A stretch of DNA of 64,000 nt, taken from assembly GCF_026340255.1 (NCBI RefSeq), contig NZ_JAPEPJ010000002.1, positions 310,001-374,000 of the forward strand, written 5' to 3'. This stretch comes from Streptomyces sp. NBC_01408. GTDB lineage: Bacteria; Actinomycetota; Actinomycetes; Streptomycetales; Streptomycetaceae. The position numbers were made by a program, and so were the translations under genes. The notes beneath the pieces are model-generated. The model was not told the origin of the DNA. It saw only the letters and a program-made list of their open reading frames with translations, and made no database searches. This document shows, one piece after another, positions 1-64,000 of the stretch; within the stretch, counting starts at the first letter, position 1; each line of letters begins with the position of its first letter.

Positions 1-202
1 CGTCGCGGTCGGGCTGACCGGTGTACACCTGGGTCGCATCGACCGTCGCCTCCACCCGCGCCTTCTCCGGCTTGTCGGGATCGACCTCCAGCAAGCCCTG
101 CACGTTCTTGAGCTGCCCGCGTACGTAGGTGACCATCATGTGCCTGGCGCGGAACTCCGCCGCGGTATGACCGGGCTCGAAGAACCATCTGTTCATGGCC
201 AT
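1..202 (-). CDS. YceI family protein (partial, runs off window)
   Basis: The N-terminal 67 or so residues of a gene that continues beyond the left edge. The protein begins MAMNRWFFEPGHTAAEFRAR and continues RHMMVTYVRGQLKNVQG. This matches the first strands of the YceI lipocalin-like beta barrel, where W, HT, EF, RHMM and VRG recur. YceI proteins bind isoprenoid or other amphipathic ligands and act in stress tolerance. Two in-frame ATGs are possible, at 202 and 196. No signal peptide is visible, so a cytoplasmic location is likely. The family call is good; the specific role is unknown. Confidence 0.8.
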   Translation of the reverse strand, partial: MAMNRWFFEPGHTAAEFRARHMMVTYVRGQLKNVQGLLEVDPDKPEKARVEATVDATQVYTGQPDRD

Positions 203-223
203 GTGCGCACCTGACTCGTCCCG

Positions 224-733
224 TCAACCGGAATGGGTCCGACGGCAGGTCCCGGAACGCGTACGGCAGTGGCGGGAGCCGACGTGCCCGTGGTGCGTCA
301 ACCGGTGTTCGTTCACGCCGTCGACGATGAGGGAGACACCGATGCCCAGCATCCAGACGTCCTTGGCCAGCGCGATTCCCTGCTCGGTCGGGCGCAAGCT
401 GCCTTCCTCCCGCATCCCCGGCGTACGCAGGTAGAGCCCGAGGGTGCCGACCGAGAACGCGGTCAGCGCAACACCGGCGACGGCGGCGGGGACGACCGGC
501 AGGAGCAGCGCGGCGGCCAAGGCGAGCTCACCGGTGGAGAGCAGCCGGACGAACTTCCGGGCGTCGCACCTGCCCAGGAACGGGTAGGTGGCGGCGGCGA
601 ACTGATGCAGCCCCTCGGCGGTGGCCTCGTCCGCACCGCGTTTCGAGAGCCCGGAGTTCAGGAAGGACGTGCCGACCGTGAGCCTGAGCGGAAGTTGCCG
701 CGCCGTGGAACGCCAAGCCGAACCGGATCCCAT
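224..733 (-). CDS. DoxX-like integral membrane protein
   Basis: A protein of about 169 aa taken from the ATG at 733 (MGSGSAWRSTARQLPLRL); an upstream ATG at 811 would add a low-complexity extension. The hydrophobic pattern is RLTVGTSFLNSGLSK, then GELALAAALLLPVVPAAVAG and further helices, giving about four membrane segments as in DoxX/DoxD proteins. These are small membrane proteins often linked to redox or thiol metabolism. The gene lies just upstream, on the same strand, of the partial YceI gene, so the two may share a transcript. The C-terminal 25 residues are Arg/His rich and hydrophilic. The exact partner is unknown. Confidence 0.7.
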   Translation of the reverse strand: MGSGSAWRSTARQLPLRLTVGTSFLNSGLSKRGADEATAEGLHQFAAATYPFLGRCDARKFVRLLSTGELALAAALLLPVVPAAVAGVALTAFSVGTLGLYLRTPGMREEGSLRPTEQGIALAKDVWMLGIGVSLIVDGVNEHRLTHHGHVGSRHCRTRSGTCRRTHSG

Positions 734-835
734 ACCGAGCCTCCCAACATCGACCCCACCTACCACCCTGCCATCCGTTCGAACCGTGTCAAACGGGGCG
801 GCGGCCCCCACCGGTCCCGGAATCCCCCGGCCAGG

Positions 836-1195
836 TCAGCGCAGGTGCAGTTGCCAGTCCGCCGGGACCTTGCCCAGCGGCCCCGGCGTCGGCTGCGAGG
901 CCGGGTGCGAGGTGGGCGGTGTCAGGAGCGGGCCCTCGTAGTACTGCTCGGTCTCGATGTTCCAGAACCAGGACTCTCCCGGCTCGAAGCTCGTCAGGAA
1001 GGCGTGCCCGGCCGCCCGGGCGTGCTTCGTGCCGTGCCGCGAGGGAGAGGAGTCACAGCATCCGATGTGCCCGCACGCCGCGCAGCGCCGCAGGTGGAAC
1101 CACCACCCCGGACCATCGCCCGCCAGGCACTCCACGCACCCGTCCCCACTCGGCCGCGCGGTGAGATCAATACCCGGGATCCGCTCGTGAGCCAT
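836..1195 (-). CDS. UBP-type zinc finger protein
   Basis: A 119-aa protein that is almost entirely one zinc-binding module: Cys20-x2-Cys23, Cys38-x2-Cys41, Cys46/47, then His54, His58 and His64, followed by a WFWNIETEQYY segment. This Cys/His spacing is that of the ZnF-UBP fold, which in eukaryotic deubiquitinases reads the free C-terminus of ubiquitin. Stand-alone versions occur in actinobacteria, where their ligand is not established. No signal peptide or membrane helix is seen, so it should be cytoplasmic. The C-terminus is Pro/Thr rich. The fold assignment is firm and the function open. Confidence 0.85.
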   Translation of the reverse strand: MAHERIPGIDLTARPSGDGCVECLAGDGPGWWFHLRRCAACGHIGCCDSSPSRHGTKHARAAGHAFLTSFEPGESWFWNIETEQYYEGPLLTPPTSHPASQPTPGPLGKVPADWQLHLR

Positions 1196-1305
1196 GCGCT
1201 GCGCCTTCCTGCGAGGCCTCCCCCGGATGCCGCTTCCGACGGCGTTCCGGCGCTCGGAGCCGAAGTCGCGGGGCCGGACCCCTGCTCCAGCGTAACCGGC
1301 GCGGA

Positions 1306-1986
1306 TCAGGACTGTCGGCGCACCATCTCGTTGATCCAGACGGGCGCGAACGGAGAGGTGCAGCCCGGGGAGGTCGGGTAGTCCTTGAGCACCTCCAGGC
1401 GCTCACCGATGCCGATCGCACGGGTGCGGTACTCGGCGTGCTCGATCCCGATCTGGGCCAGGCAGTGGTTCATCGCCCACTGCAAGCGATCCGGGGCGTC
1501 CTTCATCTCCGCCTCGATGACGTCGAGCAGTCCTGCGAGGTCGAGGCCCTCGGGCTGCTTCGCCACGCGTTCGGTGGTCAGTGCCCAGCCGGCGCTCGCG
1601 ACCACCGGATCCGGATCGGCGGACCAGGCCAGGCGCAGCTCTTCGGCGTGCGGGTTCTTCTTCACCACGTAGTTCACGAGCCAGTCGTGCACCTTGGGTG
1701 TGCGCGCCTCGCGCAGCATGGCGTCCAGCTCGTCACGCCCGAACGCCTTCGGGCGGCAGATCAGGATCGCCAGCAGTCTCGCGGCGGTGTCGTCCGTCTC
1801 CCAGAGCCGGCACGCGAGTTCCTGCTGGGTCTTCAGCCGCTTCGCGATCGCCCGCAGTTTGCCGAGGTTCACACCGTGGTCGTCACCGTGTCTCTCGTTC
1901 ACCTCGCGTGCCTTCGGGTCCTCGAGCCCGGCCAGCTCGGCCATCACCTCGGCCACCCCGGTCTGGGGCACCACCGTCTCGGCCAC
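1306..1986 (-). CDS. DNA alkylation repair family protein (HEAT repeats)
   Basis: A 226-aa all-helical protein with the HEAT-like repeats of the AlkC/AlkD superfamily: GKLRAIAKRLKTQQELACRLW, then LLAILICRPKAF, HDWLVNYVVKKNP and VVASAGWALTTERV. AlkD-type enzymes remove bulky cationic alkylated bases without base flipping. The length is near that of AlkD (about 230 aa). The protein is soluble and lacks a signal peptide. The gene is transcribed alone, with a gap on both sides. I did not verify the catalytic Asp and Trp residues, so a HEAT-repeat protein without glycosylase activity remains possible. Confidence 0.8.
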   Translation of the reverse strand: MAETVVPQTGVAEVMAELAGLEDPKAREVNERHGDDHGVNLGKLRAIAKRLKTQQELACRLWETDDTAARLLAILICRPKAFGRDELDAMLREARTPKVHDWLVNYVVKKNPHAEELRLAWSADPDPVVASAGWALTTERVAKQPEGLDLAGLLDVIEAEMKDAPDRLQWAMNHCLAQIGIEHAEYRTRAIGIGERLEVLKDYPTSPGCTSPFAPVWINEMVRRQS

Positions 1987-2124
1987 CTCAGCCTCCTGTC
2001 CACCACGTGCGAGCTTCAGCCTACGACGGAATCCGGCCTCCTGTCTCAGACGCTGCAGGCCGCATCCAGGCCGATCCTGTTCCGGCCGATGAGCCCGGCC
2101 CGAGCGCTCGGCCCGGGCCGCGGT

Positions 2125-2664
2125 TCACGCCTTCGCGAGGGCCGCGGCTCCGAACGAGACGTCGAAACGGTCGCACCAGATGCTCACGCTCGTGTACTGG
2201 GTCAGGTCGACACCGGGCGGCAGCTCGTAGTTCTGATCGCCCTTGTTGCCCTTGAGCTTGCCCAGGGTGACGTACTTGCCGTCGTCGAAGACGCGCCAGC
2301 CGGCCACGCCCTCCTTGACCGGGGCATCGCTCAGCAGCACCCGCAGGTCCGGGCCGTTGCTGGTGTCGAGGTTCTCCAGGCGCAGCGTGTGGGAGCCGTC
2401 GGCCAGCCTGATGACCTTCACCGTTCCGGTCGTCGCGTGCTCGTGGCTGATCAGCTCGCCCGAAGAGACCGTCTGCGGACCGGCCGGTGCGGCGGAACCC
2501 CCGCCCGACCCGGCCGGGGCCTTCGGTGCAGCCGCCGCGGGCAGCGACTCGCTCACGGTCTCGCTCTGCCACAGCTTCCACGGCTGGAACCAGTACAGCC
2601 CCGCGCCCAGCACCAGCGTGCCCGCGATCACCGCTCCGACCAGCAACCGGCCTCGACGCCTCAT
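2125..2664 (-). CDS. Secreted or anchored DM13-domain protein
   Basis: A 179-aa protein starting at the ATG at 2664 (MRRRGRLLVGAVIAGTL); an ATG 45 nt upstream would put a charged stretch before the signal segment. One N-terminal membrane or signal helix is followed by an Ala/Pro/Gly-rich linker and a domain running from GELISHEHATTGTVKVIRLADG to VSIWCDRFDVSFGAA. That is the DM13 domain, identified by its LENLDTSNGPDLRVLLS core and the near-terminal single Cys. DM13 is suspected of electron-transfer or ligand-binding roles outside the membrane. The C-terminal domain would face the exterior. Confidence 0.85.
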   Translation of the reverse strand: MRRRGRLLVGAVIAGTLVLGAGLYWFQPWKLWQSETVSESLPAAAAPKAPAGSGGGSAAPAGPQTVSSGELISHEHATTGTVKVIRLADGSHTLRLENLDTSNGPDLRVLLSDAPVKEGVAGWRVFDDGKYVTLGKLKGNKGDQNYELPPGVDLTQYTSVSIWCDRFDVSFGAAALAKA

Positions 2665-2815
2665 GTTTCCCACTGCCGTGCCTCTCCCTCTCGGATCCGT
2701 CACACGCATTCAACGCGGTGCACGGCAGCGGGCGCCACATTCCACCGATGACGAAACCCTTACGTCGGCGCGTGGAACCGGCCGCGCACCTGCGGAGTTC
2801 CGTAGCGTCCACGGC

Positions 2816-3886
2816 ATGCGAGTACTTGTCACAGGAGGCGCGGGCTTCATCGGCGCGCACATCGTCACGTCACTGATCGAACGCGGGCACGAGCCAGTGG
2901 TCCTGGACGCGTTGCTGCCCGCGGCCCATGCGGTGGCTCCGGTCCTTCCGGACGCCGAACTGCTCATCGGGGACGTCCGGGACGCGCAGGAGGTACGGGC
3001 GGCTCTGCGCGGGGTCGACACCGTGTGCCATCAGGCGGCGATGGTCGGACTGGGGAAGGACTTCGCGGACGCGCCCGCGTACGTCAGCTGCAACGACCTC
3101 GGCACCGCAGTGCTGCTGGCGGCAATGGCGGAGTCGGGGGTACGCCGCCTGGTGCTCGCGGGGTCGATGGTCGTGTACGGGGAGGGGCGCTACGAGTGCC
3201 CGCGGGACGGGCTCGTGCGGCCCGGTCCGCGCGAGGCCGCCGATCTGGAGGCGCGGCGGTTCGAACCGCGCTGCCCCGGCTGCGGGTCGGAGCTCGTCCC
3301 GGGTCTGGTGGACGAGCACGCCCCGGTGGATCCGCGCAATGTGTACGCGACGACCAAGCTGGCGCAGGAGCACCTGGCCGCCGCGTGGGCGCGGTCCACG
3401 GACGGGCGGGCGGTGTCGCTGCGCTACCACAACGTGTACGGGCCGGGCATGCCGAAGGACACCCCGTACGCGGGGGTGGCGTCCTTCTTCCGGTCCGCGC
3501 TGGCCCGGGGCGAGGCACCGCGGGTCTTCGAGGACGGGGCCCAGCGGCGGGACTTCGTCCACGTACGGGATGTGGCGGCGGCCAACGCCGTGGCTCTGGA
3601 GGCGGTGGGTGACCGTGCGGCGGGGTCGTTCGTCGCGTACAACACGGGCAGCGGCGAACCGCACACCATCGGGGAGATGGCCGGCGCGCTCGCGGCGGCG
3701 CACGGCGGCCCCGCACCTGTGGTGACCGGTGAGTTCCGGCTCGGCGACGTACGGCACATCACCGCCGATTCCGCACGGCTGCGCAGCGAGCTGGGGTGGC
3801 TTCCGCAGGTCGGCTTCGCCGAGGGAATGGCCGAGTTCGCGCGGGCGGACCAGCGCGCGTCGGCCGCCGCCCCGCAGCACCGGTAG
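2816..3886 (+). CDS. NAD-dependent sugar epimerase/dehydratase (SDR, WbiB-like)
   Basis: A 356-aa extended SDR. The ATG at 2816 was chosen because GGAGFIG (residues 7-13, NAD binding) follows directly. Catalytic residues are visible as Ser117 (LAGSMVVYG) and Tyr177-x3-Lys181. Between them lies an insertion with Cys128 and a CPGCG knuckle at 153-157. As I recall, similar Cys knuckles occur in dTDP-L-rhamnose 4-epimerase (WbiB)-type enzymes. The likely substrate is a nucleotide sugar. It is the first gene of a same-strand run with glycosyltransferases, consistent with cell-envelope or secondary glycan synthesis. The substrate itself is an inference. Confidence 0.85.
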   Translation: MRVLVTGGAGFIGAHIVTSLIERGHEPVVLDALLPAAHAVAPVLPDAELLIGDVRDAQEVRAALRGVDTVCHQAAMVGLGKDFADAPAYVSCNDLGTAVLLAAMAESGVRRLVLAGSMVVYGEGRYECPRDGLVRPGPREAADLEARRFEPRCPGCGSELVPGLVDEHAPVDPRNVYATTKLAQEHLAAAWARSTDGRAVSLRYHNVYGPGMPKDTPYAGVASFFRSALARGEAPRVFEDGAQRRDFVHVRDVAAANAVALEAVGDRAAGSFVAYNTGSGEPHTIGEMAGALAAAHGGPAPVVTGEFRLGDVRHITADSARLRSELGWLPQVGFAEGMAEFARADQRASAAAPQHR

Positions 3887-3987
3887 TGCTGTCCGGTCAC
3901 AGCACCAGGGGCCGCCGAGGGTGATGTCCGCGTTCCGTAAGGAGTCGTTGTCCCCTATGTCCGTGTGGAATTCATACGCTGGAACGC

Positions 3988-4677
3988 GTGACCGTAGATC
4001 TCGTACTTCCCTGTCTGAACGAGGCCGAGGCCCTGCCCTGGGTACTCGCCCGCGTCCCTGCCGGCTGGCGTGCCCTCGTGGTCGACAACGGGTCCACCGA
4101 CGGATCCGCCGCCATCGCGACCGAACTCGGAGCCACCGTGGTACGCGAATCCCGCCGCGGGTTCGGCGCGGCCTGCCACGCCGGGCTGCTCGCCGCCACG
4201 GCGGACATCGTCTGCTTCTGCGACTGCGACGCCTCGCTCGACCCCGGTCTGCTGGCGGGTTTCGCGGCGACCGTGTCGGACGGCGGCGCGGACCTCGTCC
4301 TGGGGCGGCGCCGACCCCAGGGGCGGGGCGCCTGGCCGGTCCACGCACGCGCGGGAAATCTGGCGGTGTCCCGCATGCTGCGCCGCCGCACCGGTCTGCG
4401 TCTGCACGACCTGGGCCCGATGCGGGCGGCACGGCGCGAGGCGCTGCTCGGCCTCGGGCTGACCGATCGGCGCAGTGGCTATCCGCTCCAGATGGTGGTC
4501 CGCGCGGCCGATGCCGGCTGGCGGGTACAGGAGGTCGACGTGCCCTATCTGCCCCGGGCCGGGAAGTCCAAGGTGACCGGCACCTGGCGGGGCACCTGGC
4601 AGGCGGTGCGCGACATGGGCCGCGTGCTCGCCGAGCCCTCCGCCGGTTCGGCGGTCGTGACGGGAGGCCGGGTGTGA
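3988..4677 (+). CDS. Family 2 glycosyltransferase
   Basis: A 229-aa GT-A fold enzyme with a GTG start at 3988. Hallmarks are the N-terminal VDLVLPCLNEAEALP, the nucleotide-binding DNGSTDGS (33-40), GFGAACHAGL and the metal-binding DCDAS (79-83), then RRSGYPLQMV near the acceptor side. No membrane anchor is present, so it is a cytoplasmic or peripheral enzyme such as a dolichol-phosphate-mannose-synthase-like GT2 that loads sugars onto polyprenyl phosphate. It overlaps the next gene by 4 nt. The GT87-like gene downstream would be a natural user of a lipid-linked sugar. Confidence 0.88.
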   Translation: MTVDLVLPCLNEAEALPWVLARVPAGWRALVVDNGSTDGSAAIATELGATVVRESRRGFGAACHAGLLAATADIVCFCDCDASLDPGLLAGFAATVSDGGADLVLGRRRPQGRGAWPVHARAGNLAVSRMLRRRTGLRLHDLGPMRAARREALLGLGLTDRRSGYPLQMVVRAADAGWRVQEVDVPYLPRAGKSKVTGTWRGTWQAVRDMGRVLAEPSAGSAVVTGGRV

Positions 4678-5306
4678 CGACGCTGATGGTGATCGCGAAG
4701 GAGCCGGTGCCGGGCCGGGTGAAGACACGCCTCACCCCTCCGTTCACCCCGGCCGAGGCGGCCGCCCTGGCGGAAGCCGCGCTCGCCGACACCTTGGCGG
4801 CGGTCGCCGCCACCCCGGCCGAACGGCGGGTCCTGGTCCTGGAGGGCCGCCCCGGACCATGGCTGCCCCCCGGCTTCGAGGTCGTCCCGCAGTGCGCCGG
4901 CGGCCTCGACGAACGGCTCGCCGCGGCCTTCTCCGCGTGCACCGGACCGGCCCTGCTGATCGGCATGGACACCCCGCAGGTCACCCCCGCTCTGCTGGGC
5001 CGGGCGGACTGGGCGGCGTACGACGCCTGGTTCGGGCCCGCGGTCGACGGGGGCTTCTGGGCGCTGGGGCTCGCGGAGCCGGATCCCGCGCTGCTGCGCG
5101 GGGTCCCGATGTCGGTGCCCGAGACGGGCGCCGCCCAGTACGCGCGCCTCGAGGGGGCGGGGCTGCGGATCGGACGGCTGCCCGTCCTGCGCGATGTGGA
5201 CACCGCCCAGGACGCGCTGCTGGTGGCCGCCGCGGCCCCCGCCGGGCGCTTCCACGCGTTGCACACGCGGTTGACCACCCCGTCCGGCACGGCGGTCCAC
5301 GCGTGA
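4674..5306 (+). CDS. TIGR04282/DUF2064 family glycosyltransferase-like protein
   Basis: A 210-aa protein whose GTG start overlaps the stop of the GT2 gene (GTGA). The N-terminus MTTLMVIAKEPVPGRVKTRL is diagnostic of this family: a nucleotidyltransferase-like GT-A fold with the AKxPxPGxVKTRL signature. LLIGMDTPQVTPALL and PAVDGGFWALGL follow. The family often sits beside a GT2 enzyme, as here. Biochemistry is not established; a role in nucleotide-sugar handling is inferred. It overlaps the methyltransferase gene by 4 nt, so the whole run is probably translationally coupled. Confidence 0.85.
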   Translation: MTTLMVIAKEPVPGRVKTRLTPPFTPAEAAALAEAALADTLAAVAATPAERRVLVLEGRPGPWLPPGFEVVPQCAGGLDERLAAAFSACTGPALLIGMDTPQVTPALLGRADWAAYDAWFGPAVDGGFWALGLAEPDPALLRGVPMSVPETGAAQYARLEGAGLRIGRLPVLRDVDTAQDALLVAAAAPAGRFHALHTRLTTPSGTAVHA

Positions 5307-6040
5307 GGGCCGGCCGGGCGTGGGCCGCGGCGACCGCCACCACCGCCCCGCGGGCGCCCGCCGCCTGGCGGGAGAATCCGTACGACGAAGCGCTGCGCGA
5401 CGGCCGCGGGCCACTCTTCCTGCGCCGCGTGGACGGCTGGCTGCTGCCGCTCGACGTGGAACGCTGGTGCGCCGCCCCGGATGCCGCGGACCTGAGCGTG
5501 CTCGCGCGCTGCGGGGACTCCGTCCTGGACGTCGGATGCGGGCCCGGCCGGCTGGTCGCCGCCCTCGCGGCGCGGGGCCACCGGGCGCTGGGCATCGACG
5601 TGAGCCCGGAGGCGGTGGCGCGTGCCGAACGGCTGGGCGGGCTCGCCCTGTGCCGGTCGGTGTTCGACCGCCTGCCGGGAGAAGGCCGTTGGAACACGGT
5701 CCTGCTCATCGACGGCAACATAGGCATCGGCGGGGACCCCACGGCCCTGCTGAAGCGTCTGGCGGAAGTGACCTGCTCCGGCGGGAGCGTCATCGCCGAA
5801 TGCCTGGAGGTCGATGTGGACGACCGCTGCGAGGTCCGGATCGACGACGGCAGGGGCAGGACGGGCGCCCCGTTCGCCTGGGCCCGGGTCGGCGCCGCGG
5901 CGCTGTACCGGCACGCCGAAGCCGCCGGATGGGCCCGCCGGGAGCAGTGGTCGGCCGGCGGCCGGGTCTTCGTGGAGCTGGCGCGGCGGCCTCGGCCGCG
6001 GACGCCGGTCCGTGCGGTGCCGATGCCGGTGTCGACGTGA
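5303..6040 (+). CDS. Class I SAM-dependent methyltransferase
   Basis: A 245-aa protein starting at the GTG at 5303 (GTGA overlap with the preceding gene). SAM-binding motif I is SVLDVGCGPG (about 73-82), followed by the acidic strand end ALGIDVSPEAV and LLIDGNIGIGGD as the motif IV equivalent. The N-terminal WRENPYDEALRDGRGPLFLR segment resembles methyltransferases encoded with glycan operons. The target, perhaps a sugar or lipid-linked intermediate, is unknown. Coupling on both sides indicates obligate co-expression with the glycosyltransferases. Confidence 0.85.
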   Translation: MRAGRAWAAATATTAPRAPAAWRENPYDEALRDGRGPLFLRRVDGWLLPLDVERWCAAPDAADLSVLARCGDSVLDVGCGPGRLVAALAARGHRALGIDVSPEAVARAERLGGLALCRSVFDRLPGEGRWNTVLLIDGNIGIGGDPTALLKRLAEVTCSGGSVIAECLEVDVDDRCEVRIDDGRGRTGAPFAWARVGAAALYRHAEAAGWARREQWSAGGRVFVELARRPRPRTPVRAVPMPVST

Positions 6041-7386
6041 AGAGGGCTCGTACCGTAAGCACCGTCCTGCTCCTGACGGCCCTGTCCGCCTCGCTCGTGC
6101 TGACCGTGCGCAAGGACGACGGCTACTTCGCGGACCCGGCGGGGCTGTCCTGGTGGTACGCGGCCTCGTGGGCCCTGTTCGCCGCGGCGGCCTGGTCCCT
6201 GCGCAAGGTGCCCGCCCGGTACGTCGCCCCGCTGGTGCTCGCGGGCGCGGTGGTGGTCGCCGCCACCGGGCTGGTCGCGGCTCCCCGTACGAGCACCGAC
6301 TCCTTCCGCTACGCCTGGGACGGCCGGGTGCAGGCCTCGGGGATCTCCCCGTACGACCATCCCCCGGCGGACCCCGCGCTCAGCAGCCTGCGCGACGACT
6401 GGCTCTTCCCGCAGGGCGCCGCCTGCGAGGGGCCGGACCGGGCACCGGTCGCGGGCGGGACGTGCACCCGGATCAACCGCCCGCAGGTGCACACCATCTA
6501 CCCGCCCGTCGCGGAGGGCTACTTCCTCCTCGTCCACGCGCTCTCTCCGCCGGACACCCGGCACAAGGCGCTGCAGAGCGGCGCGGCCCTGCTGTCCGTG
6601 GCCACGGCCGGGGTTCTGCTGCTGGTCCTGCGGCGGCGCGGTGATCCCCGTCATGCGGCCTACTGGGCATGGTGCCCGGCCGTACCGATCGAGGCGGTGA
6701 ACAACGCCCATGTCGACGTCCTCGCCGTGCTGTTGTCCGTCGCCGCGCTCGGAGTCGTCGCGGGGCGCCGGGTGACGGGCGGCGTGCTGTTCGGCCTGGC
6801 CATAGCGGCCAAGCTGCTGCCCGCCGTCCTGCTGCCGGGCGCCCTGTCCGGTGTACGGCGGGTCCGTGACGCGGTCGCCGTACTGCTGCCGGCCGCCGCG
6901 GCCGTCTGCCTGCTCTACCTGCCGTACGCCCTCGGCTCGAACGCCTCCGTGTTCGGCTACCTCGGCGGCTACGCCGAGGAGGAGGGGTACGACGACGCCT
7001 CGGCGCGCGGCCGGTACGCCTTGCTGCGGCTGCTGCTGCCCGACGCGTGGGCGCTGCCGGCGGTCGTGGCCGTCATGTTCGTGGTGGTCGGGTACGTACT
7101 GCGCCGGGGCGATCCCCAACGCCCTTGGAGCGGAGCCCTGTTGGTCACCGGAACCGCATTCCTCCTGATGACGCCCGGATACTCCTGGTACGCCCTCCTG
7201 CTGATCGCCCTCGTCGCCCTCGACGGCCGGTGGGAATGGCTCGGTGTCGCCGTCGCCGGCGCGGCCGCGTACGTCACCGGGCGGGCGCTGGGCGATGCGA
7301 CGGGTACGGTCGCCTACGCGCTGGCCGCCGGGGCCGTCGTGGGCGGATGGGCCTTGCGCAGACGGCACGCCCCGGCCTCGCCCTGA
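6037..7386 (+). CDS. Polytopic GT-C glycosyltransferase (GT87/mannosyltransferase-like)
   Basis: A 449-aa membrane protein beginning at the GTG at 6037, overlapping the methyltransferase by 4 nt. About 10 or more membrane helices are evident. The first external loop carries TDSFRYAWDGRVQASGISPYDHPP, a motif seen in GT87 and related GT-C enzymes that use polyprenyl-phosphate sugars. A second loop carries IYPPVAEGYF, and a helix end EAVNNAHVDVLAVLL contains the usual NxHxD. It probably adds the sugar supplied by the GT2 product at the outer face. It is the last gene of the glycan run. Confidence 0.85.
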   Translation: MKRARTVSTVLLLTALSASLVLTVRKDDGYFADPAGLSWWYAASWALFAAAAWSLRKVPARYVAPLVLAGAVVVAATGLVAAPRTSTDSFRYAWDGRVQASGISPYDHPPADPALSSLRDDWLFPQGAACEGPDRAPVAGGTCTRINRPQVHTIYPPVAEGYFLLVHALSPPDTRHKALQSGAALLSVATAGVLLLVLRRRGDPRHAAYWAWCPAVPIEAVNNAHVDVLAVLLSVAALGVVAGRRVTGGVLFGLAIAAKLLPAVLLPGALSGVRRVRDAVAVLLPAAAAVCLLYLPYALGSNASVFGYLGGYAEEEGYDDASARGRYALLRLLLPDAWALPAVVAVMFVVVGYVLRRGDPQRPWSGALLVTGTAFLLMTPGYSWYALLLIALVALDGRWEWLGVAVAGAAAYVTGRALGDATGTVAYALAAGAVVGGWALRRRHAPASP

Positions 7387-7496
7387 TCCGCTTACGCCGG
7401 CCGGGGCGCGGGCTCCCCCGCGGGGGCGGTCCGTTCCGTGCCGGTGGACCGGAGACCGGTCGTGATGCACCCGGAGCGTCGTGCGAGGCTGGCGGC

Positions 7497-8216
7497 ATGC
7501 ACCCTGAAGCACCGCGTCGGATCCTCGTCGTCGATGACGACCCGACGGTCACCGAAGTCGTCACCGGCTACCTCAAGCACGCCGGTTTCCTCGTCGACAA
7601 CGCCGCCGACGGACACGAGGCCCTGGTGTTCGCCGCGAACGGGCACCCCGATCTCGTCGTCCTGGACCTGATGCTCCCCGGAATGGACGGCATCGACGTG
7701 TGCCGCGCCCTGCGCCGGAGTTCACCGGCGACCGCCGTCATCATGCTCACGGCGCGAGGCGAGGAGGAAGACCGCGTACTCGGCCTGGAGGTGGGCGCCG
7801 ACGACTACGTCACCAAGCCCTTCAGCCCGCGCGAACTCGTGCTGCGGGTGGAGGCCGTACTGCGCCGCCGTACCGCCGTCGCGGCCGCCGCCCCCGGGGC
7901 CGGCACCCTCCTGAGGGCCGCGGACCTGGTGGTCGACCCGGCCGCTCGCCGAGCGGTCAAGGGAGGGGACGACCTCGCCCTGACCCTGCGGGAGTTCGAC
8001 CTCCTCGTGTACTTCATGCGCAATCCGGGCCGGGCCGTGAGCCGGGAGCAGCTCCTGCAAGAGGTGTGGGGCTGGGGGTTCGGCGACCTCTCGACCGTGA
8101 CCGTCCACACGCGACGGCTTCGAACCAAGATCGAGGAGGACCCGGCGAGCCCCAGACTGATCCAGACCGTCTGGGGTGTGGGTTACCGCTTCGACTCCTC
8201 CGAAGAGAAGGACTGA
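7497..8216 (+). CDS. OmpR/PhoB-type response regulator
   Basis: A 239-aa protein; the ATG at 7497 puts the acidic pocket VVDDDP at residues 11-16. The phosphoacceptor is Asp57 (VLDLMLPGMDG) and the conserved Lys is Lys107 (DDYVTKPFSPRELV). The C-terminal winged helix spans about 135-235 with LREFDLLVYFMRNPGRAVSR and VHTRRLRTKIE, ending at VGYRF. It is paired with the kinase 5 nt downstream. The target set is unknown, but the flanking glycan operon and oxidoreductase are candidates. Confidence 0.92.
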   Translation: MHPEAPRRILVVDDDPTVTEVVTGYLKHAGFLVDNAADGHEALVFAANGHPDLVVLDLMLPGMDGIDVCRALRRSSPATAVIMLTARGEEEDRVLGLEVGADDYVTKPFSPRELVLRVEAVLRRRTAVAAAAPGAGTLLRAADLVVDPAARRAVKGGDDLALTLREFDLLVYFMRNPGRAVSREQLLQEVWGWGFGDLSTVTVHTRRLRTKIEEDPASPRLIQTVWGVGYRFDSSEEKD

Positions 8217-8221
8217 CCACG

Positions 8222-9343
8222 ATGCCGGAGCGGGACATTCTGCTCATCGCCCTGTACGCCCTGGGTGGGGCGGCGGCGGCCGGTGCGCTCGGGGCCGTGG
8301 TCCTGCGTGCCGTACGGCACCGGTCGACGGCGGTGTCGCTGGCGGTCGTCGCGGCCGTCTCGGTGCTGACGATGCTCGCCGGGACGCTCACCGTCGCCTG
8401 GGCGATGTTCCTCTCACGGCACGACCTGACCGTGGTCACCACGGTCGTCGCCATGGCGGCCGTCGTCTCCTTCGCGGTGGCCGTCGTACTGGGTCGATGG
8501 GTGGTCGCACGCAGCGCGGCGCTGACCCTGGCGGCGCGTTCCTTCGGCGAGGGCGGCTCCTTCGCCGCGCCGGACGCGGCCGGGACCGCGGAACTGGAAG
8601 CTCTGAGCAGGGAACTGGCCGCCACCAGCGCCAAGCTGAACGAATCCCGCGAGCGCGAGCGGGCGCTGGAGACCTCGCGGCGGGAACTCGTGGCGTGGAT
8701 CTCCCACGACCTGCGGACCCCGCTGGCCGGCGTACGGGCGATGGCGGAGGCGCTCGAGGACGGTGTGGCCACCGACCCCGAGCGGTACTTCGGCCAGATC
8801 CGGACGGAGGCGGAGCGGCTGAACACCATGGTCGACGACCTCTTCGAACTCTCCCGCATCCATGCCGGGGCGCTGTCGCTGACACGGACCCGGATCTCGA
8901 CGTACGACCTGGTGGACGACGCGTTGGCCGGCGTCGACGCGCTCGCCAGGGAGCTCGGGGTCCGGCTCGTCGGGGAGCAGGTCGCGCCGGTGCCGATCGA
9001 GGTAGACGGCAAGGAGATGACGCGGGTCCTGTGCAACCTGCTGACCAACGCACTGCACCGGACGCCGGCCGACGGAACGGTCGCGATCACGGCGGAATCC
9101 GGTGCGGACGACACGGTGGTGGTCTCGGTGACCGACGGCTGCGGCGGCATCCGCGAGCAGGATCTGCCCCGGGTGTTCGACACCGGCTGGCGCGGTACCG
9201 AGGCGCGCACGCCCCCGGGCGGGGCGGGCCTGGGCCTGGCGATCGTACGGGGCATCGTCGAGGCGCACGCGGGCCGCGCCAGCGTACGCAACGTGGCCGA
9301 CGGATGCCGCTTCGAGGTGACCCTTCCCAGGGCCGGCGCCTGA
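8222..9343 (+). CDS. Sensor histidine kinase (HisKA/HATPase_c)
   Basis: A 373-aa membrane kinase. Helices occur around 5-30, 38-65 and 70-95, with only short extracytoplasmic loops, so the sensor may read the membrane itself. A HAMP-like linker and coiled coil (about 100-155) precede the H-box SHDLRTPL with phospho-His162. The N-box is CNLLTNALHRTP, the G1 region is VTDGCGGIREQD and the G2 region is GGAGLGLAIVRGIV. It begins 5 nt after the regulator stop, forming a two-gene operon. Confidence 0.92.
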   Translation: MPERDILLIALYALGGAAAAGALGAVVLRAVRHRSTAVSLAVVAAVSVLTMLAGTLTVAWAMFLSRHDLTVVTTVVAMAAVVSFAVAVVLGRWVVARSAALTLAARSFGEGGSFAAPDAAGTAELEALSRELAATSAKLNESRERERALETSRRELVAWISHDLRTPLAGVRAMAEALEDGVATDPERYFGQIRTEAERLNTMVDDLFELSRIHAGALSLTRTRISTYDLVDDALAGVDALARELGVRLVGEQVAPVPIEVDGKEMTRVLCNLLTNALHRTPADGTVAITAESGADDTVVVSVTDGCGGIREQDLPRVFDTGWRGTEARTPPGGAGLGLAIVRGIVEAHAGRASVRNVADGCRFEVTLPRAGA

Positions 9344-9430
9344 CCAGCAGTACACCTCCCCGGGATGCCGTCAGGGATTCGTAAGGCGCTCAGGTCCCCG
9401 CGAAGGCTCCCCGGCGGGTGTCATGGGCTC

Positions 9431-10564
9431 ATGAAACTGCGTGTCCTTCCACCGAGGTTCTCCGGACGGCTCCACGACGCCCGCACGGCGACGTCGATCG
9501 GCCGCTGGCTGGCCGCGGCTGTCGCGGTGTGCTTCGTCACCGGCGTGGTCAGCCACTACCTTCAGCATCCTCCCGGCTGGCTCGCCGGATCCCTGCCCAG
9601 CCGTCCCTCGTGGGGCTACCGGCTGACCCAGGGACTCCACGTGGCGAGCGGCATCGCCGCCGTTCCGCTGCTGCTGGCGAAGTTGTGGACGGTCTATCCG
9701 CGGCTGTTCGAGTGGCCCGCCGTGCGTTCGGTACGCCATGCCCTGGAACGGCTGTCGGTGGCCCTGCTCGTCGCCTCGGCCGTCCTGGAGGTGTTCACCG
9801 GACTGCTCAACACCGTGCAGTGGTATCCGTGGCCCTTCTCCTTCGTCCCGGTGCACTACGCCCTGGCCTGGGTGTTCGCCGGCGCCCTCCTGCTGCACAT
9901 CGCTGTCAAAGCGCCGGAGATCAGGACCCATTGGAGCCGGAGGTCGGCCGGCACGCTCGCACTGCCGGCCGAGGACGGACCTGACCGGCGGGCTCTGCTC
10001 ACGGGAGTCGCCGCCGCGGTCGGCGCCGTCACCGTGGCGACGGCCGGCCAGTCCTTCACCCCGCTGGGACGGTTCGACCTGCTGGCCCCCAGGCACCCCG
10101 ACCACGGACAGCAGGGCCTTCCGGTGAACCGGACGGCCGCCGCGGCCGGGGTCGCCTCGGTGTCCGTCGTGGACTGGCGGCTGACCGTTGCAGGGCCCCG
10201 TCCGTACGAACTGACCCTCGACGAACTCCGAGGCATGCCGCAGTACGACGCGACGCTCGCGATCGCGTGCGTGGAGGGCTGGAGCAAGTCCGCGCACTGG
10301 AGCGGTGTGCGGATCCGGGATCTGCTCGACCGGGCGGGGGCTCCTGCCGGTGCCCGGCTGCGGGTGGTCTCCATGGAGCGGGAGGGCGGGTACGCGGTAT
10401 CGGAGATGGGCCGCACCTACGCCCGGGACGAGCTCACCCTTCTCGCCCTGCGGCTGGGCGGCGAGGTGCTGTCGCCGGATCACGGCTTCCCCGCACGGAT
10501 CATCGCGCCCAACCGGCCCGGCGTACTGCAGACCAAGTGGGTCCATCGGCTGGAGGTCCTGTGA
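9431..10564 (+). CDS. Membrane cytochrome b561-like/molybdopterin oxidoreductase (copy 1)
   Basis: A 377-aa two-domain protein. Residues 20-160 form about four helices with potential heme-ligand histidines (His42, His70, His103, His142, His156), like the di-heme cytochrome b of formate dehydrogenase gamma subunits. A further helix (about 188-205, TGVAAAVGAVTVATAG) leads to a sulfite-oxidase-fold domain (245-377). There Cys280 (IACVEGW) is the expected molybdenum ligand, and SPDHGFPARIIAPNRPGVLQTKWV is typical of the MsrP/YedY family. A fused quinol-to-Moco electron path is implied. The ATG at 9431 was chosen because the hydrophobic region follows it. The substrate is unknown; a paralogue lies at 38484-39803. 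Confidence 0.85.
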   Translation: MKLRVLPPRFSGRLHDARTATSIGRWLAAAVAVCFVTGVVSHYLQHPPGWLAGSLPSRPSWGYRLTQGLHVASGIAAVPLLLAKLWTVYPRLFEWPAVRSVRHALERLSVALLVASAVLEVFTGLLNTVQWYPWPFSFVPVHYALAWVFAGALLLHIAVKAPEIRTHWSRRSAGTLALPAEDGPDRRALLTGVAAAVGAVTVATAGQSFTPLGRFDLLAPRHPDHGQQGLPVNRTAAAAGVASVSVVDWRLTVAGPRPYELTLDELRGMPQYDATLAIACVEGWSKSAHWSGVRIRDLLDRAGAPAGARLRVVSMEREGGYAVSEMGRTYARDELTLLALRLGGEVLSPDHGFPARIIAPNRPGVLQTKWVHRLEVL

Positions 10565-10980
10565 TGCGAACGGCTGTCGGCGCCCTGGGCGTCCTCCTCC
10601 TGGGCTACGGCGTGGTGCTCCTGTCCGACGGTGGGCAGTACGTCGACGTGGCGATCTGGCTGGCCGGTGCCGTCGCCCTGCACGACGGGGTCGTCGCCCC
10701 GCTGGTCCTGGCCGCCGGCCTGCTCCTCACGGCCCTGCGCGCGAGCAGGACGGTACGCGGTGCGCTGATCGTCGCCGGTGCGCTGACCGTGGTCGCACTG
10801 CCCGTGCTCCTGCGCCCGGGCACACCGAACAACCCGTCCGTACTGCCGCTGGACTACCCGCGCAACTGGGCTCTGGCCCTCGTTGCGGTGGCCGCACTGG
10901 CCGCCGCGCTGCACCTCGTCCGGTGGTTGCAGGCGCGGTTCCGGGCCCGAGAGGGGTCCTGGACGAAGAGCCGGACCTGA
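10564..10980 (+). CDS. Small membrane partner of the molybdopterin oxidoreductase (copy 1)
   Basis: A 138-aa protein with four predicted helices: AVGALGVLLLGYGVVLLSDG, AIWLAGAVALHDGVVAPLVL, ALIVAGALTVVALPVLL and WALALVAVAALAAALHLV. The ATG shares one base with the stop of the preceding gene (TGATG), so the two are translationally coupled. The second helix contains AGAVALHDGVVAPLV, which lines up with VGAALLHDLVLLPLY in the protein after the second oxidoreductase copy; the shared A-LHD motif marks one family. It may donate electrons, assist assembly or bind heme through the conserved His. I know no experimental function. Confidence 0.75.
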   Translation: MRTAVGALGVLLLGYGVVLLSDGGQYVDVAIWLAGAVALHDGVVAPLVLAAGLLLTALRASRTVRGALIVAGALTVVALPVLLRPGTPNNPSVLPLDYPRNWALALVAVAALAAALHLVRWLQARFRAREGSWTKSRT

Positions 10981-11068
10981 TCACCGAGTCAACTGGCCTT
11001 CCGTATACGTGGATTAGGTGCACGGGTCTTGTGGCAGCCCCCTGGACGCTGCTATTCCATTCATACCG

Positions 11069-11085
11069 TTAGGAAACTTTCCTTA
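11069..11085. promoter_or_regulatory. Palindromic operator candidate overlapping the cellulase promoter
   Basis: AGGAAA-c-TTTCCT is a perfect 13-bp inverted repeat (11071-11083), with a matching outer T/A pair at 11069/11085. It abuts a possible -10 box TATGAT (11084-11089), placing a bound repressor across the promoter of the secreted GH5 gene 34 nt downstream. Very similar A/T-centred palindromes stand before many secreted glycosidase genes in Streptomyces, to my recollection. The cognate regulator is not in this window. Confidence 0.6.
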
Positions 11086-11118
11086 TGATCGCAGGATCGT
11101 CAACGGGATGGAGACATC

Positions 11119-12609
11119 TTGAGACCCCCACGCCTCCGGCTGCGCGCGCTCGTCGCCGCCGGAACCCTCACCGGCAGCCTGCTCGTCGGCCTGGCCGGCG
11201 CCCCCGGCATCGCGGCCCCCACCGACTCCGCCGACGCCGCCGGCTCCGCTGCTCCGGCCGCCGCCGTCACCCACGAGGCCGAGAACGCGCGTGCCTCACA
11301 AGGCCTGACCGAGTCCAACCACGCCGGCTTCACGGGCAGTGGCTTCGTCAACTACGACAACACGACCGGAAGTTACGTCGAGTGGACGGTGAACGCCGCC
11401 CAGGCCGGCAACGCCGGACTCACCCTCCGGTACGCCAACGGCACCACCGCCAACCGCCCCATGACCATCACGGTCAACGGCACGGCGGTCGCCACCGGCA
11501 AGGCCTTCAACGGCACCGGCGCCTGGACCTCCTGGGCCACCACCGCCCTGACGGCCGCCCTCAGGGCGGGCACCAACACCATCCGGGCCACCGCGACCAC
11601 CGCCGGCGGCGGGCCCAACGTCGACCACCTGCTGGTCGACGCCGGCACCACCCCGCCCCAGCCGGGCACCACCCCGGTCGGAATCAACGGCCAGCTCACC
11701 GTCTGCGGAACCAAGCTCTGCAACCAGTACGGCAAGCCCGTCCAGCTCCGCGGCATGAGCACCCACGGCACCCAGTGGTACGCGCAGTGCCTCACCAGCG
11801 GCTCGCTCGACGCCCTCGCCAAGGACTGGAACGCCGACGTGCTGCGCGTCTCCACGTACGTCCAGGAGGACGGCTGGGAGACCGACCCGCAGAAGTTCAC
11901 CGACCTTGCCCACTCGCTGATCGAGCAGGCCACCGCCCGCGGCATGTACGTGATCGTCGACTGGCACATGCTCGACCCGGGCGACCCGAACGCCAATCTG
12001 GCGAACGCCAAGACCTTCTTCAAGGCGATCGCGAACCGGCACAAGGACAAGAGCAACGTCTTCTACGAGATCGCCAACGAGCCCAGCGGTGTCAGCTGGG
12101 CCAAGGTGAAGTCCTACGCCGAGCAGATCATCCCGGTGATCCGCGGCATCGACTCCAACGCCCCGGTGCTGGTCGGCACCCGCGCCTGGTCGTCCCTGGG
12201 CGTCTCGGACGGCGCCGACGAGTCGGAGACCGTCAACAACCAGGTCAACGCCTCCAACATCATGTACACCTTCCACTTCTACGCCGCGTCGCACGGCGAC
12301 GAGTACCTGAACGCCCTCTCCCGGGCAGCCGACCGGATCCCGATGTTCGTCACCGAGTTCGGCACCCAGAACTACGCGGGCGAGGGCGCCGACGACTTCA
12401 CCATGTCGCAGAAGTACCTGGACCTGATGGCCGCCAAGAAGATCAGCTGGACCAACTGGAACTTCTCCGACGACTTCCGCTCCGGTGCCGTCTTCAAGGA
12501 CGGCACCTGCAACAGCAACGGCCCCTGGACCGGAACCGCCTCCCTGAAGCCGGCCGGCGTCTGGGTCCGCGACCGGATCCGCACCGCCGACAGCTTCCCG
12601 ACCGGCTGA
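11119..12609 (+). CDS. Secreted GH5 cellulase/glucanase with N-terminal CBM35-like module
   Basis: A 496-aa exported enzyme. The TTG start at 11119 has GGAG 5-8 nt upstream. Residues 1-33 are a signal peptide (RLRLRALVAAGTLTGSLLVGLAGAPGIAA region). Residues 50-175 form a carbohydrate-binding module (HEAENA, NYDNTTGSYVEWTVNA, then VDHLLVD), followed by a Pro/Thr linker. The GH5 barrel spans about 188-490 with acid/base Glu321 (IANEPSG), nucleophile Glu413 (VTEFGTQ) and conserved VDWHML and TFHFYAA strands. It is expected to cut beta-1,4-glucan outside the cell. It is monocistronic, with an operator-like palindrome upstream and a strong terminator downstream. Confidence 0.93.
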   Translation: MRPPRLRLRALVAAGTLTGSLLVGLAGAPGIAAPTDSADAAGSAAPAAAVTHEAENARASQGLTESNHAGFTGSGFVNYDNTTGSYVEWTVNAAQAGNAGLTLRYANGTTANRPMTITVNGTAVATGKAFNGTGAWTSWATTALTAALRAGTNTIRATATTAGGGPNVDHLLVDAGTTPPQPGTTPVGINGQLTVCGTKLCNQYGKPVQLRGMSTHGTQWYAQCLTSGSLDALAKDWNADVLRVSTYVQEDGWETDPQKFTDLAHSLIEQATARGMYVIVDWHMLDPGDPNANLANAKTFFKAIANRHKDKSNVFYEIANEPSGVSWAKVKSYAEQIIPVIRGIDSNAPVLVGTRAWSSLGVSDGADESETVNNQVNASNIMYTFHFYAASHGDEYLNALSRAADRIPMFVTEFGTQNYAGEGADDFTMSQKYLDLMAAKKISWTNWNFSDDFRSGAVFKDGTCNSNGPWTGTASLKPAGVWVRDRIRTADSFPTG

Positions 12610-12649
12610 CAGCCGGCAGAAGCGGGCCGGTCAGATCCCGGCCCACGCC

Positions 12650-12680
12650 GGTCCCTCCCGCCCGGACGGCGGGAGGGACC
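12650..12680. terminator. Bidirectional terminator between convergent genes
   Basis: A perfect 13-bp stem, GGTCCCTCCCGCC (12650-12662) pairing with 12668-12680, with loop CGGAC. It lies between the converging GH5 gene (+) and RidA gene (-), so it can end both transcripts. Confidence 0.8.
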
Positions 12681-12746
12681 GCACATTCACTCCCCGCGGC
12701 GACGGCGCGGTCCACGGCAGCGGGACCCGTGACGAGCCGCGCCGGA

Positions 12747-13154
12747 TCAGTCGAGGACAGCGGTGACTTCGACCTCGACCAGGTGCTCGGGAACGTCCAG
12801 TGCCGCGACGCCGATCAGCGAGGCCGGCGGTGCGCCGGTGATCCCCTGCTTCGCGACCGCCCGGCCGAGCCCCTCCATCAGCGAGGGCATCTTGTCGGGG
12901 GTCCAGTCGACGACGTAGACCGTCACCTTCGCCACGTCGTCGAAGGAGCCACCGACCCCGGCCAGGGCGGCGCCGACGTTGTGGTAGCACTGCTCGACCT
13001 GAGCAGCGAGGTCGCCTTCACCGACCGTGACACCGTCGGGGCCCCAGGCGACCTGACCGGCGATGAAGACAAGCTTCGACCCGGTCGCGACCGACACCTG
13101 CCGGTAGGCGTCGATTACCGGCAATCCGTTGGGGTTCACCAGGGTGATGGCCAT
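12747..13154 (-). CDS. RidA/YjgF family deaminase-like protein
   Basis: A 135-aa protein. The ATG at 13154 (MAITLVNPNGLP) has GGAGG 8 nt upstream, preferred over upstream in-frame starts that lack a ribosome site. Features are LVFIAGQVAWGPDG, QVEQCYHNVGAALAGVGG, DVAKVTVYVVDW and the terminal EVEVTAVLD, the usual RidA trimer fold. Canonical RidA hydrolyses reactive enamines and imines through an Arg in the site (usually NPRAR or similar). Here the matching region reads PPASLIGVAAL, so the canonical catalytic Arg is not visible and this may be a Rid subfamily with another role. The next gene upstream is the P450, on the same strand. Confidence 0.85.
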   Translation of the reverse strand: MAITLVNPNGLPVIDAYRQVSVATGSKLVFIAGQVAWGPDGVTVGEGDLAAQVEQCYHNVGAALAGVGGSFDDVAKVTVYVVDWTPDKMPSLMEGLGRAVAKQGITGAPPASLIGVAALDVPEHLVEVEVTAVLD

Positions 13155-13349
13155 GCTGCCTGCCTCCATTGCTACCAAAACCGCTCTCCTGCGGTTACTC
13201 AGAAACCGTAGGAGAGTGCTCGCTGACATGGAAGAACGCACTTTTCAGTGACTGGGGAACCTTATGGTGACCAAGCAGCTCACGGGCTCGCCCGACGGGA
13301 CGGACCCACTTGACACCACCCCGTTGGCGCCGGGGCATCGGGCCGACGG

Positions 13350-14546
13350 TCACGCGTCCCAGGTGACCGGGAGGCTCTTCACCCCGTAGATGTCCGCGGA
13401 CTCCGGTCGCAGGGCGACGTCTTCGGCCGGTACCGCCAGGCGCAGCGTGGGGAAGCGGCGCAGCAGCGCGGAGAACGCGACCCGCATCTCGACACGGGCC
13501 AGCTGGGCACCCAGGCACAGGTGGATGCCGTGGCCGAAGGCCAGGTGCCCGCCGGACTCCCTGCGGAGGTCGAGGGCGTGGGGATCGGCGTAGCGTTCGG
13601 GGTCGCGGTTGGCGGTGTTGTACGACAGGACGACCGTCGTGCCGGCCTCGATGGTCTGGCCGCCTACCTCGACGTCCTCCAGCGCCGTCCGCATGAACGA
13701 TTTGGCGACGCTCAGATACCGCAGCAGCTCCTCCACGGCCTGGTCGATGAGCGCCGGATCGGCGCGCAGCGCGGCCAGTTGCTCCGGGTTCTGCAGCAGC
13801 GCGAAGGCCCCGAGGGCCAGCATGTTCGCGGTGGTGTCGAATCCGGCCGCCAGCAGGATCAGGCTGATCCCCTGCAGCTCCTCGTCGGTCAGGTCGCTGT
13901 CGGTGAGCTCGCTGAGCACGTCGTCGGTAGGGTTCGCGCGCTTGGCGGCCACCAGCTGCGCGAGGTACTGCTGTGTCGCGGTGTAGGCCGCCATCAGCTC
14001 CTCGTCGCCCGTCTCCCCGTTCATGAACTTGTCGATCTGTTCCTGGAAGGAGTCCCGGTCCTCGTACGGCACGCCCAGCAGCTCACAGATGATGATGGTG
14101 GGGATGGGCTTGGCGAACGCGGTGACCAGGTCCGCCGACGACCCCGCCTTCTCCATGGCGTCCAGGCAGTCGGTGGTGATCTGCTCGATGCGCTCGGTGA
14201 GCAGTCGCATCCGCCGTGCGGTGAACTTGCCCACCAGCGGCTTGCGGTAGCGGCTGTGCTGGGGATCGTCCATGAGGAGGAACTCGCCGGGCGGCGCCGG
14301 AGGGATCTCGAAGTCGACCACGTTCAGGAGCTCCCTGCGCGCGCTGAACCGCGGGTCGGCCAGGACCGACCTGACCAGGTCGTATCCGGTGATCATCCAG
14401 CCGGGTTTCCCGCCGGGGTGGGTGTAGCGGCTGATGGGGCCGTGCCGGCGGGCGTCGATCAGCTCTGCCGGCGGGTCGAAGGGGCAGCCGCGGGGACGCT
14501 CAGTCGGCAACGACGTAACAGTGTGGAGGGACTCATCCATGACCAT
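13350..14546 (-). CDS. Cytochrome P450 (bacterial class I, CYP105/107-like)
   Basis: A 398-aa soluble P450 with all landmarks: I-helix AGFDTT (234-239), ExxR as ELLR (273-276), and heme loop FGHGIHLCLG (337-346) with proximal Cys344. MDDPQHSRYRKPL in the C-helix region is typical of Streptomyces enzymes. The start could be the ATG at 14546 or 14540. No ferredoxin gene is adjacent, so electrons must come from elsewhere. There is no obvious biosynthetic gene cluster around it, so the substrate cannot be guessed. A decayed fragment of another P450 lies 1.7 kb to the right, at 16195-16340. Confidence 0.93.
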   Translation of the reverse strand: MVMDESLHTVTSLPTERPRGCPFDPPAELIDARRHGPISRYTHPGGKPGWMITGYDLVRSVLADPRFSARRELLNVVDFEIPPAPPGEFLLMDDPQHSRYRKPLVGKFTARRMRLLTERIEQITTDCLDAMEKAGSSADLVTAFAKPIPTIIICELLGVPYEDRDSFQEQIDKFMNGETGDEELMAAYTATQQYLAQLVAAKRANPTDDVLSELTDSDLTDEELQGISLILLAAGFDTTANMLALGAFALLQNPEQLAALRADPALIDQAVEELLRYLSVAKSFMRTALEDVEVGGQTIEAGTTVVLSYNTANRDPERYADPHALDLRRESGGHLAFGHGIHLCLGAQLARVEMRVAFSALLRRFPTLRLAVPAEDVALRPESADIYGVKSLPVTWDA

Positions 14547-14592
14547 TCCTCATCTCGCGATAGTGCGCGTTTGACGCAGCTCGAACGCTACG

Positions 14593-14696
14593 TTGCATTC
14601 AGGGTGACGGCAATCCATAAATTCGCGTTTTCGCAGGTGGATAGCGGCAAATTGATGCAATGACCCTGGGCGCGAATGCAATGGCGCGTTGCAATG
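14593..14696. promoter_or_regulatory. Cluster of GCAAT/ATTGC elements upstream of the P450
   Basis: In 104 bp that are more AT-rich than their surroundings, four related elements occur: TTGCATTC (14593-14600), GATGCAATG (14654-14662), GAATGCAATG (14674-14683) and TTGCAATG (14689-14696). The first is the exact inverse of GAATGCAA in the third. The cluster begins about 47 bp upstream of the P450 start, so it may be an operator array. Beyond it, 14697-14856 shows no gene I can support. Confidence 0.4.
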
Positions 14697-14856
14697 AATG
14701 GAGGCGAAGGCAATAGTGGCGGCACGCCCGGAGGGCGGCGGGCGCACTGGCCTAGGTAGGCGCGTTCCTGGAACAGGTCAGCCCGGACATGGCGGAGTCG
14801 GCGGGCCGGTGCCGCGGGATGCTGGGCGAGGAGGAGGGGCGGCCGGACATCGGAAC

Positions 14857-15030
14857 TCAGGGCCGGTAGACGAGCTCGATCATCATCGCTGTGATCACCG
14901 CCCAGACGCCGATGCCGAGCAGCCAAAGGGCCTCGAGGAGGGCGCCGGCGACGATGACGGTCAGGCCGGCCGCGCCGAGGGCGAGAATCACCCGGCGGAT
15001 GCCCCGGTCGGGAAGCCACTCAATGGTCAC
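14857..15030 (-). CDS. Small hypothetical membrane protein (57 aa)
   Basis: Starting at the GTG at 15030, the frame encodes a protein beginning VTIEWLPDRGIRRVILALG, with two closely spaced hydrophobic helices (AAGLTVIVAGALLEALW and LGIGVWAVITAMMIELV) and ending in YRP. No Shine-Dalgarno sequence is obvious, and the start lies 8 nt from a strong hairpin. Small two-helix proteins of this kind are common in Streptomyces. The coding call rests on the clean hydrophobic pattern and GC-rich third positions. It could instead be part of the decayed region next to it. Confidence 0.45.
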   Translation of the reverse strand: MTIEWLPDRGIRRVILALGAAGLTVIVAGALLEALWLLGIGVWAVITAMMIELVYRP

Positions 15031-15037
15031 ATCATGA

Positions 15038-15081
15038 GAATCGCGCCGGGCCCCCGCCTTGGCGAGGGTCCGGCGCGATTC
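15038..15081. terminator. Strong hairpin, likely terminator
   Basis: GAATCGCGCCGG (15038-15049) pairs perfectly with CCGGCGCGATTC (15070-15081) around a 20-nt loop that can partly pair again. For leftward transcription it would terminate whatever is read through 15180. Its 3' arm ends only 8 nt before the GTG of the 57-aa frame, which is unusual. Confidence 0.65.
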
Positions 15082-15180
15082 CTGTCGGCATCTTGACGCC
15101 GGATCCGGGGTCAGCCGGTCCACCGGGGGCGCGGTCGCGGCGGCGGCCGAGAGGGTAACGGTGAGAGCGGATCGAACGGT

Positions 15181-15365
15181 CAGCCGAGGCCGGGGACGGT
15201 GGACACCAGGAGGTCGATGGGGACGATCAGCGGCAGGGCGAGCACGATCAGCCAGGCGTTGCGACGTCACCCAGAAGATCACCGGCGTGCCGCAGGGGCG
15301 TCGTCGGCGCCCACCGCGGCCTCCACCGACAACGCCCCCGGCGCGCACCGAAGCTTCAGTGGGTT
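15181..15365 (-). pseudogene. Frameshifted remnant of a small membrane protein
   Basis: On the minus strand one frame reads TPVIFWVTS and then continues out of phase, while the frame shifted by one reads RRNAWLIVLALPLIVPIDLL and ends VSTVPGLG at a TGA (15180-15182). The second frame is closed by a stop directly before RRN, so neither is intact alone. Joined, they would make a plausible single hydrophobic C-terminus. I infer a one-base indel near 15270. The upstream portion (to about 15440) is low in coding character. A sequencing error is the alternative explanation. Confidence 0.35.
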
Positions 15366-15420
15366 GCTGACCTGCACATTCGCGACTTGGTCCACACCCT
15401 GACACCATCGCCGACTCAGG

Positions 15421-15474
15421 CGGCGCCATATTCGACCGACAGTGGCGCCATAGATGTGCCAGAATGGCGTCACA
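15421..15474. repeat. Three phased TGGCGCCATA-like repeats, 22-bp period
   Basis: cGGCGCCATA (15421-15430), TGGCGCCATA (15443-15452) and TGGCGTCACA (15465-15474) recur at exactly 22 bp, each separated by 12 nt. The core TGGCGCCA is itself a palindrome. A weaker TGACACCATC lies 21 bp further left (15400-15409). Two-turn spacing puts the sites on one DNA face, as expected for cooperative regulator binding. The array ends 69 nt before the GtrA-like start. Confidence 0.6.
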
Positions 15475-15543
15475 AAAGGCGCAGCCCTCGACCTCGCCGG
15501 TCGAGGGGGCCTCGCGCGGAGTGAGTCATCAAAGGGGTGGATC

Positions 15544-16068
15544 ATGGAGACAGCACAGAGCCAGGAGCAGGCGGCGCCCGGCGCCTTCACCTCCTTCGCC
15601 CGCTTCGTGCTCTGCGGCGGCGGGGTGGGGCTCGCCTCCAGCTTCGCCGTGGCGGCCCTCGCCTCCTGGGCTCCCTGGATCCTGGCCAACGCCCTGATCA
15701 CCGCGGTCTCCACTCTCCTCGCCACCGAGCTCCACGCCCGCTTCACGTTCGGCGCGGGCGGGCGCGCGACCCGGCGCCAGCACGCGCAGTCGGCCGGGTC
15801 CGCGGCGGCCGCGTACGCGGTGACCTGCGTGGCGATGCTTGTCCTGCAGCAGCTGGTGGCGGCGCCCAGTGCGGTGCTCGAGCAGGTCGTCTACCTGTCC
15901 GCCTCCGCACTCGCCGGTGTCGCGCGGTTCGCGGTGCTGCGCCTCGTCGTCTTCGCGAGGAACCGCTCGCAGGCCGCGACCCTCGTCCGCACCGCCGGTC
16001 CTGTACCCGCAACCATGGCCCGCGCCTCGGCCCCGGCCGACCCCGCGGCGCTCTGCTACGCCGCCTGA
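15544..16068 (+). CDS. GtrA-like membrane protein
   Basis: A 174-aa protein; the ATG at 15544 has AGGGG about 10 nt upstream. Four hydrophobic helices fit the GtrA/DPMS family: FTSFARFVLCGGGVGLASSF, WILANALITAVSTLLATEL followed by HARFTF, AAAYAVTCVAMLVLQQLV, and the last ending VARFAVLRLVVFARN. The aromatic/Arg pair RFTF after helix two and RF in helix four are family hallmarks. GtrA proteins are thought to flip polyprenyl-phosphate sugars. No glycosyltransferase lies next to it. The tail (Ala/Pro rich) is not conserved. The phased repeats upstream suggest tight regulation. Confidence 0.75.
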   Translation: METAQSQEQAAPGAFTSFARFVLCGGGVGLASSFAVAALASWAPWILANALITAVSTLLATELHARFTFGAGGRATRRQHAQSAGSAAAAYAVTCVAMLVLQQLVAAPSAVLEQVVYLSASALAGVARFAVLRLVVFARNRSQAATLVRTAGPVPATMARASAPADPAALCYAA

Positions 16069-16194
16069 CCCTTCAGCCCCGTTTGCCGAAGCGTGTCGCC
16101 ACCGCTCGGGTTCTTCAACCGACTGATCAGCCGCTCGACTTCGTTCCTGTGTGCATGGCGATCCGGCAGCCGACCGGGTAGGTACCCTCGCCGG

Positions 16195-16340
16195 CGGATC
16201 CGACCCGTTCGACGGCGTCCCGCCCGACGGCGAGAGCGAGGGAGTCGGGCCGCAGCAGCAGCCGGTCGAGGATCACCTCGGTCTGGAGGTTTGCGAGAGC
16301 GGCTCCGATGCAGCGGTGCGCGCCGAGGTTGGCGACATAC
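16195..16340 (-). pseudogene. Cytochrome P450 C-terminal fragment
   Basis: A minus-strand frame here reads LGAHRCIGAALANLQTEVIL followed by DRLLLRPDSLALAVGRDAVERV. That is the P450 heme loop (Cys codon at 16310-16312, in AHRCIGAALA), the L-helix and the start of the C-terminal sheet. The rest of a P450 (about 340 residues) is absent: upstream the same frame is not P450-like, and the C-terminus drifts into unrelated sequence. This is a decayed relic, distinct from the intact P450 at 13350-14546, whose loop reads IHLCLGAQLA. It shows gene loss in this stretch. The rest of 16069-16731 holds no supported gene. Confidence 0.7.
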
Positions 16341-16356
16341 AGCGCGAGACCCATAA

Positions 16357-16622
16357 CGCCACTGTGGCGCATGGATGGCGCCACTGCGATCCGGGGCGGA
16401 ACCAACTCGTGGCGATACCCGGTCCCGCCTCCCCCAAGAGACCAATGAGCTGCGGAGATTTGCCCCCACGGAGGGGTCAGGGGGCAGTCGGCACAGCCCC
16501 CACGACTGGCGGCACACCCCCTCCTCCAGCCAAGCCATTGGCGCTGACATCCGCCACGAGACGCCACACCATGACGCCAACTGGTTGCATCGGAGCCAAC
16601 ATGGTGCCAATGTGGTGCCACA
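16357..16622. promoter_or_regulatory. TGGYGCCA-type motif cluster upstream of the MMPL gene
   Basis: A perfect inverted repeat CGCCAC-t-GTGGCG (16357-16369) is followed by TGGCGCCACT (16376-16385), TGGCGCTG (16539-16546), GACGCCACAC (16560-16569), TGACGCCAAC (16572-16581), TGGTGCCAAT (16602-16611) and TGGTGCCACA (16613-16622). The last two are 11 bp apart, one helical turn. The core matches the phased array before the GtrA-like gene, so the same regulator may govern both genes. None is encoded nearby. Confidence 0.45.
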
Positions 16623-16731
16623 CGGTCCGAAGCCCGCACAGCTGCCGGACCTGTCACTGCTTCGCGACCGCACGAGCCGTCGGCCGTGCGGTCCCCCGTT
16701 CACCACCGATCCGACAGGAGCCCGATTCGCC

Positions 16732-18972
16732 GTGGCCACTTTCCTCTACAAGCTGGGCCGCCTCGCCTTCCGGCGGCGGGGCTCGATCGCACTGCTGTGG
16801 GCGCTGGTCCTCGGCGGGGTGATCGTCGCCGCCTCCACCGCACCGCCGCCGCCCGCCGACACGTTCTCGATGCCGGGTACCGAATCCCAGAAGGCTTTCG
16901 ACCTGCTCAAGGAGAAGTTCCCCGCCGCGAGCGCCGACGGTGCGAGCGCCCGGGTGGTCATCCGCACCCCCAACGGTGAGAGCATCTCCGGCGCCGGACG
17001 CAAGGCAGCCGTCTCGGGGCTCGTCTCCGACCTGGCCAAGGCTCCCGAGGTGGCCGCCGTCACCGACCCGTACCCGGCCGGCGCCGTCAGCAAGGACGGC
17101 ACCACCGCCTACGCGGTCGTCACGTACAAGGTCGCCGCCACCGCACTGACCGACAAGGAACACGACGCGCTCACACAGGCCTTCGACAAGGCCCGCGACA
17201 CGGGCCTGACCGTCGAAGCCGGCGGTGACGCCATCAAGATCGACGCCGCGATGGGCGGCGCCGAGGGCATCGGCATCCTCATCTCGGCCATAGTCCTGCT
17301 GATCACCTTCGGCTCGCTGATCGCCGCCGGCATGCCCCTGCTCACCGCCCTCATCGGCATCGGCGTCGGCATCAGCGGGATCACCGCGCTCGGCAGCACC
17401 CTCGGCCTGTCCGCGACCACGTCCACGCTGGCCATGATGATCGGCCTCGCCGTCGGCATCGACTACGCCCTGTTCATCATCTCCCGCTACCGCTCCGAGA
17501 TCGCCGAGGGCCACGAGCGTCAGGAGGCCGCCGGACGCGCCGTCGGCACCGCCGGATCGGCCGTCGTCTTCGCCGGCCTCACCGTCATCATCGCGCTCGC
17601 CGGACTCGCCGTGGTGAACATCCCCATGCTCACCAAGATGGGCATGGCCGCCGCCGGTACGGTCGCCGTCGCCGTCCTCATCGCGATCACCCTCGTACCC
17701 GCGCTCCTCGGCTTCGCACCGGTCAAGGTACTGCGCCGCATCGACCGCAAGGCAGTCACCGGCAAGGCGCTCACTGCCCGGCAGCAGCGCAAGGCCGACA
17801 AGGAAGCCGCACGGATGAAGCCCAACCTGGGGACCCGCTGGGCCCGTTACGTCATGCGCCATCCGGTGGCGGTCCTGCTCGTCGGCGTGCTCGGCCTGGG
17901 CGCGGTCGCGCTGCCCGCCGCCAGCCTGGAACTCGGGCTGCCCGGCGAGGGCACGATGGCCGCCGAGACCACCCAGCGCAAGGCGTACGACATGCTGTCG
18001 GAGTCCTTCGGCCCCGGCTTCAACGGACCGCTGATGATCACGGTGAGCGCCAGGGACGCCGCGTCAGCGGCCGGCCCCACCGGTCGGGCGCTGGCCGAGT
18101 TGGAGGGCGTCGCCTCCGTCTCACCTGCCGTACCCAACACCACGAACGACACCGCGATCCTGAACCTCATCCCGAGCACCGGGCCCACGGACCACGCGAC
18201 CGAGGAACTGGTCCGCTCCCTCCGCGACCGCGTCGCGGCCATCGAGTCCGACACGGGTGCGGACGAGATCCTCGTGACCGGCCAGACCGCGATGTTCATC
18301 GACTTCTCCAAGACCCTCGACGACGCCCTGGTTCCGTATCTCGCGCTCGTCGTGGGCCTCGCCTTCCTCCTCCTGGTGCTCGTCTTCCGCTCGATCCTCG
18401 TCCCGCTCAAGGCCGCCCTCGGCTTCCTCCTGTCCGTCAGCGCGGCCCTCGGAGCCGTGGTCGCGGTCTTCCAGTGGGGCTGGCTCGCCGACGTCTTCGG
18501 CGTCAAGGAGGCCGGACCCATCATGAGTACGATGCCGATCTTCATGATCGGTGTGGTGTTCGGCCTCGCGATGGACTACGAGGTGTTCCTGGTCAGCCGG
18601 ATGCGGGAGGCGTACGTCCACGGCGCGCGGCCCGGCGAGGCCGTCATCACCGGATTCCGCTACGGCGGGCGCGTGGTCAGCGCGGCCGCGATCATCATGA
18701 TCAGCGTCTTCTCCGGCTTCATCACCGAACAGAACGACCTCATCAAGATGATCGGCTTCGCCCTGGCCACGGCCGTCCTCTTCGACGCCTTCGTCGTCCG
18801 CATGGCCATCGTCCCGGCCCTCTTCGCCCTCCTCGGCAAGTCGGCCTGGTGGCTCCCCGAGTGGCTCGACCGGATCCTGCCGAAAGTGGACGTGGAGGGC
18901 GCGAAGCTGGACGCCGCGGCCCCGGCCGCCCGCCGCGAACGCGAGCCCCAGTTCTCGGACTCCTCCCGCTGA
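16732..18972 (+). CDS. MMPL family (RND superfamily) transporter
   Basis: A 746-aa polytopic protein. The GTG at 16732 (VATFLYKLGRLAFRRR) has AGGAG 12 nt upstream. The layout is TM1, a large external loop (about 45-185), five helices, a cytoplasmic Lys/Arg-rich stretch near 330-370, then the second TM-loop-TM5 half. Proton-relay regions are visible as GLAVGIDYALFIISRYR in half one and FGLAMDYEVFLVSRMRE in half two. MMPL proteins export lipids, siderophores or drugs; 746 aa is the usual Streptomyces size. It is monocistronic, with operator-like motifs upstream and a perfect terminator after the stop. Confidence 0.93.
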   Translation: MATFLYKLGRLAFRRRGSIALLWALVLGGVIVAASTAPPPPADTFSMPGTESQKAFDLLKEKFPAASADGASARVVIRTPNGESISGAGRKAAVSGLVSDLAKAPEVAAVTDPYPAGAVSKDGTTAYAVVTYKVAATALTDKEHDALTQAFDKARDTGLTVEAGGDAIKIDAAMGGAEGIGILISAIVLLITFGSLIAAGMPLLTALIGIGVGISGITALGSTLGLSATTSTLAMMIGLAVGIDYALFIISRYRSEIAEGHERQEAAGRAVGTAGSAVVFAGLTVIIALAGLAVVNIPMLTKMGMAAAGTVAVAVLIAITLVPALLGFAPVKVLRRIDRKAVTGKALTARQQRKADKEAARMKPNLGTRWARYVMRHPVAVLLVGVLGLGAVALPAASLELGLPGEGTMAAETTQRKAYDMLSESFGPGFNGPLMITVSARDAASAAGPTGRALAELEGVASVSPAVPNTTNDTAILNLIPSTGPTDHATEELVRSLRDRVAAIESDTGADEILVTGQTAMFIDFSKTLDDALVPYLALVVGLAFLLLVLVFRSILVPLKAALGFLLSVSAALGAVVAVFQWGWLADVFGVKEAGPIMSTMPIFMIGVVFGLAMDYEVFLVSRMREAYVHGARPGEAVITGFRYGGRVVSAAAIIMISVFSGFITEQNDLIKMIGFALATAVLFDAFVVRMAIVPALFALLGKSAWWLPEWLDRILPKVDVEGAKLDAAAPAARREREPQFSDSSR

Positions 18973-18990
18973 ACACCACACGACCCGACG

Positions 18991-19024
18991 GACCGGCCCG
19001 GCTGTGACAACAGCCGGGCCGGTC
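18991..19024 (+). terminator. Rho-independent-type terminator after MMPL
   Basis: A perfect 14-bp stem GACCGGCCCGGCTG (18991-19004) with loop TGACAA and arm 19011-19024, starting 19 nt after the MMPL stop codon. No U-tract follows, as is usual in Streptomyces. Confidence 0.85.
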
Positions 19025-19147
19025 CGCGGGCGCGTGGCGATCGCCGGCCGAACCGGACCGAACCGGACCGATCAAGGCGTTGCTACTCGGTAGAGGATGA
19101 GTACCTGCGCCCTGACGGGCGTTCGGGTGAGCGAGAACACTGGGGCC

Positions 19148-19558
19148 ATGCGCAATCAACTGCAGAAGCCCGCTCCCCACCTCTCGGCGACCTTGGCGCT
19201 GGCCGGCCTGACGGTGGCGCTGTGGGCTGCCTGGCTGGGCTGGGACCAGCACCGTGACGTGCACCCCGACGGCTCGACGACCGGCCCCTACGAGGCGTGG
19301 CAGGTGATCGGGCTCGTGCTGACCCTGCTGGTACCGGTGTACTGGGCCGCTTCCCGGCAGTACATCGTGGCTGCGGTGCTCGGCACCAGCTCCGGGCTGA
19401 CCGCTGCCGCCTGGTACGACTGGTCGGACGATGGGAGTGGGCTCTTCGTGATCGGCGTGGGCATGGTCATGATCGGGAGCCTGATGGTGACCGGCCTCCT
19501 TTCGCTCTTGATCGCCTCCTGGACGCGCAGGGCCGGAAGCAGCCGTCCTGGACACTGA
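19148..19558 (+). CDS. Hypothetical four-helix membrane protein
   Basis: A 136-aa protein from the ATG at 19148 (MRNQLQKPAPHLSATLALAG). Helices are ATLALAGLTVALWAAWLGW, EAWQVIGLVLTLLVPVYWAA, YIVAAVLGTSSGLTAAAWY and GVGMVMIGSLMVTGLLSLLIA. A short acidic/His loop WDQHRDVHPDGSTTGPYE separates the first two. I do not recognise a named family. It lies alone between the MMPL terminator and a convergent reductase gene, with no operon partner to hint at function. The GC third-position pattern and helix spacing support a real gene. Confidence 0.65.
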   Translation: MRNQLQKPAPHLSATLALAGLTVALWAAWLGWDQHRDVHPDGSTTGPYEAWQVIGLVLTLLVPVYWAASRQYIVAAVLGTSSGLTAAAWYDWSDDGSGLFVIGVGMVMIGSLMVTGLLSLLIASWTRRAGSSRPGH

Positions 19559-19647
19559 TCCTCGTCTGGTGGGCCAGCCGTCTCCGGCTTCACCGGGCAG
19601 GTTCCCGGCCAGGGTGGCGGCGCGCACAGCGTCCGGTACGGCCTGGT

Positions 19648-20241
19648 TCAGGCGAGCAGCGCGGCGGCCTCCCGGCGTGCCTCGTTCAGCCAGGCCGCGC
19701 GTTGCCCGTCGTCGGAGTCGGTGACGGTACGGAAGACGACCCGGCGTACGTCGGCAACTCCTGTGAACGGCAGGACACATGCCGCCCAGATCCTGTGCAG
19801 CGGGTCGCCGAACTCGCTCTCCTCGCGATCGGCGGGAGTGTCGGAGGTGTTCAGGACGAGGGCCCTGCCGGCCTTCAGGAGCCCGGCGGGCTCACCCTCC
19901 GCGGTGCCCAGTTTGTAGGCGACACCGGGTGCGAACACGCGCTGCACCCAGCCGGCGAGGACGGCGGGTGGCATACCCCACCAGTTCGGGTGGACGAATA
20001 CCAGGGCGTCAAGGCTCGCCACCTCCGTCCGGTGGAGCGCCAGCTGCGGATCCTGGGCCGGTGACGCCGCCTCGACCGTCCCCGTCTCAACGGCGGACAA
20101 CAGCGGATCGAACCCTTCGGCGTGGAGATCGTGCGCCAGTACCTGGCAGCCTCGCCCGCACAGTTCCTCCACGACCGCATCGAATACGGCGTGGTTGAAG
20201 CTCCCCGGCCGCGGATGTGCGAGATACACCCCTACACGCAT
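19648..20241 (-). CDS. NAD(P)H-dependent flavin oxidoreductase (NQO1/KefF-like)
   Basis: A 197-aa flavodoxin-fold protein. The ATG at 20241 is preferred, with GGGGGA 7 nt upstream, over an in-frame TTG 21 nt further out. Signatures are YLAHPRPGSFNHAVFDAVVEE (phosphate loop), DALVFVHPNWWGMPPAVLAGW (flavin and NAD(P)H contact) and VQRVFAPGVAY. The family reduces quinones or nitro compounds, or regulates KefC. With no antiporter adjacent, a detoxifying reductase is likelier. Transcribed alone, convergent to the preceding membrane protein gene. Confidence 0.88.
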   Translation of the reverse strand: MRVGVYLAHPRPGSFNHAVFDAVVEELCGRGCQVLAHDLHAEGFDPLLSAVETGTVEAASPAQDPQLALHRTEVASLDALVFVHPNWWGMPPAVLAGWVQRVFAPGVAYKLGTAEGEPAGLLKAGRALVLNTSDTPADREESEFGDPLHRIWAACVLPFTGVADVRRVVFRTVTDSDDGQRAAWLNEARREAAALLA

Positions 20242-20492
20242 GATCCGTCCCCCTGTCGACAAGAGCCGTCATCGGCTGCTGATCCGTGCGGGCGTGCGGG
20301 CTTGGACAGCTGCTCCCCCACCGGCTGATCGCCATTATCCGCGAGGCACAACTACGTCCGGACATGCGAAGCCTTCGGCTGGATGCTGCAATGGTTGCGG
20401 GGGTCGTCCGTCGCCGTATGCCGTGGCGTGCGCCCCTGGCCCCACGGGCTGTGGGCACGGCCCAGACCGCAATCCGCTCGTGAGGAGTGGCA

Positions 20493-20954
20493 ATGAGCGT
20501 CGACATCGAGGACATGGGTCCCATCGACTACCTGATCGTCGAATTCCCGGGCAGCCACATGACGGGCGAGGGTCTGCCCCTGCTCGTCGACCTCGTCGAT
20601 CGCGGCCTCATCCGCATCCTGGACCTGGAGTTCGTCCGGAAGGACAGTGACGGCTCGGTCTTCGCGGTCGAACTGAGGGACCTCGGAGGCGAGGTCGACC
20701 TGTCCGTCTTCGAAGGAGCCACCTCCGGACTGCTCGGCCAGGACGACATCGACGAGGCGGGGACAGCGCTCGCTCCCGGCAACTCCGCCGCGGTCCTCGT
20801 GTACGAGAACGTGTGGGCCGCCCCGCTGGCCCGGGCGTGGCGGCGCGCCGGCGCCCAGATGGTGGCGAGCGGCCGCATCCCCGTCCAGGCCCTGCTGGCC
20901 TCCCTTGAGGCGGGCGAGTCGTCGACGGCCCCCGGCGGACCGGCTGCCGCCTGA
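20493..20954 (+). CDS. DUF6325 family protein
   Basis: A 153-aa protein from the ATG at 20493, preceded by GAGGAG; a GTG 6 nt earlier is a weaker option. The sequence opens with MGPIDYLIVEFPGSHMTGEG, then GLIRILDLEFVRKDSDGSV, SSGLLGQDDIDEAG-like (here TSGLLGQDDIDEAG), VLVYENVWAAPLARAWRRAG and the final SGRIPVQALLASLE. These blocks are, to my knowledge, the DUF6325 pattern, a relative of DUF1269. The next gene encodes a SHOCT protein, and this pair recurs in actinobacteria, suggesting a shared stress or oligomerisation role. No membrane segments. Function unknown. Confidence 0.8.
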   Translation: MSVDIEDMGPIDYLIVEFPGSHMTGEGLPLLVDLVDRGLIRILDLEFVRKDSDGSVFAVELRDLGGEVDLSVFEGATSGLLGQDDIDEAGTALAPGNSAAVLVYENVWAAPLARAWRRAGAQMVASGRIPVQALLASLEAGESSTAPGGPAAA

Positions 20955-21019
20955 ACACTCCGGCCCTTGCGACCCCGGTCGCTTCGGTCCACCCGTACAG
21001 CTCTGGGAGATGAGCGACC

Positions 21020-21307
21020 ATGCCTGGACTCCTTCGTGGCGTCGCCCGTACGGCCGTGGTGGCCGGAACCGCCACCGCGGTGTCGAACCGCGTCTCGCGC
21101 CGGCAGGCCGGCCGATGGTCCCAGCAGGGACAGCCGCAGGCGTACGAGCAGCAGCCCCCGCCCGCCCCGGCCGCACCGCCCGCCGCAGCACCCGGTGACG
21201 ACATGACCACCAAGATCGACCAGCTCAAAAAGCTTGGCGACCTGAAGGCCCAAGGCATCTTGACCGAGGAGGAGTTCGCGGCGGAGAAGGCCAAACTCCT
21301 TGCCTGA
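21020..21307 (+). CDS. SHOCT domain protein
   Basis: A 95-aa protein: an N-terminal GLLRGVARTAVVAGTATAVSNRV segment of moderate hydrophobicity, a Gln/Pro/Ala-rich linker (about 33-60), and a C-terminal SHOCT motif (62-95) reading IDQLKKLGDLKAQGILTEEE and ending EKAKLLA. SHOCT is a short oligomerisation domain that joins many unrelated proteins. It sits 65 nt after the DUF6325 gene and just upstream of the ClC gene, all on the plus strand, so a small operon is probable. Confidence 0.88.
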   Translation: MPGLLRGVARTAVVAGTATAVSNRVSRRQAGRWSQQGQPQAYEQQPPPAPAAPPAAAPGDDMTTKIDQLKKLGDLKAQGILTEEEFAAEKAKLLA

Positions 21308-21343
21308 GACGGACGTCCGGCAACCGAAGGCGGGACACATCCC

Positions 21344-22741
21344 ATGACGGCGTCGGATCCGCGCCCCGCAGCGCCTTCCGGAGGGACACAGCCCGAAGAG
21401 GCTGACCGGCTGGGTGAACTGCTGCGCAGTCCTGGCTATTTCAAGGCGCTCGTGTTCTGCGCCCTCATTGGTGTTCCGGTGTCGCTGGTCGCGTTCTGGT
21501 TCCTGGTCGCACTCCACGAGCTGGAGCACCTGATGTGGGACGGTCTGCCGCAGACTCTGGGGTGGGACGCCCCGCCCTGGTGGTGGCCGTTGCCGTTGCT
21601 GCTCGTGGCCGGCGTGACCGTCGGGCTCGTGGTCACCCACCTGCCCGGCGCCGGCGGCCACATCCCCGCCTCGGGACTCCACACGGGCGGTATCTCGCCG
21701 AAAGCCCTGCCCGGCGTGATCCTGGCCGCCGTGCTCAGCCTTCCCCTTGGTGCCACCCTCGGACCGGAGGCTCCGTTGATCGCCCTGGGCGGCGGCCTGG
21801 CGCTGCTCTTCAGGGATCTGGCGCAGGTGCCGGCGACCGCCCGGGGCACCGCACTCCTGGGCGCGGCGGGAGCAGCGGCGGCGGTCGCGGTGATCTTCGG
21901 GAGCCCGCTGATCGCGGCGGTGATGCTCATTGAGGTGGCCGGGGTGGGCGGGCCACAGCTGTTCGCGGTCATGTTGCCCGCGCTGCTGTCGAGCGGGGTC
22001 GGCTCACTCGTGTTCACCGGCTTCGGCCGCTGGACCGGCTTCGATGCGCCCAGCCTCTCCGTGAAGGTGGGCGTGCCCCTTCCGCGGCTCGATGCCGGGG
22101 ACGTGCTCTGGGCGATCCTGATGGCCGTGGCCATCGGTGTCGTGGTACATCTGATCATGCACGGGGGGCAACTGACCTCGCGGTTCGTCGCGAAACGTCC
22201 CGTCGTCCACACCGCCCTGTGCGCCCTGGCAGCCGGCGTCTGCGCCGCCGTGTACGCGCTCACCACCGGCCGGTCGCCCGCGAACGTGGCGTCCTCCGGC
22301 CAGGGGACGCTGAGCCAGCTGGCTGCCGATCCGCATGCCTGGGGGGTCGGGGCCCTGATCGCCGTGCTGCTCTGCACCGGCGTCGCCTATTCCCTGTGCC
22401 TGGGCAGCCTGCGGGGCGGCCCCGTGTTCCCGTCGCTGTTCCTGGGCTGTGCGGTGGGTGTCCTGCTCGCGCCCCTTCCGGGCCTGGGGGTCGTACCGGC
22501 AATGGCCGCGGGCATGGCAGCCGCTACGACCAGTGCCTTGCGGCTGCCGGTCAGCAGCATCGTGCTCGTCGTCCTGGTGCTCGACAGTGTCGCCATGACC
22601 CCCGTGGTGATCCTGGCGGCCGTCGTGGCCTTCGTGACGACCCAGTTGCTTCAGCGCGGTTCCGCCGTTCCGCCCGTCGGCGGACCTGGGGAAGCGCCGA
22701 CCGCCCGTCCCCCCGCCTCCGGCGCGTCCGGCTCCGTTTGA
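21344..22741 (+). CDS. ClC family chloride/anion channel or antiporter
   Basis: A 465-aa membrane protein with two inverted halves and about 10-12 helices. Filter regions are recognisable but divergent: GAGGHIP where GSGIP is classic, GPEAP where GREGP is classic, and GGPVFPSLFLG for GxFxP. No Glu occupies the usual gating position of GREGP; the Glu in GPEAP is shifted by a residue and may serve. The start at 21344 leaves 36 nt after the SHOCT stop. It probably moves Cl- or another anion, perhaps in acid response together with the neighbouring stress proteins. Whether channel or exchanger cannot be decided. Confidence 0.85.
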   Translation: MTASDPRPAAPSGGTQPEEADRLGELLRSPGYFKALVFCALIGVPVSLVAFWFLVALHELEHLMWDGLPQTLGWDAPPWWWPLPLLLVAGVTVGLVVTHLPGAGGHIPASGLHTGGISPKALPGVILAAVLSLPLGATLGPEAPLIALGGGLALLFRDLAQVPATARGTALLGAAGAAAAVAVIFGSPLIAAVMLIEVAGVGGPQLFAVMLPALLSSGVGSLVFTGFGRWTGFDAPSLSVKVGVPLPRLDAGDVLWAILMAVAIGVVVHLIMHGGQLTSRFVAKRPVVHTALCALAAGVCAAVYALTTGRSPANVASSGQGTLSQLAADPHAWGVGALIAVLLCTGVAYSLCLGSLRGGPVFPSLFLGCAVGVLLAPLPGLGVVPAMAAGMAAATTSALRLPVSSIVLVVLVLDSVAMTPVVILAAVVAFVTTQLLQRGSAVPPVGGPGEAPTARPPASGASGSV

Positions 22742-22869
22742 GCTCGTCACCGTACCTCTGCCGCAGGGTCACCGAGGTGCGCTGCGGCATGCGTGCGCCG
22801 AGAGTGGAAGGAAGTACCCGGTCGGAGAACGGCCGGACGGGGCAGGTCGTACTGCGCGAGGGAGGCCGT

Positions 22870-24426
22870 ATGGCGCGTGACCACGTGAGGGAGCCCGTGC
22901 GGGCACCGCCGCGCGAAGTCCGGCCCGGAAAGACGCATCCAGCCCCGTCCGGTCAGGGTGAGCCGGAAGCCCGCCCGGCGGGAGCGCCCGCTTCCGTGGT
23001 ACTCGTGACAGGCGTGGCGGGGTCGGGGAAGTCCACGGTGGCGCTGCTGCTGGCCGACCGGCTCGGCTGGGCCTACCAGGACGCGGACGAGTTCCACACG
23101 CCGGCGAACCGGGCCAGGATGGCGGCCGGCGAGGCCCTGTCCGACGAGGACAGGCGCCCGTGGCTGGCCGCCGTCGCGGCGTGGATCGACCGGCGGATCG
23201 CAGCTCGGAAACCCGCTGTCGTCGCCTGCTCCGCGCTCAAGCGCGCCCATCGGGACCAACTGGCCGGGGGACGGCCTGAAGTCCGGCTGGTCCACCTGCA
23301 CGGTTCACGGCAACTCATCCGGTCCCGGCTGCTGTCCCGGCACGGGCACTTCTTCCCCGCACAGCTGCTGGACAGCCAGTTCGCCGATCTCCAGGAGCCG
23401 GAGCCCGACGAGCACGCGTACGTCGTGGAGGTGGACCAGCCCCCGGATGCCGTGGCCGCAGCCGTCCTCGCCCTGCTCGGCACCAGCACCAGCACCAGCA
23501 CCAGCACCAGCACGGCATCAGGAGAACAGTGGCAGCTGCGCCACGGCGCGCAGGCGGCGGTGGTGGTCGAGCTGGGCGGCGCCCTGCGGCACTACGAGGT
23601 GGGCGGACGACCGCTTCTCGACGGATTCGCCGCCCACGAGCCGATCACCGGCGGGCGCGGGCAGCTGCTCGTGCCCTGGCCGAACCGGGTGGCCGGCGGA
23701 CGGTACGGATTCGGTGGCGACAACCAGCAACTCCCGCTCACCGAACCGGAGAAGGGCAACGCGATCCACGGCCTCCTGAGGTGGGTACCGTGGCGGCTGC
23801 TCGGCCGCGGCGAGGACACGGTCACGCTGGGCACCACCCTCTTCCCGCAGCCGGGATACCCCTACCACCTGGAAGTCTCCGCCGAGTACCGGCTGGGCCC
23901 GGAGGGGCTCGAGACCACCGTCACCACCGTCAACGTGGGGGGCACCGCCGCACCCTACGGCGTGGGCCAGCACCCCTATCTGACCGTGGGCACCGACCTC
24001 GTGGACACCGCGCTGCTGACCGTGCCGGCCCGCTACCGGCTCAGCACCGACGAACACGGCCTGCCGACCGGTGAGGAGCCGGTCGAGGGCACGGCGTACG
24101 ACTTCCGCACCGCCCGGCCCATCGGCGAACAGCGCCTGGACACCGCGTACACCGGGCTCGACCGGGACCCCGACGGCCACTGCGTGGTACGGCTGTCGCA
24201 CCCTTCGGGGCGGCACGGAACCGACGTACGGCTCATCGAGGGCGTCCGGTACGTGCAGGTGTACACCGGGGACACGCTGCCGGGTGCAGGGCGGCGGCGC
24301 GGTGTCGCCATCGAGCCGATGTCCTGCCCGGCCGACGCCTTCCGCAGCGGCACGGCGCTCACCGTCCTGGAACCGGGCGACACCCATGTCTTCCGGTGGG
24401 CCCTGGCCCCGTGGGGATCGTGGTGA
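22870..24426 (+). CDS. Gluconokinase-aldose 1-epimerase fusion protein
   Basis: A 518-aa two-domain protein; the ATG at 22870 has GAGGGAGG upstream. Residues 42-203 are a GntK-type kinase: Walker A GVAGSGKST (48-56), DADEFHTPANRARMAAG, a Lid-like CSALKRAHRDQLAGG, and HFFPAQLLDSQFADLQEPEP (gluconate to 6-phosphogluconate). A Thr-Ser repeat linker (205-214) leads to a GalM-like mutarotase (about 220-518) with His300 (AIHGLL), His368 (GQHPY) and Glu482 (AIEPMS), the expected catalytic set. The reading frame is continuous across the join. Joining sugar-anomer conversion to gluconate phosphorylation is unusual, and neighbours include sugar oxidoreductases. It overlaps the next gene by 4 nt. Confidence 0.88.
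   Translation: MARDHVREPVRAPPREVRPGKTHPAPSGQGEPEARPAGAPASVVLVTGVAGSGKSTVALLLADRLGWAYQDADEFHTPANRARMAAGEALSDEDRRPWLAAVAAWIDRRIAARKPAVVACSALKRAHRDQLAGGRPEVRLVHLHGSRQLIRSRLLSRHGHFFPAQLLDSQFADLQEPEPDEHAYVVEVDQPPDAVAAAVLALLGTSTSTSTSTSTASGEQWQLRHGAQAAVVVELGGALRHYEVGGRPLLDGFAAHEPITGGRGQLLVPWPNRVAGGRYGFGGDNQQLPLTEPEKGNAIHGLLRWVPWRLLGRGEDTVTLGTTLFPQPGYPYHLEVSAEYRLGPEGLETTVTTVNVGGTAAPYGVGQHPYLTVGTDLVDTALLTVPARYRLSTDEHGLPTGEEPVEGTAYDFRTARPIGEQRLDTAYTGLDRDPDGHCVVRLSHPSGRHGTDVRLIEGVRYVQVYTGDTLPGAGRRRGVAIEPMSCPADAFRSGTALTVLEPGDTHVFRWALAPWGSW
23481..23510 (+). repeat. In-frame hexanucleotide tandem repeat (CACCAG)x5
   Basis: Five perfect CACCAG units encode an alternating Thr-Ser linker between the kinase and epimerase domains. 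Unit gain or loss keeps frame and alters only linker length. The next unit has decayed to CACGGC. Confidence 0.9.
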
Positions 24427-25373
24427 CCGCGGACACCGGGCCGTCGGCGCCGCAGCACATGACCGGTGGCGCCTTTCGCGCGCTGTACGAGGAGCTGCGC
24501 GACCGGAGCCCGCGCGCTCCCGACGACCGGCGCGGTGCGCTCGGCCACTTGACGCCCGACCGCGTGGTGGCCGCCGCAGCCGAGGTCCGCTCCGGACGTA
24601 CGGTGTCCCTTGCCGCGCCCATCGAAACCCTGCCCGGCCCGGACGATCCCGACCCCGCACGCCACCGGATGATCGCGCCCGCTGCCGGTGAGACCGTCGG
24701 CGACGGGCTGCACTTCGCACGCGACCGCTTCGCGATGAACGTGCACGGGGACGCGGACAGTCATCTCGACGCGCTGTGCCACGTGATGTACGACGGGGAG
24801 CTCTACAACGGTGTGCCGGCGAGCAGTGTGACGCCTGAGGGCGCCCGTGCGCTCTCCGTCGAGGTCGTCCGGGACGGCATCGTCGGCCGTGGTGTGCTCC
24901 TGGACGTTCCGCGGCTGCGCGGCGTGCCCTGGCTGGAGCCCGGGGACCACGTGACCGCCGCCGACCTGACCGCGGCGGAGGCGGCCCAGGGGGTCCGGGT
25001 CCGGGCGGGGGACCTGCTGTTCGTACGGGTGGGGCATCGCGCACGGCGCCAGGAGCTCGGGGCGTGGGACACCGCGCGGGCCCGGGCCGGACTGCATCCC
25101 ACGGCCGTACGGTTCCTGGCCGGGCGGCAGGTCGCCGCGCTGGGCTCGGACGGCAACAACGACACCGCCCCCAGCGCGGTGGCCGGAGTGGACTTCCCCG
25201 TGCACGTGCTGGCGGTGCAGGCCATGGGGCTGCACCTGATGGACTACCTGCAGTTCGAGGAGTTGACCCGGGCGTGCGCCCACGCGGGCCGGTGGTCCTT
25301 CCTGTGCGCGGTGGCGCCGCTCAGGCTTCCGTCGGCCACCGGCTCGCCCGTGAACCCGATCGCCGTCCTGTGA
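24423..25373 (+). CDS. Cyclase family metal-dependent hydrolase (kynurenine-formamidase-like)
   Basis: A 316-aa protein from the GTG at 24423, whose GTGA overlaps the fusion gene stop. The metal-binding HxDxxxH motif is His114-Leu-Asp116-Ala-Leu-Cys-His120, following NVHGDADS. This is the cyclase/isatin-hydrolase/KynB fold. RGVLLDVPRLRGVPWLEPGD and GDLLFVRVGHRARR are further family blocks, and GSDGNNDTAPS lies near the second metal-site region. Members open amides, lactams or lactones. Being coupled to gluconokinase, an aldonolactone-type substrate is tempting but unproven. A hairpin follows the stop. Confidence 0.88.
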   Translation: MTADTGPSAPQHMTGGAFRALYEELRDRSPRAPDDRRGALGHLTPDRVVAAAAEVRSGRTVSLAAPIETLPGPDDPDPARHRMIAPAAGETVGDGLHFARDRFAMNVHGDADSHLDALCHVMYDGELYNGVPASSVTPEGARALSVEVVRDGIVGRGVLLDVPRLRGVPWLEPGDHVTAADLTAAEAAQGVRVRAGDLLFVRVGHRARRQELGAWDTARARAGLHPTAVRFLAGRQVAALGSDGNNDTAPSAVAGVDFPVHVLAVQAMGLHLMDYLQFEELTRACAHAGRWSFLCAVAPLRLPSATGSPVNPIAVL

Positions 25374-25376
25374 CGG

Positions 25377-25411
25377 CCGCGGGCGCCGCCCCGTCCGGTC
25401 GCCGCCCGCGG
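25377..25411 (+). terminator. Hairpin after the cyclase gene
   Basis: CCGCGGGCG (25377-25385) pairs with CGCCCGCGG (25403-25411), a 9-bp perfect stem with a 17-nt loop just past the stop codon. It probably ends the fusion-cyclase transcript. The following AAGGAGGG (25413-25420) is not followed by a usable start codon. Confidence 0.6.
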
Positions 25412-25510
25412 TAAGGAGGGATAAGTTCGAAGAGGTGGGGTGGCTGCCGTGCCCCGGCGGCGCGCAGGGAGAGGACTCGCCGACCGGGCGGGTCCACGAG
25501 CGCAAGGACG

Positions 25511-27100
25511 GTGGTCGCCGTGGGCGACTCCCCGCACTACGACGTCGTCATCATCGGTTCGGGCGCCGGCGGCGGTACGCTCGCCCACCGGCTCGCCCCG
25601 TCCGGCAAACGGGTGCTCATCCTCGAACGCGGTGACTACCTCCCCCGCGAGCGGGACAACTGGGACTCGACCGCCGTGTTCGTGAAGGGCAAGTACCGCG
25701 CCCCGGAGTTCTGGCTGGACAAGCACGGCAACGAATTCCCGCCCGAGGTCAACTACTACGTCGGGGGAAACACCAAGTTCTACGGCGCCGCCCTCTTCCG
25801 GCTGCGGCCCGAGGACTTCGGGGAACTCCGCCACCACGACGGGCTGTCGCCGGCCTGGCCGATCCGCTACGAGGACCTGGAGCCCTACTACACCGAGGCC
25901 GAGCACCTCTACAAGGTCCACGGACGCCACGGGGAGGACCCGTGGGAGGGGGCGTGCAGCGCCCAGTACGCCTACCCGCCGGTCGAGCACGAGCCACGGA
26001 TCCAGCAGCTGAGCGACGACTTGGAGAAACGGGGCCTGCACCCGTTCCACCTGCCCATCGGGGTCGACCTGGTACAGGACGAGAACGGGCGGGCGACCCC
26101 CTCCAGCGTCTGCATCCGCTGTGACCGCGTGGACGGCTTCCCCTGCCTGGTGCGCGGCAAGTCGGACGCCGAGGTGATCTGCGTGGAGCCCGCCCTGCGG
26201 CACCCGAACGTCGAAATGATCACGAATGCGCGGGTGGTCCGGCTGGAGACCGACCCGACCGGACGCAGTGTCAGCAGCGTACTGACCCGGAGCGAGGACG
26301 GAGTGGAGGCCTCCTACACCGCGGACATCGTGGTCGTCGCCTGCGGGGCGGTCAACTCGGCGGCGCTCCTCCTGGCCTCGGCCGACGACCGCCACCCCAG
26401 CGGGCTGGCGAACAGCTCCGACGTGGTCGGCCGGCACTACATGCGCCACAACAACCTGGCGCTGATGGCGATTTCGAAGGAACCCAACCCCACCAGATTC
26501 CAGAAGACCCTGGCCCTGCACGACTGGTACCTCGGCGCCGACGACTGGGACTACCCGCTGGGCGGCATCCAGATGCTCGGCAAGTCGGACTCCGATCAGA
26601 TCCACGGCGAGGCGCCCCGCTGGGCCGGCGCGGTGACCCCCGACATGCCCTTCGCGGTGCTGGCCCACCACGCGGTCGACTTCTGGCTGTGCGGCGAGGA
26701 CCTTCCGCTCCCCGGCAACCGGGTCACGGTCGACGGGGACGGCACCATCCGTCTCGTGCTCGACGAAGGCAACAACATCGCGGGGCTGAAACGCCTGCGG
26801 CACAAGCTCCAGGGGATGCTCGGCCATCTCGGGATGCACGAGCACCAGCTCCTGTCGCGCAGCATCTACCTCCACAAGGGCATGCCGATCGGCGCCACGG
26901 CGCACCAGGCCGGCACCGTACGGTTCGGCGACGACCCGGCCACCTCCGCCCTGGACCTGAACTGCAAGGCCCACGATCTCGACAACCTGTACGTGGTCGA
27001 CACGAGCTTCTTCCCGAGCATCGGCGCGGTCAATCCGTCCCTCACGGCGATCGCCAACGCCCTGCGGGTGGGCGACCACTTGGTGGAACGGCTGAGCTGA
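25511..27100 (+). CDS. GMC family FAD-dependent oxidoreductase
   Basis: A 529-aa flavoprotein. The GTG at 25511 is taken; a GTG at 25520 has better spacing from AAGGA and is equally plausible. The FAD-binding GSGAGGGTLAHRL begins near residue 17, followed by the ERGDY strand end. VNYYVGGNTKFYGAALFRLR replaces the usual GMC signature region. Conserved C-terminal blocks are HKGMPIGATAHQAGT and VNPSLTAIANALRVGD, with VVDTSFFP between. Cys residues in SSVCIRCDRVDGFPCL resemble those of the gluconate/sorbosone-dehydrogenase-like branch. A sugar or polyol is the likely substrate given the neighbours. Cytoplasmic, since there is no signal peptide. Confidence 0.88.
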   Translation: MVAVGDSPHYDVVIIGSGAGGGTLAHRLAPSGKRVLILERGDYLPRERDNWDSTAVFVKGKYRAPEFWLDKHGNEFPPEVNYYVGGNTKFYGAALFRLRPEDFGELRHHDGLSPAWPIRYEDLEPYYTEAEHLYKVHGRHGEDPWEGACSAQYAYPPVEHEPRIQQLSDDLEKRGLHPFHLPIGVDLVQDENGRATPSSVCIRCDRVDGFPCLVRGKSDAEVICVEPALRHPNVEMITNARVVRLETDPTGRSVSSVLTRSEDGVEASYTADIVVVACGAVNSAALLLASADDRHPSGLANSSDVVGRHYMRHNNLALMAISKEPNPTRFQKTLALHDWYLGADDWDYPLGGIQMLGKSDSDQIHGEAPRWAGAVTPDMPFAVLAHHAVDFWLCGEDLPLPGNRVTVDGDGTIRLVLDEGNNIAGLKRLRHKLQGMLGHLGMHEHQLLSRSIYLHKGMPIGATAHQAGTVRFGDDPATSALDLNCKAHDLDNLYVVDTSFFPSIGAVNPSLTAIANALRVGDHLVERLS

Positions 27101-27260
27101 CCCGGGAGTTTCCTCCGACCGGGCGTTGATGCTCGGCCGCGTGGCCCAACACCGCCTCGCCCGGGACGCCGATCTCCGAAGAGGGTGCTTCGGTGGCGTT
27201 CGGACCCTGTCGGGCCGCGGTCCGGCGGACCGGATCGGGCAGTCGAGGAGGCAGTCGAGC

Positions 27261-28100
27261 GTGAGTTCCACCGAGGGTGCAGCGCGGAGGGTGATCCCCG
27301 CTGACCTGCTCAAGGGTCAGAAGGCGCTGGTCACCGGCGCCAACAGCGGGATCGGCAAGGCCACGGCCATCGGCCTGGGCCGGGCCGGCGCCGATGTGGT
27401 CGTGAACTACGTGGTGGGCGCGGAAGAGGCCGAGAAGGTGGTCGCGGAGATCACCTCGTTCGGCGTACGCGCGGCCGCGTACGAGGCGGACGTGTCCCAG
27501 GAGGACCAGGTCGTCGCCATGACGGACCGGATGGTCCGGGAGTTCGGCACGATCGACATCCTGGTCGCCAACGCCGGACTGCAGCGCGACGCCCCGTTCG
27601 AGGAGATGACGCTCGCCCAGTGGCAGAAGGTGCTGGACGTCAACCTCACGGGTCAGTTCCTCTGCGCGCGGGAGGCGACGAAGGAGTTCCTGCGGCGCGG
27701 CGTCGTCCCAGAGGTGTCCCGTGCGGCCGGAAAGATCATCTGCATGAGCTCCGTCCACCAGGTCATTCCCTGGGCGGGGCACGCGAACTACGCCTCCTCC
27801 AAGGGAGGCATCCACATGCTGATGACGACCCTCGCCCAGGAACTCGCGCCCAAGGGGATCCGGGTGAACGCGATCGCTCCGGGAGCCATCAAGACCCCGA
27901 TCAACCGGAGCGCGTGGGAGACGGCGGAGGCCCGGGAGGATCTGCTCCGGCTGATCCCGTACGAGCGCATCGGCGAGCCGGAGGACATCGCGAACGCGGC
28001 CGTGGCCCTGGCCTCCGACCTCATGGACTACGTCGTGGGCACCACGCTCTTCGTGGACGGCGGGATGACCCTCTACCCCGGCTTCGCCACCGGCGGCTGA
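27261..28100 (+). CDS. SDR oxidoreductase, glucose 1-dehydrogenase-like
   Basis: A 279-aa classical SDR. The GTG at 27261 has GAGGAGG 10 nt upstream and leaves a 20-residue lead before TGANSGIG (25-32). Other motifs are VANAGLQRDAPFEEM (NAG), the catalytic Ser in MSSVHQVIPWAG, Tyr-x3-Lys in ANYASSKGG, and IAPGAIKTPINRSAW. The GVxPEV(S/T)-containing loop and the WAGHANYASSKGG block are close to Bacillus-type glucose 1-dehydrogenases. It would oxidise glucose to gluconolactone with NAD(P)+, feeding the gluconokinase encoded upstream. Substrate assignment is inferred from sequence flavour and context. Confidence 0.85.
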   Translation: MSSTEGAARRVIPADLLKGQKALVTGANSGIGKATAIGLGRAGADVVVNYVVGAEEAEKVVAEITSFGVRAAAYEADVSQEDQVVAMTDRMVREFGTIDILVANAGLQRDAPFEEMTLAQWQKVLDVNLTGQFLCAREATKEFLRRGVVPEVSRAAGKIICMSSVHQVIPWAGHANYASSKGGIHMLMTTLAQELAPKGIRVNAIAPGAIKTPINRSAWETAEAREDLLRLIPYERIGEPEDIANAAVALASDLMDYVVGTTLFVDGGMTLYPGFATGG

Positions 28101-28104
28101 GCCT

Positions 28105-28178
28105 AGGGGGTGTCCGGTGGGTCAGGGCCGGGCCCGGCCCGCCTGGGCTTCCCGACCCTGATCCACCGGACACCCCCT
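28105..28178. repeat. Long inverted repeat (REP-like/terminator)
   Basis: The 23-nt arms 28105-28127 (starting AGGGGGTGTCCGGTGG) and 28156-28178 pair with one G/T mismatch around a 28-nt GC-rich loop. The element starts four bases after the SDR stop. Its GTGTCCGGTGG...CCACCGGACAC form is, as I recall, a recurrent interspersed element in Streptomyces genomes, so it may be both a REP-like copy and a terminator isolating cydA. Confidence 0.75.
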
Positions 28179-28213
28179 GGTCCGGCCCGTCATCCCGAGC
28201 GGCAAAGGAACGT

Positions 28214-29698
28214 ATGCACACCACGGTCCACCTGCTGGCGGCTGACGCCCCCGCCCAGCTGCTCCCGGCCAGGGAGCTCATGGCGTTCACCCTCGCCTCC
28301 CACATCATCCTGGTGCCGATGGGAGTGGCGCTGCCGCTCATCACCCTCGTCATGCACTACCGCGGCCTGCGCAGGAACGACGCCACGGCCCTGCTGCTGG
28401 CCAGGCGCTGGTCGGCCGTGATGGCCGTGCAGTTCGCGATCGGCGTCGTCACCGGGACCGTGCTGTCGTTCGAGTTCGGTCTGCTCTGGCCGGGGCTGAT
28501 GGGCAAATGGGGTGATGTCTTCGGCATCGGTTTCGGTGTCGAGGCCTGGGCGTTCTTCCTCGAAGCGGTGCTCATCGCCATCTACCTGTACGGCTGGCGC
28601 AGGCTGAAGCCACGCACCCACTTCCTGCTGGGACTGCCGCTGCCGGCCACGGCACTGCTCGGGACCTTCGGCATCCTGGCCGCCAACTCGTGGATGAACA
28701 CACCCCAGGGGTTCTCGCTCGACGCCCAGGGCAACCCGGTCGACGTGGACGTCTGGAAGGCCATCTTCACCCCGATGTTCGGGCCCCAGTACTGGCATTT
28801 CGTGGTGGCGATGCTGGTGACCGCGGGCTACGTCGTGGCAGGCGTCTACGCCGTCGGATGGCTTCGCGGCCGTCGGGACCGCTACCACCGGCTCGGCTTC
28901 ACGGTCCCCTTCACCCTGGCCGCGGTGGCCACTCCGGTGCAGTTCGTGCTGGGCGACTCGATCGCCCGGCAGGTGTTCCACAAGCAACCGGTGAAGTTCG
29001 CGGCGATGGAGATCGTCTGGGAGACCGACACCCACGTTCCCGAGTACCTGTTCGGCCGGCTCCATCCGGACGGCACCGTCTCCGGCGGCATCAAGATCCC
29101 CCAGCTCGACTCCATCCTGGCCGGGTTCAGCCCCGACACCAAGGTGACCGGGCTGACCTCCGTACCGGCGAGCGACCGCCCGAACGCCACTCAGGCCACG
29201 ATCGCCCACTGGGCCTTCGACATCATGGTCGGAGTCGGGTCCCTGCTGCTGCTCCTCGCCCTCTGGTACGGCCTGGTCTGGCTGCGCCACCGCCGGCTGC
29301 CCCGCTCGAAGTGGTTCTACCGCAGCGCCGCCTGCGCCGGCGTCGGCTCCGTCGTCGCCGTCGAATGCGGCTGGATCACGACCGAGGTGGGCCGCCAGCC
29401 ATGGATCGTCTACCAGAACATGCGCGTCGCGGAGGCCGTGACCTCGACCCGCTCCACCACCCTCTGGATCATGTTCGGCCTGGTGGTCGTGGTGTACGTG
29501 ATCATCTTCGGGGCGTTCCTCATGGTCCTGCTGAAGATGCGCGACCGCTGGCGCCTGGCCGACGACCAGGCAGACGGACAGCCGGTGGAGGCACCGGAAT
29601 CGGTCACCCCCTACGGGCCGCGCCCGCCCGTCCCGGCCGGCGACGCCCCGTCCTCCGGAGACAGCGGCTCCACTCCCTCCGGCAGTGGTGGAACGTGA
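28214..29698 (+). CDS. cydA: Cytochrome bd-type quinol oxidase subunit I
   Basis: A 494-aa membrane protein from the ATG at 28214 with AAAGGAA upstream. The N-terminal helix has the heme-ligand His30 (LASHIILVPMG). FEFGLLWPGLMGKWGDVFGI, EAWAFFLEAVLIAIYLYGW and ANSWMNTPQGF are core subunit I blocks, and the quinol/heme region continues with QYWHFVVAMLVTAGYVVAG. GWITTEVGRQPWIVYQNMR is a strong family block near the C-terminus. The Q-loop is short, as in the Cio/short-loop type found in actinobacteria. It reduces O2 to water with high affinity without proton pumping. It is followed without a gap by cydB. The cydDC transporter is not in the window. Confidence 0.94.
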   Translation: MHTTVHLLAADAPAQLLPARELMAFTLASHIILVPMGVALPLITLVMHYRGLRRNDATALLLARRWSAVMAVQFAIGVVTGTVLSFEFGLLWPGLMGKWGDVFGIGFGVEAWAFFLEAVLIAIYLYGWRRLKPRTHFLLGLPLPATALLGTFGILAANSWMNTPQGFSLDAQGNPVDVDVWKAIFTPMFGPQYWHFVVAMLVTAGYVVAGVYAVGWLRGRRDRYHRLGFTVPFTLAAVATPVQFVLGDSIARQVFHKQPVKFAAMEIVWETDTHVPEYLFGRLHPDGTVSGGIKIPQLDSILAGFSPDTKVTGLTSVPASDRPNATQATIAHWAFDIMVGVGSLLLLLALWYGLVWLRHRRLPRSKWFYRSAACAGVGSVVAVECGWITTEVGRQPWIVYQNMRVAEAVTSTRSTTLWIMFGLVVVVYVIIFGAFLMVLLKMRDRWRLADDQADGQPVEAPESVTPYGPRPPVPAGDAPSSGDSGSTPSGSGGT

Positions 29699-30750
29699 TG
29701 GCCGACCTCGTCGCTTTCGTACTGCTGCTCGCCGTGGCCGCATACGCCTGCGCCGGCGGGACGGACTACGGAGCGGGCTTCTGGGACCTGACGGCCGGTG
29801 GAGCCGAGCGCGGCAAACGTCCCAGATGGCTGATCGACCACGCCATGGCGCCCGTATGGGAGGTCAACAACGTCTGGCTGATCTTCGTCCTCATCCTCAT
29901 GTGGACCGGGTTCCCCGTGCTGTTCCAGACCGTGTTCACCGCACTGTGGCTCCCCCTGGCGCTGGCCGCCGTCGGCATGGTCCTGCGCGGCGCCGGTTTC
30001 GCCCTGCGCAAACCCAGCCGCCGGCTGGCCCGGCGGCGCCTCTACGGCGCCGTGTTCGCCATCGCCTCCCTGCTCACCCCCTTCTTCCTCGGGGCGGCCG
30101 TCGGCGCCATCGCCACCGGCCGGATCGCACCGGGTACCGAGGCCTCCGCGGACGCGTGGGCCACCCCCGCGTCCCTCCTGTTCGGACTGCTCACCGTCGC
30201 CGCGACCGCGCTCCTCGGCGCCGTGTTCCTGACCGCCGACGCCGCGCGGTTCGACGCACCCGACCTCGTCGGCTACTTCCGGCTCCGCGCCCTCGCCGGT
30301 CTCGTCGCGGTCGCCCTGATGGCTGTGGGCGTCCTGCTCGTCACCCGGGGCGACGCCCCCCACGTCTGGCACGGGCTGACCCACGGTGCGGGGCTCGTCC
30401 TCGCGATCGTCTCCGCGGTGTTCTTCGCCGCCACGGGGCTGCTCGTGCTGCGGGGACAGGCCCGCTCGGCCCGCTTCGGCTGCGTCGGGACCGTCGCCGC
30501 GGCCGTCTTCGCCTGGGGTCTCGCGCAGCGCCCCTACCTCATCCCCACCTCCCTGTCCGTCGCGGATGCCGCGGGCGATTCGCAGACCCTGGCCTGGCTG
30601 ACGGTGGTCAGCCTCGTCGCCCTGCTGCTGATCGCCCCGGCCGTCTTCCTCCTCTACTGGCTCGACACCCATGGCGAGTTGGAGCCCCTCACCGACTCCG
30701 ACCTGCGCCGGACCGGCCCCACGAGGGGTGGTACCGCCGACGGCGACTGA
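29698..30750 (+). CDS. cydB: Cytochrome bd-type quinol oxidase subunit II
   Basis: A 350-aa protein; the ATG shares one base with the cydA stop (TGATG), ensuring coupled synthesis. Family blocks are GTDYGAGFWDLTAGG, DHAMAPVWEVNNVWLIFVLI, FRLRALAGLVAVALM and RPYLIPTSLSVADAAGDSQT. About eight helices are present. Subunit II carries no heme and forms the structural half of the oxidase. The C-terminal 20 residues are hydrophilic and cytoplasmic. Confidence 0.94.
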   Translation: MADLVAFVLLLAVAAYACAGGTDYGAGFWDLTAGGAERGKRPRWLIDHAMAPVWEVNNVWLIFVLILMWTGFPVLFQTVFTALWLPLALAAVGMVLRGAGFALRKPSRRLARRRLYGAVFAIASLLTPFFLGAAVGAIATGRIAPGTEASADAWATPASLLFGLLTVAATALLGAVFLTADAARFDAPDLVGYFRLRALAGLVAVALMAVGVLLVTRGDAPHVWHGLTHGAGLVLAIVSAVFFAATGLLVLRGQARSARFGCVGTVAAAVFAWGLAQRPYLIPTSLSVADAAGDSQTLAWLTVVSLVALLLIAPAVFLLYWLDTHGELEPLTDSDLRRTGPTRGGTADGD

Positions 30751-30798
30751 CCTGGCCGAGTCCCCCGTCGCGCCCGTGCGGCAAGGAAGGAAACCGCT

Positions 30799-32565
30799 GT
30801 GAGCGAGGAAGACATCCTCCTCGGCATCGCCCTGGTCGTGGCCCTGGCCGCCGCCTGCCAGATCCTCGCGGGCAAACTGCGCGTCCCGGCGCTGATCCTG
30901 CTGCTACCGGTCGGCTTCGCCGCGGGCGCCCTGACCGACATCGTCCATCCGGACCAGCTGATCGGGGAGGAGTTCTCCGCCCTCGTGTCCCTGTCCGTGG
31001 CGGTGATCCTCTACGACGCCGGCCTCGGCCTCGACCTGCGCAACCTCACCGGCCACACCCGCGCGGTCGTGGGCAGGCTGCTGCTCTTCGGAGTGGCCTT
31101 CACCTTCCTGGCCGTCTGTGCCGTCGCCCCGGCCCTGTTCAGCATGTCGCTCAGGGTGTCCGCCATGGTGGGCATGATCCTCGTCGTGTCGGGGCCCACG
31201 GTCGTGGGGCCCCTGCTCCAGTACGTGCGGCCGACGGACAAGGTACGGCGCCTGCTGATCTGGGAAGGAACGCTGACCGACCCGATCGGCGCCATCCTCG
31301 GCGCCCTCGTCTTCCACGCCATCGCCACGACGCACCAGATCGACATCGGCCGGGGCTACCAGATCGGCCAGTTCCTCATCAGCATGGCCGTCGGCCTCGC
31401 CGGCGGATCCGTGGGGGTCGCGCTGCTGTGGCTGACCCTGCGCGTGCTCAGGCTGGGCGAGACGCTCGGAACGCTGGCGCAACTGGCCACGGTGATCGCC
31501 GTGTCGGCAGTATGCGACATCGTCCGCGACGACACCGGCCTCATCGCCGCGATCGTCATCGGTATGGCCGCGGCCAACATCCGGGGCTTCGACATGCCCG
31601 CTCGCCGGCCCTTCTTCGAGACACTGGTCCAGCTGATCATCGGGCTGCTGTTCATCTCCATCTCCTCCAGCGTCACCCCGGCCTCCCTGACGCCCGTGCT
31701 CCTGCCCACGCTCGTTCTCGTCGCGCTCCTCGTCCTCGTGGTGCGGCCGCTCGTGGCCTTCGCCGCCACCATCGGCACGGACATGACCATGGGGGAACGG
31801 GCGTTCACGGGATGGATGGCTCCACGCGGCATCGTCGCGGCCTCCACCGCGGCGGCCTTCGCCGCGAGCCTCGTCCAACTGGGACTGCACGGTGCCTCCA
31901 AAATCCTTCCCGTCACCTTCCTGGTGATCGTCTCCACGGTCGTCCTGTACGCCCTGACCGCCGGACCCGTGGCCCGGCGCCTCGGCGTCGCCCGGCCGGA
32001 CCGCACCCGGCCCCTCCTGGTGGGCGGCGCTCCGTGGGCGATCGCCCTGGGCAGGGCCCTGCGGTCGGCAGGGCTCGACGTGCAGATGTGGGCGGGACAG
32101 GGCGAGGAACGCGAACGGATCAAGGACGCCGGAATCAAACTGGCCAGAGGGGACCTGCTGGCGACGGCCACCAACCCCAGGGCACGGCTGGAGGGGGTCA
32201 ACGCCGTCTTCCTGCTCACCGATGACGACGACTTCAACGCGCTCGCCTCGGTGGTGGTCGAGGACAACGTCGAAGGCCCCGTCTACCGGGTGGGACCGCC
32301 CCACGAGAGCCATGGTGTCGTCGCGCCGTACACGGGCGGCGCCATCCTCTTCGGCGGTTCACTGGTCAGGCACGTCCTGGCGGCACGGTACGAACAGGGC
32401 GCCCGGTTCCTGGTGCAGCCCGCCTCCGATCCGGTCCCGCCGGGACACGAAACACTGTTCGTGGTCCGTGCCGACGGCCGTCTGGAGCCGGTCGACGAGG
32501 CACGGGCCGTCACCCCGCACGAGGGCGACCTCGTCGTTCTACTCGGTCCCGTACCACCGGCCTGA
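30799..32565 (+). CDS. CPA1-type cation:proton antiporter with C-terminal Rossmann-like domain
   Basis: A 588-aa protein; the GTG at 30799 follows AAGGAAGG. Residues 1-395 carry about 12 helices of the Na+/H+ exchanger type, with VAVILYDAGLGLDLRNL, SGPTVVGPLLQYVRPTD, WEGTLTDPIGAILGAL and MAPRGIVAASTAAAFA. TLTDPIG carries the helix-5 Asp region. Residues 400-588 resemble a degenerate TrkA-N fold (LLVGGAPWAIALGRALRSAG, GDLLATATNPRARLEGVNAV) plus a TrkA-C-like end, but the nucleotide loop lacks a canonical GxGxxG. It may link antiport to redox or nucleotide state. It follows cydB by 48 nt and may share its transcript. Confidence 0.85.
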   Translation: MSEEDILLGIALVVALAAACQILAGKLRVPALILLLPVGFAAGALTDIVHPDQLIGEEFSALVSLSVAVILYDAGLGLDLRNLTGHTRAVVGRLLLFGVAFTFLAVCAVAPALFSMSLRVSAMVGMILVVSGPTVVGPLLQYVRPTDKVRRLLIWEGTLTDPIGAILGALVFHAIATTHQIDIGRGYQIGQFLISMAVGLAGGSVGVALLWLTLRVLRLGETLGTLAQLATVIAVSAVCDIVRDDTGLIAAIVIGMAAANIRGFDMPARRPFFETLVQLIIGLLFISISSSVTPASLTPVLLPTLVLVALLVLVVRPLVAFAATIGTDMTMGERAFTGWMAPRGIVAASTAAAFAASLVQLGLHGASKILPVTFLVIVSTVVLYALTAGPVARRLGVARPDRTRPLLVGGAPWAIALGRALRSAGLDVQMWAGQGEERERIKDAGIKLARGDLLATATNPRARLEGVNAVFLLTDDDDFNALASVVVEDNVEGPVYRVGPPHESHGVVAPYTGGAILFGGSLVRHVLAARYEQGARFLVQPASDPVPPGHETLFVVRADGRLEPVDEARAVTPHEGDLVVLLGPVPPA

Positions 32566-32591
32566 GGTGGTGGGGTCGTGGGGTCGTGTCC

Positions 32592-34436
32592 CTAGCCTGC
32601 GCCCTGCAGGCGGTTCAGGGTCTCGTCCAGCGTGATGGCCGCGTCGATGAGCGCGAGATGGGTGAAGGCCTGGGGGAAGTTGCCGAGCTGTCGGCCCGTC
32701 AGGGCGATCTCCTCGGAGTACAGGCCCAGGTGGTTGGCGTACGTCATCATCTTCTCGAGGACGAGCCTGGCCTGATCGGTCCGCCCGGCCCGGGCCAGGG
32801 CGTCGACGTACATGAACGTGCACAGGGAGAAGGTTCCCTCGGAGCCGCGCAGACCGTCGGGCGAGGCCTCCGGGTTGTAACGGTAGACCAGGCTGTCGGT
32901 CACCAGCTCACGGTCCATCGCGTCCAGGGTGGACGTCCACATCGGATCGTCGGGCGTGATGAAACCCACCGTCGGCATCCGCAGCAGCGAGGAGTCGAGC
33001 ACGTCGCTGCCGTAGTGCTGGACGAATGCCTTGCGCCCCGGGTCCCAGCCCTTCGCCAGGACCTGCTCGTAGATGTTGTCGCGCTCGGCGGCCCAGCGGC
33101 CGCTCTCGGCAGGCCGGCCGTGGGCGACCGCCAGCCGCAGCGCGCGGTCGAACGCGACCCAGGACATCACCCGGCCGTAGGTGAAGTGCTTGCGCCCGCC
33201 GCGGGTCTCCCACAGCCCCTCACCGGCCTGGTCCCAGTGGTCCACGAGCCAGTCGAGCAGTGTGCGCAGCGATGTCCAGCCCTGGATGTCGAGGTGGATG
33301 CCGTGCTGGTGGGCGAAGGAGATGCTGTCGAGCGCCTCGCCGTAGATGTCCAGCTGCAACTGGGTGGCCGCGCCGTTGCCTATGCGCACCGGGGCGGATC
33401 CCTGGTACCCCTCCCAGTGGTCCAGGGTCTCTTCGTAGAGATCGGAGGAACCGTCCACCCGGTACATGATGTTCAGCGGCCCCGTGTCGGTGTCACGACC
33501 GGCCTTCTCCTTCACCCGGTCGCCCAGCCAGCCGATGAACGCCCTCGCCTCATCCGTGAACCCCAGGCCCAGCAGGGCGTAGACGGAGAACGACGCGTCA
33601 CGGATCCAGGTGAACCGGTAGTCCCAGTTGCGCTCGCCGCCCAGTTGCTCCGGCAGCCCCGCCGTGGGGGCCGCCACCAGGGCGCCGCTGGGTGCGTACG
33701 TCATCAGCTTCAGCGTCACGGCGGAGCGCTCCACCGTCTCGCGCCACCGGCCCGTGTACCGGGACTGGCGGAGCCACGTCCGCCAGTACTGCCTGGTGGC
33801 GTCGAAGAGTTCCTGGAACTCGGCGACGCGGATCTCGCGCGGCGGCCCCGCCGCGGCCGACTCCATGACCAGACCCCGCTGCTGGCCGGCTTCGAGCGCG
33901 ACGTCGACGCGCAGGTCGTGATCGCCGGTGAGGGTGTGCAGCACCCGTTCGTCCTCGGGCTCCCGCACTACGCTGAGGGTGAGCTCCAGGTCGTCGGAGG
34001 CGAACACCGCTCCGTTCTCCGTGACGTGCAGCGTGTGGGGCTTGCGGCCGTAGTCGAACCGCGGGGCGATGTCGACCCGGAAGGTCATGGTGCCGCGTAC
34101 GCAGCGGAGCATACGGACCAGGCGATGGCGGTCGGTGGCCGTCACCCCGGTCACCGGCATGAAGTCGACCACCTCGCCGGCACCGGTCTCGGTCATGAAG
34201 CGTGTCACGAGGATCGCGGTGTCCGGCAGGTACAGCTGCTTCGTGGTGTACGTCTCCTCCGCCGGTCTGACGGTGAAATGCCCGCCCTTCTCCCAGTCGA
34301 GGAGAGCACCGAACACGCTGGGCGAATCGAAACGCGGGCAGCAGAACCAGTCGATCGTTCCGTCCGTGGTCACCAGTGCCGCGGTCTGCAGGTCACCGAT
34401 CAGGCCATGGTTTTCGATCAGCGGGTAGTCAGCCAT
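32592..34436 (-). CDS. Glycoside hydrolase family 15 protein (trehalase/glucoamylase-like)
   Basis: A 614-aa protein. The N-terminus YPLIENHGLIGDLQTAALV with IDWFCCPRFDSPSVFGALLD is the N-terminal domain typical of actinobacterial GH15 trehalases. The (alpha/alpha)6 barrel has GGERNWDYRFTWIRDASFSV, GLWETRGGRKHFTYGRVMSW and GSEGTFSLCTFMYVDALARA, where catalytic carboxylates are expected (Glu of GLWETR and Glu of GSEGTF). No signal peptide, so it acts in the cytoplasm. It would release glucose from trehalose or similar alpha-glucans, which would feed the neighbouring glucose-oxidation genes. Convergent with the antiporter. Confidence 0.9.
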   Translation of the reverse strand: MADYPLIENHGLIGDLQTAALVTTDGTIDWFCCPRFDSPSVFGALLDWEKGGHFTVRPAEETYTTKQLYLPDTAILVTRFMTETGAGEVVDFMPVTGVTATDRHRLVRMLRCVRGTMTFRVDIAPRFDYGRKPHTLHVTENGAVFASDDLELTLSVVREPEDERVLHTLTGDHDLRVDVALEAGQQRGLVMESAAAGPPREIRVAEFQELFDATRQYWRTWLRQSRYTGRWRETVERSAVTLKLMTYAPSGALVAAPTAGLPEQLGGERNWDYRFTWIRDASFSVYALLGLGFTDEARAFIGWLGDRVKEKAGRDTDTGPLNIMYRVDGSSDLYEETLDHWEGYQGSAPVRIGNGAATQLQLDIYGEALDSISFAHQHGIHLDIQGWTSLRTLLDWLVDHWDQAGEGLWETRGGRKHFTYGRVMSWVAFDRALRLAVAHGRPAESGRWAAERDNIYEQVLAKGWDPGRKAFVQHYGSDVLDSSLLRMPTVGFITPDDPMWTSTLDAMDRELVTDSLVYRYNPEASPDGLRGSEGTFSLCTFMYVDALARAGRTDQARLVLEKMMTYANHLGLYSEEIALTGRQLGNFPQAFTHLALIDAAITLDETLNRLQGAG

Positions 34437-34648
34437 GGGAGAACCCTTTCCGACGCCACCCAGTCAGCTTAAGCAAGGAACTCCCGGCGGGCTTGTCGAG
34501 CGGGCCCGCCCCTGCACCCCTGCGGAAACGGCTCTAGCGTGGAAACACACGAACTGGATGTCCAGGCCGCATCGCACCGCCGGATCCGGAGGCTGCCCGT
34601 GCTGTCGAGCCTTGCGTCAGCTGCTCCCGAAACCTACGGCGGCCTGCG

Positions 34649-35980
34649 GTGCGTACCGCGATGTGTGCCGCACCGGTGCGCACGATGATGTCCTGGGCGG
34701 CACGCTTCCGGTTGCGGCAGTACGCCAAGGCAAGCCTGTGGATCGTCCCCCTGATCGGGCTTCTGCTGGGGGCGGTGCTCGCCGAATGGGCCGCCGGCGT
34801 GGACGGAGCGGGCTGGCTGCCGCACACCTGGCAGTACTCCGCCTCGACGGCGAGCACGGTGCTCAGCTCGGTCGTCGGGTCCATGGTCGCCCTGCTGGGG
34901 TTCGTCGTGACCATCGGTGTACTCGTCGTCCAGCAGGCCACGGGAACCCTGTCCCCACGCTACATGCGCCTGTGGTACCGCGACCGGCTCCAGAAGGCCG
35001 TGCTGGCCACGTTCACCGGAACCTTCGCCTACGCCTACTCCCTCTTGCGCGGCATCGAGCCGAACTCCGTCCCCGACCTGGGGGTGACCCTGTCCGGCGT
35101 GGCCGTCTCCGCCAGCCTGGTGCTGCTGCTCATCTACCTCAACCGGTTCACCCACAACCTCCGGCCCGTGGCCATCGCCGACCTGGTGGGGCGCTTGGGC
35201 GAGAAGGTGCTCGTCCGGGGAACGGAACGCATCCATCGCCATGCGGCACACGACGGGGCTTCCGTGCCGCCTGCCGGTCCGGTGACCCCCATCCGGTCCG
35301 AACCCGGCGGGGTCATCCAGGCGTTCGACGCGGCGGGGCTGATCGCCGCCGCCGTCCGCCACGACTGCGTCCTCGTACTGGCCCACCAGGTCGGCGACTT
35401 CGTGCCGCCCGGCACCACCCTCGTCGAGGCCCACGGCTCCGCGCGGACGCCCGACCCACGCAGGGTGGCCGGGCTCGTCGCCCTCGGAACCGAGCGCACC
35501 ATCGAGCAGGATCCCGCCTTCGCCCTGCGCATCCTCGTCGACATCGCCATCCGTGCCCTCTCCCCCGCCGTGAACGACCCCACGACCGCCGTGCAGGTGC
35601 TCAACCACATCGACACGTTCCTGCACGTGGTCGGCCGTGTCCGGCTCCGCGGCCGGTACGTGCTCGCCGACGACCGGGGCCGGCCGCGACTGGTGGTGCC
35701 GGGCCGCAGCTGGGAGGACTACCTCCGGGTCGGCGTCACCGAGATCCGTGAGTACGGGGCCACGTCCCTCCAGGTGTGCAGGCGGCTCCGCGCGCTGTTG
35801 GAGGACCTGCTGGAGACCCAGCCGGCCCATCGTCTGCCCGCGGTACGCGCGGAGCTCGCCCTCCTCGACGAGTCCGTGGAGCGGACGTTCGCCGACCCCG
35901 CCCGCCGCGCCAGTGCACGGACCGCCGACCGGCAGGGCATCGGCGGTGCGCGGCACCCCCGGAGCGAACCCTCCCCGTGA
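34649..35980 (+). CDS. DUF2254 membrane protein
   Basis: A 443-aa protein. The GTG at 34649 is used; ATGs at 34661, 34682 or 34685 are also possible, since the first 15 residues are not clearly conserved. Helices include ASLWIVPLIGLLLGAVLAEW, STVLSSVVGSMVALLGFVVTIGVLVVQQATG, the segment following LQKAVLATFTGTFAYAYSLL, and VTLSGVAVSASLVLLLIYLNR. The soluble C-terminal half has AFALRILVDIAIRALSPAVNDPTTAVQ, the block that defines DUF2254. The function of the family is unknown. Single gene, oriented away from GH15. Confidence 0.85.
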   Translation: MRTAMCAAPVRTMMSWAARFRLRQYAKASLWIVPLIGLLLGAVLAEWAAGVDGAGWLPHTWQYSASTASTVLSSVVGSMVALLGFVVTIGVLVVQQATGTLSPRYMRLWYRDRLQKAVLATFTGTFAYAYSLLRGIEPNSVPDLGVTLSGVAVSASLVLLLIYLNRFTHNLRPVAIADLVGRLGEKVLVRGTERIHRHAAHDGASVPPAGPVTPIRSEPGGVIQAFDAAGLIAAAVRHDCVLVLAHQVGDFVPPGTTLVEAHGSARTPDPRRVAGLVALGTERTIEQDPAFALRILVDIAIRALSPAVNDPTTAVQVLNHIDTFLHVVGRVRLRGRYVLADDRGRPRLVVPGRSWEDYLRVGVTEIREYGATSLQVCRRLRALLEDLLETQPAHRLPAVRAELALLDESVERTFADPARRASARTADRQGIGGARHPRSEPSP

Positions 35981-36207
35981 CGCGATGCCGGACGGACGTT
36001 GATTCCGATCTTCACGAGGACAGGCTGGTCAGGGCCGCCCGGCCGGGTCCGCGGCTGCTTCGCCGCCGCTGCTGCGGGCGGGGCTCTTCGGGGCATCCGG
36101 TGCCCGGCTGCCGCGCGGCGCGGGCGCGCGTGCCGCGGGTTCGGGATATCTGTGGTCGCAGGCGGCGGTCGGCGGTGACCGCCACTGTCCGGAAAGGCAG
36201 GAGGCCG

Positions 36208-36684
36208 GTGACTGTCCAGCCCATTCCCGAGGGGTATCCGCGCGTCACGCCGTACCTCTGCATCGACGGGGCCGCGGCCGCGATCGACTTCTACGTCTCC
36301 GTGCTCGGCGCGCAGGAGCGGATGAGGATGGCCGCTCCCGGAGGCAAGATCGCCCACGCCGAGCTGGAGCTCGGCAACTCGGTCATCATGCTCGCGGACG
36401 AGTACCCGGACATGGGATTCCGCTCGCCGAAGGCGGTGGGCGGCACGCCCGTCACCCTGCACGTGTACGTCGAGGACGTGGACGCGGTGTTCGCCGAGGC
36501 CCTTTCCCGGGGCGCCACCCAGGTGTCACCGGTCAAGACCGAGTTCTACGGCGACCGCTCCGGCCAGCTGGAGGACCCGTTCGGCCACCGCTGGAACCTC
36601 TCCACGCACGTCGAGGACGTCTCGCCGGACGAGATGCGGAAGCGGTCCGAGGAAGCCATGCGCTCCATGGGGTCCAATCCCTGA
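36208..36684 (+). CDS. VOC/glyoxalase family protein (PhnB-like)
   Basis: A 158-aa protein. The GTG at 36208 has a strong AGGAGG 3-9 nt upstream. It begins VTVQPIPEGYPRVTPYLCID with GAAAAIDFYVSVLGAQERMR, has a metal-site-like HAELELGNSVIML, and ends EDPFGHRWNLSTHVEDVSPD with EMRKR. These blocks match the PhnB/YdhR branch of the vicinal-oxygen-chelate superfamily. Such proteins range from enzymes to binding proteins; the substrate is unknown. The following TetR gene is convergent. Confidence 0.88.
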   Translation: MTVQPIPEGYPRVTPYLCIDGAAAAIDFYVSVLGAQERMRMAAPGGKIAHAELELGNSVIMLADEYPDMGFRSPKAVGGTPVTLHVYVEDVDAVFAEALSRGATQVSPVKTEFYGDRSGQLEDPFGHRWNLSTHVEDVSPDEMRKRSEEAMRSMGSNP

Positions 36685-36690
36685 GGGGCC

Positions 36691-37275
36691 TTACGCGGCC
36701 CGGGCCCGCGGCCGGTGCAGCAAGCCTTCCAGCAGCACGGCCAGATAGCGGCGCGCGGTCTCACGCCGGGCGGCCGGGTCGCCGTGGACGTTCGCGGCGT
36801 AGGCGATTCCGCACATGAGCGGGACCAGGTCGTCGGAGGTCAGGTCGGAGCGGACGACCCCGGCTTCGCGGGCCCGGCCGAGCAGTTGTGCGCCGACCGA
36901 CCGCAGGGTCCGCTTCAGTTCGGTGGTGCGCGGCAGGGCGTCCGTTGGCGCGGCGGCGACCGCGGGCAGGGAAGCGTCAGTGACCTGCGCTTCGATGGTG
37001 CGGGCCAGGAAATCGGCGAGGGCGCGCCGGGGGTCGTCGTCGGCCAGTGCCCGCTCGCCATGGGCCGCGAGTGCCTCCAGGCAGGGGGTCGCGACGGTTT
37101 CCAGGAGCGCCTCGGCGGTGGGGAAGTGGCGGTAGACGGTGCCTACGCCCAGTGAGGCACGGCGGGCGACGTCGTTGAGCTGGAGCGGGGTGCCCTCGTC
37201 CACGAGATCGCGGGCCACGGCGACGATCCGCTCCCAGTTGCGGGCGGCGTCCTTGCGCAGGGGTGCGGTCGTCAT
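36691..37275 (-). CDS. TetR family transcriptional regulator
   Basis: A 194-aa regulator. The DNA-binding helix-turn-helix lies at about 15-60: NWERIVAVARDLVDEG, LQLNDVARRASLGVGTVYRHF, PTAEALLETVATPCL. The C-terminal ligand domain matches the TetR_C family seen with SDR-linked regulators (ADFLARTIEAQVTDASLP, then LRSVGAQLLGRAREAGVVRSD and LTSDDLVPLMCG). It lies 77 nt downstream of the SDR gene on the same strand, so it probably represses its own operon through the operator near 38258. Confidence 0.9.
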   Translation of the reverse strand: MTTAPLRKDAARNWERIVAVARDLVDEGTPLQLNDVARRASLGVGTVYRHFPTAEALLETVATPCLEALAAHGERALADDDPRRALADFLARTIEAQVTDASLPAVAAAPTDALPRTTELKRTLRSVGAQLLGRAREAGVVRSDLTSDDLVPLMCGIAYAANVHGDPAARRETARRYLAVLLEGLLHRPRARAA

Positions 37276-37352
37276 GGGCGAAGTCTAAAAGGCACCCCGC
37301 TACGCCGTGACGGGCCGGCCCGTCACGGCCGCGGTTCGCCGTGGCTCACCGG

Positions 37353-38234
37353 TCACCGGCCCTCGACCAGCGGTGCCAACTGCTTGCTGAGCCGGAGGAC
37401 GTCGGCGACCGTGCGCGCGTCGGTGCTTCCACGGAACGGAGCAACGGGGTGGGCGCGGGGGCCGATGAGCAGACCCGTCCGCCCGTCGAGTGCGGGGTCG
37501 GTGGCGGCGACGACGGACGGCCGCGCGGCCACGGAGGCGGGTCCGGCGGTGGAGCGTTCGAACTTCCGCCGGACCAGCGGCCAGAGCAGCCGCAGTCCCG
37601 GTGAGACGATCTTCGGATCGCTCATGGTGCCGTTGGTCATGTCGGTCGCGGCGCCGCCCGGGTCCGCCGCGAAGACCGTGGTGCCGGTGGAGCGCAGGCG
37701 CTCGGCCAGGTCCAGGGTGTAGGCGAGGTGCGCGAGCTTGGCGCGGCCGTACCAGTGGAAGCCGTAGTAGCCGCCGGACGGCTCGACGGCGTCGAAGCGG
37801 CGCTTGGCGACGCCGATCGCGCCCGAGGTGACGTTCACGATCCGGCTCGGCGCGCCCGCTCGCAGTGCGGGCAGCAGCAGTTCGGTCAGCAGGTACGGGG
37901 AGAGGTGGTTGACGGCGAACGTCGCCTCGATCCCGTCGACCGAGTCCTGTCGGTCCGGGAACATCGCCCCGACGTTGTTGACCAGTACGGTCAGCGGGCC
38001 GTCGGCGGCGATCCGGCCTGCGAGGGCGCGGACCGCACCGAGCGAGGCGAGGTCCGTGGCCAGGAACCGCGCCGGATGCGCCGGTTCCGTGGCGTTGATC
38101 CGCTCGACCGCACGGGCACCCCGCTCGGCGTTGCGTCCGACCACGGTGACCGCGAAACCCGCCGCGGCCAGTCCCAGGGCGGTCTCCCACCCGATCCCCG
38201 CCGTTCCTGCCGTGACCACCGCTGTCCGGCTCAT
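37353..38234 (-). CDS. SDR family NAD(P)-dependent oxidoreductase
   Basis: A 293-aa protein resembling retinol-dehydrogenase-like SDRs. The cofactor loop is TAGTAGIGWETALGL (8-22), with VVGRN at the strand end for NADP(H). NNVGAMFPDRQDSVDG replaces the usual NNAG. Catalytic Ser lies in NVTSGAIGVAKRRF and Tyr-x3-Lys in WYGRAKLAHLAY. Its regulator gene follows on the same strand. A TetR-regulated SDR commonly clears a small ketone or aldehyde inducer, but the substrate is unknown here. Confidence 0.88.
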   Translation of the reverse strand: MSRTAVVTAGTAGIGWETALGLAAAGFAVTVVGRNAERGARAVERINATEPAHPARFLATDLASLGAVRALAGRIAADGPLTVLVNNVGAMFPDRQDSVDGIEATFAVNHLSPYLLTELLLPALRAGAPSRIVNVTSGAIGVAKRRFDAVEPSGGYYGFHWYGRAKLAHLAYTLDLAERLRSTGTTVFAADPGGAATDMTNGTMSDPKIVSPGLRLLWPLVRRKFERSTAGPASVAARPSVVAATDPALDGRTGLLIGPRAHPVAPFRGSTDARTVADVLRLSKQLAPLVEGR

Positions 38235-38256
38235 CGCATGCCCCGTTCCGTCTATG

Positions 38257-38309
38257 TGGATTAACTATCCGCTTGACGTCACGGTAGCAGATCCGGATGA
38301 CCTATCCGG
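38257..38309. promoter_or_regulatory. Operator candidate for the SDR-TetR operon
   Basis: GGAT-taact-ATCC (38258-38270) is a perfect inverted repeat 24 nt from the SDR start, and ATCCGGAT (38291-38298) and TATCCGG (38303-38309) repeat the same half-sites. The form resembles TetR-family operators. Autorepression by the TetR protein is inferred. Confidence 0.45.
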
Positions 38310-38483
38310 TTGAAGTGGGCGGGGTGGGCTGGGCGGCATTGAGGCACTCCGCCCGCCCCTCGTCAGACCCAGGAGGGCGTATCTGGCGTGTCACCCGTGC
38401 CGCACTGCTCCGGTCTGGAGGTTCTCGGTGAGAGTGGCTGTCCGGTGAGCTCGGTACGGCCGGCCGTGGGCGGAGGTTTCCTG

Positions 38484-39803
38484 ATGGGCGACAGCGGCAG
38501 CGGGCAGCCTCCGGGCGGCACACCACGGCACCCACAGCCCAAGTCCGCAGGGTCCGCCGGGCCTCCCCCGGGGCCGGCGCGGCCGGAGTTCTGGCGCAGT
38601 CCCCTGCGCGGTCCGTGGCTGACCGCGGTGTTCGGGCTGGTCCTGCTGTTCGGGATCGCGGTGCTGTTCGTGACGGGCCTGCTGTCGTACGCGGCATACA
38701 ACCCGGATCTGGCGGCTGTCAACGACCAGACCCCGGACAAGGGCCGGCTCGGCTTCTACCTGTTCTCCTGGCCGACGTCGCCGTACTGGCTCTACCGGCT
38801 GACCCAGGGCGTCCACGTGACGCTGGGCATCGTGCTGGTACCCGTACTGCTGGCGAAGCTGTGGTCGGTCATCCCGAAGCTGTTCGCATGGCCCCCGATC
38901 CGCTCGGTGAGCCACGCCCTCGACCGGTTGTCCCTGCTCCTGCTGGTCGGCGGCGCCGGCTTCGAGTTCGTCACCGGCATCCTCAACGTCCAGCTGCACT
39001 ACATCTTCCCCGGCTCCTTCTACACGCTGCACTTCTACGGGGCTTGGGTGTTCATCGGCGCCTTCGTCGTGCACGTGGCCTTCCGGCTGCCCAGGGCGCT
39101 GCGGGCCGTCAGGCACCGTCTCGGGGAGCCTGCGGCGGGTACCGAGGAGGCGGCCGGGCTGGTCGCGCCGCGGCCCGCGGCGCCGACCATCTCGCGCCGG
39201 GGCGCCCTGGCCATGGTCGGGCTCGGGTCGGTGGCGCTGCTGGTGGTCACAGCGGGGCAGAGCATCGGCGGGTGGTGGCGGCAGACCGCGCTCCTGGCAC
39301 CGCACGGCCGGGACCCGGGCTCGGGCCCGAACGGCTTCCAGATCAACAAGACCGCCGCCTCGGTCGGCATCCGGCCCAGCGACATCGGCCCCGCCTGGCG
39401 GCTGACCGTGCGCGGCGCCGGGCGGCAGGTCGACCTGACGTACCAGCAGCTGCTGGCCATGACGCAGCGCGAGTCGGCCCTGCCGATCGCCTGTGTCGAA
39501 GGCTGGTCGACCCCCGACCAGCTGTGGAGCGGGGTCCGGCTCACCGATCTGGCCGCCCTTGTCGGGCTCGGCATGCGCACGCCCGAGGTCCTGGTGGAGT
39601 CGGCGCAGCGCGGGGGCTCGTTCCGTTCGGCGGTGCTGCGCGACAACCAGGTCCGCGACAGCCGCTCGCTCCTGGCCGTCCGGGTCAACGGGGCGACGCT
39701 CTCCCCCGACCACGGCCATCCGGCGCGGATCATCGTCCCCGGGGCACCCGGGGTGCACAACACCAAGTGGGTCACCCGTCTGACGTTCGGAGAGCCGGCA
39801 TGA
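38484..39803 (+). CDS. Membrane cytochrome b561-like/molybdopterin oxidoreductase (copy 2)
   Basis: A 439-aa paralogue of the protein at 9431-10564. The ATG at 38484 has GGAGG nearby. An extra Gly/Pro-rich N-terminus (1-40) precedes four helices with histidines in register (YRLTQGVHVTLG, SVSHALDRLS, LHFYGAWVF, FVVHVAF) for b-heme, and a longer first external loop (YAAYNPDLAAVNDQTPDKGR). The C-terminal sulfite-oxidase fold carries ligand Cys337 (IACVEGW) and SPDHGHPARIIVPGAPGVHN with TKWVTRL. Electron flow from quinol to molybdenum is inferred. Its small membrane partner overlaps by 4 nt. Confidence 0.85.
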   Translation: MGDSGSGQPPGGTPRHPQPKSAGSAGPPPGPARPEFWRSPLRGPWLTAVFGLVLLFGIAVLFVTGLLSYAAYNPDLAAVNDQTPDKGRLGFYLFSWPTSPYWLYRLTQGVHVTLGIVLVPVLLAKLWSVIPKLFAWPPIRSVSHALDRLSLLLLVGGAGFEFVTGILNVQLHYIFPGSFYTLHFYGAWVFIGAFVVHVAFRLPRALRAVRHRLGEPAAGTEEAAGLVAPRPAAPTISRRGALAMVGLGSVALLVVTAGQSIGGWWRQTALLAPHGRDPGSGPNGFQINKTAASVGIRPSDIGPAWRLTVRGAGRQVDLTYQQLLAMTQRESALPIACVEGWSTPDQLWSGVRLTDLAALVGLGMRTPEVLVESAQRGGSFRSAVLRDNQVRDSRSLLAVRVNGATLSPDHGHPARIIVPGAPGVHNTKWVTRLTFGEPA

Positions 39804-40297
39804 GCGCTCCGACCGCTTTCCGCCGCCGCTACGGCGCCTCCCCGCTGCACCTGCTCCTCGTCCTGGTCTCCTTCGCGCTCGCGGTCTACGCCGGACTGCG
39901 CCTGTTCGAGGGGGACACCGTCGGCGTGGCCGTGTGGTTCGTCGGGGCGGCCCTCCTCCACGACCTGGTACTGCTCCCCCTGTACTCGGTGACCGACCGG
40001 GCGGCGCAGGCACTGTTCAGCACCGGGCGGGATGACGGTCGGCCCGCGCCACGGGTGAGCGTGAACTACGTCCGCGTGCCCGCATTCGTATCCGGGGTCC
40101 TGCTGCTGGTCTGGTGGCCGCTGATCCTCGGACAGGTCGGGCACTTCACCGCCGCGACCGCCCTCCCCGCGGACGGCTTCCTGGCCCGGTGGCTGCTCAT
40201 CACCGCGGTGCTCTTCGCCGCCTCGGCCGTGGTCCTGATCGTACGGACCCGGGCCCGGAGCCGGGCTCAGCGGCAGGCACGCGGCGCGACGAAGTGA
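39800..40297 (+). CDS. Small membrane partner of the molybdopterin oxidoreductase (copy 2)
   Basis: A 165-aa protein whose ATGA start overlaps the preceding stop. Helices are LHLLLVLVSFALAVYAGLRLF, VAVWFVGAALLHDLVLLPLYS, VPAFVSGVLLLVWWPLILG and WLLITAVLFAASAVVLIVR. The second helix carries the GAALLHD motif shared with the 10564-10980 protein, so both oxidoreductase copies travel with the same partner type. The loop after helix two is longer here and ends in SVNYVRVPAF. Role unknown. Confidence 0.75.
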   Translation: MSAPTAFRRRYGASPLHLLLVLVSFALAVYAGLRLFEGDTVGVAVWFVGAALLHDLVLLPLYSVTDRAAQALFSTGRDDGRPAPRVSVNYVRVPAFVSGVLLLVWWPLILGQVGHFTAATALPADGFLARWLLITAVLFAASAVVLIVRTRARSRAQRQARGATK

Positions 40298-40406
40298 CGG
40301 CCTCCGGCGCTGGTGATCCGGCTCTTCCGGGGCGAGCCCGCGCCCTCCGGACCGCTGTGATCGGAGCCCGCCCGCTCGGCCGGCCGGCCCGGAGACAGCG
40401 CCTGGG

Positions 40407-41708
40407 CTACGCGAGGGCGAAGTAGCGCAGCCAGAGGTAGAGGGCGGAGAGGGCGACGGTGACCACGGTCACGACGAGGCCGTACTTGGTGAACTCCCAG
40501 AAGCTGATGGGGTGGCGGTTGCGTTCGGCGATGCCGAGGACGACGACGTTGGCGGAGGCGCCGATGGCGGTGGCGTTGCCGCCGAGGTCGGCGCCGAGGG
40601 CGAGGGCCCACCACATCACGTGGTCGGGGTCGTCGCCACCCATGGCCGTGACGAGCTGGCTGGTGATCGGGGCCATGGTGGCCACGTAAGGGATGTTGTC
40701 GACCAGCCCGGAGAGCACCGCCGAGCCGCCCAGCAGCAGCATGGAGCCGCCGAGTTCGTCTCCGCCGATCGCGTCCGCCAGGGAGCCTGCCAGATCTCCG
40801 ATGACTCCGGTCCCGATGAGGGCGCCGACCATCACGAACAGTCCCGCGAAGAAGGCGAGGGTGGGCCATTCCACCTCGCCGAGGACCTCTCCGGTCTCCA
40901 CCTTCGAGATCGCGATGAGCAGGCCCGCCCCCAGGAGGGCGACGACGCTCGGCTCGTAGTGGAGGACCGGGTGCAGGACGAAGCCGGCGACGACCAGCGC
41001 CAGAACGCCCAACCCCTGGGCCAGGAGCCGGGGTTCGGTGATCGCCTCCCGCTCGCGCAGCTCCATGATCTCCGCGGCGCGCTTCTCGTCGTAGACGAAG
41101 TGCTTGGCGAACATCACCCGGCAGAGCAGTACGAGGACCGCCACCAGTACGACGCACAACGGGGCGAGGTGGATCAGGAAGTCGTTGAAGGTCAGCCCGG
41201 CCCGGCTGGCGATGATGATGTTCGGCGGGTCACCGACGAGCGTGGCGGTGCCGCCGATGTTCGCGGCCAGCACCTCGGCGATCAGGAAGGGTACGGGGGC
41301 CAGCCGCAGCCGGTCGCAGACCAGCAGCGTCACCGGTGCGACGAGCAGCACGGTGGTGACGTTGTCGAGCAGCGCCGAGGCCATCGCCGTGATGACGACC
41401 AGCATGGCCATCACCCGGAACGGCCGCGCCCTGGCCTTCTTCACCGACCAGATCGCCAGGTACTCGAAGAGCCCGGTGCGCCGGAGGACTCCGACGATCA
41501 TCATCATGCCCATGAGCAGGAAGACGACGTTCCAGTCGATGCCCGTCTCATCGGAGTAGAAGGCGGCGCCGTCGTCGGTGGCGCCGATCGCCAGCATCAG
41601 CCCCGCTCCGCCCAGGGCTGCGGCGACGCGGTGGACCTTCTCGCTGATGATCAGGGCGTACGCGCCGACGAAGACGGCGATGGCGGCCCAGCTCTGCCAG
41701 TCGCTCAC
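40407..41708 (-). CDS. ArsB/NhaD-type ion transporter (SLC13-like permease)
   Basis: A 433-aa protein. The GTG at 41708 (VSDWQSWAAIAVFVGAYALI) overlaps the upstream CBS gene by 4 nt and is preferred over longer frames. About 11-12 helices are present, with the two signature re-entrant regions ANIGGTATLVGDPPNIIIAS and GADLGGNATAIGASANVVVL. These GG-TA-x-GxxxN repeats are hallmarks of the ArsB/NhaD ion-transporter superfamily. The motif YVATMAPITSQL follows LVDNIP. It may extrude Na+/H+ or an anion; arsenite is less likely with no ars genes nearby. CBS coupling suggests nucleotide-controlled transport. Confidence 0.88.
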   Translation of the reverse strand: MSDWQSWAAIAVFVGAYALIISEKVHRVAAALGGAGLMLAIGATDDGAAFYSDETGIDWNVVFLLMGMMMIVGVLRRTGLFEYLAIWSVKKARARPFRVMAMLVVITAMASALLDNVTTVLLVAPVTLLVCDRLRLAPVPFLIAEVLAANIGGTATLVGDPPNIIIASRAGLTFNDFLIHLAPLCVVLVAVLVLLCRVMFAKHFVYDEKRAAEIMELREREAITEPRLLAQGLGVLALVVAGFVLHPVLHYEPSVVALLGAGLLIAISKVETGEVLGEVEWPTLAFFAGLFVMVGALIGTGVIGDLAGSLADAIGGDELGGSMLLLGGSAVLSGLVDNIPYVATMAPITSQLVTAMGGDDPDHVMWWALALGADLGGNATAIGASANVVVLGIAERNRHPISFWEFTKYGLVVTVVTVALSALYLWLRYFALA

Positions 41709-42178
41709 GCCTGCTCGCCCGCCGCGAGGTAGTGCCTCATCAGGGCCGCGGCCGTCACGACCCCGATGAGGCGTACCCGGTCCGCCCCACCGCCGTGCTC
41801 GACGACGGCGACGAGCGGGACGTGCGTGCGGGCCATGACCGCGGCGATCTGGAGCACTCCCGCGTCCGGGCCGACGTACGGGGGCTTGAAGGTCCGGCGC
41901 GGGAGCCACTCGGAAACCGTCCGGCCCTCCAGTCCCTCGGCGAGCGCGTCCGCGTGCCGCTCGTCGATCACGGCGGCGAGCAGCGGGTCCTCCATCACGT
42001 ACTCGGGCACCAGCTGCCGTACCAGCTGGGAGCCGGGCACGACGGCGTACGGAACCCCGTCGGTGTCGAGCACCAGCAGGGCGGGCAGGTTCTGCTCCGC
42101 CAGCAACCGCACCGCGTCGACCGCGGGGTCGTCGGTGGTCACATGGGGGTAGGGCTCGGCGAGATCACGGGCTGGCAT
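41705..42178 (-). CDS. CBS-pair domain protein
   Basis: A 157-aa protein with two CBS motifs: VDAVRLLAEQNLPALLVLDTDGVPYAVV (about 20-50) and AAVMARTHVPLVAVVEHGGG with VRLIGVVTAAALMRHY (about 112-150). CBS pairs bind adenine nucleotides and regulate transporters and enzymes. The stop overlaps the transporter start by 4 nt, and the pair probably work together. A middle segment, VIDERHADALAEGLEGRTVSEW, separates the motifs. Confidence 0.9.
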   Translation of the reverse strand: MPARDLAEPYPHVTTDDPAVDAVRLLAEQNLPALLVLDTDGVPYAVVPGSQLVRQLVPEYVMEDPLLAAVIDERHADALAEGLEGRTVSEWLPRRTFKPPYVGPDAGVLQIAAVMARTHVPLVAVVEHGGGADRVRLIGVVTAAALMRHYLAAGEQA

Positions 42179-42371
42179 GGTGCTTCTCCTGATCGGGTGT
42201 GTCGCGCGGAACGCGGACGCGGGTCCGGTCTCGATGGCCGTCGTCGGCCGGGATGCCCGCGAGGGTGTACGCCGCCTCCGCCTGCGGGAACCCGGAATAT
42301 CACACCGTCGCCCGGTTCGCCCTCACCCACCGCACGGGCACGGGCACGGGCAAGTACCGATACCGCAATGG

Positions 42372-44276
42372 CTACGTGATGCGTACGGTCTCGCGCACGG
42401 TGACCTGGTCGATGTCGGTGGTGCGTACCGTGATGTTCAGGGTCCACACGCCGGGCATCGGCAGCCGCAGGTCGTACGCGGCCCAATACCCCTTCTGGTT
42501 CTTGAGCTTGGCATCGAGCGGGCCGATTCCCAGTTCGCCCTGGGTGAGGGTCAGGCGGAGTTCGGGAACGGTGGCGAGGCCGCCGTCCGCTGTGTACACG
42601 ACGGCTTCGACCGTGTTCTCGCCGACGCGTCCCGGAGCCAGCGTGATCTGCACCGTGCCGTGACGGTTCGCCGTCCCCATGTCGAAGGGGACGGTAACCA
42701 CCTTCGTCGCCGGCTCCTGCACGGTGGCTGCCGAGGCCATCTCGCCGGCGGCGCGGCCGGGCTGGGTGCCGGTGAGCACGGTGGTGATCACCAGGACCGC
42801 CACGCTGAGTGCCGCTTCGAGCGCCACCGTGCGACGCAGGGCGCGCTGATACCTGTCGCCCGTGACGACAGGCGACTCGGCGCCGTCGCCCGGCTCACCC
42901 CGGGCGGGTGGTGCATCGGACGTGCTTCCGGGGTCTGTTGCCCCTGGGGAAGTCGGCGCGCCGACCGTTTGCACGACCCTCGCCCGCTCAGGTTCTGGCA
43001 CCTTCAGCCTCTCCTCGGCCCGCGGCGCCTCATGGAGGAGGCGGGCGGTCCACCGGCGGGAGAAGGACGCCACCCACAGCACGAGGACCACGGCGGCGAC
43101 CTTCACGACGAGGGTCCTTCCGTACGACGTGCTGGACAGCGCCTCCCATGAACCGACCTGCCTCCACGACTGGTACACCCCGGTACCGACCAGTACGGCC
43201 ACGGCGGTGAAGGCCAGCGTCGAGAAGCGACCGATCGCGGCCACCGGAACGTCTCGACCGTCCGGTGCCCGACGCCGCAGAACGGTCACCAGGGTGATCA
43301 GGCCGCCCAGCCAGACCCCCATGGCCAGGAGGTGCAGCACGGCGACAGGAACGGCCAGGGGCACCTGGATGCCGGCGGAGGCGTGTTCGGCGGCGGCCCA
43401 GGTGAACGCCAGGCCCAGGGCGAGCGCCGCCCCGGCCAGGCGGCCCCGGGCACCGAGGTCCCCCGGCTGCGACCCGTCATCCTGACGGCCGGGTCGTACG
43501 GCCACCCGCCTCAGCAACACCCCGGCAACCGCGAGCAGCACAAGCCGTGCGATCAGTGCGACCCCAGGCCTCCCGGTGACGGTTCGGCCCAGCTGAGACA
43601 GGTCGAACGCCGACGTCAACTGGCCGGCTGTCTCGTACGGTCCGCGCAGCAGCAACAGGGCCACGGTGGACGCCACCAGCGTCGCCCACCCGGCAGCCAG
43701 CAGTCTGCGCACCGGACGAACCGCGCCCGCGGCGGGCCAGCACACGAGGACGAACGCGGCAGTTCCGACGAGGAGAGCGAGACCGCTGTACGCGACGTAG
43801 CGGAAGAAGCCGTACAGGCGGCCGACCACCGTGTGGTCCGATGAGTCGGCCGCCACCACGGCGGCAGTCTCGGAGGGCTTGCCGATGGAGAAGACGAACG
43901 CGCCGGAGATCGGGTGACCGTCGGCGGAGACGACGCGCCAGGCCACCGTGTAGGTCCCCTGGGGCAGCTTCTCGGACAGCTCTACCCGTGCGGTGTTCTC
44001 CTTGCCGTCCACATACTGCGCCGGACGCGGGTTCACCCGCTCGTTGTCAGGCGACAGCACTCTCAGCGAGTCGTCGGAGAAGGTGACGGACTCGGTGAAG
44101 GTGAGTGTGACCTGCTTCGGAGCCGTCTTGAGGACGGTCCCGTCCGCAGGGTCCGAGCCGCCGAGGCCGGCGTGCGCGAAGGCCGGGCCCGCCGCGCCGA
44201 GGATCAGGGCGAACACGGCGGCGACCAGCGCAAGAACGGTCAGTGGCGTCCTTCGGGGAGGCGATCCAGTGTGCAT
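42372..44276 (-). CDS. CopC-CopD fusion copper-handling membrane protein
   Basis: A 634-aa protein from the ATG at 44276. The signal helix (RTPLTVLALVAAVFALILGAAG) ends at AFAHAGLGGSDP, which supplies the N-terminal His copper ligand after cleavage at AFA. The CopC domain continues to FVFSIGKP (with SADGHPISGAF), then about eight CopD helices from RLYGFFRYVAYSGLALLVG on. A cytoplasmic Pro/Glu-rich insert (about 450-500) precedes one more helix and an external YtkA-like domain (GTVQITLAPGRVGENTVEAV, ending VTVRETVRIT). The family imports or buffers copper, for example for oxidases. No copper regulator is adjacent. Confidence 0.9.
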   Translation of the reverse strand: MHTGSPPRRTPLTVLALVAAVFALILGAAGPAFAHAGLGGSDPADGTVLKTAPKQVTLTFTESVTFSDDSLRVLSPDNERVNPRPAQYVDGKENTARVELSEKLPQGTYTVAWRVVSADGHPISGAFVFSIGKPSETAAVVAADSSDHTVVGRLYGFFRYVAYSGLALLVGTAAFVLVCWPAAGAVRPVRRLLAAGWATLVASTVALLLLRGPYETAGQLTSAFDLSQLGRTVTGRPGVALIARLVLLAVAGVLLRRVAVRPGRQDDGSQPGDLGARGRLAGAALALGLAFTWAAAEHASAGIQVPLAVPVAVLHLLAMGVWLGGLITLVTVLRRRAPDGRDVPVAAIGRFSTLAFTAVAVLVGTGVYQSWRQVGSWEALSSTSYGRTLVVKVAAVVLVLWVASFSRRWTARLLHEAPRAEERLKVPEPERARVVQTVGAPTSPGATDPGSTSDAPPARGEPGDGAESPVVTGDRYQRALRRTVALEAALSVAVLVITTVLTGTQPGRAAGEMASAATVQEPATKVVTVPFDMGTANRHGTVQITLAPGRVGENTVEAVVYTADGGLATVPELRLTLTQGELGIGPLDAKLKNQKGYWAAYDLRLPMPGVWTLNITVRTTDIDQVTVRETVRIT

Positions 44277-44804
44277 GAAGAGGCAGTCTCCGGAGTGGCG
44301 GTCGTCAGCGGCGGCACCGCCGCCCGGGCCCCGGTCGGGCGGGGCAGCAGTCGGACGGTGTCGCTCACCCGGGGCGACAGGACGGACTCTGGCGGGGCTG
44401 GGACTCATGGCGAGATGTGGACGATAGTGCGGTCGGCCCGGGGACGGCGCTGCTTGCGCAACTTCGGCTAAAGCACGCTGCAGAACGTCGACTCGGGGCA
44501 CTTTCCCTGTATCCATCAGAGGTTCGAGCTGCGCCGCCTCCACCCGCCCCGGCTCTGCCCGCCACCGGCTCCCGAACCCGGGAAACCGCAGCTGAGCCAT
44601 CCGGTGGATTCTCGGTGGCTCGTGGTCCGGCGCCGAGGACGGCGTACGGACGGTGGCACACTGGGCGAGTGGCGCCGCTTGCGCCGCCGTGCGATGCGAA
44701 CCGCCGCCCCGGGCCGTACCGGGGGGGTGCACACTCGACGGCGTCCTCATCCACCGGTACCCGCGACAGCTCGTGGTGAGGACTTGCCAGAGGACGTGAG
44801 GACG
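44277..44804. other. 528-bp divergent intergenic region
   Basis: This lies between the CopC-CopD gene (leftward) and the kinase gene (rightward). Open frames are present on both strands, but they are Arg/Pro-rich with no recognisable domain or ribosome site, so I do not call a gene. It must hold two divergent promoters; I could not fix either with confidence. A C/G homopolymer-like run GGGGGGG is near 44720. Confidence 0.5.
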
Positions 44805-46169
44805 ATGTCACCGTCGAATCCTTCCGGCGCTTCGACGCGCGTACGGATGTTGGCCCGGCTGGCGTTGGTCTGCGCACTGGGCGCGGTGGCGGCGTTGATC
44901 GCTGCGAGCGGCCGGGGCGGCCTGTTCATCCTCGCGGTCGGGGCGGCCGGCGCTGTGCTCACGGCCATGGGTACGTGGTGGGTGCTGGCCCATCGTGGGG
45001 CGGTGCGGGCGGCCGGGGCCGTGCTCATGGTGGGCGCACCGGTGGCCATCCTGGTCGCGTACGCCCTGGCGGATCTGTGGCCCGTGGCGCTGACCGCCAT
45101 CGCGCTGTGGGGCGCCGCCGTGGTGTGCGCGGGGTCGGCGCTGCGCGCAGTACGGGAACCCCACGGCATGCAGGCGGTGGCCTGCGCCCTCCCCCGGCAT
45201 CCGGTGCTGATCATGAACCCGAAGTCCGGCGGTGGCAAGGTCGGCCGTTTCGGCCTGGTCGAGAAGGCCGAGGCGCTGGGCGCTCGGGTCGTGCTGTTGG
45301 ATACGACGGCCAGGACGGACGTCGCCGCGCTCGCCCGTCAGGCGGTGGCCGAGGGCGCGGACCTGCTCGGGGTGGCGGGCGGCGACGGAACCCAGGCCCG
45401 GGTGGCCGAAGTGGCGGCCGAGCACGACCTGCCGTTCCTGGTGGTCTCCGCAGGCACCAGGAACCACTTCGCCAGGGATCTCGGTCTGGACCGCGACGAC
45501 CCGGCCGCGTGCCTGGAAGCGCTGGCCGACGGGGAGGAACTCAGGGTCGACCTGGGCGTCGTGGGCGGCTACGCCTTCGTCAATACGGCCTCGTTCGGCG
45601 TCTACGCGGAGGTCGTACAGCGCCCGGACTACCGGGATGCCAAGGCGGATGCGGCCCTGGACGCAATGCCCGACCTCCTGCTCGGGTACGCCGGTCACAC
45701 GCTCGACGCGGTGACGGACGATGCGCGGCTGGAGTCCCAGCAGGCGCTGCTGGTCAGCAACAACCCTTACGCCACCCCCGAACCGATGGCCGCGGGCGGC
45801 CGCAGACCCCGGCTCGACGGCGGAGTGCTGGGTGTCGTCGGAATCCGGGTGAACAACGCTGCCCAAGCGGCCGACGTCGCGCTCCGAGGTGCCAGGGCGG
45901 CCGGACTACAGGTGCTGACCTCCCAGCGGATCAGCATCAGCTCGGGCACGGAGAGCATTCCGGTCGCCGTCGACGGAGAGGCGCTGACCATGCCCGCCCC
46001 CGTCGTCTGCGCCGTCCGCCCGGGCGCGCTGCGCGTACTCGTACCCAAGGTTCGTCCGGGGTCTCCGGCGTCCCTCCCGCCCGTGCGCTGGCGTGAGGTC
46101 GTCAGCCTGGCCTTCAGCCGGCCGCGACCGGCAGCGGAGGACCGGCACGGCGCGGCGCGTGCCTCGTGA
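44805..46169 (+). CDS. Diacylglycerol/sphingosine kinase-like protein with N-terminal membrane region
   Basis: A 454-aa protein; the ATG at 44805 has GAGG upstream. Residues 15-115 hold about four hydrophobic helices, then a DAGK catalytic domain: nucleotide-loop region NPKSGGGK (138-145), GVAGGDGTQARVAEV (GGDGT 192-196) and VSAGTRNHFARDLGLDRDD, ending with VPVAVDGEALT. This matches the YegS/LCB5 family, which phosphorylates lipid hydroxyl groups, with an extra membrane anchor. The substrate could be diacylglycerol or another membrane lipid. The anchored form is common in actinobacteria. Confidence 0.88.
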   Translation: MSPSNPSGASTRVRMLARLALVCALGAVAALIAASGRGGLFILAVGAAGAVLTAMGTWWVLAHRGAVRAAGAVLMVGAPVAILVAYALADLWPVALTAIALWGAAVVCAGSALRAVREPHGMQAVACALPRHPVLIMNPKSGGGKVGRFGLVEKAEALGARVVLLDTTARTDVAALARQAVAEGADLLGVAGGDGTQARVAEVAAEHDLPFLVVSAGTRNHFARDLGLDRDDPAACLEALADGEELRVDLGVVGGYAFVNTASFGVYAEVVQRPDYRDAKADAALDAMPDLLLGYAGHTLDAVTDDARLESQQALLVSNNPYATPEPMAAGGRRPRLDGGVLGVVGIRVNNAAQAADVALRGARAAGLQVLTSQRISISSGTESIPVAVDGEALTMPAPVVCAVRPGALRVLVPKVRPGSPASLPPVRWREVVSLAFSRPRPAAEDRHGAARAS

Positions 46170-46257
46170 CTCCCGGCGCACATGCCCGGCCTGCCGCGCG
46201 GCGTCACAATGAGCCTTGTCCGGTGTTCCCGCTGTTCGTAGCGGATTGGAGACATCC

Positions 46258-46491
46258 GTGAAGGACCTCAAGTTTGAGCAGAAGAGTTCCCTGTCCCGCC
46301 TCGAGGCGGCTGATCAGCTCTCCGCGCTCGCGGAGGCGCTCAGGCACGGCGGCTCGGCCGAACTGGAACTCGGCCCCGGGAAGCTGACCATGCGGGTCCC
46401 CGACGAACTCCGCACCGAGATCGAGGTCGAGGTCGAGGACGGTGAGATCGAGCTGGAGATCGAACTCAAGTGGCCTATCGCGCAAACCTAG
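46258..46491 (+). CDS. Amphi-Trp domain protein
   Basis: A 77-aa protein from the GTG at 46258 with GGAG 9 nt upstream. KDLKFEQKSSLSRLEAADQL then SALAEALRHGGSAELELGPG and RTEIEVEVEDGEIELEIELK with terminal W match the amphi-Trp domain, a short alternating acidic/hydrophobic strand repeat ending at a conserved Trp. Its function is not established; it is found alone or in small operons. The 3' end overlaps the next gene by 22 nt, so that gene is probably translated by coupling. Confidence 0.8.
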   Translation: MKDLKFEQKSSLSRLEAADQLSALAEALRHGGSAELELGPGKLTMRVPDELRTEIEVEVEDGEIELEIELKWPIAQT

Positions 46492-46982
46492 GGTCTGATC
46501 CGGGAGGGCGGGCGACAGCCCGTGCCGACTACACCGGCGCCGTCTACGGCTCGCTGCTTGCCGCCTCCGTGGTGGTCGGTGCCGGAACGCTCGGCTCGTT
46601 CCCTCGGCTGAAACTCGTCCTGCTGCTGCTGTGCACCGGCGTGGTGTTCTGGGCCGCACACGTGTTCGCCCGCCTTTTCGGGGCCCGCATGGTGCAGCAC
46701 TTGAGCTGGCGCGTGGTCCGCGGTACAGCCAGGGAAGAACGCCCGATCATCGAGGCGGCCGTCCCACCGGCCGTCGCCGCGGCCATCAGCCCGCTCTTCG
46801 GACTGGATACCCAAGGGATGGCTTGGCTGGCACTCGCGGTCGCTCTGGCCGGCCAGGTCGGCTGGGCAACCGTGGCTGCCAGCCGCGCCGGCGCCTCGGG
46901 CGGCCTGATGGTGATCGCCGGTGGGATGAACCTCTTCCTCGGGTTGATCATCGTGGGTCTCAAGGTCGCGCTTCAGCACTGA
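46470..46982 (+). CDS. Hypothetical membrane protein coupled to amphi-Trp gene
   Basis: A 170-aa protein from the GTG at 46470, inside the end of the amphi-Trp gene. Helices are YGSLLAASVVVGAGTLGSF, KLVLLLLCTGVVFWAAHVFA, AAVPPAVAAAISPLFGL, WLALAVALAGQVGWATVAAS and GLMVIAGGMNLFLGLIIVGL. HVFARLFGARM between helices is a likely cytoplasmic loop. I do not recognise the family. The 22-nt overlap implies that the small partner and the membrane protein are made together. A hairpin follows the stop. Confidence 0.7.
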   Translation: MAYRANLGSDPGGRATARADYTGAVYGSLLAASVVVGAGTLGSFPRLKLVLLLLCTGVVFWAAHVFARLFGARMVQHLSWRVVRGTAREERPIIEAAVPPAVAAAISPLFGLDTQGMAWLALAVALAGQVGWATVAASRAGASGGLMVIAGGMNLFLGLIIVGLKVALQH

Positions 46983-46987
46983 GGACC

Positions 46988-47009
46988 CGCCGCCGCTACT
47001 GCGGCGGCG
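46988..47009. terminator. Bidirectional terminator
   Basis: CGCCGCCGC (46988-46996), loop TACT, arm 47001-47009. It lies between the converging membrane-protein gene (+) and DoxX gene (-), overlapping the last codons of the latter. Confidence 0.65.
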
Positions 47010-47427
47010 TACGGTAGCCCGCGGCGAGCCGGGCGAGGGCTACGGCGGCAAGGAGAAGTCCGAAGTCACGGAGCGCGATGTCGTAGTAGCCGGGGATGCT
47101 CAGCAGGTTGACGATGATGCCGGCGAGCCATGCGGCGACCAGCCAGCCGCCGAAGCGGGGAGCGACGGCGACGACGAGGCCTGCGACGATCTCGATCGCG
47201 CCCACCGCGTACATGGCACTCTGGGCGCTTCCGGGGACGATGTCGTCGATCCAGGGTGCGAGGTAGACCGGCCAGTCCACGAGCAGGTTGGTGAACTTGT
47301 CCAGTCCGAACAGGATCGGCGCGACGGTGAAGCCCGTGCGCAGGATCAGGAAGGCCTGGTAGCCCGGGTCGGCCAGGGCTGCCCGCCCGGGGCGGCGGGC
47401 GGAGGTGGTGTGAGTCAGGAACGGCAT
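46996..47427 (-). CDS. DoxX family membrane protein
   Basis: A 143-aa protein with a strong GAAGGAGGG ribosome site. Four helices: FLILRTGFTVAPILFGLDKF, the stretch beginning APWIDDIVPGSAQSAMYAVG, then EIVAGLVVAVAPRFGGWLVAAWLAG and DFGLLLAAVALARLAAGY. Short helices, a GAIEIVAGL block and the final R/K match DoxX/DUF417. These proteins are associated with oxidative or sulfur stress. It is divergently transcribed from a cysteine-rich regulator 94 nt away, which probably controls it. Confidence 0.82.
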   Translation of the reverse strand: MPFLTHTTSARRPGRAALADPGYQAFLILRTGFTVAPILFGLDKFTNLLVDWPVYLAPWIDDIVPGSAQSAMYAVGAIEIVAGLVVAVAPRFGGWLVAAWLAGIIVNLLSIPGYYDIALRDFGLLLAAVALARLAAGYRTPPQ

Positions 47428-47463
47428 GACGCCCTCCTTCTATACACAACTTTCACTTTCGAT

Positions 47464-47479
47464 AGAAGCACTCGCTTCT
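47464..47479. promoter_or_regulatory. Palindrome in the DoxX/regulator divergent promoter region
   Basis: AGAAGC-actc-GCTTCT is a perfect inverted repeat in the AT-rich 94-bp gap. It lies near a TTGACG-like -35 for leftward transcription (GACG at about 47485-47488 when read on the minus strand). It is a likely binding site for the adjacent HTH regulator. Confidence 0.5.
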
Positions 47480-47521
47480 TCTTTCGTCAATGAATGTGGG
47501 TTTTAGAATGGAGGCGTGGAC

Positions 47522-48199
47522 ATGGACCCGGCGAAGGAAGCACATGACGTCTCGGCCCTCGCTGCGCTCGCCGAGCCGACCCGTAGGCGGCTGTACGAGC
47601 ACGTGATGCGTCAGGCCGAGCCGGTCAGCCGCGAGCAGGCGGCATCAGCCCTGGGCCTCGCGCGGCAGACCGCGGCGTTCCACCTGGACCGGCTGGCCGA
47701 GGCTTCCCTGCTCGACGTGGTCTACGAACGGCGCAGCGGCCGCACGGGGCCGGGGGCCGGCAGGCCCGCGAAGCTCTACCGGCGCCCGGACAGGGAGATC
47801 ACCGTCAGTGTGCCGGCGCGGCGCTACGAGCTCGCCGCCGAGCTGCTCGCCCAAGCCGTTCAGGACTCCGAGGCGACGGGTGAGGCGGTACGGGCCGTGC
47901 TGCACCGCAAGGCCCACGACATGGGCAAGGAGATGGGCAAGGAGATGGGCGGCAAGGGTGGTGTCGACCTGACCGGCCTGCTGGAGAGCTGTGGGTTCGA
48001 ACCGCGGCGCGAGGGCACTTCCGTCGCCCTCCTCAACTGCCCGTTCCACAGTCTGGCCCGCCGGCACACCGACACCGTCTGCGGAATGAACCTCCACCTC
48101 CTGCGCGGAGTGCTCACGGGCATGGGCGACAGCACCTACACCGCGCGCCTGGCTCCCGCCCAAGGCCGCTGCTGCGTCCGTCTGGAGGCTGCCGGCTGA
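47522..48199 (+). CDS. Cysteine-containing winged-helix regulator (SufR/ArsR-like)
   Basis: A 225-aa protein; the ATG at 47522 is 7 nt from GGAGG, better than the GTG 6 nt before it. The winged helix (about 10-80) reads LAALAEPTRRRLYEHVMRQA, then REQAASALGLARQTAAFHLDRL, where the recognition helix ends. The C-terminal half has Cys157, Cys173 (LNCPFHSLARR), Cys187 (DTVCGMN) and Cys217-Cys218 (GRCCVR), a set like the Fe-S ligands of SufR-type regulators though with different last spacing. An Fe-S or redox sensor is inferred. A Lys/Gly/Met run (MGKEMGKEMGGKGG) lies between the domains. Confidence 0.82.
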   Translation: MDPAKEAHDVSALAALAEPTRRRLYEHVMRQAEPVSREQAASALGLARQTAAFHLDRLAEASLLDVVYERRSGRTGPGAGRPAKLYRRPDREITVSVPARRYELAAELLAQAVQDSEATGEAVRAVLHRKAHDMGKEMGKEMGGKGGVDLTGLLESCGFEPRREGTSVALLNCPFHSLARRHTDTVCGMNLHLLRGVLTGMGDSTYTARLAPAQGRCCVRLEAAG

Positions 48200-48289
48200 C
48201 AGCCCGGCACTTCCGCCGCCCGATTGGTTTCGCGTACGAATACCCGCCGCACGAAGTGGCCGGCGTTCGTGGAATCGACCTACATCCGC

Positions 48290-48319
48290 TTGACCGATGA
48301 ACCTGCGGCGACGTAGCTT
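48290..48319 (+). promoter_or_regulatory. Candidate vegetative promoter before the leader ORF and xdh operon
   Basis: TTGACC (48290-48295), an 18-bp spacer, and TAGCTT (48314-48319) fit a housekeeping sigma factor promoter. Transcription would start near 48326 and read the 25-codon ORF and then the xdhABC genes. Confidence 0.45.
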
Positions 48320-48362
48320 CGACCGCACCGACTCGCGAGCTACTGGAAGGAGGCGAAGCCGG

Positions 48363-48440
48363 ATGTTCACCATCTCCGCACTGCTTCGCCTCGCACACCA
48401 GATCGCCTGGGCTCCCGGTCGTGTAGCACACGGCTGCTGA
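48363..48440 (+). CDS. Putative 25-aa leader peptide upstream of xdh genes
   Basis: A small ORF, ATG at 48363, encodes MFTISALLRLAHQIAWAPGR followed by VAHGC and a TGA. It is preceded by an excellent ribosome site, GGAAGGAGG, and by a candidate promoter 40 nt upstream. It is too short for a domain call; the N-terminal half is hydrophobic/amphipathic. The remaining gap to xdhA (48441-48628) also holds an 18-codon ORF (48579-48635) that overlaps the xdhA start. A regulatory leader or a true small peptide are both possible. Confidence 0.4.
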   Translation: MFTISALLRLAHQIAWAPGRVAHGC

Positions 48441-48628
48441 GCAGCCCCCTTCCCGGCGTGCCCGATCGCGGCCCCGGCACCCTTCCCCTCTCTGTCACCA
48501 CCTACGGCACATCGTTGCGTGTCGATTTGTCGCGCTCTGGGTTATCGAGCTGCGACCACGAAAGAGAAAGCTCCTGAAATGGCGACTTGGACAGTCACAT
48601 CGACCGCGCGCCGAAATGCGAGCGCGCC

Positions 48629-50140
48629 ATGGTAGCGGCGCGGATCACGGTCAACGGGAAAGAAACACCGATTTCACCGGCTGCACCCCACACCACAGCG
48701 CTGGACTTTCTGCGCGAGCGTGGCCTCACCGGCACCAAGGAGGGCTGCGCCGAAGGTGAATGCGGCGCCTGTTCGGTCCTGGTGGCCCGTCCCGGGGTGA
48801 ACAAGCCCACCGACTGGGTGGCGGTCAACGCCTGCCTGGTCCCGGTCGCGGCGCTCGACGGTCAGGAGGTCATCACCTCCGAAGGTCTCGCCACCGCCGG
48901 CGAGTCCGGCAGACCGGCCGCCTTGCACCCTGTGCAGGAGGAGATGGCCGTCCGCGGCGGTTCCCAATGCGGTTACTGCACACCGGGATTCATCTGCAGC
49001 ATGGCCTCCGAATACTACCGGCCCGACCGCTGCGCGCACCCGGACACGGCCGACGACACCGGTGCCACCACCGGCTCCGGCTCCGGCACCGGCTCCGGCT
49101 CCGGCTCCGGCTCCGAGCACGGTCCGAACGGTTTCGACCTGCACGCGCTCAGCGGAAACCTGTGCCGCTGCACCGGCTATCGCCCGATTCGCGATGCCGC
49201 GTTCGCCGTCGGTACGCCCACCGAGAACGACCCCATGGCGCAGCGTCGCGAGCAGTCCCCGCCCGAACCGGTCGCCACCGAATACACCCGGGACGGCAGC
49301 GCGTTCCTGCGGCCGAGCACCCTGGCCGACGCGCTGCGGCTACTGCGCGAGCGGCCCGACGCGGTGGTCGTCGCCGGAAGCACCGACTGGGGTGTGGAGG
49401 TGAACATCCGTTCCCGCCGGGCGAATTGCGTGGTCGCGGTCGACCGTCTCCCCGAACTGCGGGAACTGCGAGTCGAATCCGACCACATCGAGATCGGGGC
49501 GGCGCAGACGCTCACGGAGATCGAACGCCGGCTCGACGGCAGCGTCCCGCTACTGGCCGAGCTGTTCCCGCAGTTCGCGTCCCGGCTCATCCGCAACAGT
49601 GCGACCCTCGGCGGCAATCTGGGTACCGGGTCCCCCATCGGTGACAGCCCGCCGGTACTGCTCGCGCTGGAGGCATCGGTGGTACTCGCCGACGCCGACG
49701 GTGAGCGCGAGGTCCCCCTCTCCGACTACTTCACCGGCTACCGGCAGAGCGTGCGCCGTCCCGGCGAACTGATCCGCGCAGTGCGCATCCCCCTGCCGCT
49801 GTCGCCGGTCGCGGCCTTCCACAAGATCGCCAAACGGCGGTTCGACGACATCTCCAGCGTGGCGGTCGCCTTCGCGCTCGACATCGAGGACGGGATCGTG
49901 CGCAAGGCCCGCATCGGGCTGGGCGGTGTGGCCGCCACCCCGATCCGCGCCCTCGACACCGAGGCGGCCCTGGAGGGCGAGCCGTGGGCGGCGGAGACCG
50001 TCGAGGCCGCGGCCCGGGTGCTGCGGGCCCAGGGCACGCCGATGGACGACCACCGCGCCAGCGCCGGATACCGCTCCGCGATGCTCGGCCAGAGCCTGCT
50101 GAAGCTGTACGCGCAAACCACCGAGGCGGGGTCGTCATGA
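48629..50140 (+). CDS. xdhA: Xanthine-dehydrogenase-type small subunit ([2Fe-2S] + FAD)
   Basis: A 503-aa protein from the ATG at 48629 (a TTG 42 nt upstream is the alternative). Plant-type cluster ligands are Cys40, Cys45, Cys48 and Cys69 (CAEGECGAC). The second cluster has Cys114 and Cys117 (QCGYCTPGF) and Cys179/Cys181 (NLCRCTGY). Between these pairs lies a Gly-Ser tract (149-162), an unusual insertion. FAD-binding blocks follow from about 220 (LADALRLLRERPDAVVVAGS, then NSATLGGNLGTGSPIGDSPP). It passes electrons from the molybdenum subunit to FAD and NAD+. The ATGA overlap with xdhB couples them. Confidence 0.92.
   Translation: MVAARITVNGKETPISPAAPHTTALDFLRERGLTGTKEGCAEGECGACSVLVARPGVNKPTDWVAVNACLVPVAALDGQEVITSEGLATAGESGRPAALHPVQEEMAVRGGSQCGYCTPGFICSMASEYYRPDRCAHPDTADDTGATTGSGSGTGSGSGSGSEHGPNGFDLHALSGNLCRCTGYRPIRDAAFAVGTPTENDPMAQRREQSPPEPVATEYTRDGSAFLRPSTLADALRLLRERPDAVVVAGSTDWGVEVNIRSRRANCVVAVDRLPELRELRVESDHIEIGAAQTLTEIERRLDGSVPLLAELFPQFASRLIRNSATLGGNLGTGSPIGDSPPVLLALEASVVLADADGEREVPLSDYFTGYRQSVRRPGELIRAVRIPLPLSPVAAFHKIAKRRFDDISSVAVAFALDIEDGIVRKARIGLGGVAATPIRALDTEAALEGEPWAAETVEAAARVLRAQGTPMDDHRASAGYRSAMLGQSLLKLYAQTTEAGSS
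49073..49114 (+). repeat. In-frame hexanucleotide repeat (GGCTCC)x7 in xdhA
   Basis: Seven GGCTCC units, one of them changed to GGCACC, encode a Gly-Ser tract inside the second [2Fe-2S] domain, between the CGYC pair and the CRC pair. Unit-number change keeps the frame and alters loop length only. It is preceded by a degenerate TADDTGATT stretch. Confidence 0.9.
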
Positions 50141-52539
50141 GCCATTTGTCCGAGCGCCCCGAAATGCCTGTCGTCGGCGTTTCGATGCCACACGAGAGCG
50201 CCAACCTGCACGTCACCGGCACCGCGCTCTACACCGACGACCTGGTCCACCGCACCAAGGACGTACTGCACGCCTACCCGGTCCAGGTCATGAAGGCCCA
50301 CGGCAGGATCACCGCGCTGCGCACCGAGCCCGCGCTCGCCGTACCCGGTGTGGTCCGCGTGCTGACCGGCGGCGACGTGCCCGGCGTCAACGACGCCGGG
50401 ATGAAGCACGACGAACCGCTGTTCCCCGACGAGGTCATGTTCCACGGCCACGCCGTCGCCTGGGTGCTCGCCGAGACCCTGGAGGCGGGCCGGCTCGGTG
50501 CGGCGGCCGTCGAGGTGGAACTCGACGAAAAGCCCTCCGTGATCACGCTGCGGGAGGCGATCGCGGCCGAGAGCTTTCACGGCGCCCGGCCCCTGATGCT
50601 GACCGGCGACGTCGATGCCGGCTTCGAGGACTCCGCGCACGTGTTCACCGGCGAGTTCCAGTTCTCCGATCAGGAACACTTCTATCTGGAGACGCACGCG
50701 GCGCTGGCCCACGTCGACGAGGGCGGGCAGATGTTCGTCCAGAGCAGCACCCAGCATCCCTCCGAGACGCAGGAAATCGTCGCGCACGTGCTCGGCCTGC
50801 ACAGCCACGAGGTGACCGTGCAGTGCCTGCGGATGGGTGGCGGCTTCGGCGGCAAGGAGATGCAGCCCCACGGGTTCGCGGCCGTCGCCGCGCTCGGCGC
50901 CAGGCTGACCGGTCGGCCGGTCCGGGTGCGGCTCAACCGGACCCAGGACCTGACCATGTCCGGCAAGCGCCACGGGTTCCACGCCACGTGGAAGATCGGC
51001 TTCGACGCCGAGGGCCGTATCCAGGCCCTGGACGCCACCTTGACCGCGGACGGCGGCTGGAGCCTGGACCTGTCCGAGCCCGTGGTGGCCCGCGCGCTGT
51101 GCCACATCGACAACACCTACTGGATTCCCCACGCGCGCATCGCCGGTCGCATCGCCAAGACCAACAAGGTCTCCAACACCGCCTTCCGCGGCTTCGGCGG
51201 ACCGCAGGGCATGCTGGTGATCGAGGACATCATGGGCCGGTGCGCACCGCTGCTCGGCCTGGATCCGACGGAGCTGCGCGAACGCAACTTCTACCGGCAG
51301 GGCCAATCGACGCCGTACGGACAGCCGGTCCTCCACCCCGAACGCATCTCCACCGTCTGGCAGCAGGTTCAGGACGACGCCGGCATCGCCGGTCGCAAGC
51401 GCGATATCGCGGCCTTCAACGCCGCACACCCGCACACCAAGCGGGCACTCGCGATCACCGGGCTCAAGTTCGGCATCTCGTTCAACCTCACCGCCTTCAA
51501 CCAGGCCGGTGCGCTGGTGCTGATCTACAAGGACGGTTCCGTCCTGATCAACCACGGCGGCACCGAGATGGGGCAGGGCCTGCACACCAAGATGCTGCAG
51601 GTGGCCGCGACCACGCTGGGCATTGCGCTGCACAAGGTGCGGCTGGCCCCGACGCGTACCGACAAGGTGCCCAACACCTCCGCCACCGCCGCCAGTGCCG
51701 GGGCGGACCTCAACGGTGCGGCGGTGAAGAACGCCTGCGAGCAGTTGCGCGGGCGGCTGCTGCAGGTGGCCGGCACCCAGCTGGGTGCGAACGCCTCGGA
51801 CGTGCGCATCGTCCAGGGCGTCGCGCGCGTCCTCGGCAACGACAAGGAACTGGCCTGGGACGACCTGGTGCGCACCGCGTACTTCCAGCGGGTCCAATTG
51901 TCGGCGGCCGGTTTCTACCGGACCGAGGGCCTGCACTGGGACGCGAAGGCGTTCCAGGGCTCGCCGTTCAAGTACTTCTCCTACGGCGCCGCCGCGACCG
52001 AGGTGGAGGTGGACGGCTTCACGGGCGCGTACCGGATCCGGCGGGTGGACATCGTGCACGACGTCGGCGACAGCCTCTCCCCGATGATCGACATCGGTCA
52101 GGTCGAGGGCGGTTTCGTGCAGGGCGCGGGCTGGCTGACGCTTGAGGACATGCGGTGGGACGCCGGTGACGGGCCGAACCGCGGCCGGCTGCTGACCCAG
52201 GCCGCGAGCACCTACAAGCTGCCGAGCTTCTCGGAGATGCCCGAGGAGTTCAACGTCAGGCTGCTGGAGAACGCCACTGAGGAGGGCGCGGTCTACGGGT
52301 CCAAGGCGGTGGGTGAGCCTCCGCTGATGCTGGCCTTCTCGGTGCGAGAAGCGCTGCGGCAGGCGGCCGGGGAGTTCGGGCCCGCCGGAGTCAGCGTGGA
52401 GCTCGCCTCCCCCGCGACACCGGAGGCGGTGTACTGGGCGATCGAAGCAGCCCGCAAGGGCGGCGTGCGGCACGACGGTCAGGCTGCCCCCGACGGCAGC
52501 GAAGTCCCCGCCGACGCAGGCGCTTTGAGCAATGCCTGA
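50137..52539 (+). CDS. xdhB: Xanthine-dehydrogenase-type molybdenum subunit
   Basis: An 800-aa protein. Moco/substrate blocks are GGGFGGKE (234-241), AFRGFGGPQGMLVIE, HGGTEMGQGLHTKMLQ and SATAASAGADLNGAAVKNAC, and the catalytic Glu727 lies in GSKAVGEPPLML. RGFGGPQ carries the Phe/Gly loop contacting pyranopterin. The family hydroxylates purines or related heterocycles using water. The length is typical of the separate large subunit. Whether the substrate is xanthine or hypoxanthine, or another heterocycle, cannot be read from sequence alone. Confidence 0.93.
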   Translation: MSHLSERPEMPVVGVSMPHESANLHVTGTALYTDDLVHRTKDVLHAYPVQVMKAHGRITALRTEPALAVPGVVRVLTGGDVPGVNDAGMKHDEPLFPDEVMFHGHAVAWVLAETLEAGRLGAAAVEVELDEKPSVITLREAIAAESFHGARPLMLTGDVDAGFEDSAHVFTGEFQFSDQEHFYLETHAALAHVDEGGQMFVQSSTQHPSETQEIVAHVLGLHSHEVTVQCLRMGGGFGGKEMQPHGFAAVAALGARLTGRPVRVRLNRTQDLTMSGKRHGFHATWKIGFDAEGRIQALDATLTADGGWSLDLSEPVVARALCHIDNTYWIPHARIAGRIAKTNKVSNTAFRGFGGPQGMLVIEDIMGRCAPLLGLDPTELRERNFYRQGQSTPYGQPVLHPERISTVWQQVQDDAGIAGRKRDIAAFNAAHPHTKRALAITGLKFGISFNLTAFNQAGALVLIYKDGSVLINHGGTEMGQGLHTKMLQVAATTLGIALHKVRLAPTRTDKVPNTSATAASAGADLNGAAVKNACEQLRGRLLQVAGTQLGANASDVRIVQGVARVLGNDKELAWDDLVRTAYFQRVQLSAAGFYRTEGLHWDAKAFQGSPFKYFSYGAAATEVEVDGFTGAYRIRRVDIVHDVGDSLSPMIDIGQVEGGFVQGAGWLTLEDMRWDAGDGPNRGRLLTQAASTYKLPSFSEMPEEFNVRLLENATEEGAVYGSKAVGEPPLMLAFSVREALRQAAGEFGPAGVSVELASPATPEAVYWAIEAARKGGVRHDGQAAPDGSEVPADAGALSNA

Positions 52540-53419
52540 CATGAGCTGGGTGGCCGCGGTCGCGCGGTTGCGGGCACGCCGGGAACCCGGCGTGCTCGTG
52601 ACCGTCGCGACCGTGCGCGGCCACGCGCCCCGCCGGGCCGGTGCCAAACTCGTCGTGGGACGGACCGAGACCTGGGGTTCGATCGGCGGCGGCAACATCG
52701 AGGCCGTCGCCATCGATCGGGCGCGCGAGCTGAACGGCACGGCCGGTCCGGAGCGGGAGCCCGAGCCGGAGCTGATGGAATTCGCCCTCAACGACAAGGT
52801 CACCGGCCGGCACGGTGTGCAGTGCTGCGGCGGAGCCGTCACCGTACTGCTCGAACCGCTGCCGGTGGTCCAGGCGGTGGCGGTCTTCGGCGTCGGGCAC
52901 GTCGGTCTGGAACTGGCACGCATCCTGGCCCGCCACCACCTCGATCTGCACCTGATCGACACCCGCCCCGACATGCTCACCGACGAACGGCTCGGCGTGC
53001 TCGCGGATGCGGTGGCGCAGATCCACGTGCACCACACCCCGCTGCTTCCGGAGGAAGTGCTCAGCGAGCTGCCACCCGGCACCCACGTCCTGATCATGAC
53101 CCACGATCACGCCGAGGACGCCGCACTGTGCGACGCCGCCCTGCGCACCACCGGTCTCGGCTCGATCGGACTGATCGGCTCGTCCGCCAAATGGGCGAGG
53201 TTCCGGCAACGCCTGGCCACCGAGGGCGGCCACGACGCCGCCACCATCGACCGGATCAAGACCCCGATCGGAATCGCCGAGATCACCGGCAAGGAACCCG
53301 CCACGATCGCGGTGAGCGTCGCGGCAGACCTGCTCCGGACCTTCGAACAGGACCGCCACCGGGCAGTGCCGAGCCCGGTTGCCGCGGTGCCGAACGCTCC
53401 GGTCGCCGGCAGCGCGTAG
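52532..53419 (+). CDS. xdhC: XdhC family molybdenum-cofactor maturation protein
   Basis: A 295-aa protein starting 8 nt inside xdhB. The N-terminal XdhC domain has PGVLVTVATVRGHAPRRAGA and VVGRTETWGSIGGGNIEAVA, then VQCCGGAVTVLLE. The C-terminal Rossmann domain has VAVFGVGHVGLELARILA and HVLIMTHDHAEDAALCDAAL, then SIGLIGSSAKWARF. XdhC binds Moco, promotes its sulfuration and inserts it into the large subunit. The order XdhA-XdhB-XdhC is a standard operon. Confidence 0.93.
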   Translation: MPDMSWVAAVARLRARREPGVLVTVATVRGHAPRRAGAKLVVGRTETWGSIGGGNIEAVAIDRARELNGTAGPEREPEPELMEFALNDKVTGRHGVQCCGGAVTVLLEPLPVVQAVAVFGVGHVGLELARILARHHLDLHLIDTRPDMLTDERLGVLADAVAQIHVHHTPLLPEEVLSELPPGTHVLIMTHDHAEDAALCDAALRTTGLGSIGLIGSSAKWARFRQRLATEGGHDAATIDRIKTPIGIAEITGKEPATIAVSVAADLLRTFEQDRHRAVPSPVAAVPNAPVAGSA

Positions 53420-53524
53420 GACAGCGATGTCGTCGGCTCCTCCGTCACCCATGCGCCGACCGTCGCGGGCCCACCCGACCGGGGCGGCCCGGCCGAACGG
53501 ATCCGCCGAACGATCCCGTGTATC

Positions 53525-53554
53525 GCGGGCGTATCGAAAATCGCATACGCCCGC
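53525..53554. promoter_or_regulatory. Perfect inverted repeat upstream of the VanZ-like gene
   Basis: GCGGGCGTAT-N10-ATACGCCCGC forms a perfect 10-bp inverted repeat, 28 nt before the VanZ-like start and about 105 nt after the xdhC stop. It could be an operator for the VanZ gene or a hairpin terminator for xdhABC. The AT-rich spacer (TCGAAAATCG region) favours a DNA-binding site. Confidence 0.5.
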
Positions 53555-53582
53555 GCAACGGCCCTCCGTCTCCAATGGGGCC

Positions 53583-54287
53583 ATGAACCACCACGCATCC
53601 CTGTCAGCACCGCCCGGCCGCACGCGCAGGACCATGCTTCTCGGCCTGGCGATCCTCGGCATCGCGAGCGCCCTGTTCTTCGTACGCGGGCCGCTCATGA
53701 TGTCCGCTCCGAGGTGCATGGCCGGGCGGTGGCACGGCTGCCTCGATACCTTCAACGGCGTGGTGCTCATGACCTTGGTCGCGCTGCCGTTGGCCGCGCT
53801 GGTGATGTGGGCTCTGGCGCGCCGTCGGCTTGCCGCCGGCGTCACCTCGGCGTGGCGGATCTCGCTGGCCGAGGTGGGCATGGTCCACGGGACGGTGCCG
53901 TTCCTCTGGATGACCATGATGCCGGGCGCCGGGGCCGGCATCGTTCCCGGCCGGGTGAGCCTGGTACCGCTGCGGGACCTGCTCACGATGGGGCCCCTCG
54001 GGATCGTCGGCAACCTGCTGGTCTTCGCGGCGCTGGGGTTCTTCGCCCCGATGCGGTTCGCGGCGCTGGCGTCCGTGCCGCGGATCCTGGCCCTCGGGGC
54101 AGGCTGCTCGGTCCTGGTCGAAACCGCACAGTACGTCCTGCGGCTGGACCGGGTGTCCTCCGTGGACGACGTGGTGGTCAACGCCGCCGGCGCCGTGCTG
54201 GCCGCGCTGGCGTCGCGCCGATGGTGGCGCACTACGGCACAAGCGCCGTCGGACCGGCCTCGCCCCGCGCTGGCACCGGCAGGCTGA
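53583..54287 (+). CDS. VanZ-like membrane protein
   Basis: A 234-aa protein; the ATG at 53583 was chosen as the first start after the inverted repeat. Helices are MLLGLAILGIASALFFVRG, VVLMTLVALPLAALVMWAL, EVGMVHGTVPFLWMTMM, LGIVGNLLVFAALGFFAPM and ASVPRILALGAGCSVLVETAQYVL. SLVPLRDLL with NLLVFAALGFFAP and VETAQYVLRLDRVSSVDDVVVNAAGA are the VanZ-domain blocks. VanZ-like proteins confer low-level glycopeptide/lipoglycopeptide resistance in some hosts. The adjacent two-component pair fits a cell-wall stress role. Confidence 0.85.
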   Translation: MNHHASLSAPPGRTRRTMLLGLAILGIASALFFVRGPLMMSAPRCMAGRWHGCLDTFNGVVLMTLVALPLAALVMWALARRRLAAGVTSAWRISLAEVGMVHGTVPFLWMTMMPGAGAGIVPGRVSLVPLRDLLTMGPLGIVGNLLVFAALGFFAPMRFAALASVPRILALGAGCSVLVETAQYVLRLDRVSSVDDVVVNAAGAVLAALASRRWWRTTAQAPSDRPRPALAPAG

Positions 54288-54312
54288 GTCGCGTGTCCGG
54301 CGTGCACAGGCC

Positions 54313-54348
54313 TTCGCACACGTCTTCGTACACGCCTTCGCATACGTC
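54313..54348. promoter_or_regulatory. Three tandem 12-nt direct repeats upstream of the response regulator
   Basis: TTCGCACACGTC, TTCGTACACGCC and TTCGCATACGTC (54313-54324, 54325-54336, 54337-54348) are contiguous, with consensus TTCGYAYACGYC. OmpR-type regulators bind direct repeats at about this spacing, so this is a likely autoregulatory site. It sits 31 nt before the response-regulator start. Confidence 0.65.
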
Positions 54349-54379
54349 GGCGATATGCGGTGCCGCTTAGGCTTCGGAC

Positions 54380-55096
54380 ATGCGCGTACTGATCGTGGAG
54401 GACGAGCCCTACCTGGCCGAAGCCGTCCGTGACGGTCTGCGGCTGGAGGCGATCGCCGCCGACATCGCCGGCGACGGCGACGCCGCCCTGGAACTGCTCG
54501 GCGTCAACTCCTACGACCTCGCGGTCCTCGACCGCGACATCCCCGGCCCCTCCGGCGACGAGGTCGCCCGGCGCATCGTCGCCTCCGGCAGCGGCATCCC
54601 GATCCTCATGCTCACCGCTGCCGACCGGATCGACGACAAGGCTTCCGGGTTCGGGCTCGGCGCCGACGACTACCTCACCAAACCGTTCGAGCTGCGGGAG
54701 CTCGTCCTGCGGCTGAGGGCGCTCGACCGCAGGCGCGCGTACGCCCGGCCCCCGGTCCGCGAGATCGCGGGCCTGCGGCTCGACCCCTTCCGCCGGGAGG
54801 TCTTCCGCTTCGGACGCTACGTCGCGCTCACCCGCAAACAGTTCGCCGTGCTGGAAGTCCTCGTCGCCGCCGAGGGCGGGGTCGTCAGCGCCGAAGAGCT
54901 GCTGGAACGGGCCTGGGACGAGAACACCGACCCCCTCACCAACGCCGTGCGCATCACCGTCTCCGCACTGCGCAAACGGCTCGGCGAACCATGGATCATC
55001 GCCACGGTGCCCGGCGTCGGCTACCGGATCGACGCCGGTACGGACACCACCGCCCCCGGCGGGGACACCACCGGCCCCGGCCGTACGCATGCATAG
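54380..55096 (+). CDS. OmpR-type response regulator (VanR-like)
   Basis: A 238-aa protein starting at the ATG at 54380 (MRVLIVEDEPYLAEAVRDGL). The phosphoacceptor is Asp51 (LAVLDRDIPGPSGD), with TKPFELREL for the Lys. The winged helix carries LTRKQFAVLEVLVAAEGGVV, with NAVRITVSALRKRL for DNA contact and VPGVGYRI at the end. It closely resembles Streptomyces regulators that pair with small HAMP-type kinases. Overlapping kinase and repeats upstream suggest autoregulation. Confidence 0.92.
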   Translation: MRVLIVEDEPYLAEAVRDGLRLEAIAADIAGDGDAALELLGVNSYDLAVLDRDIPGPSGDEVARRIVASGSGIPILMLTAADRIDDKASGFGLGADDYLTKPFELRELVLRLRALDRRRAYARPPVREIAGLRLDPFRREVFRFGRYVALTRKQFAVLEVLVAAEGGVVSAEELLERAWDENTDPLTNAVRITVSALRKRLGEPWIIATVPGVGYRIDAGTDTTAPGGDTTGPGRTHA

Positions 55097-56168
55097 ACGC
55101 CGCGGGCTCAGCGCCCGACTGAAACTCACCCTCAGCTACGCCGGGTTCCTCGCCGTCGCCGGCGCTCTCCTGCTGGCCGTGGTGTGGGTGTTCCTGCTGC
55201 GCTACGTACCCGACACGCCCAAGGGCCTTCTCGGGATTTCGCCCAACCGCTACCTCCTTGTGCGCACCTTCGCCCCCGCCGCGGCCGTGGCGATGGTCTT
55301 CCTGCTCGTGTTCGGCCTCGCCGGGGGATGGATCCTCGCCGGCCGGATGCTCGCACCACTCACACAGATCACGGATGCGGCACGGATGGCCGGGAACGGG
55401 TCGCTGTCCCACCGGATCCGCATGAAGGGCCGCCAGGACGAATTCCGGGAACTCTCCGACACGTTCGACTCGATGCTCGAACAACTCGAGTCCCACGTCG
55501 CCGAGCAGCAGAGGTTCGCCGCGAACGCCTCCCACGAACTGCGCACCCCGCTGGCCATCTCGCGGACGCTCCTCGACGTCGCCCGCAAGGACCCCACACG
55601 GGACATGGGCGAACTCATCGAACGCCTGCACGCCGTCAATACGCGGGCGATCGACCTCACCGAGGCCCTCCTGCTGCTCAGCCGCGGCGACCGCGGAAAC
55701 TTGCGCCCCGAGAGCGTCGACCTCTCCCTCGTCGCCGAAGAAGCCGCCGAAACCCTGCTGCCCCTCGCCGAACAGCGCCGGATCACGCTCGACGTCACCG
55801 GCGGGGCCGCCCGGACCAGCGGCTCCGCGGAGCTCCTGCTGCGGATGGTGACGAACCTCGTCCAGAACGCCATCGTCCACAACCTCCCCGCCGGCGGCAC
55901 CGTGACGGTCCACACCGAGGCGCACGGCGACACGAGCGTGCTGCGGGTCGAGAACACGGGCCCTCGGCTCCCACCGGAACTGGTACCGACCCTCACCGAA
56001 CCCTTCCAGCGCGGAACGGAACGCGTACGCACCGACGAGCACGCCGGCGCCGGCCTCGGCCTGGCCATCGTGCACAGCATCGTCCGCGCCCACGACGGGA
56101 CCCTCGACCTCGTCCCCCGCCCCGCCGGCGGTCTCCTCGTCACGGTCCGGCTTCCCGGCACGCCGTAG
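55089..56168 (+). CDS. Sensor histidine kinase
   Basis: A 359-aa protein overlapping the regulator gene by 8 nt. TM1 is at about 14-37 and TM2 at about 62-86, with a short 24-residue external loop (RYVPDTPKGLLGISPNRYLL). HAMP then carries LAPLTQITDAARMAGNGSLS. The phospho-His is His149 (NASHELRTPLAISR). The N-box is MVTNLVQNAIVHN and the G region is GAGLGLAIVHSIVRAHDG. The short sensor loop suggests sensing of a ligand at or in the membrane. Confidence 0.92.
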   Translation: MHRRRGLSARLKLTLSYAGFLAVAGALLLAVVWVFLLRYVPDTPKGLLGISPNRYLLVRTFAPAAAVAMVFLLVFGLAGGWILAGRMLAPLTQITDAARMAGNGSLSHRIRMKGRQDEFRELSDTFDSMLEQLESHVAEQQRFAANASHELRTPLAISRTLLDVARKDPTRDMGELIERLHAVNTRAIDLTEALLLLSRGDRGNLRPESVDLSLVAEEAAETLLPLAEQRRITLDVTGGAARTSGSAELLLRMVTNLVQNAIVHNLPAGGTVTVHTEAHGDTSVLRVENTGPRLPPELVPTLTEPFQRGTERVRTDEHAGAGLGLAIVHSIVRAHDGTLDLVPRPAGGLLVTVRLPGTP

Positions 56169-56224
56169 GCATCGTCCCCGGGCGGTGCCCAGCCGCGCCG
56201 CGGTGCCCTTGGAGGTTGTTGTCG

Positions 56225-57388
56225 CTACTGGCTGATGGTTGCCGGTGGCGGTGTCCAGCGGCTTTTGGGCGGAATGGTGCTGCTGACTCCGAAGTCGTTC
56301 TTGAGCTGCTCGGGGATGGCGTAGTGCATGACGCGGCCGCGGGTGAGGGCAGACAGTTCGAAAATGCTGGTCAGGTGTCCGAGCCGGTCCAGGGCCCAGG
56401 CCGCCAGGGGTGAGCTGTCCTCGATGGACTCCAGCAGTCCCAGCAGGGTGGGGGCGGCCTTGACGACGGTGTCCCAGGTGGTGCGCGGGACTTGCAGCCA
56501 GTCGGCGCAGGTGTCGCCGATCAGGTAGCGGATCAGAGCGGAGACGATCGGGTCGAAGAGGGTGCCGGGCACGACTTCCTCGTAGAGGTCGATGAGCTGG
56601 CGGGTGAGCTGGGCGCCTTCGTCGCTGGGGCCCATGTGTCGGGTCATGTACAGGTCGGAGAACTCGCGGGCTTCCTGCAAGTCCTCGGGGGCGTGGTCCT
56701 GGTCGATGCCGAGGATGGCGCCGACCACCCTCCAGGCGTAGTAGTAGGACTCGGCGCCTTCGGTGCTCATGTGGATGCCAAGGCGGTGCAGGGCGTCGAG
56801 GACCTGGATGGAGAACATCATCTGCCCGCCCATCATGTCCTCCTGACAGATCGGCGTGCCCAGGGCGGCGGTGTCCCAGCGGTCCTCGCGCTTGAGGTGG
56901 TGGCGGATGGAGGCGTGCAGCAGCCGCACTTTCTGGGCGGCGGGGATGAAGCGGCTGCCGGCTTCGAACGCGTCCGGCTGCATGAGGTAGACGGTGAACT
57001 GGCCCGTCTCGGCCATCCGCTTGGAGGGATACTTCAGCGAGTGGGTGGCCGACAGCAGCTTGGCCACGTGCGGCAGGACGTAGCAGGCGGGCATCGAGGC
57101 GAACGACAGCGCGGTGGAGATGTGCACGTTGTTGTCGATGAAGAACAGCCGGGCCTTCTCCATCTCACCCCAGTCCACCCAGGCCGGCGGCGTGCTGGTC
57201 TCGTTGAGGTACTCGCGGGCTACCTCCGGCAGCCCCTCGGGAATGTCCTGCCCGACGGTGGAGACGTAGCGCATGAGAGCGTTGAACTTGCCGACCTCTC
57301 CGCGCTCGAACAATGTCGCCACGGTCGCGTCGGCGAGTTCGTCCCCTGAGGTGCGCAGAGCGTCCATGGACGCTTGGGTATAGGTCAT
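56225..57388 (-). CDS. Oxygenase MpaB/latex-clearing-protein (DUF2236)-like protein
   Basis: A 387-aa helical protein, ATG at 57388 with a GGAGCAG ribosome site. The key region is SKRMAETGQF (R124, E127, T128), followed by FIPAAQKVRLLHASIRHHL, where His158-x3-Arg162-His163 reproduces the HxxxRH heme-proximal motif I recall from rubber oxygenase Lcp. The RxxKT motif of Lcp reads RMAET here. No Tat or Sec signal is present, so unlike secreted Lcp it should be cytoplasmic. Lcp cleaves polyisoprene, and fungal MpaB cleaves a farnesyl side chain. The polyprenyl synthetase gene upstream fits an isoprenoid substrate. Last gene of the operon. Confidence 0.83.
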   Translation of the reverse strand: MTYTQASMDALRTSGDELADATVATLFERGEVGKFNALMRYVSTVGQDIPEGLPEVAREYLNETSTPPAWVDWGEMEKARLFFIDNNVHISTALSFASMPACYVLPHVAKLLSATHSLKYPSKRMAETGQFTVYLMQPDAFEAGSRFIPAAQKVRLLHASIRHHLKREDRWDTAALGTPICQEDMMGGQMMFSIQVLDALHRLGIHMSTEGAESYYYAWRVVGAILGIDQDHAPEDLQEAREFSDLYMTRHMGPSDEGAQLTRQLIDLYEEVVPGTLFDPIVSALIRYLIGDTCADWLQVPRTTWDTVVKAAPTLLGLLESIEDSSPLAAWALDRLGHLTSIFELSALTRGRVMHYAIPEQLKNDFGVSSTIPPKSRWTPPPATISQ

Positions 57389-57424
57389 CGTGCTGCTCCG
57401 GTGGGGTGGCGGTGGTGGTGGCGG

Positions 57425-58477
57425 TCAGTGGGTGCGGGTGGCTGAGGACGTCGCCAAGTCCGCCAGTGCGCTGCGTGCTTCGGTGGTCAGGTCGGCGTCG
57501 GCCAGGGCGTCGTGTGCTTCACGCAGCCGGGCGGTGATCATGTCTTCGACGAGGGCGACGGCCCCGGTACGGTGGGCGATCTCCCGGACCCGTTCCACCT
57601 GTTGCTCGCTGAGGTCCGTCTGCCCGAGCAGGTGGTGCAGCTCGGCGTGTTCCGCCTCGGTGGCGGATGTGAGCGCATGGGCCATCAGAGCGGTGGGCCG
57701 GTTCCCGGCCAGGTCATCGGCCGGGTCCTTGCCGGTCTGCTCAGGATCGCCGAACAGACCCAGCAGGTCATCGCGCAGCTGGAATGCCTCGCCCAGCGGC
57801 AGGCCGTAGTGGCTGTACGCCTGAAGCAGCCGCGGTGGGGCGCCGGCGAGCAGGCCGCCGATCTGCAAAGGGTGTTCGACGGTGTACTTGGCGGTCTTGT
57901 AACGGATCACCTTCACCGATACGTCCGGGTCCGGCTCGGCTCCGGTACGCAACACCTCCAGGCACTCACCGGCCACCAGTTCGCGGGCCAGAACCGCCCA
58001 CAGGGGCCGGGCCCTGTTCAGGAAGGCGCCGGGCAGGCCAGAGGTCGTGAACAGCTGCCCGGCCATGGACATCAGCAGATCACCCACCAGCATGGCCAGG
58101 GCCCGGGCGCCGGCCTTCGGCCGCGCGTGATCGGTGAGTACCTCACGCAGCGCGATGTGCCCGGTGGGCCGGCCGTGCCGGGTACGGCTGTGGTCGATCA
58201 GGTCGTCGTGCACGACGGCGGCCGCATGGACCAGCTCGATCGCGCTGGCGGCGCGTACCAGGGCCTCGCTGTCGGGCTGGCCGACTCCGCGCCAGCCCCA
58301 GTAGCAAAAGGCCGCCCTGAGCCGCTTGCCATGCCTGGTCGCGGCATGAAGTTGCTCTGCGACCGGCGCAAGACAGGCGTCGATGTCCGCCAGCGCCTCT
58401 GCTTCCGTGGTAACGAATTCGCTGAGGACCTGGTCGATGCGCTTCTTCAGTAAGGCCTGCTCTTCCCGTTCACTCAC
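57425..58477 (-). CDS. Trans-isoprenyl diphosphate synthase (polyprenyl synthetase)
   Basis: A 350-aa protein. The GTG at 58477 (VSEREEQALLKKRIDQVL) is chosen because longer starts add Arg-rich frame overlap. GKRLR (50-54), the first Asp-rich motif DDLID (91-95, in VVHDDLIDHSRTRHG), KTAKYTVEHPLQIG (194-207) and the second motif QLRDDLLGLFGD (233-244) are all intact. It joins IPP to allylic diphosphates; the chain length may be C15-C25, but I cannot fix it. The upstream gene overlaps it by 8 nt and the downstream MpaB-like gene follows by 36 nt. It is not beside other terpene genes. Confidence 0.92.
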   Translation of the reverse strand: MSEREEQALLKKRIDQVLSEFVTTEAEALADIDACLAPVAEQLHAATRHGKRLRAAFCYWGWRGVGQPDSEALVRAASAIELVHAAAVVHDDLIDHSRTRHGRPTGHIALREVLTDHARPKAGARALAMLVGDLLMSMAGQLFTTSGLPGAFLNRARPLWAVLARELVAGECLEVLRTGAEPDPDVSVKVIRYKTAKYTVEHPLQIGGLLAGAPPRLLQAYSHYGLPLGEAFQLRDDLLGLFGDPEQTGKDPADDLAGNRPTALMAHALTSATEAEHAELHHLLGQTDLSEQQVERVREIAHRTGAVALVEDMITARLREAHDALADADLTTEARSALADLATSSATRTH

Positions 58478-58754
58478 CGCCGCTTCCCGCCTTGGTGCGG
58501 GCGGTGACGGTGCGGGCCAGTACCTCCAGGTGAGCCGGCGGCGGGGCCGCATGCCGGTCGAGGAGCAAGCGGCCGCGCGCCTTGGTCTCCTCCTGGCCGT
58601 CAGCCAGAAGGTCGCCGAGATCGGCGCGGCGCAGCAGGCCGCTGACACCGCCCACCGCGCTGCTCAGCCCGCTGACCGCCAGATCGGCAAGGCCGGCGAC
58701 CAGTGCCACCGCATCCTCGGTCAGCGTCGGCTCGCGGCCGTCATGGTGTGTCAC
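58470..58754 (-). CDS. Small unknown protein in isoprenoid operon
   Basis: A 94-aa protein; the GTG at 58754 has GGAG 7 nt upstream. After an acidic lead (VTHHDGREPTLTEDAVALVA), residues 14-50 form amphipathic/hydrophobic helices (VALVAGLADLAVSGLSSAVG, then GVSGLLRRADLGDLLADG), and the C-terminus is Arg/Ala-rich. Its stop overlaps the polyprenyl synthetase start by 8 nt, so it is first in a three-gene operon. I know no family. It may tether the enzymes to the membrane or carry a hydrophobic intermediate; both are guesses. Confidence 0.6.
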   Translation of the reverse strand: MTHHDGREPTLTEDAVALVAGLADLAVSGLSSAVGGVSGLLRRADLGDLLADGQEETKARGRLLLDRHAAPPPAHLEVLARTVTARTKAGSGGE

Positions 58755-59095
58755 AGCATGTCTCCTGCACGGCAAGGCCCGCCCCGGCTCCGGCCGGTTG
58801 GCGCGGAGCAGCGCGTAGCGGCTTTCGGCGCAACGCGGTTCGAGTCTGACCACCGAAACCAGCCCGGGCAGCCCTTATGCACCATCGAGTGATCTTCTTC
58901 AAAGGTCCCGACATGCAATTGGCGATCGCTGTTACGGACAAGAGCCTTGGGAAAGCCGCCGCGTCGGACCGGCGTCGGGGGTGCGCGGAGACACGGTCGT
59001 TGAATCTGCGATTGTCACGGTTCCGCTACTGCCGCACCTTGTCGCCCGACTGCCCATACGGTGACCGGATTCGCACCCGTCTCCTGGGAGTCTCC
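58755..59095. other. Divergent promoter region, 341 bp
   Basis: This lies between the leftward isoprenoid operon and the rightward DUF4352 gene. A stretch at about 58875-58930 is AT-richer and may hold both promoters. The plus frame through it is Arg/Leu-rich with no ribosome site, so I do not call it coding. Confidence 0.45.
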
Positions 59096-59701
59096 GTGTC
59101 TCAGCAGTTCCCGCCGCCCGGCCAGCAGCCTCCGCCCGGATACGGGTATCCGCCCCCGCCGCCCGCACCGCAGAAGTCCAGCGCAGGAAAGATCGTCGGC
59201 TTCTCCTGCCTCGGCGTGGTCGGCCTGGTCGTCGTCCTCGGTGTGGCCGGTGCGCTCCTCAGCGGCAGCAGCGACGACGGCACGGCGAAGCCACCGGCCG
59301 CCCGGGCCACGCCGTCGGTCTCTGAGAAGGCGCCGGAGGCCGGGCAGCCGTCCGCCGCGCCCGAGAAGAAGGCGCCGGCGGTCGCAGTGTCGGCGAAGAA
59401 AACGGCGTTCAAGCCGAGCATCATCGCGCAGGGCAGCGACTACACGAGCGTGTCGGTGACGATCACCAACAACTCGAAGAAGCCCATCTCCGTGAACCCG
59501 CTGTACTTCGCGATCACCGACACGTCCAGCACCAAGCACGCGGCGGAACTCGCCGCAGACGAGGGCCAGATCGACACGGTGGACCTCGCGCCGGGGGAGA
59601 ACGTCACCGGGACGATCACCGGCAAGGGCAAGTGGACGGCGAAGACGGTGACGTACACCGATGGACTGCTCGGGGATCCGGTCCGGGCCGACGTGTCCTG
59701 A
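59096..59701 (+). CDS. Membrane-anchored DUF4352 protein
   Basis: A 201-aa protein from the GTG at 59096 with GGGAG upstream. The Pro/Tyr/Gln-rich N-terminus (FPPPGQQPPPGYGYPPPPPA) precedes one helix (IVGFSCLGVVGLVVVLGVAG), then an Ala/Pro linker and a C-terminal immunoglobulin-like domain: YTSVSVTITNNSKKPISVNP, VDLAPGENVTGTITGKGKW. This matches the DUF4352 (Telomeric-repeat-binding-like) fold that faces outside. The cytoplasmic PPPG tail is a common actinobacterial pattern that may bind other proteins. Function unknown. Confidence 0.82.
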   Translation: MSQQFPPPGQQPPPGYGYPPPPPAPQKSSAGKIVGFSCLGVVGLVVVLGVAGALLSGSSDDGTAKPPAARATPSVSEKAPEAGQPSAAPEKKAPAVAVSAKKTAFKPSIIAQGSDYTSVSVTITNNSKKPISVNPLYFAITDTSSTKHAAELAADEGQIDTVDLAPGENVTGTITGKGKWTAKTVTYTDGLLGDPVRADVS

Positions 59702-59743
59702 CCGTTCGACTGCTGCTGCACTCCACCTCCGGCCGCGGGGAGG

Positions 59744-60406
59744 TCAGGAGTTGCGCGGGACCACCAGGCCCGATTCGTAGGCGAGGACGACGAGCTGGGC
59801 GCGGTCGCGGGCGTGGAGCTTGGTCATGGCCCGGTTGATGTGGGTTTTCGCGGTCAGCGGGCTGATCACCATCTGGCCCGCGATCTCGTCGTTGGACAGG
59901 CCTTGCGCGACCAGGACGACGGCCTCGCGTTCGCGGCTGGTCAGCTCCTCCAGCCCCGCGCCGGTGGAGGTGGGGAGCGGCTGGGTCACGTACCGGTTGA
60001 TCAGCTTGCGGGTGATCGACGGTGCCAGCAGGGCGTCGCCGCGCGCGGCGACGCGTAGGGCGTGCAGGAAGTCCTCCGGCACGATGTCCTTGACGAGGAA
60101 TCCGGCCGCGCCGGCGCGCAGCGCGTTGAAGACGTATTCGTCCAGGCCGTAGTTGGTCAGGATGACGACGTGGACCCCGGCCAGGGCCGGGTCCGCGGCG
60201 ATGCGCCGGGTCGTCTCGATGCCGTCGAGGACCGGCATCTGGATGTCGATGAGTGCGATGTCGGGCAGGTGTTCCCTGGCGAGCGCGAGGCCTTCGCTGC
60301 CGTTGGCGGCCTCGGCAACGACCTCGATGTCGTCTTCGAGGTCGAGGAGAGCGCGGAAACCGCTGCGGATGAGCGGCTGGTCGTCGACGAGCAGGACACG
60401 GATCAC
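59744..60406 (-). CDS. NarL/FixJ-type response regulator
   Basis: A 220-aa protein. Receiver: VLLVDDQPLIRSGFRALLDL with Asp54 (IALIDIQMPVLDG), Lys in FLVKDIVPEDF. The LuxR helix-turn-helix at about 155-210 carries LTSREREAVVLVAQGLSNDE and MVISPLTAKTHINRAMTKLH. It overlaps the kinase gene by 4 nt (kinase first). Such pairs in Streptomyces regulate development, stress or antibiotic genes. The target is unknown. Confidence 0.93.
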   Translation of the reverse strand: MIRVLLVDDQPLIRSGFRALLDLEDDIEVVAEAANGSEGLALAREHLPDIALIDIQMPVLDGIETTRRIAADPALAGVHVVILTNYGLDEYVFNALRAGAAGFLVKDIVPEDFLHALRVAARGDALLAPSITRKLINRYVTQPLPTSTGAGLEELTSREREAVVLVAQGLSNDEIAGQMVISPLTAKTHINRAMTKLHARDRAQLVVLAYESGLVVPRNS

Positions 60407-61530
60407 GATGCTCGCTCCAGCGGGAGTTCGGCCTGGACGGTGAAGCCGCCCTCGCTGCGCGGCGCTGCTCGCAGTTGACCTCCGAGGGCGGTGACGCGTT
60501 CGCGCATCCCCAGGAGACCGATACCGGGCTCCGGCGCGCTGTCCACAGTGGCCTTGCCGTCGTCGTCGATGCGGATCGCGAGGGCGTCCGGCCGGTAGTC
60601 GATGCGGACCGAGGCCTTGCCGGCGTCCGCGTGACGGGCGATGTTGGTCAGCGATTCCTGAACGACCCGGTAGGCGGTCCTGCCCACTGCGGCCGGCACG
60701 TCGTGCCGCTGTCCCTCGATCGTCAGCGTCGCCTCCAGGCCGCTCTTGCCGGCCCGCTCGACGAGTTCGGGGACGTGGTCGAGCCCGCGCGGTGGGGACT
60801 TGTCGTCGTCGCGCAGCGCCTCCAGGGTCGCCCTCAGGTCGCGGGACGCCTCACGGCCCGCCTCCCGGATCGCCAGCAGCGCCTCCGGTACTTGTTCGCC
60901 GCGCTTGCGGGCCACATGGACGGCAACCTCGGACTGCACCTTGATGACCGAGATCTGGTGGGTGAGCGAATCGTGCAGCTCCCGCGCGATGTGCAGCCGC
61001 TCCTCGTCGGCGCGGCGCCGAGCGGTCTCCTCACGGGTGCGCTCGGCTTCATCGGCCCGCCGCTCTGCCTGCCGCAGCGCCTCACCGGCGGCGCCGGCTG
61101 CGATCAGCCAGGCGATCTCCAGGGCGCCTCGGGCCTGCGCGAACGCCTCCCCCGTGTCATGCAGGCCCGAGACAAGGGCTGCGAGAGGGAGAGCGGCCAG
61201 CACGGCCACGCTCACCACGACCGTGATGACGCGGTGTCCCGCCCGCATGGCCGCGTACACCGCGAACAGGTACGCGACGGCAGCCACGTCGAAACCCACC
61301 GCCTGGTAGCCCACCGCGCACAGCCCGGTGACGGCCAGCACGGGAACCGGAGCGCGTCGGCCGGCGGCCAGCGCCAGACCTCCGGCCGCCAGCAGCACGT
61401 AGCCGAGCAGGTCGAGGTTCGTGGCGGAGTGCTGCCCCGACACCCCGGTGACCAGCAGCGCCGCCGCCACGCCGACGGCGATCACCCAGTCCCGCACACC
61501 AGCCGGGACCTCGAACCGTCCTTTGCCCAT
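60403..61530 (-). CDS. Sensor histidine kinase (HisKA_3/NarX-like)
   Basis: A 375-aa protein. The N-terminal half has about five to six helices (WVIAVGVAAALLVTGVSG, then LLGYVLLAAGGLALAAGR, VLAVTGLCAVGYQAVG and ITVVVSVAVLAALPLAALVSG). Phospho-His is in RELHDSLTHQISVIKVQSEV, a HisKA_3 hallmark. The ATPase has VVQESLTNIARHADAGKASV and GIGLLGMRERVTALGGQLRA. No large external sensor is present, so membrane state or a small molecule in the bilayer is likely. It is the first gene of the pair. Confidence 0.92.
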   Translation of the reverse strand: MGKGRFEVPAGVRDWVIAVGVAAALLVTGVSGQHSATNLDLLGYVLLAAGGLALAAGRRAPVPVLAVTGLCAVGYQAVGFDVAAVAYLFAVYAAMRAGHRVITVVVSVAVLAALPLAALVSGLHDTGEAFAQARGALEIAWLIAAGAAGEALRQAERRADEAERTREETARRRADEERLHIARELHDSLTHQISVIKVQSEVAVHVARKRGEQVPEALLAIREAGREASRDLRATLEALRDDDKSPPRGLDHVPELVERAGKSGLEATLTIEGQRHDVPAAVGRTAYRVVQESLTNIARHADAGKASVRIDYRPDALAIRIDDDGKATVDSAPEPGIGLLGMRERVTALGGQLRAAPRSEGGFTVQAELPLERAS

Positions 61531-61704
61531 GCGCGCACCCTAGCCGGATGCCCCGGCGGGCGAATCCCGCCCGCGGACGAGCGGCCGACTACCGCGCACG
61601 CAGTACCTCCGCGACGCCTGCCGCATCCGCGGTAGCGCGAAGTGCCTGCGCCTGCGGGACGACCGGCGGTGGGTCCGGCCGACATGCTCGGAGGAGATCC
61701 AGTC

Positions 61705-61731
61705 GTGCGAAGAGTGCGAAGAGTGCGAAGA
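61705..61731. repeat. Three perfect tandem 9-bp repeats (GTGCGAAGA)
   Basis: GTGCGAAGA at 61705-61713, 61714-61722 and 61723-61731, with no mismatch, followed directly by GAAGGAG, the ribosome site of the DUF6223-like gene. The repeats lie in the mRNA leader and could affect translation or mark slippage. Confidence 0.9.
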
Positions 61732-61745
61732 GAAGGAGCACCGTG

Positions 61746-62168
61746 ATGTCTGTTCATCGCCTGTCTGCCGCCGCCGCGGCCGCCCTGCTCGGCGGTCTCG
61801 GGCTTGCCGCACCGGCGGCAGCGCACACCTCGGCCGAGCCCGTCGCCGCCGGTGTCTACGACTTCAGCCTCGGGCGGCTAGGGGCCACCACGGGCGGGCT
61901 GCTGGCCCTGGCCGCCGTGGTCATCGCCCTGCTGGCGCTGACCCGCCCCACCGGTCGTCTCGGCACCGCCAACGGGTCACTCGGAGCCATCACGGCAATG
62001 ACGGCAGGGCTGATCGCCACGGCCCTCGGCGGACTGGTCGCGGCCACCGCCGACGGTGGCCTCGGCACCGGCAACGGACTGGGCGGGGCCTACGTGGCCC
62101 TGCTGCTGGGACTGATCGGCACAGCCCTCGGCGGGCGGGCCCTGTCCCGCTCCCGCCACACCGGCTGA
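61746..62168 (+). CDS. DUF6223-like membrane protein
   Basis: A 140-aa protein; the ATG at 61746 (GTG at 61743 possible) is 7-8 nt from GAAGGAG. Signal-like segment RLSAAAAAALLGGLGLAAPAAA with cleavage near AAAHTSAEP, then three helices: LGATTGGLLALAAVVIALLAL, SLGAITAMTAGLIATALGGLVAA and GAYVALLLGLIGTALGGRALS. The AxG-rich helix signature is that of the Streptomyces DUF6223 family. Function unknown. Its 5' leader carries three tandem 9-bp repeats. Confidence 0.7.
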   Translation: MSVHRLSAAAAAALLGGLGLAAPAAAHTSAEPVAAGVYDFSLGRLGATTGGLLALAAVVIALLALTRPTGRLGTANGSLGAITAMTAGLIATALGGLVAATADGGLGTGNGLGGAYVALLLGLIGTALGGRALSRSRHTG

Positions 62169-62441
62169 CCACCGCGGTTACGCCCTGCGGACGGCGGGCG
62201 CCGCAGGGGCGGATCGCAGTGTGTTCAGGCGCCGGCTGCCTGCCTGATCAGGTCGGCTACGGCGTCGGGCACCGGCGGCCGGATCCGAGGCCCCGGACGA
62301 GATGCGCCGTACCCGGTCACGCACGACGACGCGCGAGGTGCTGCACGAGCAGCGCCGTCCGCTGTCCGCCGCGGACGCGACCTGTGAACACGCCGCCGGC
62401 AGCCGGACCCCGGGCAGCGCGCGGGCGGATACCGTGACGGC

Positions 62442-63017
62442 ATGAGCGGATCCCGGCGCCTCGCGCGCACCTGGGAAATCTTCCCCGGCTCGGGCTACTC
62501 GACCGCGTGGGTCGACCTCGCCCGGGGCACCCTGACCGCGCGCGGACGCGCTGTTGCTCTGGCCCCCGAGCCGTACTGGCTGACGTACACGCTCGAAACC
62601 TCCGACGGCTACGTGACCTCGCGCCTCCACGTCACGGTCGAGACGGCGGCATCGACCCGGGAGTCGGACCTGCGCAACGACTCCGGACGCTGGACCGTGG
62701 ACGGCGCGTACCGCCCCGATCTCGACGGTGCGCTCGACTGCGACCTGGGCCTCTGCCCGCTCACCAACACCATGCCCGTGCTCCGCCACGGCCTGCATCG
62801 GCGGCCCGGAACCGGACCGCACCACTTCCTGATGGCCTGGGTCTCCGTCCCGGACCTCGCCGTCAGCGCGAACCGGCAGACGTACACGCATCTCGCGCGC
62901 GCAGGGCACGGCGCGCGCGTCCGCTACGAGTCCGGCGGCTTCCGCGCGGACGTCGGCTTCGATGACGACGGCCTGGTCATGGACTACCCGTCCCTGGCGG
63001 CCCCGCTCACCGCATGA
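62442..63017 (+). CDS. Putative glycolipid-binding domain protein (DUF1089-like)
   Basis: A 191-aa protein from the ATG at 62442. Beta-rich sequence with SGSRRLARTWEIFPGSGYST, then YWLTYTLETSDGYVTSRLHV, SGRWTVDGAYRPDLDGALDC and TNTMPVLRHGL, ending with FHADVGFDDDGLVMDYPSL-like (here FRADVGFDDDGLVMDYPSL). This fits the putative glycolipid-binding fold (PF06475). The ligand is unproven. Its 3' end overlaps a small opposite-strand frame by 11 nt. The preceding gap (62169-62441) holds no supported gene. Confidence 0.8.
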   Translation: MSGSRRLARTWEIFPGSGYSTAWVDLARGTLTARGRAVALAPEPYWLTYTLETSDGYVTSRLHVTVETAASTRESDLRNDSGRWTVDGAYRPDLDGALDCDLGLCPLTNTMPVLRHGLHRRPGTGPHHFLMAWVSVPDLAVSANRQTYTHLARAGHGARVRYESGGFRADVGFDDDGLVMDYPSLAAPLTA

Positions 63018-63177
63018 CGTGCTCGGTCCGGGTGTGGTCCAGGAGGCCGCACACGGAGAGGTCACTGCCGTGCTGCGGGTGGTGCGGGAGCAGGGTGGGA
63101 ACGGCCCGGGTGATGGCCGGCCGCGGTGCCCGGACCTGCAGTCGGCGCAGCAGCTCCTCGTACATCCGGGCGGTCAC
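63007..63177 (-). CDS. Small hypothetical protein coupled to SDR (56 aa)
   Basis: The GTG at 63177 overlaps the SDR stop by 4 nt (GTGA), a typical coupled start. It encodes VTARMYEELLRRLQVRAPRP with AITRAVPTLLPHHPQHGSDL, ending HTRTEHVMR. The first 15 residues would be helical; the rest is Pro/His rich. No family is recognised. It also overlaps the 3' end of the glycolipid-binding gene. It could be a truncated domain of a once longer protein. Confidence 0.4.
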   Translation of the reverse strand: MTARMYEELLRRLQVRAPRPAITRAVPTLLPHHPQHGSDLSVCGLLDHTRTEHVMR

Positions 63178-63908
63178 CGGGCACTCGCAGCAGGACGTAC
63201 GACGATCTCGTTGACGTCGACCTCGGCCGGCTGGGCGACGGCATAGGCAATGGCCTCGGCGATGGCGGACGCCGGCAGCGCCACGGCCCGATAGGCCTTC
63301 ATGGCCTCCCTCGCGGCAGGATCGGAGATCCCGTCGGCCAGCTCGGACCCGGTCACGCCCGGAGAGACCAGAGTGACCCGGACGGAGCCGTCCGACTCCT
63401 GGCGCAGCCCTTCGGATATGGCTCGGACGGCGAACTTGGTGGCGCAGTAGACAGCCGCAGTGGGCGACACCTCGTACGCACCGACGGAGGCGACGTTCAC
63501 GAAGTGGCCGCCGCCCTGGGCGCGCATCACGGGCAGGGCGGCGGCGATCCCGTGCAGCACACCCCGCACGTTCACGTCGATCATCCGGTCCCACTCGTCG
63601 ACCTTCAGCGCGTCCAGCGGCGAGAGGGGCATCACCCCGGCGTTGTTGACCATCACGTCCATTCGGCCGTAATGCTCCCGGGCGGCGGCCACGAAGGCCC
63701 GTACATCGGCGGCGTCAGTGACATCCAGCCGCTGGAAGGCCGCGGTGCCACCTGCCTCATCGATCTCCCGGCTCAGCGCGTCGAGCCGATCGGTGCGCCG
63801 CGCGCCCAGGAACAACCGGTGGCCGTCGGCAGCGAGCCGCCGAGCCGTCGCCTCCCCGATCCCGCTGCTGGCTCCGGTAATGGCCACGACCTTGGCTTCG
63901 TTCCTCAT
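63174..63908 (-). CDS. Classical SDR oxidoreductase
   Basis: A 244-aa SDR; the ATG at 63908 (MRNEAKVVAITGASSGIGEA) is preferred over a 28-residue longer frame. Motifs: TGASSGIG (11-18), NNAGVMPLSPLDALKVDEWD, NVASVGAYEVSPTAAVYCATK (Ser and Tyr-x3-Lys), then VSPGVTGSELADGISD. This is the common short actinobacterial/YdfG-like oxidoreductase type. It is coupled to a 56-aa gene. The right flank of the window (63909-64000) holds only its presumed promoter region. Confidence 0.9.
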   Translation of the reverse strand: MRNEAKVVAITGASSGIGEATARRLAADGHRLFLGARRTDRLDALSREIDEAGGTAAFQRLDVTDAADVRAFVAAAREHYGRMDVMVNNAGVMPLSPLDALKVDEWDRMIDVNVRGVLHGIAAALPVMRAQGGGHFVNVASVGAYEVSPTAAVYCATKFAVRAISEGLRQESDGSVRVTLVSPGVTGSELADGISDPAAREAMKAYRAVALPASAIAEAIAYAVAQPAEVDVNEIVVRPAASAR

Positions 63909-64000
63909 ACCTGCCCTACTCCTCGTTCGAAACGGATGACTCCGCCCGACCGAGTCTGTGCAAGCGGCAGCCGGCCAACCAGGACGCACCACACCCAGGC

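Follow-up and report, generated by a model that had tools for sequence, protein, structure and literature searches.

Introduction

What reaction is carried out by a bacterial gene trio in which a small protein and a prenyl diphosphate synthase are encoded together with a putative haem oxygenase of the rubber-oxygenase family? To our knowledge, few proteins of the DUF2236/MpaB family have a known substrate, and here the partner genes offer a clue, because one of them encodes an enzyme that makes the substrate class likely used by the oxygenase. The locus described here lies in Streptomyces sp. NBC_01408, within a 64,000-nucleotide stretch of DNA (the window), where all three genes, referred to as SM, PPS and MPAB, are on the minus strand. 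Its features are as follows:

58470..58754, minus strand: SM, helical small protein of 94 aa, GTG start at 58754
57425..58477, minus strand: PPS, trans-prenyl diphosphate synthase of 350 aa, GTG start at 58477
56225..57388, minus strand: MPAB, predicted DUF2236/MPAB_Lcp_cat haem oxygenase of 387 aa, ATG start at 57388
58875..58895, minus strand: conserved upstream element, consensus tGaTCACtCGATsGTGAgTTc, core in the window at 58880-58892
58843..58848, minus strand: -10-like hexamer, CAGACT in the window, assigned from column counts
56192..58949, strand not given: extent of the cassette, both ends being where a DNA match of about 92% to the closest relatives stops

A preliminary description of this locus had reported three genes joined by an 8-nt overlap (SM/PPS, 58470–58477) and a 36-nt gap (PPS-MPAB, 57389–57424), and the coordinates of the open reading frames bear this out to the base. 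It had also stated that no terpene cyclase is adjacent, which agrees with a scan of ten flanking proteins in the 50–64 kb part of the window, where xanthine-dehydrogenase parts, a VanZ-like protein, two two-component systems, a DUF4352 protein, a short-chain dehydrogenase and one unmatched protein were found, and no terpene cyclase.

Results

The trio is inherited as a unit

Among 150 genomes drawn from the genus, MPAB was found in 49 and the trio PPS, called at E<=1e-75 with at most 13 candidates scored per genome, in 48, every one of which is among the 49 with MPAB; at this threshold no genome of the 150 has PPS without MPAB. SM is present in all 49 MPAB genomes, plus one relic elsewhere in the draw. 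The one PPS-negative genome (G037) matches PPS only in two pieces. Gene order is kept in 48/49 genomes, the remaining one having the trio genes on two contigs, and three of these 48 trios contain a gene that is matched solely as fragments (PPS in G037 and G124, MPAB in G109). No genome among the 150 carries only one or two intact members. The lack of conserved pairing in other genomes had been named beforehand as an outcome that would overturn the proposal, and the pairing held very strongly; the arrangement, recurring as it does in 48 of the 49 MPAB-bearing genomes, is not chance.

The three genes have also diverged together, with correlations of 0.89 (SM–PPS), 0.78 (PPS–MPAB) and 0.80 (SM–MPAB), whereas permutations reach at most 0.22–0.32. 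MPAB identity among relatives falls as low as 61%. Median dN/dS values for the trio genes, computed for equal-length pairs only, are 0.33, 0.26 and 0.17.

A few exceptions were found. At one locus (L041), MPAB stands alone next to a gene resembling a transposase (by eye of IS110 type) while SM and PPS lie at a contig end of the same genome, and this split is taken as an insertion or an assembly break. Orphan matches to SM occur as a second copy in G083 and a partial one in G146, neither with PPS or MPAB within the 11–12 kb examined, and G056 retains only the last 83 residues of MPAB, with neither SM nor PPS in 12 kb; these pieces are read as relics. Beyond the trio family, more distant DUF2236 genes (~26–40% identity) have no adjacent PPS at any of 22 loci when searched with three prenyl synthases, and at three of these loci a PPS lies at a distance (3.4 kb at L159 and L229, 5.9 kb at L149). 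At locus L140, a 32% homologue lies downstream of genes read by eye as dxr, rseP and ispG, and this homologue has few close relatives (4 of 150 of the family).

The upstream element and the mobility of the cassette

The trio is preceded by its own conserved element, for which 86/98 upstream regions outscore the best of 98 shuffled ones, the motif model having been trained on the same 98 regions that were scored. In the -10-like box the second A, the fifth C and the sixth T are each kept in ~90%. Exactly one copy of the element (<=1 mismatch) was found in each of 12 genomes chosen for carrying it, always on the trio contig; the remaining matches in these genomes have two mismatches and include one identical 17-mer common to all 12, which we take to resemble a LexA box. 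No wider regulon of the element was found in the 12 genomes searched. In some relatives, though not generally, the element overlaps by eye what is presumably a SigB-like pattern, GTTC-N16-GGGTAT. The main-clade consensus has dyad symmetry at 14/20 positions, a value reached by 0.6% of shuffles in an analysis of 35 hand-listed contigs in which copies from related strains are not independent, and the copy in the window is without such symmetry (6/20). Searches for a sigma-70 pair (56000–59000) and for Rfam families (56000–59300) gave no match.

No other conserved neighbour of the trio was found, the next family not antisense to it occurring at 5/102 loci, and at these 102 loci a stretch of up to 8 kb around it holds no conserved acceptor gene; this survey used a home-made gene caller, which recovered SM at only 55/102 loci. 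The three genes make up a single unit that is obligate and inherited together; it has a conserved upstream element of its own, and no further gene is consistently linked to it. When the window is compared with its closest relatives, DNA identity does not extend past the trio plus promoter, which indicates that the trio is a horizontally mobile cassette, moving as a block of ~2.7 kb among many contexts, both chromosomal and plasmid. As L002 and L004, both relatives of the window, have flanking DNA in common, the copies are not all separate insertions. The preliminary description had rightly treated the trio as a unit, and had overlooked both the upstream element and the mobility.

The prenyl synthase and its small neighbour

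PPS matches PF00348 (E 1.1e-43) and carries the motifs DDLID (residues 91–95), QLRDD and DDLLG, the first two of which had been noted earlier. In an alignment of 116 rows (among the 115–116 rows of the alignments used here, a few come from one genome more than once; 113 oxygenases are distinct), the Asp residues of DDxID and RDDLxG are kept in every row and GKRLR in at least 95%. Small residues at positions -5/-4 of the first Asp-rich motif remove the usual stop at C15. In PPS these positions are Ala-Ala in 116/116 rows, which suggests a product of C20 or longer. The closest family model is GFPPS_Mycobact (NF042416), where PPS scores 223 bits, far under the 600-bit cut-off, and the nearest solved structures are 8f8f, which belongs with that model, and 3lk5, which we take to be the GGPP synthase of C. 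glutamicum; PPS differs from both in its Ala-Ala, as opposed to Trp-Ala in 8f8f and Cys-Ala in 3lk5, while a host paralogue has Ser-Leu. Assignment of PPS as cargo of a family-2 encapsulin (NF041169) was rejected at 211 bits against a cut-off of 450, with NF042416 scoring higher.

SM is ~92-94 aa long across its members and is predicted to fold as three helices (pLDDT 73, pTM 0.30). No Pfam family, and no homology to known small subunits of prenyl synthases, was found through Pfam for the window protein at E<=1 or convincingly for 52 aligned members (best E 0.13). The SM and PPS genes overlap at 111/115 loci when the start nearest the expected one is chosen for each gene. SM is probably a non-catalytic partner of PPS. 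A comparable division of labour is reported for the HexA/HexB and HepS/HepT synthases, where a small non-catalytic subunit works with a catalytic one (PMC7839719); SM differs from the HexA/HepS type in its small size and its lack of a Pfam match, the comparison being made through Pfam and not directly with HexA. The earlier label of a small unknown protein underrates SM, which is an obligate third member in 49/49 oxygenase-bearing genomes.

The oxygenase resembles Lcp with two altered residues

MPAB matches PF09995 (MPAB_Lcp_cat) with 65.1 bits (cut-off 23, E 1.2e-17) and aligns co-linearly with the rubber oxygenase LcpK30 (5O1L/5O1M; E 2.2e-29 for 5o1l, residues 16-359), with which it shares equivalents of the proximal His, Arg164, Thr168, Arg195, Arg202, Asp56, Asp60 and Trp211. 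Residues R124, T128, R155, H158 and R162 of MPAB are kept in 116/116 rows; R124, T128 and H158 are the equivalents of Arg164, Thr168 and His198 of LcpK30, residues reported for Lcp as haem ligand or as positions whose loss abolishes or nearly abolishes activity. The equivalents of Arg195 and Arg202 are likewise invariant, and that of Trp211, in the Lcp-specific helix, is kept in at least 99% of rows. An HxxxRH motif had been described in this protein and is present as HASIRH from residue 158.

MPAB is unlike Lcp at two positions. The distal Lys167 is replaced by Glu in 109, Asn in 4 and Ala in 3 of 116 rows, and the channel residue Glu148 by Val in 107, Ile in 4, Gly in 2, Met in 2 and Leu in 1. 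The first change had been recognised from the window (RMAET at residue 124, where Lcp has RxxKT), while the missing Glu148 had been overlooked. Replacement of the lysine alone is no strong oddity, because it is reported to be kept in only 59% of 495 Lcp-like sequences (PMC5522427). In Lcp, K167A and E148A each retain ~20% activity with an unchanged product set, and E148Q and E148H retain only 5% and 2% (PMC5522427); the two losses alone thus do not exclude cleavage by MPAB, although its chemistry could differ from that of Lcp.

A further difference from Lcp is that no export signal was found in MPAB, as judged from hydropathy and from the Lcp alignment, which already begins at residue 16 and so leaves no room for one. 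The highest 19-residue hydropathy is 1.46, and there is no strongly hydrophobic helix, whereas Nro1 is described as membrane-bound and MpaB is ER-bound according to Pfam. Together with the haem-pocket residues, these features fit a cytoplasmic haem oxygenase, consistent with the placement proposed earlier. An N-terminal twin-arginine-like stretch was seen in four Lcp-like proteins of other loci.

Discussion

The trio is a novel arrangement assembled from known enzyme families, and no title or abstract found in a literature search, with most subscription journals outside its scope, describes it. MPAB belongs to the same Pfam family as fungal MpaB and bacterial MpaB-family proteins, and its relatives MpaB, Lcp and Nro1 are reported to cleave C=C bonds in prenyl or polymer chains (PMC12724181). 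A b-type haem has been reported or suggested for bacterial members (suggested for Nro1; Purwani et al., 2024, as cited in PMC12724181). What sets MPAB apart from these relatives is its place in a cassette of three genes, which also encodes a prenyl synthase and a small protein, and the trio points to an undescribed route in which a chain is made and then oxidised.

The reading we prefer, with a probability of about 0.45, is that the trio makes a linear prenyl chain which MPAB then cleaves oxidatively; the preliminary description had suggested such a make-then-cleave route, and its interpretation is supported in part. Judging by its motifs, PPS, probably with SM as non-catalytic partner, would build up an all-trans, linear prenyl diphosphate with a chain of at least C20; MPAB, by homology and haem residues a likely cytoplasmic b-haem protein, would then cut one of the chain's C=C bonds with O2. 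The substrate may be the prenyl diphosphate itself or a prenol that phosphatases of the host release from it, and the product would be a shortened aldehyde or ketone (an 'apo-isoprenoid'). No phosphatase or dehydrogenase is conserved with the trio, and the preferred reading does not explain what becomes of the diphosphate or the aldehyde. Three further observations count against it: the equivalents of Glu148 and the distal lysine of Lcp are replaced in MPAB, SM has no homology in Pfam to known small subunits of prenyl synthases, and distant DUF2236 genes lack tight linkage to a PPS (0/22 adjacent). A fuller version, which we hold more tentatively, is that the aldehyde or ketone cut from the C20+ chain of SM and PPS serves as a signal or volatile, and that the 2.7-kb cassette spreads through Streptomyces chromosome arms and plasmids under its own activator-type promoter.

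Other readings differ mainly in what MPAB acts upon and how. PPS might instead provide additional GGPP, or chains longer than that, for an acceptor encoded by the host, such as a quinone, carotenoid or meroterpenoid, with MPAB cleaving the prenyl side chain of the later product. This would resemble fungal MpaB, whose substrate is reported to be a prenylated aromatic and not a free prenyl diphosphate (PMC12724181), and the lack of a phosphatase or cyclase in the trio implies that other host enzymes may act somewhere; we nevertheless consider it unlikely, since no acceptor gene is conserved near the 102 loci and the acceptor would need to be common to many differing chromosomal and plasmid contexts. 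More doubtful still is that the haem of MPAB does not cleave, and that it hydroxylates or epoxidises the prenyl product, or senses O2 or redox state to adjust it. Both the proposed base (Glu148) and the haem-capping lysine of Lcp are replaced in MPAB, and Lcp has a globin fold like that of globin-coupled sensors (PMC5522427), but the remaining pocket residues are invariant (R164, T168, H198, R195 and R202 equivalents, 116/116) or nearly so (Trp211, at least 99%), and the family members described in the sources at hand are C=C cleaving oxygenases.

Homology to Lcp might also suggest a catabolic or rubber-degradation module, which is very improbable for a protein that is without an export signal, lacks two Lcp active-site residues and has as obligate partner an anabolic synthase under purifying selection. 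That three unrelated genes are merely hitch-hiking on a mobile cassette, their linkage being historical, is scarcely credible given the overlapping genes, the single upstream element, the near-perfect three-way presence and absence, and the co-divergence over a deep divergence of MPAB.

As the trio contains both the oxygenase and the likely source of its substrate class, a single construct of 2.7 kb would suffice to test its function. Should cleavage be shown, the rubber-oxygenase family would gain an anabolic use in bacteria, acting on a freshly made prenyl chain, and roughly one in three of the Streptomyces genomes sampled (49/150) would hold an unrecognised small isoprenoid. SM, if its proposed role is true, would represent a new type of partner for prenyl synthases.

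Gene organisation and upstream element

In this system, a small protein (SM), a trans-prenyl diphosphate synthase (PPS) and a predicted haem oxygenase (MPAB) have been shown to form one obligate, mobile, co-inherited unit with a conserved upstream element. In the window, whose GC content is 70.8%, the features are:

56225–58754, minus strand: trio SM, PPS, MPAB
SM, minus strand: 94 aa, no family assigned
PPS, minus strand: 350 aa, intact trans-prenyl diphosphate synthase (PF00348)
MPAB, minus strand: 387 aa, MPAB_Lcp catalytic domain (PF09995)
58843–58848: −10-like hexamer
58875–58895: upstream element

The 8-nt overlap and 36-nt gap of the preliminary description are both exact in the window sequence, and its intact trans-prenyl synthase was recovered as the PF00348 match. 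Of 98 upstream regions 200 bases or longer, 86 contain the element tGaTCACtCGATsGTGAgTTc, located mostly 101–120 bases before SM, with a score above the best of 98 shuffled regions, and close copies of it occur once per genome in the 12 genomes examined. A hexamer 26 bases downstream, in which A at the second, C at the fifth and T at the sixth place are each kept in about 90%, resembles a −10 box that has no accompanying −35 box, and this layout would be as expected for an activator-dependent promoter.

Co-occurrence of the three genes

When MPAB was compared with public genome contigs, 182 relatives were confirmed, the best 80 of which were retained and come from Streptomyces, bar one from Actinacidiphila. 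With three plasmid loci added, the full trio was present at 81 of 83 loci at the first threshold, the exceptions being L038, where a weak SM was detected once the threshold was relaxed, and L041, where a transposase-like gene adjoins the oxygenase and the SM and PPS of the same genome lie at the end of another contig. A fairer test was a draw of 150 genomes from the genus to which G001 belongs (S. coeruleorubidus, as judged from its locus L066), to which the MPAB, PPS and SM counts are all taken to refer because their handle sets are identical. MPAB (61–89% identity) is carried by 49 genomes, plus one fragment in G056, and PPS (E ≤ 1e-75) by 48, all within those 49; in the remaining genome, G037, PPS matches in two pieces only. 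SM is found in all 49 and as a partial relic in G146, and G083 carries an additional, orphan copy. All 49 places were fetched, and the order SM, PPS, MPAB on one strand was seen in 48, three of which have one gene in pieces; in the other, G117, the contig ends 243 bases from the start of the oxygenase, and PPS and SM lie together on another contig. At the thresholds used, neither PPS nor full-length MPAB was found without its partners among the 150 genomes, and the pairing proposed earlier is thus conserved elsewhere in both the locus set and the genome draw. SM-like relics at L231 (5258–5539) and L232 (about 5492–5581), with no PPS or MPAB beside them in the 11–12 kb fetched, suggest that whole cassettes have been lost.

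Mobility and neighbourhood

The trio moves as a cassette. Its closest relatives, L083 (on a 1.56-Mb Streptomyces plasmid) and L001, match the window at about 92% DNA identity over 56192–58949, that is, the trio plus promoter, while the 88–89% identity to L002–L005 is restricted to the trio and promoter region, except for matches of L003 (65%) and L005 (76%) to two-component genes located elsewhere; L002 and L004 have flanking DNA in common. A near-complete copy of at least 76% identity is present in five of 20 plasmid records among the matches listed, and of the copies on 35 long contigs, 16 are found no further than 1 Mb from an end, versus 8.3 expected (binomial P 0.004). No conserved mobilising enzyme was seen beside the cassette. 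Across 113 loci the three proteins have diverged together (r 0.89, 0.78 and 0.80, where permutations reached at most 0.22–0.32), and the median dN/dS is 0.33 for SM, 0.26 for PPS and 0.17 for MPAB. More widely, MPAB of at least 70% identity occurs in 20 of 394 genomes of the class (next best 40%), and at E ≤ 1e-80 in six of 396 of the phylum, all six already in earlier draws. By eye, L004 has a short palindrome-like stretch of CCTGT-N5-ACAGG type close to the upstream cassette boundary, and L001–L003 and L005 have less perfect forms of it.

For 102 loci, some of them truncated by contig ends, the genes called up to 8 kb away were clustered; the commonest families were PPS (99), MPAB (91) and SM (55, the gene caller often missing SM), and next came two open reading frames that run antisense to the trio, found at 10 and 6 loci. 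Every remaining family occurs at no more than five loci, and therefore no terpene cyclase, phosphatase, transporter or regulator consistently accompanies the trio within this range, in agreement with the earlier remark that no cyclase is adjacent.

Several arrangements were also observed nearby or in distant homologues. In a xanthine-dehydrogenase-like operon including XdhC (48587–53419), about 3.2 kb from 49125 onwards has counterparts on Deinococcus plasmids, with DNA identity of about 75%. On either side of the trio lies an unrelated two-component system (OmpR-type, 54380–56168; NarL-type, 59744–61530); the L005 match (76%) is to the OmpR-type system and lies about 6 kb from the L005 trio, probably by chance. 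The Streptomyces plasmid loci L159 and L229 carry a distant oxygenase (about 29%) adjoined by an FAD-dependent oxidoreductase (HpnE-like in L159, below cut-off), with a different prenyl synthase 3.4 kb away, an arrangement not seen in L228 or L230. At L140, a 32% DUF2236 homologue, with close relatives in only four of 150 genomes, lies 3' of genes that look, on inspection by eye, like dxr, rseP and ispG.

Predicted functions of the three proteins

The nearest family model to PPS is NF042416 (223 bits, below the cut-off of 600) and the nearest structures are 8f8f and 3lk5. The nearest other paralogue (38%), in host G005, scores 404 bits to this model and lies near a gene that by eye is metF-like, a setting resembling that of idsA2. 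A large side chain at positions −5/−4 before DDxxD halts prenyl growth at C15; these positions are Ala-Ala in all 116 PPS rows, as opposed to Trp-Ala, Cys-Ala or Ser-Leu in comparison enzymes, which makes a product of C20 or longer likely.

The SM gene overlaps that of PPS at 111 of 115 loci, suggesting translational coupling. SM is predicted to form three helices, not confidently packed alone (pLDDT 73, pTM 0.30), one of them moderately hydrophobic. By analogy with HexA, described in PMC7839719 as the partner of the prenyl synthase HexB, SM may plausibly be a PPS partner, or else a membrane adaptor. Public records name the 92–94 aa SM 'polyprenyl synthetase', likely a mis-transferred name, as no such domain was found in it.

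MPAB belongs to the DUF2236 superfamily. Its residues 16–359 align with the rubber oxygenase LcpK30 (E 2.2e-29), and comparison of its profile with one built from four Lcp-like proteins gives a match probability of 100%. The equivalents of Lcp Arg164, Thr168, His198, Arg195 and Arg202 are shared and invariant in 116 of 116 rows. According to PMC5522427 and PMC6311187, His198 is the proximal haem ligand of Lcp, Arg164Ala is inactive and Thr168Ala retains 2% activity. In contrast, MPAB lacks both the haem-capping Lys167 and the proposed base Glu148: the lysine-to-glutamate change noted earlier was found in 109 rows (Asn in four, Ala in three), and the Glu148 position is Val in 107. MPAB was not classed as an Lcp. 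In Lcp, Lys167Ala and Glu148Ala each leave about 20% activity with products unchanged, Glu148Gln leaves 5% and Glu148His 2%, and the haem of Lys167Ala is five-coordinate and open (PMC5522427). Because MPAB lacks this lysine, it is predicted from sequence to be an always-open five-coordinate haem enzyme, without an export signal, and may work like an Lcp/MpaB oxygenase.

Proposed mechanism

SM and PPS would together make a linear trans-prenyl chain, which MPAB would then cleave oxidatively. In the main alternative, the substrate of MPAB would be a later product of the host rather than the fresh chain. A description of the trio was not found in the literature searched, which reached few subscription journals. 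The enzyme families are already known; what is new is the combination of the three genes and their genetic isolation.
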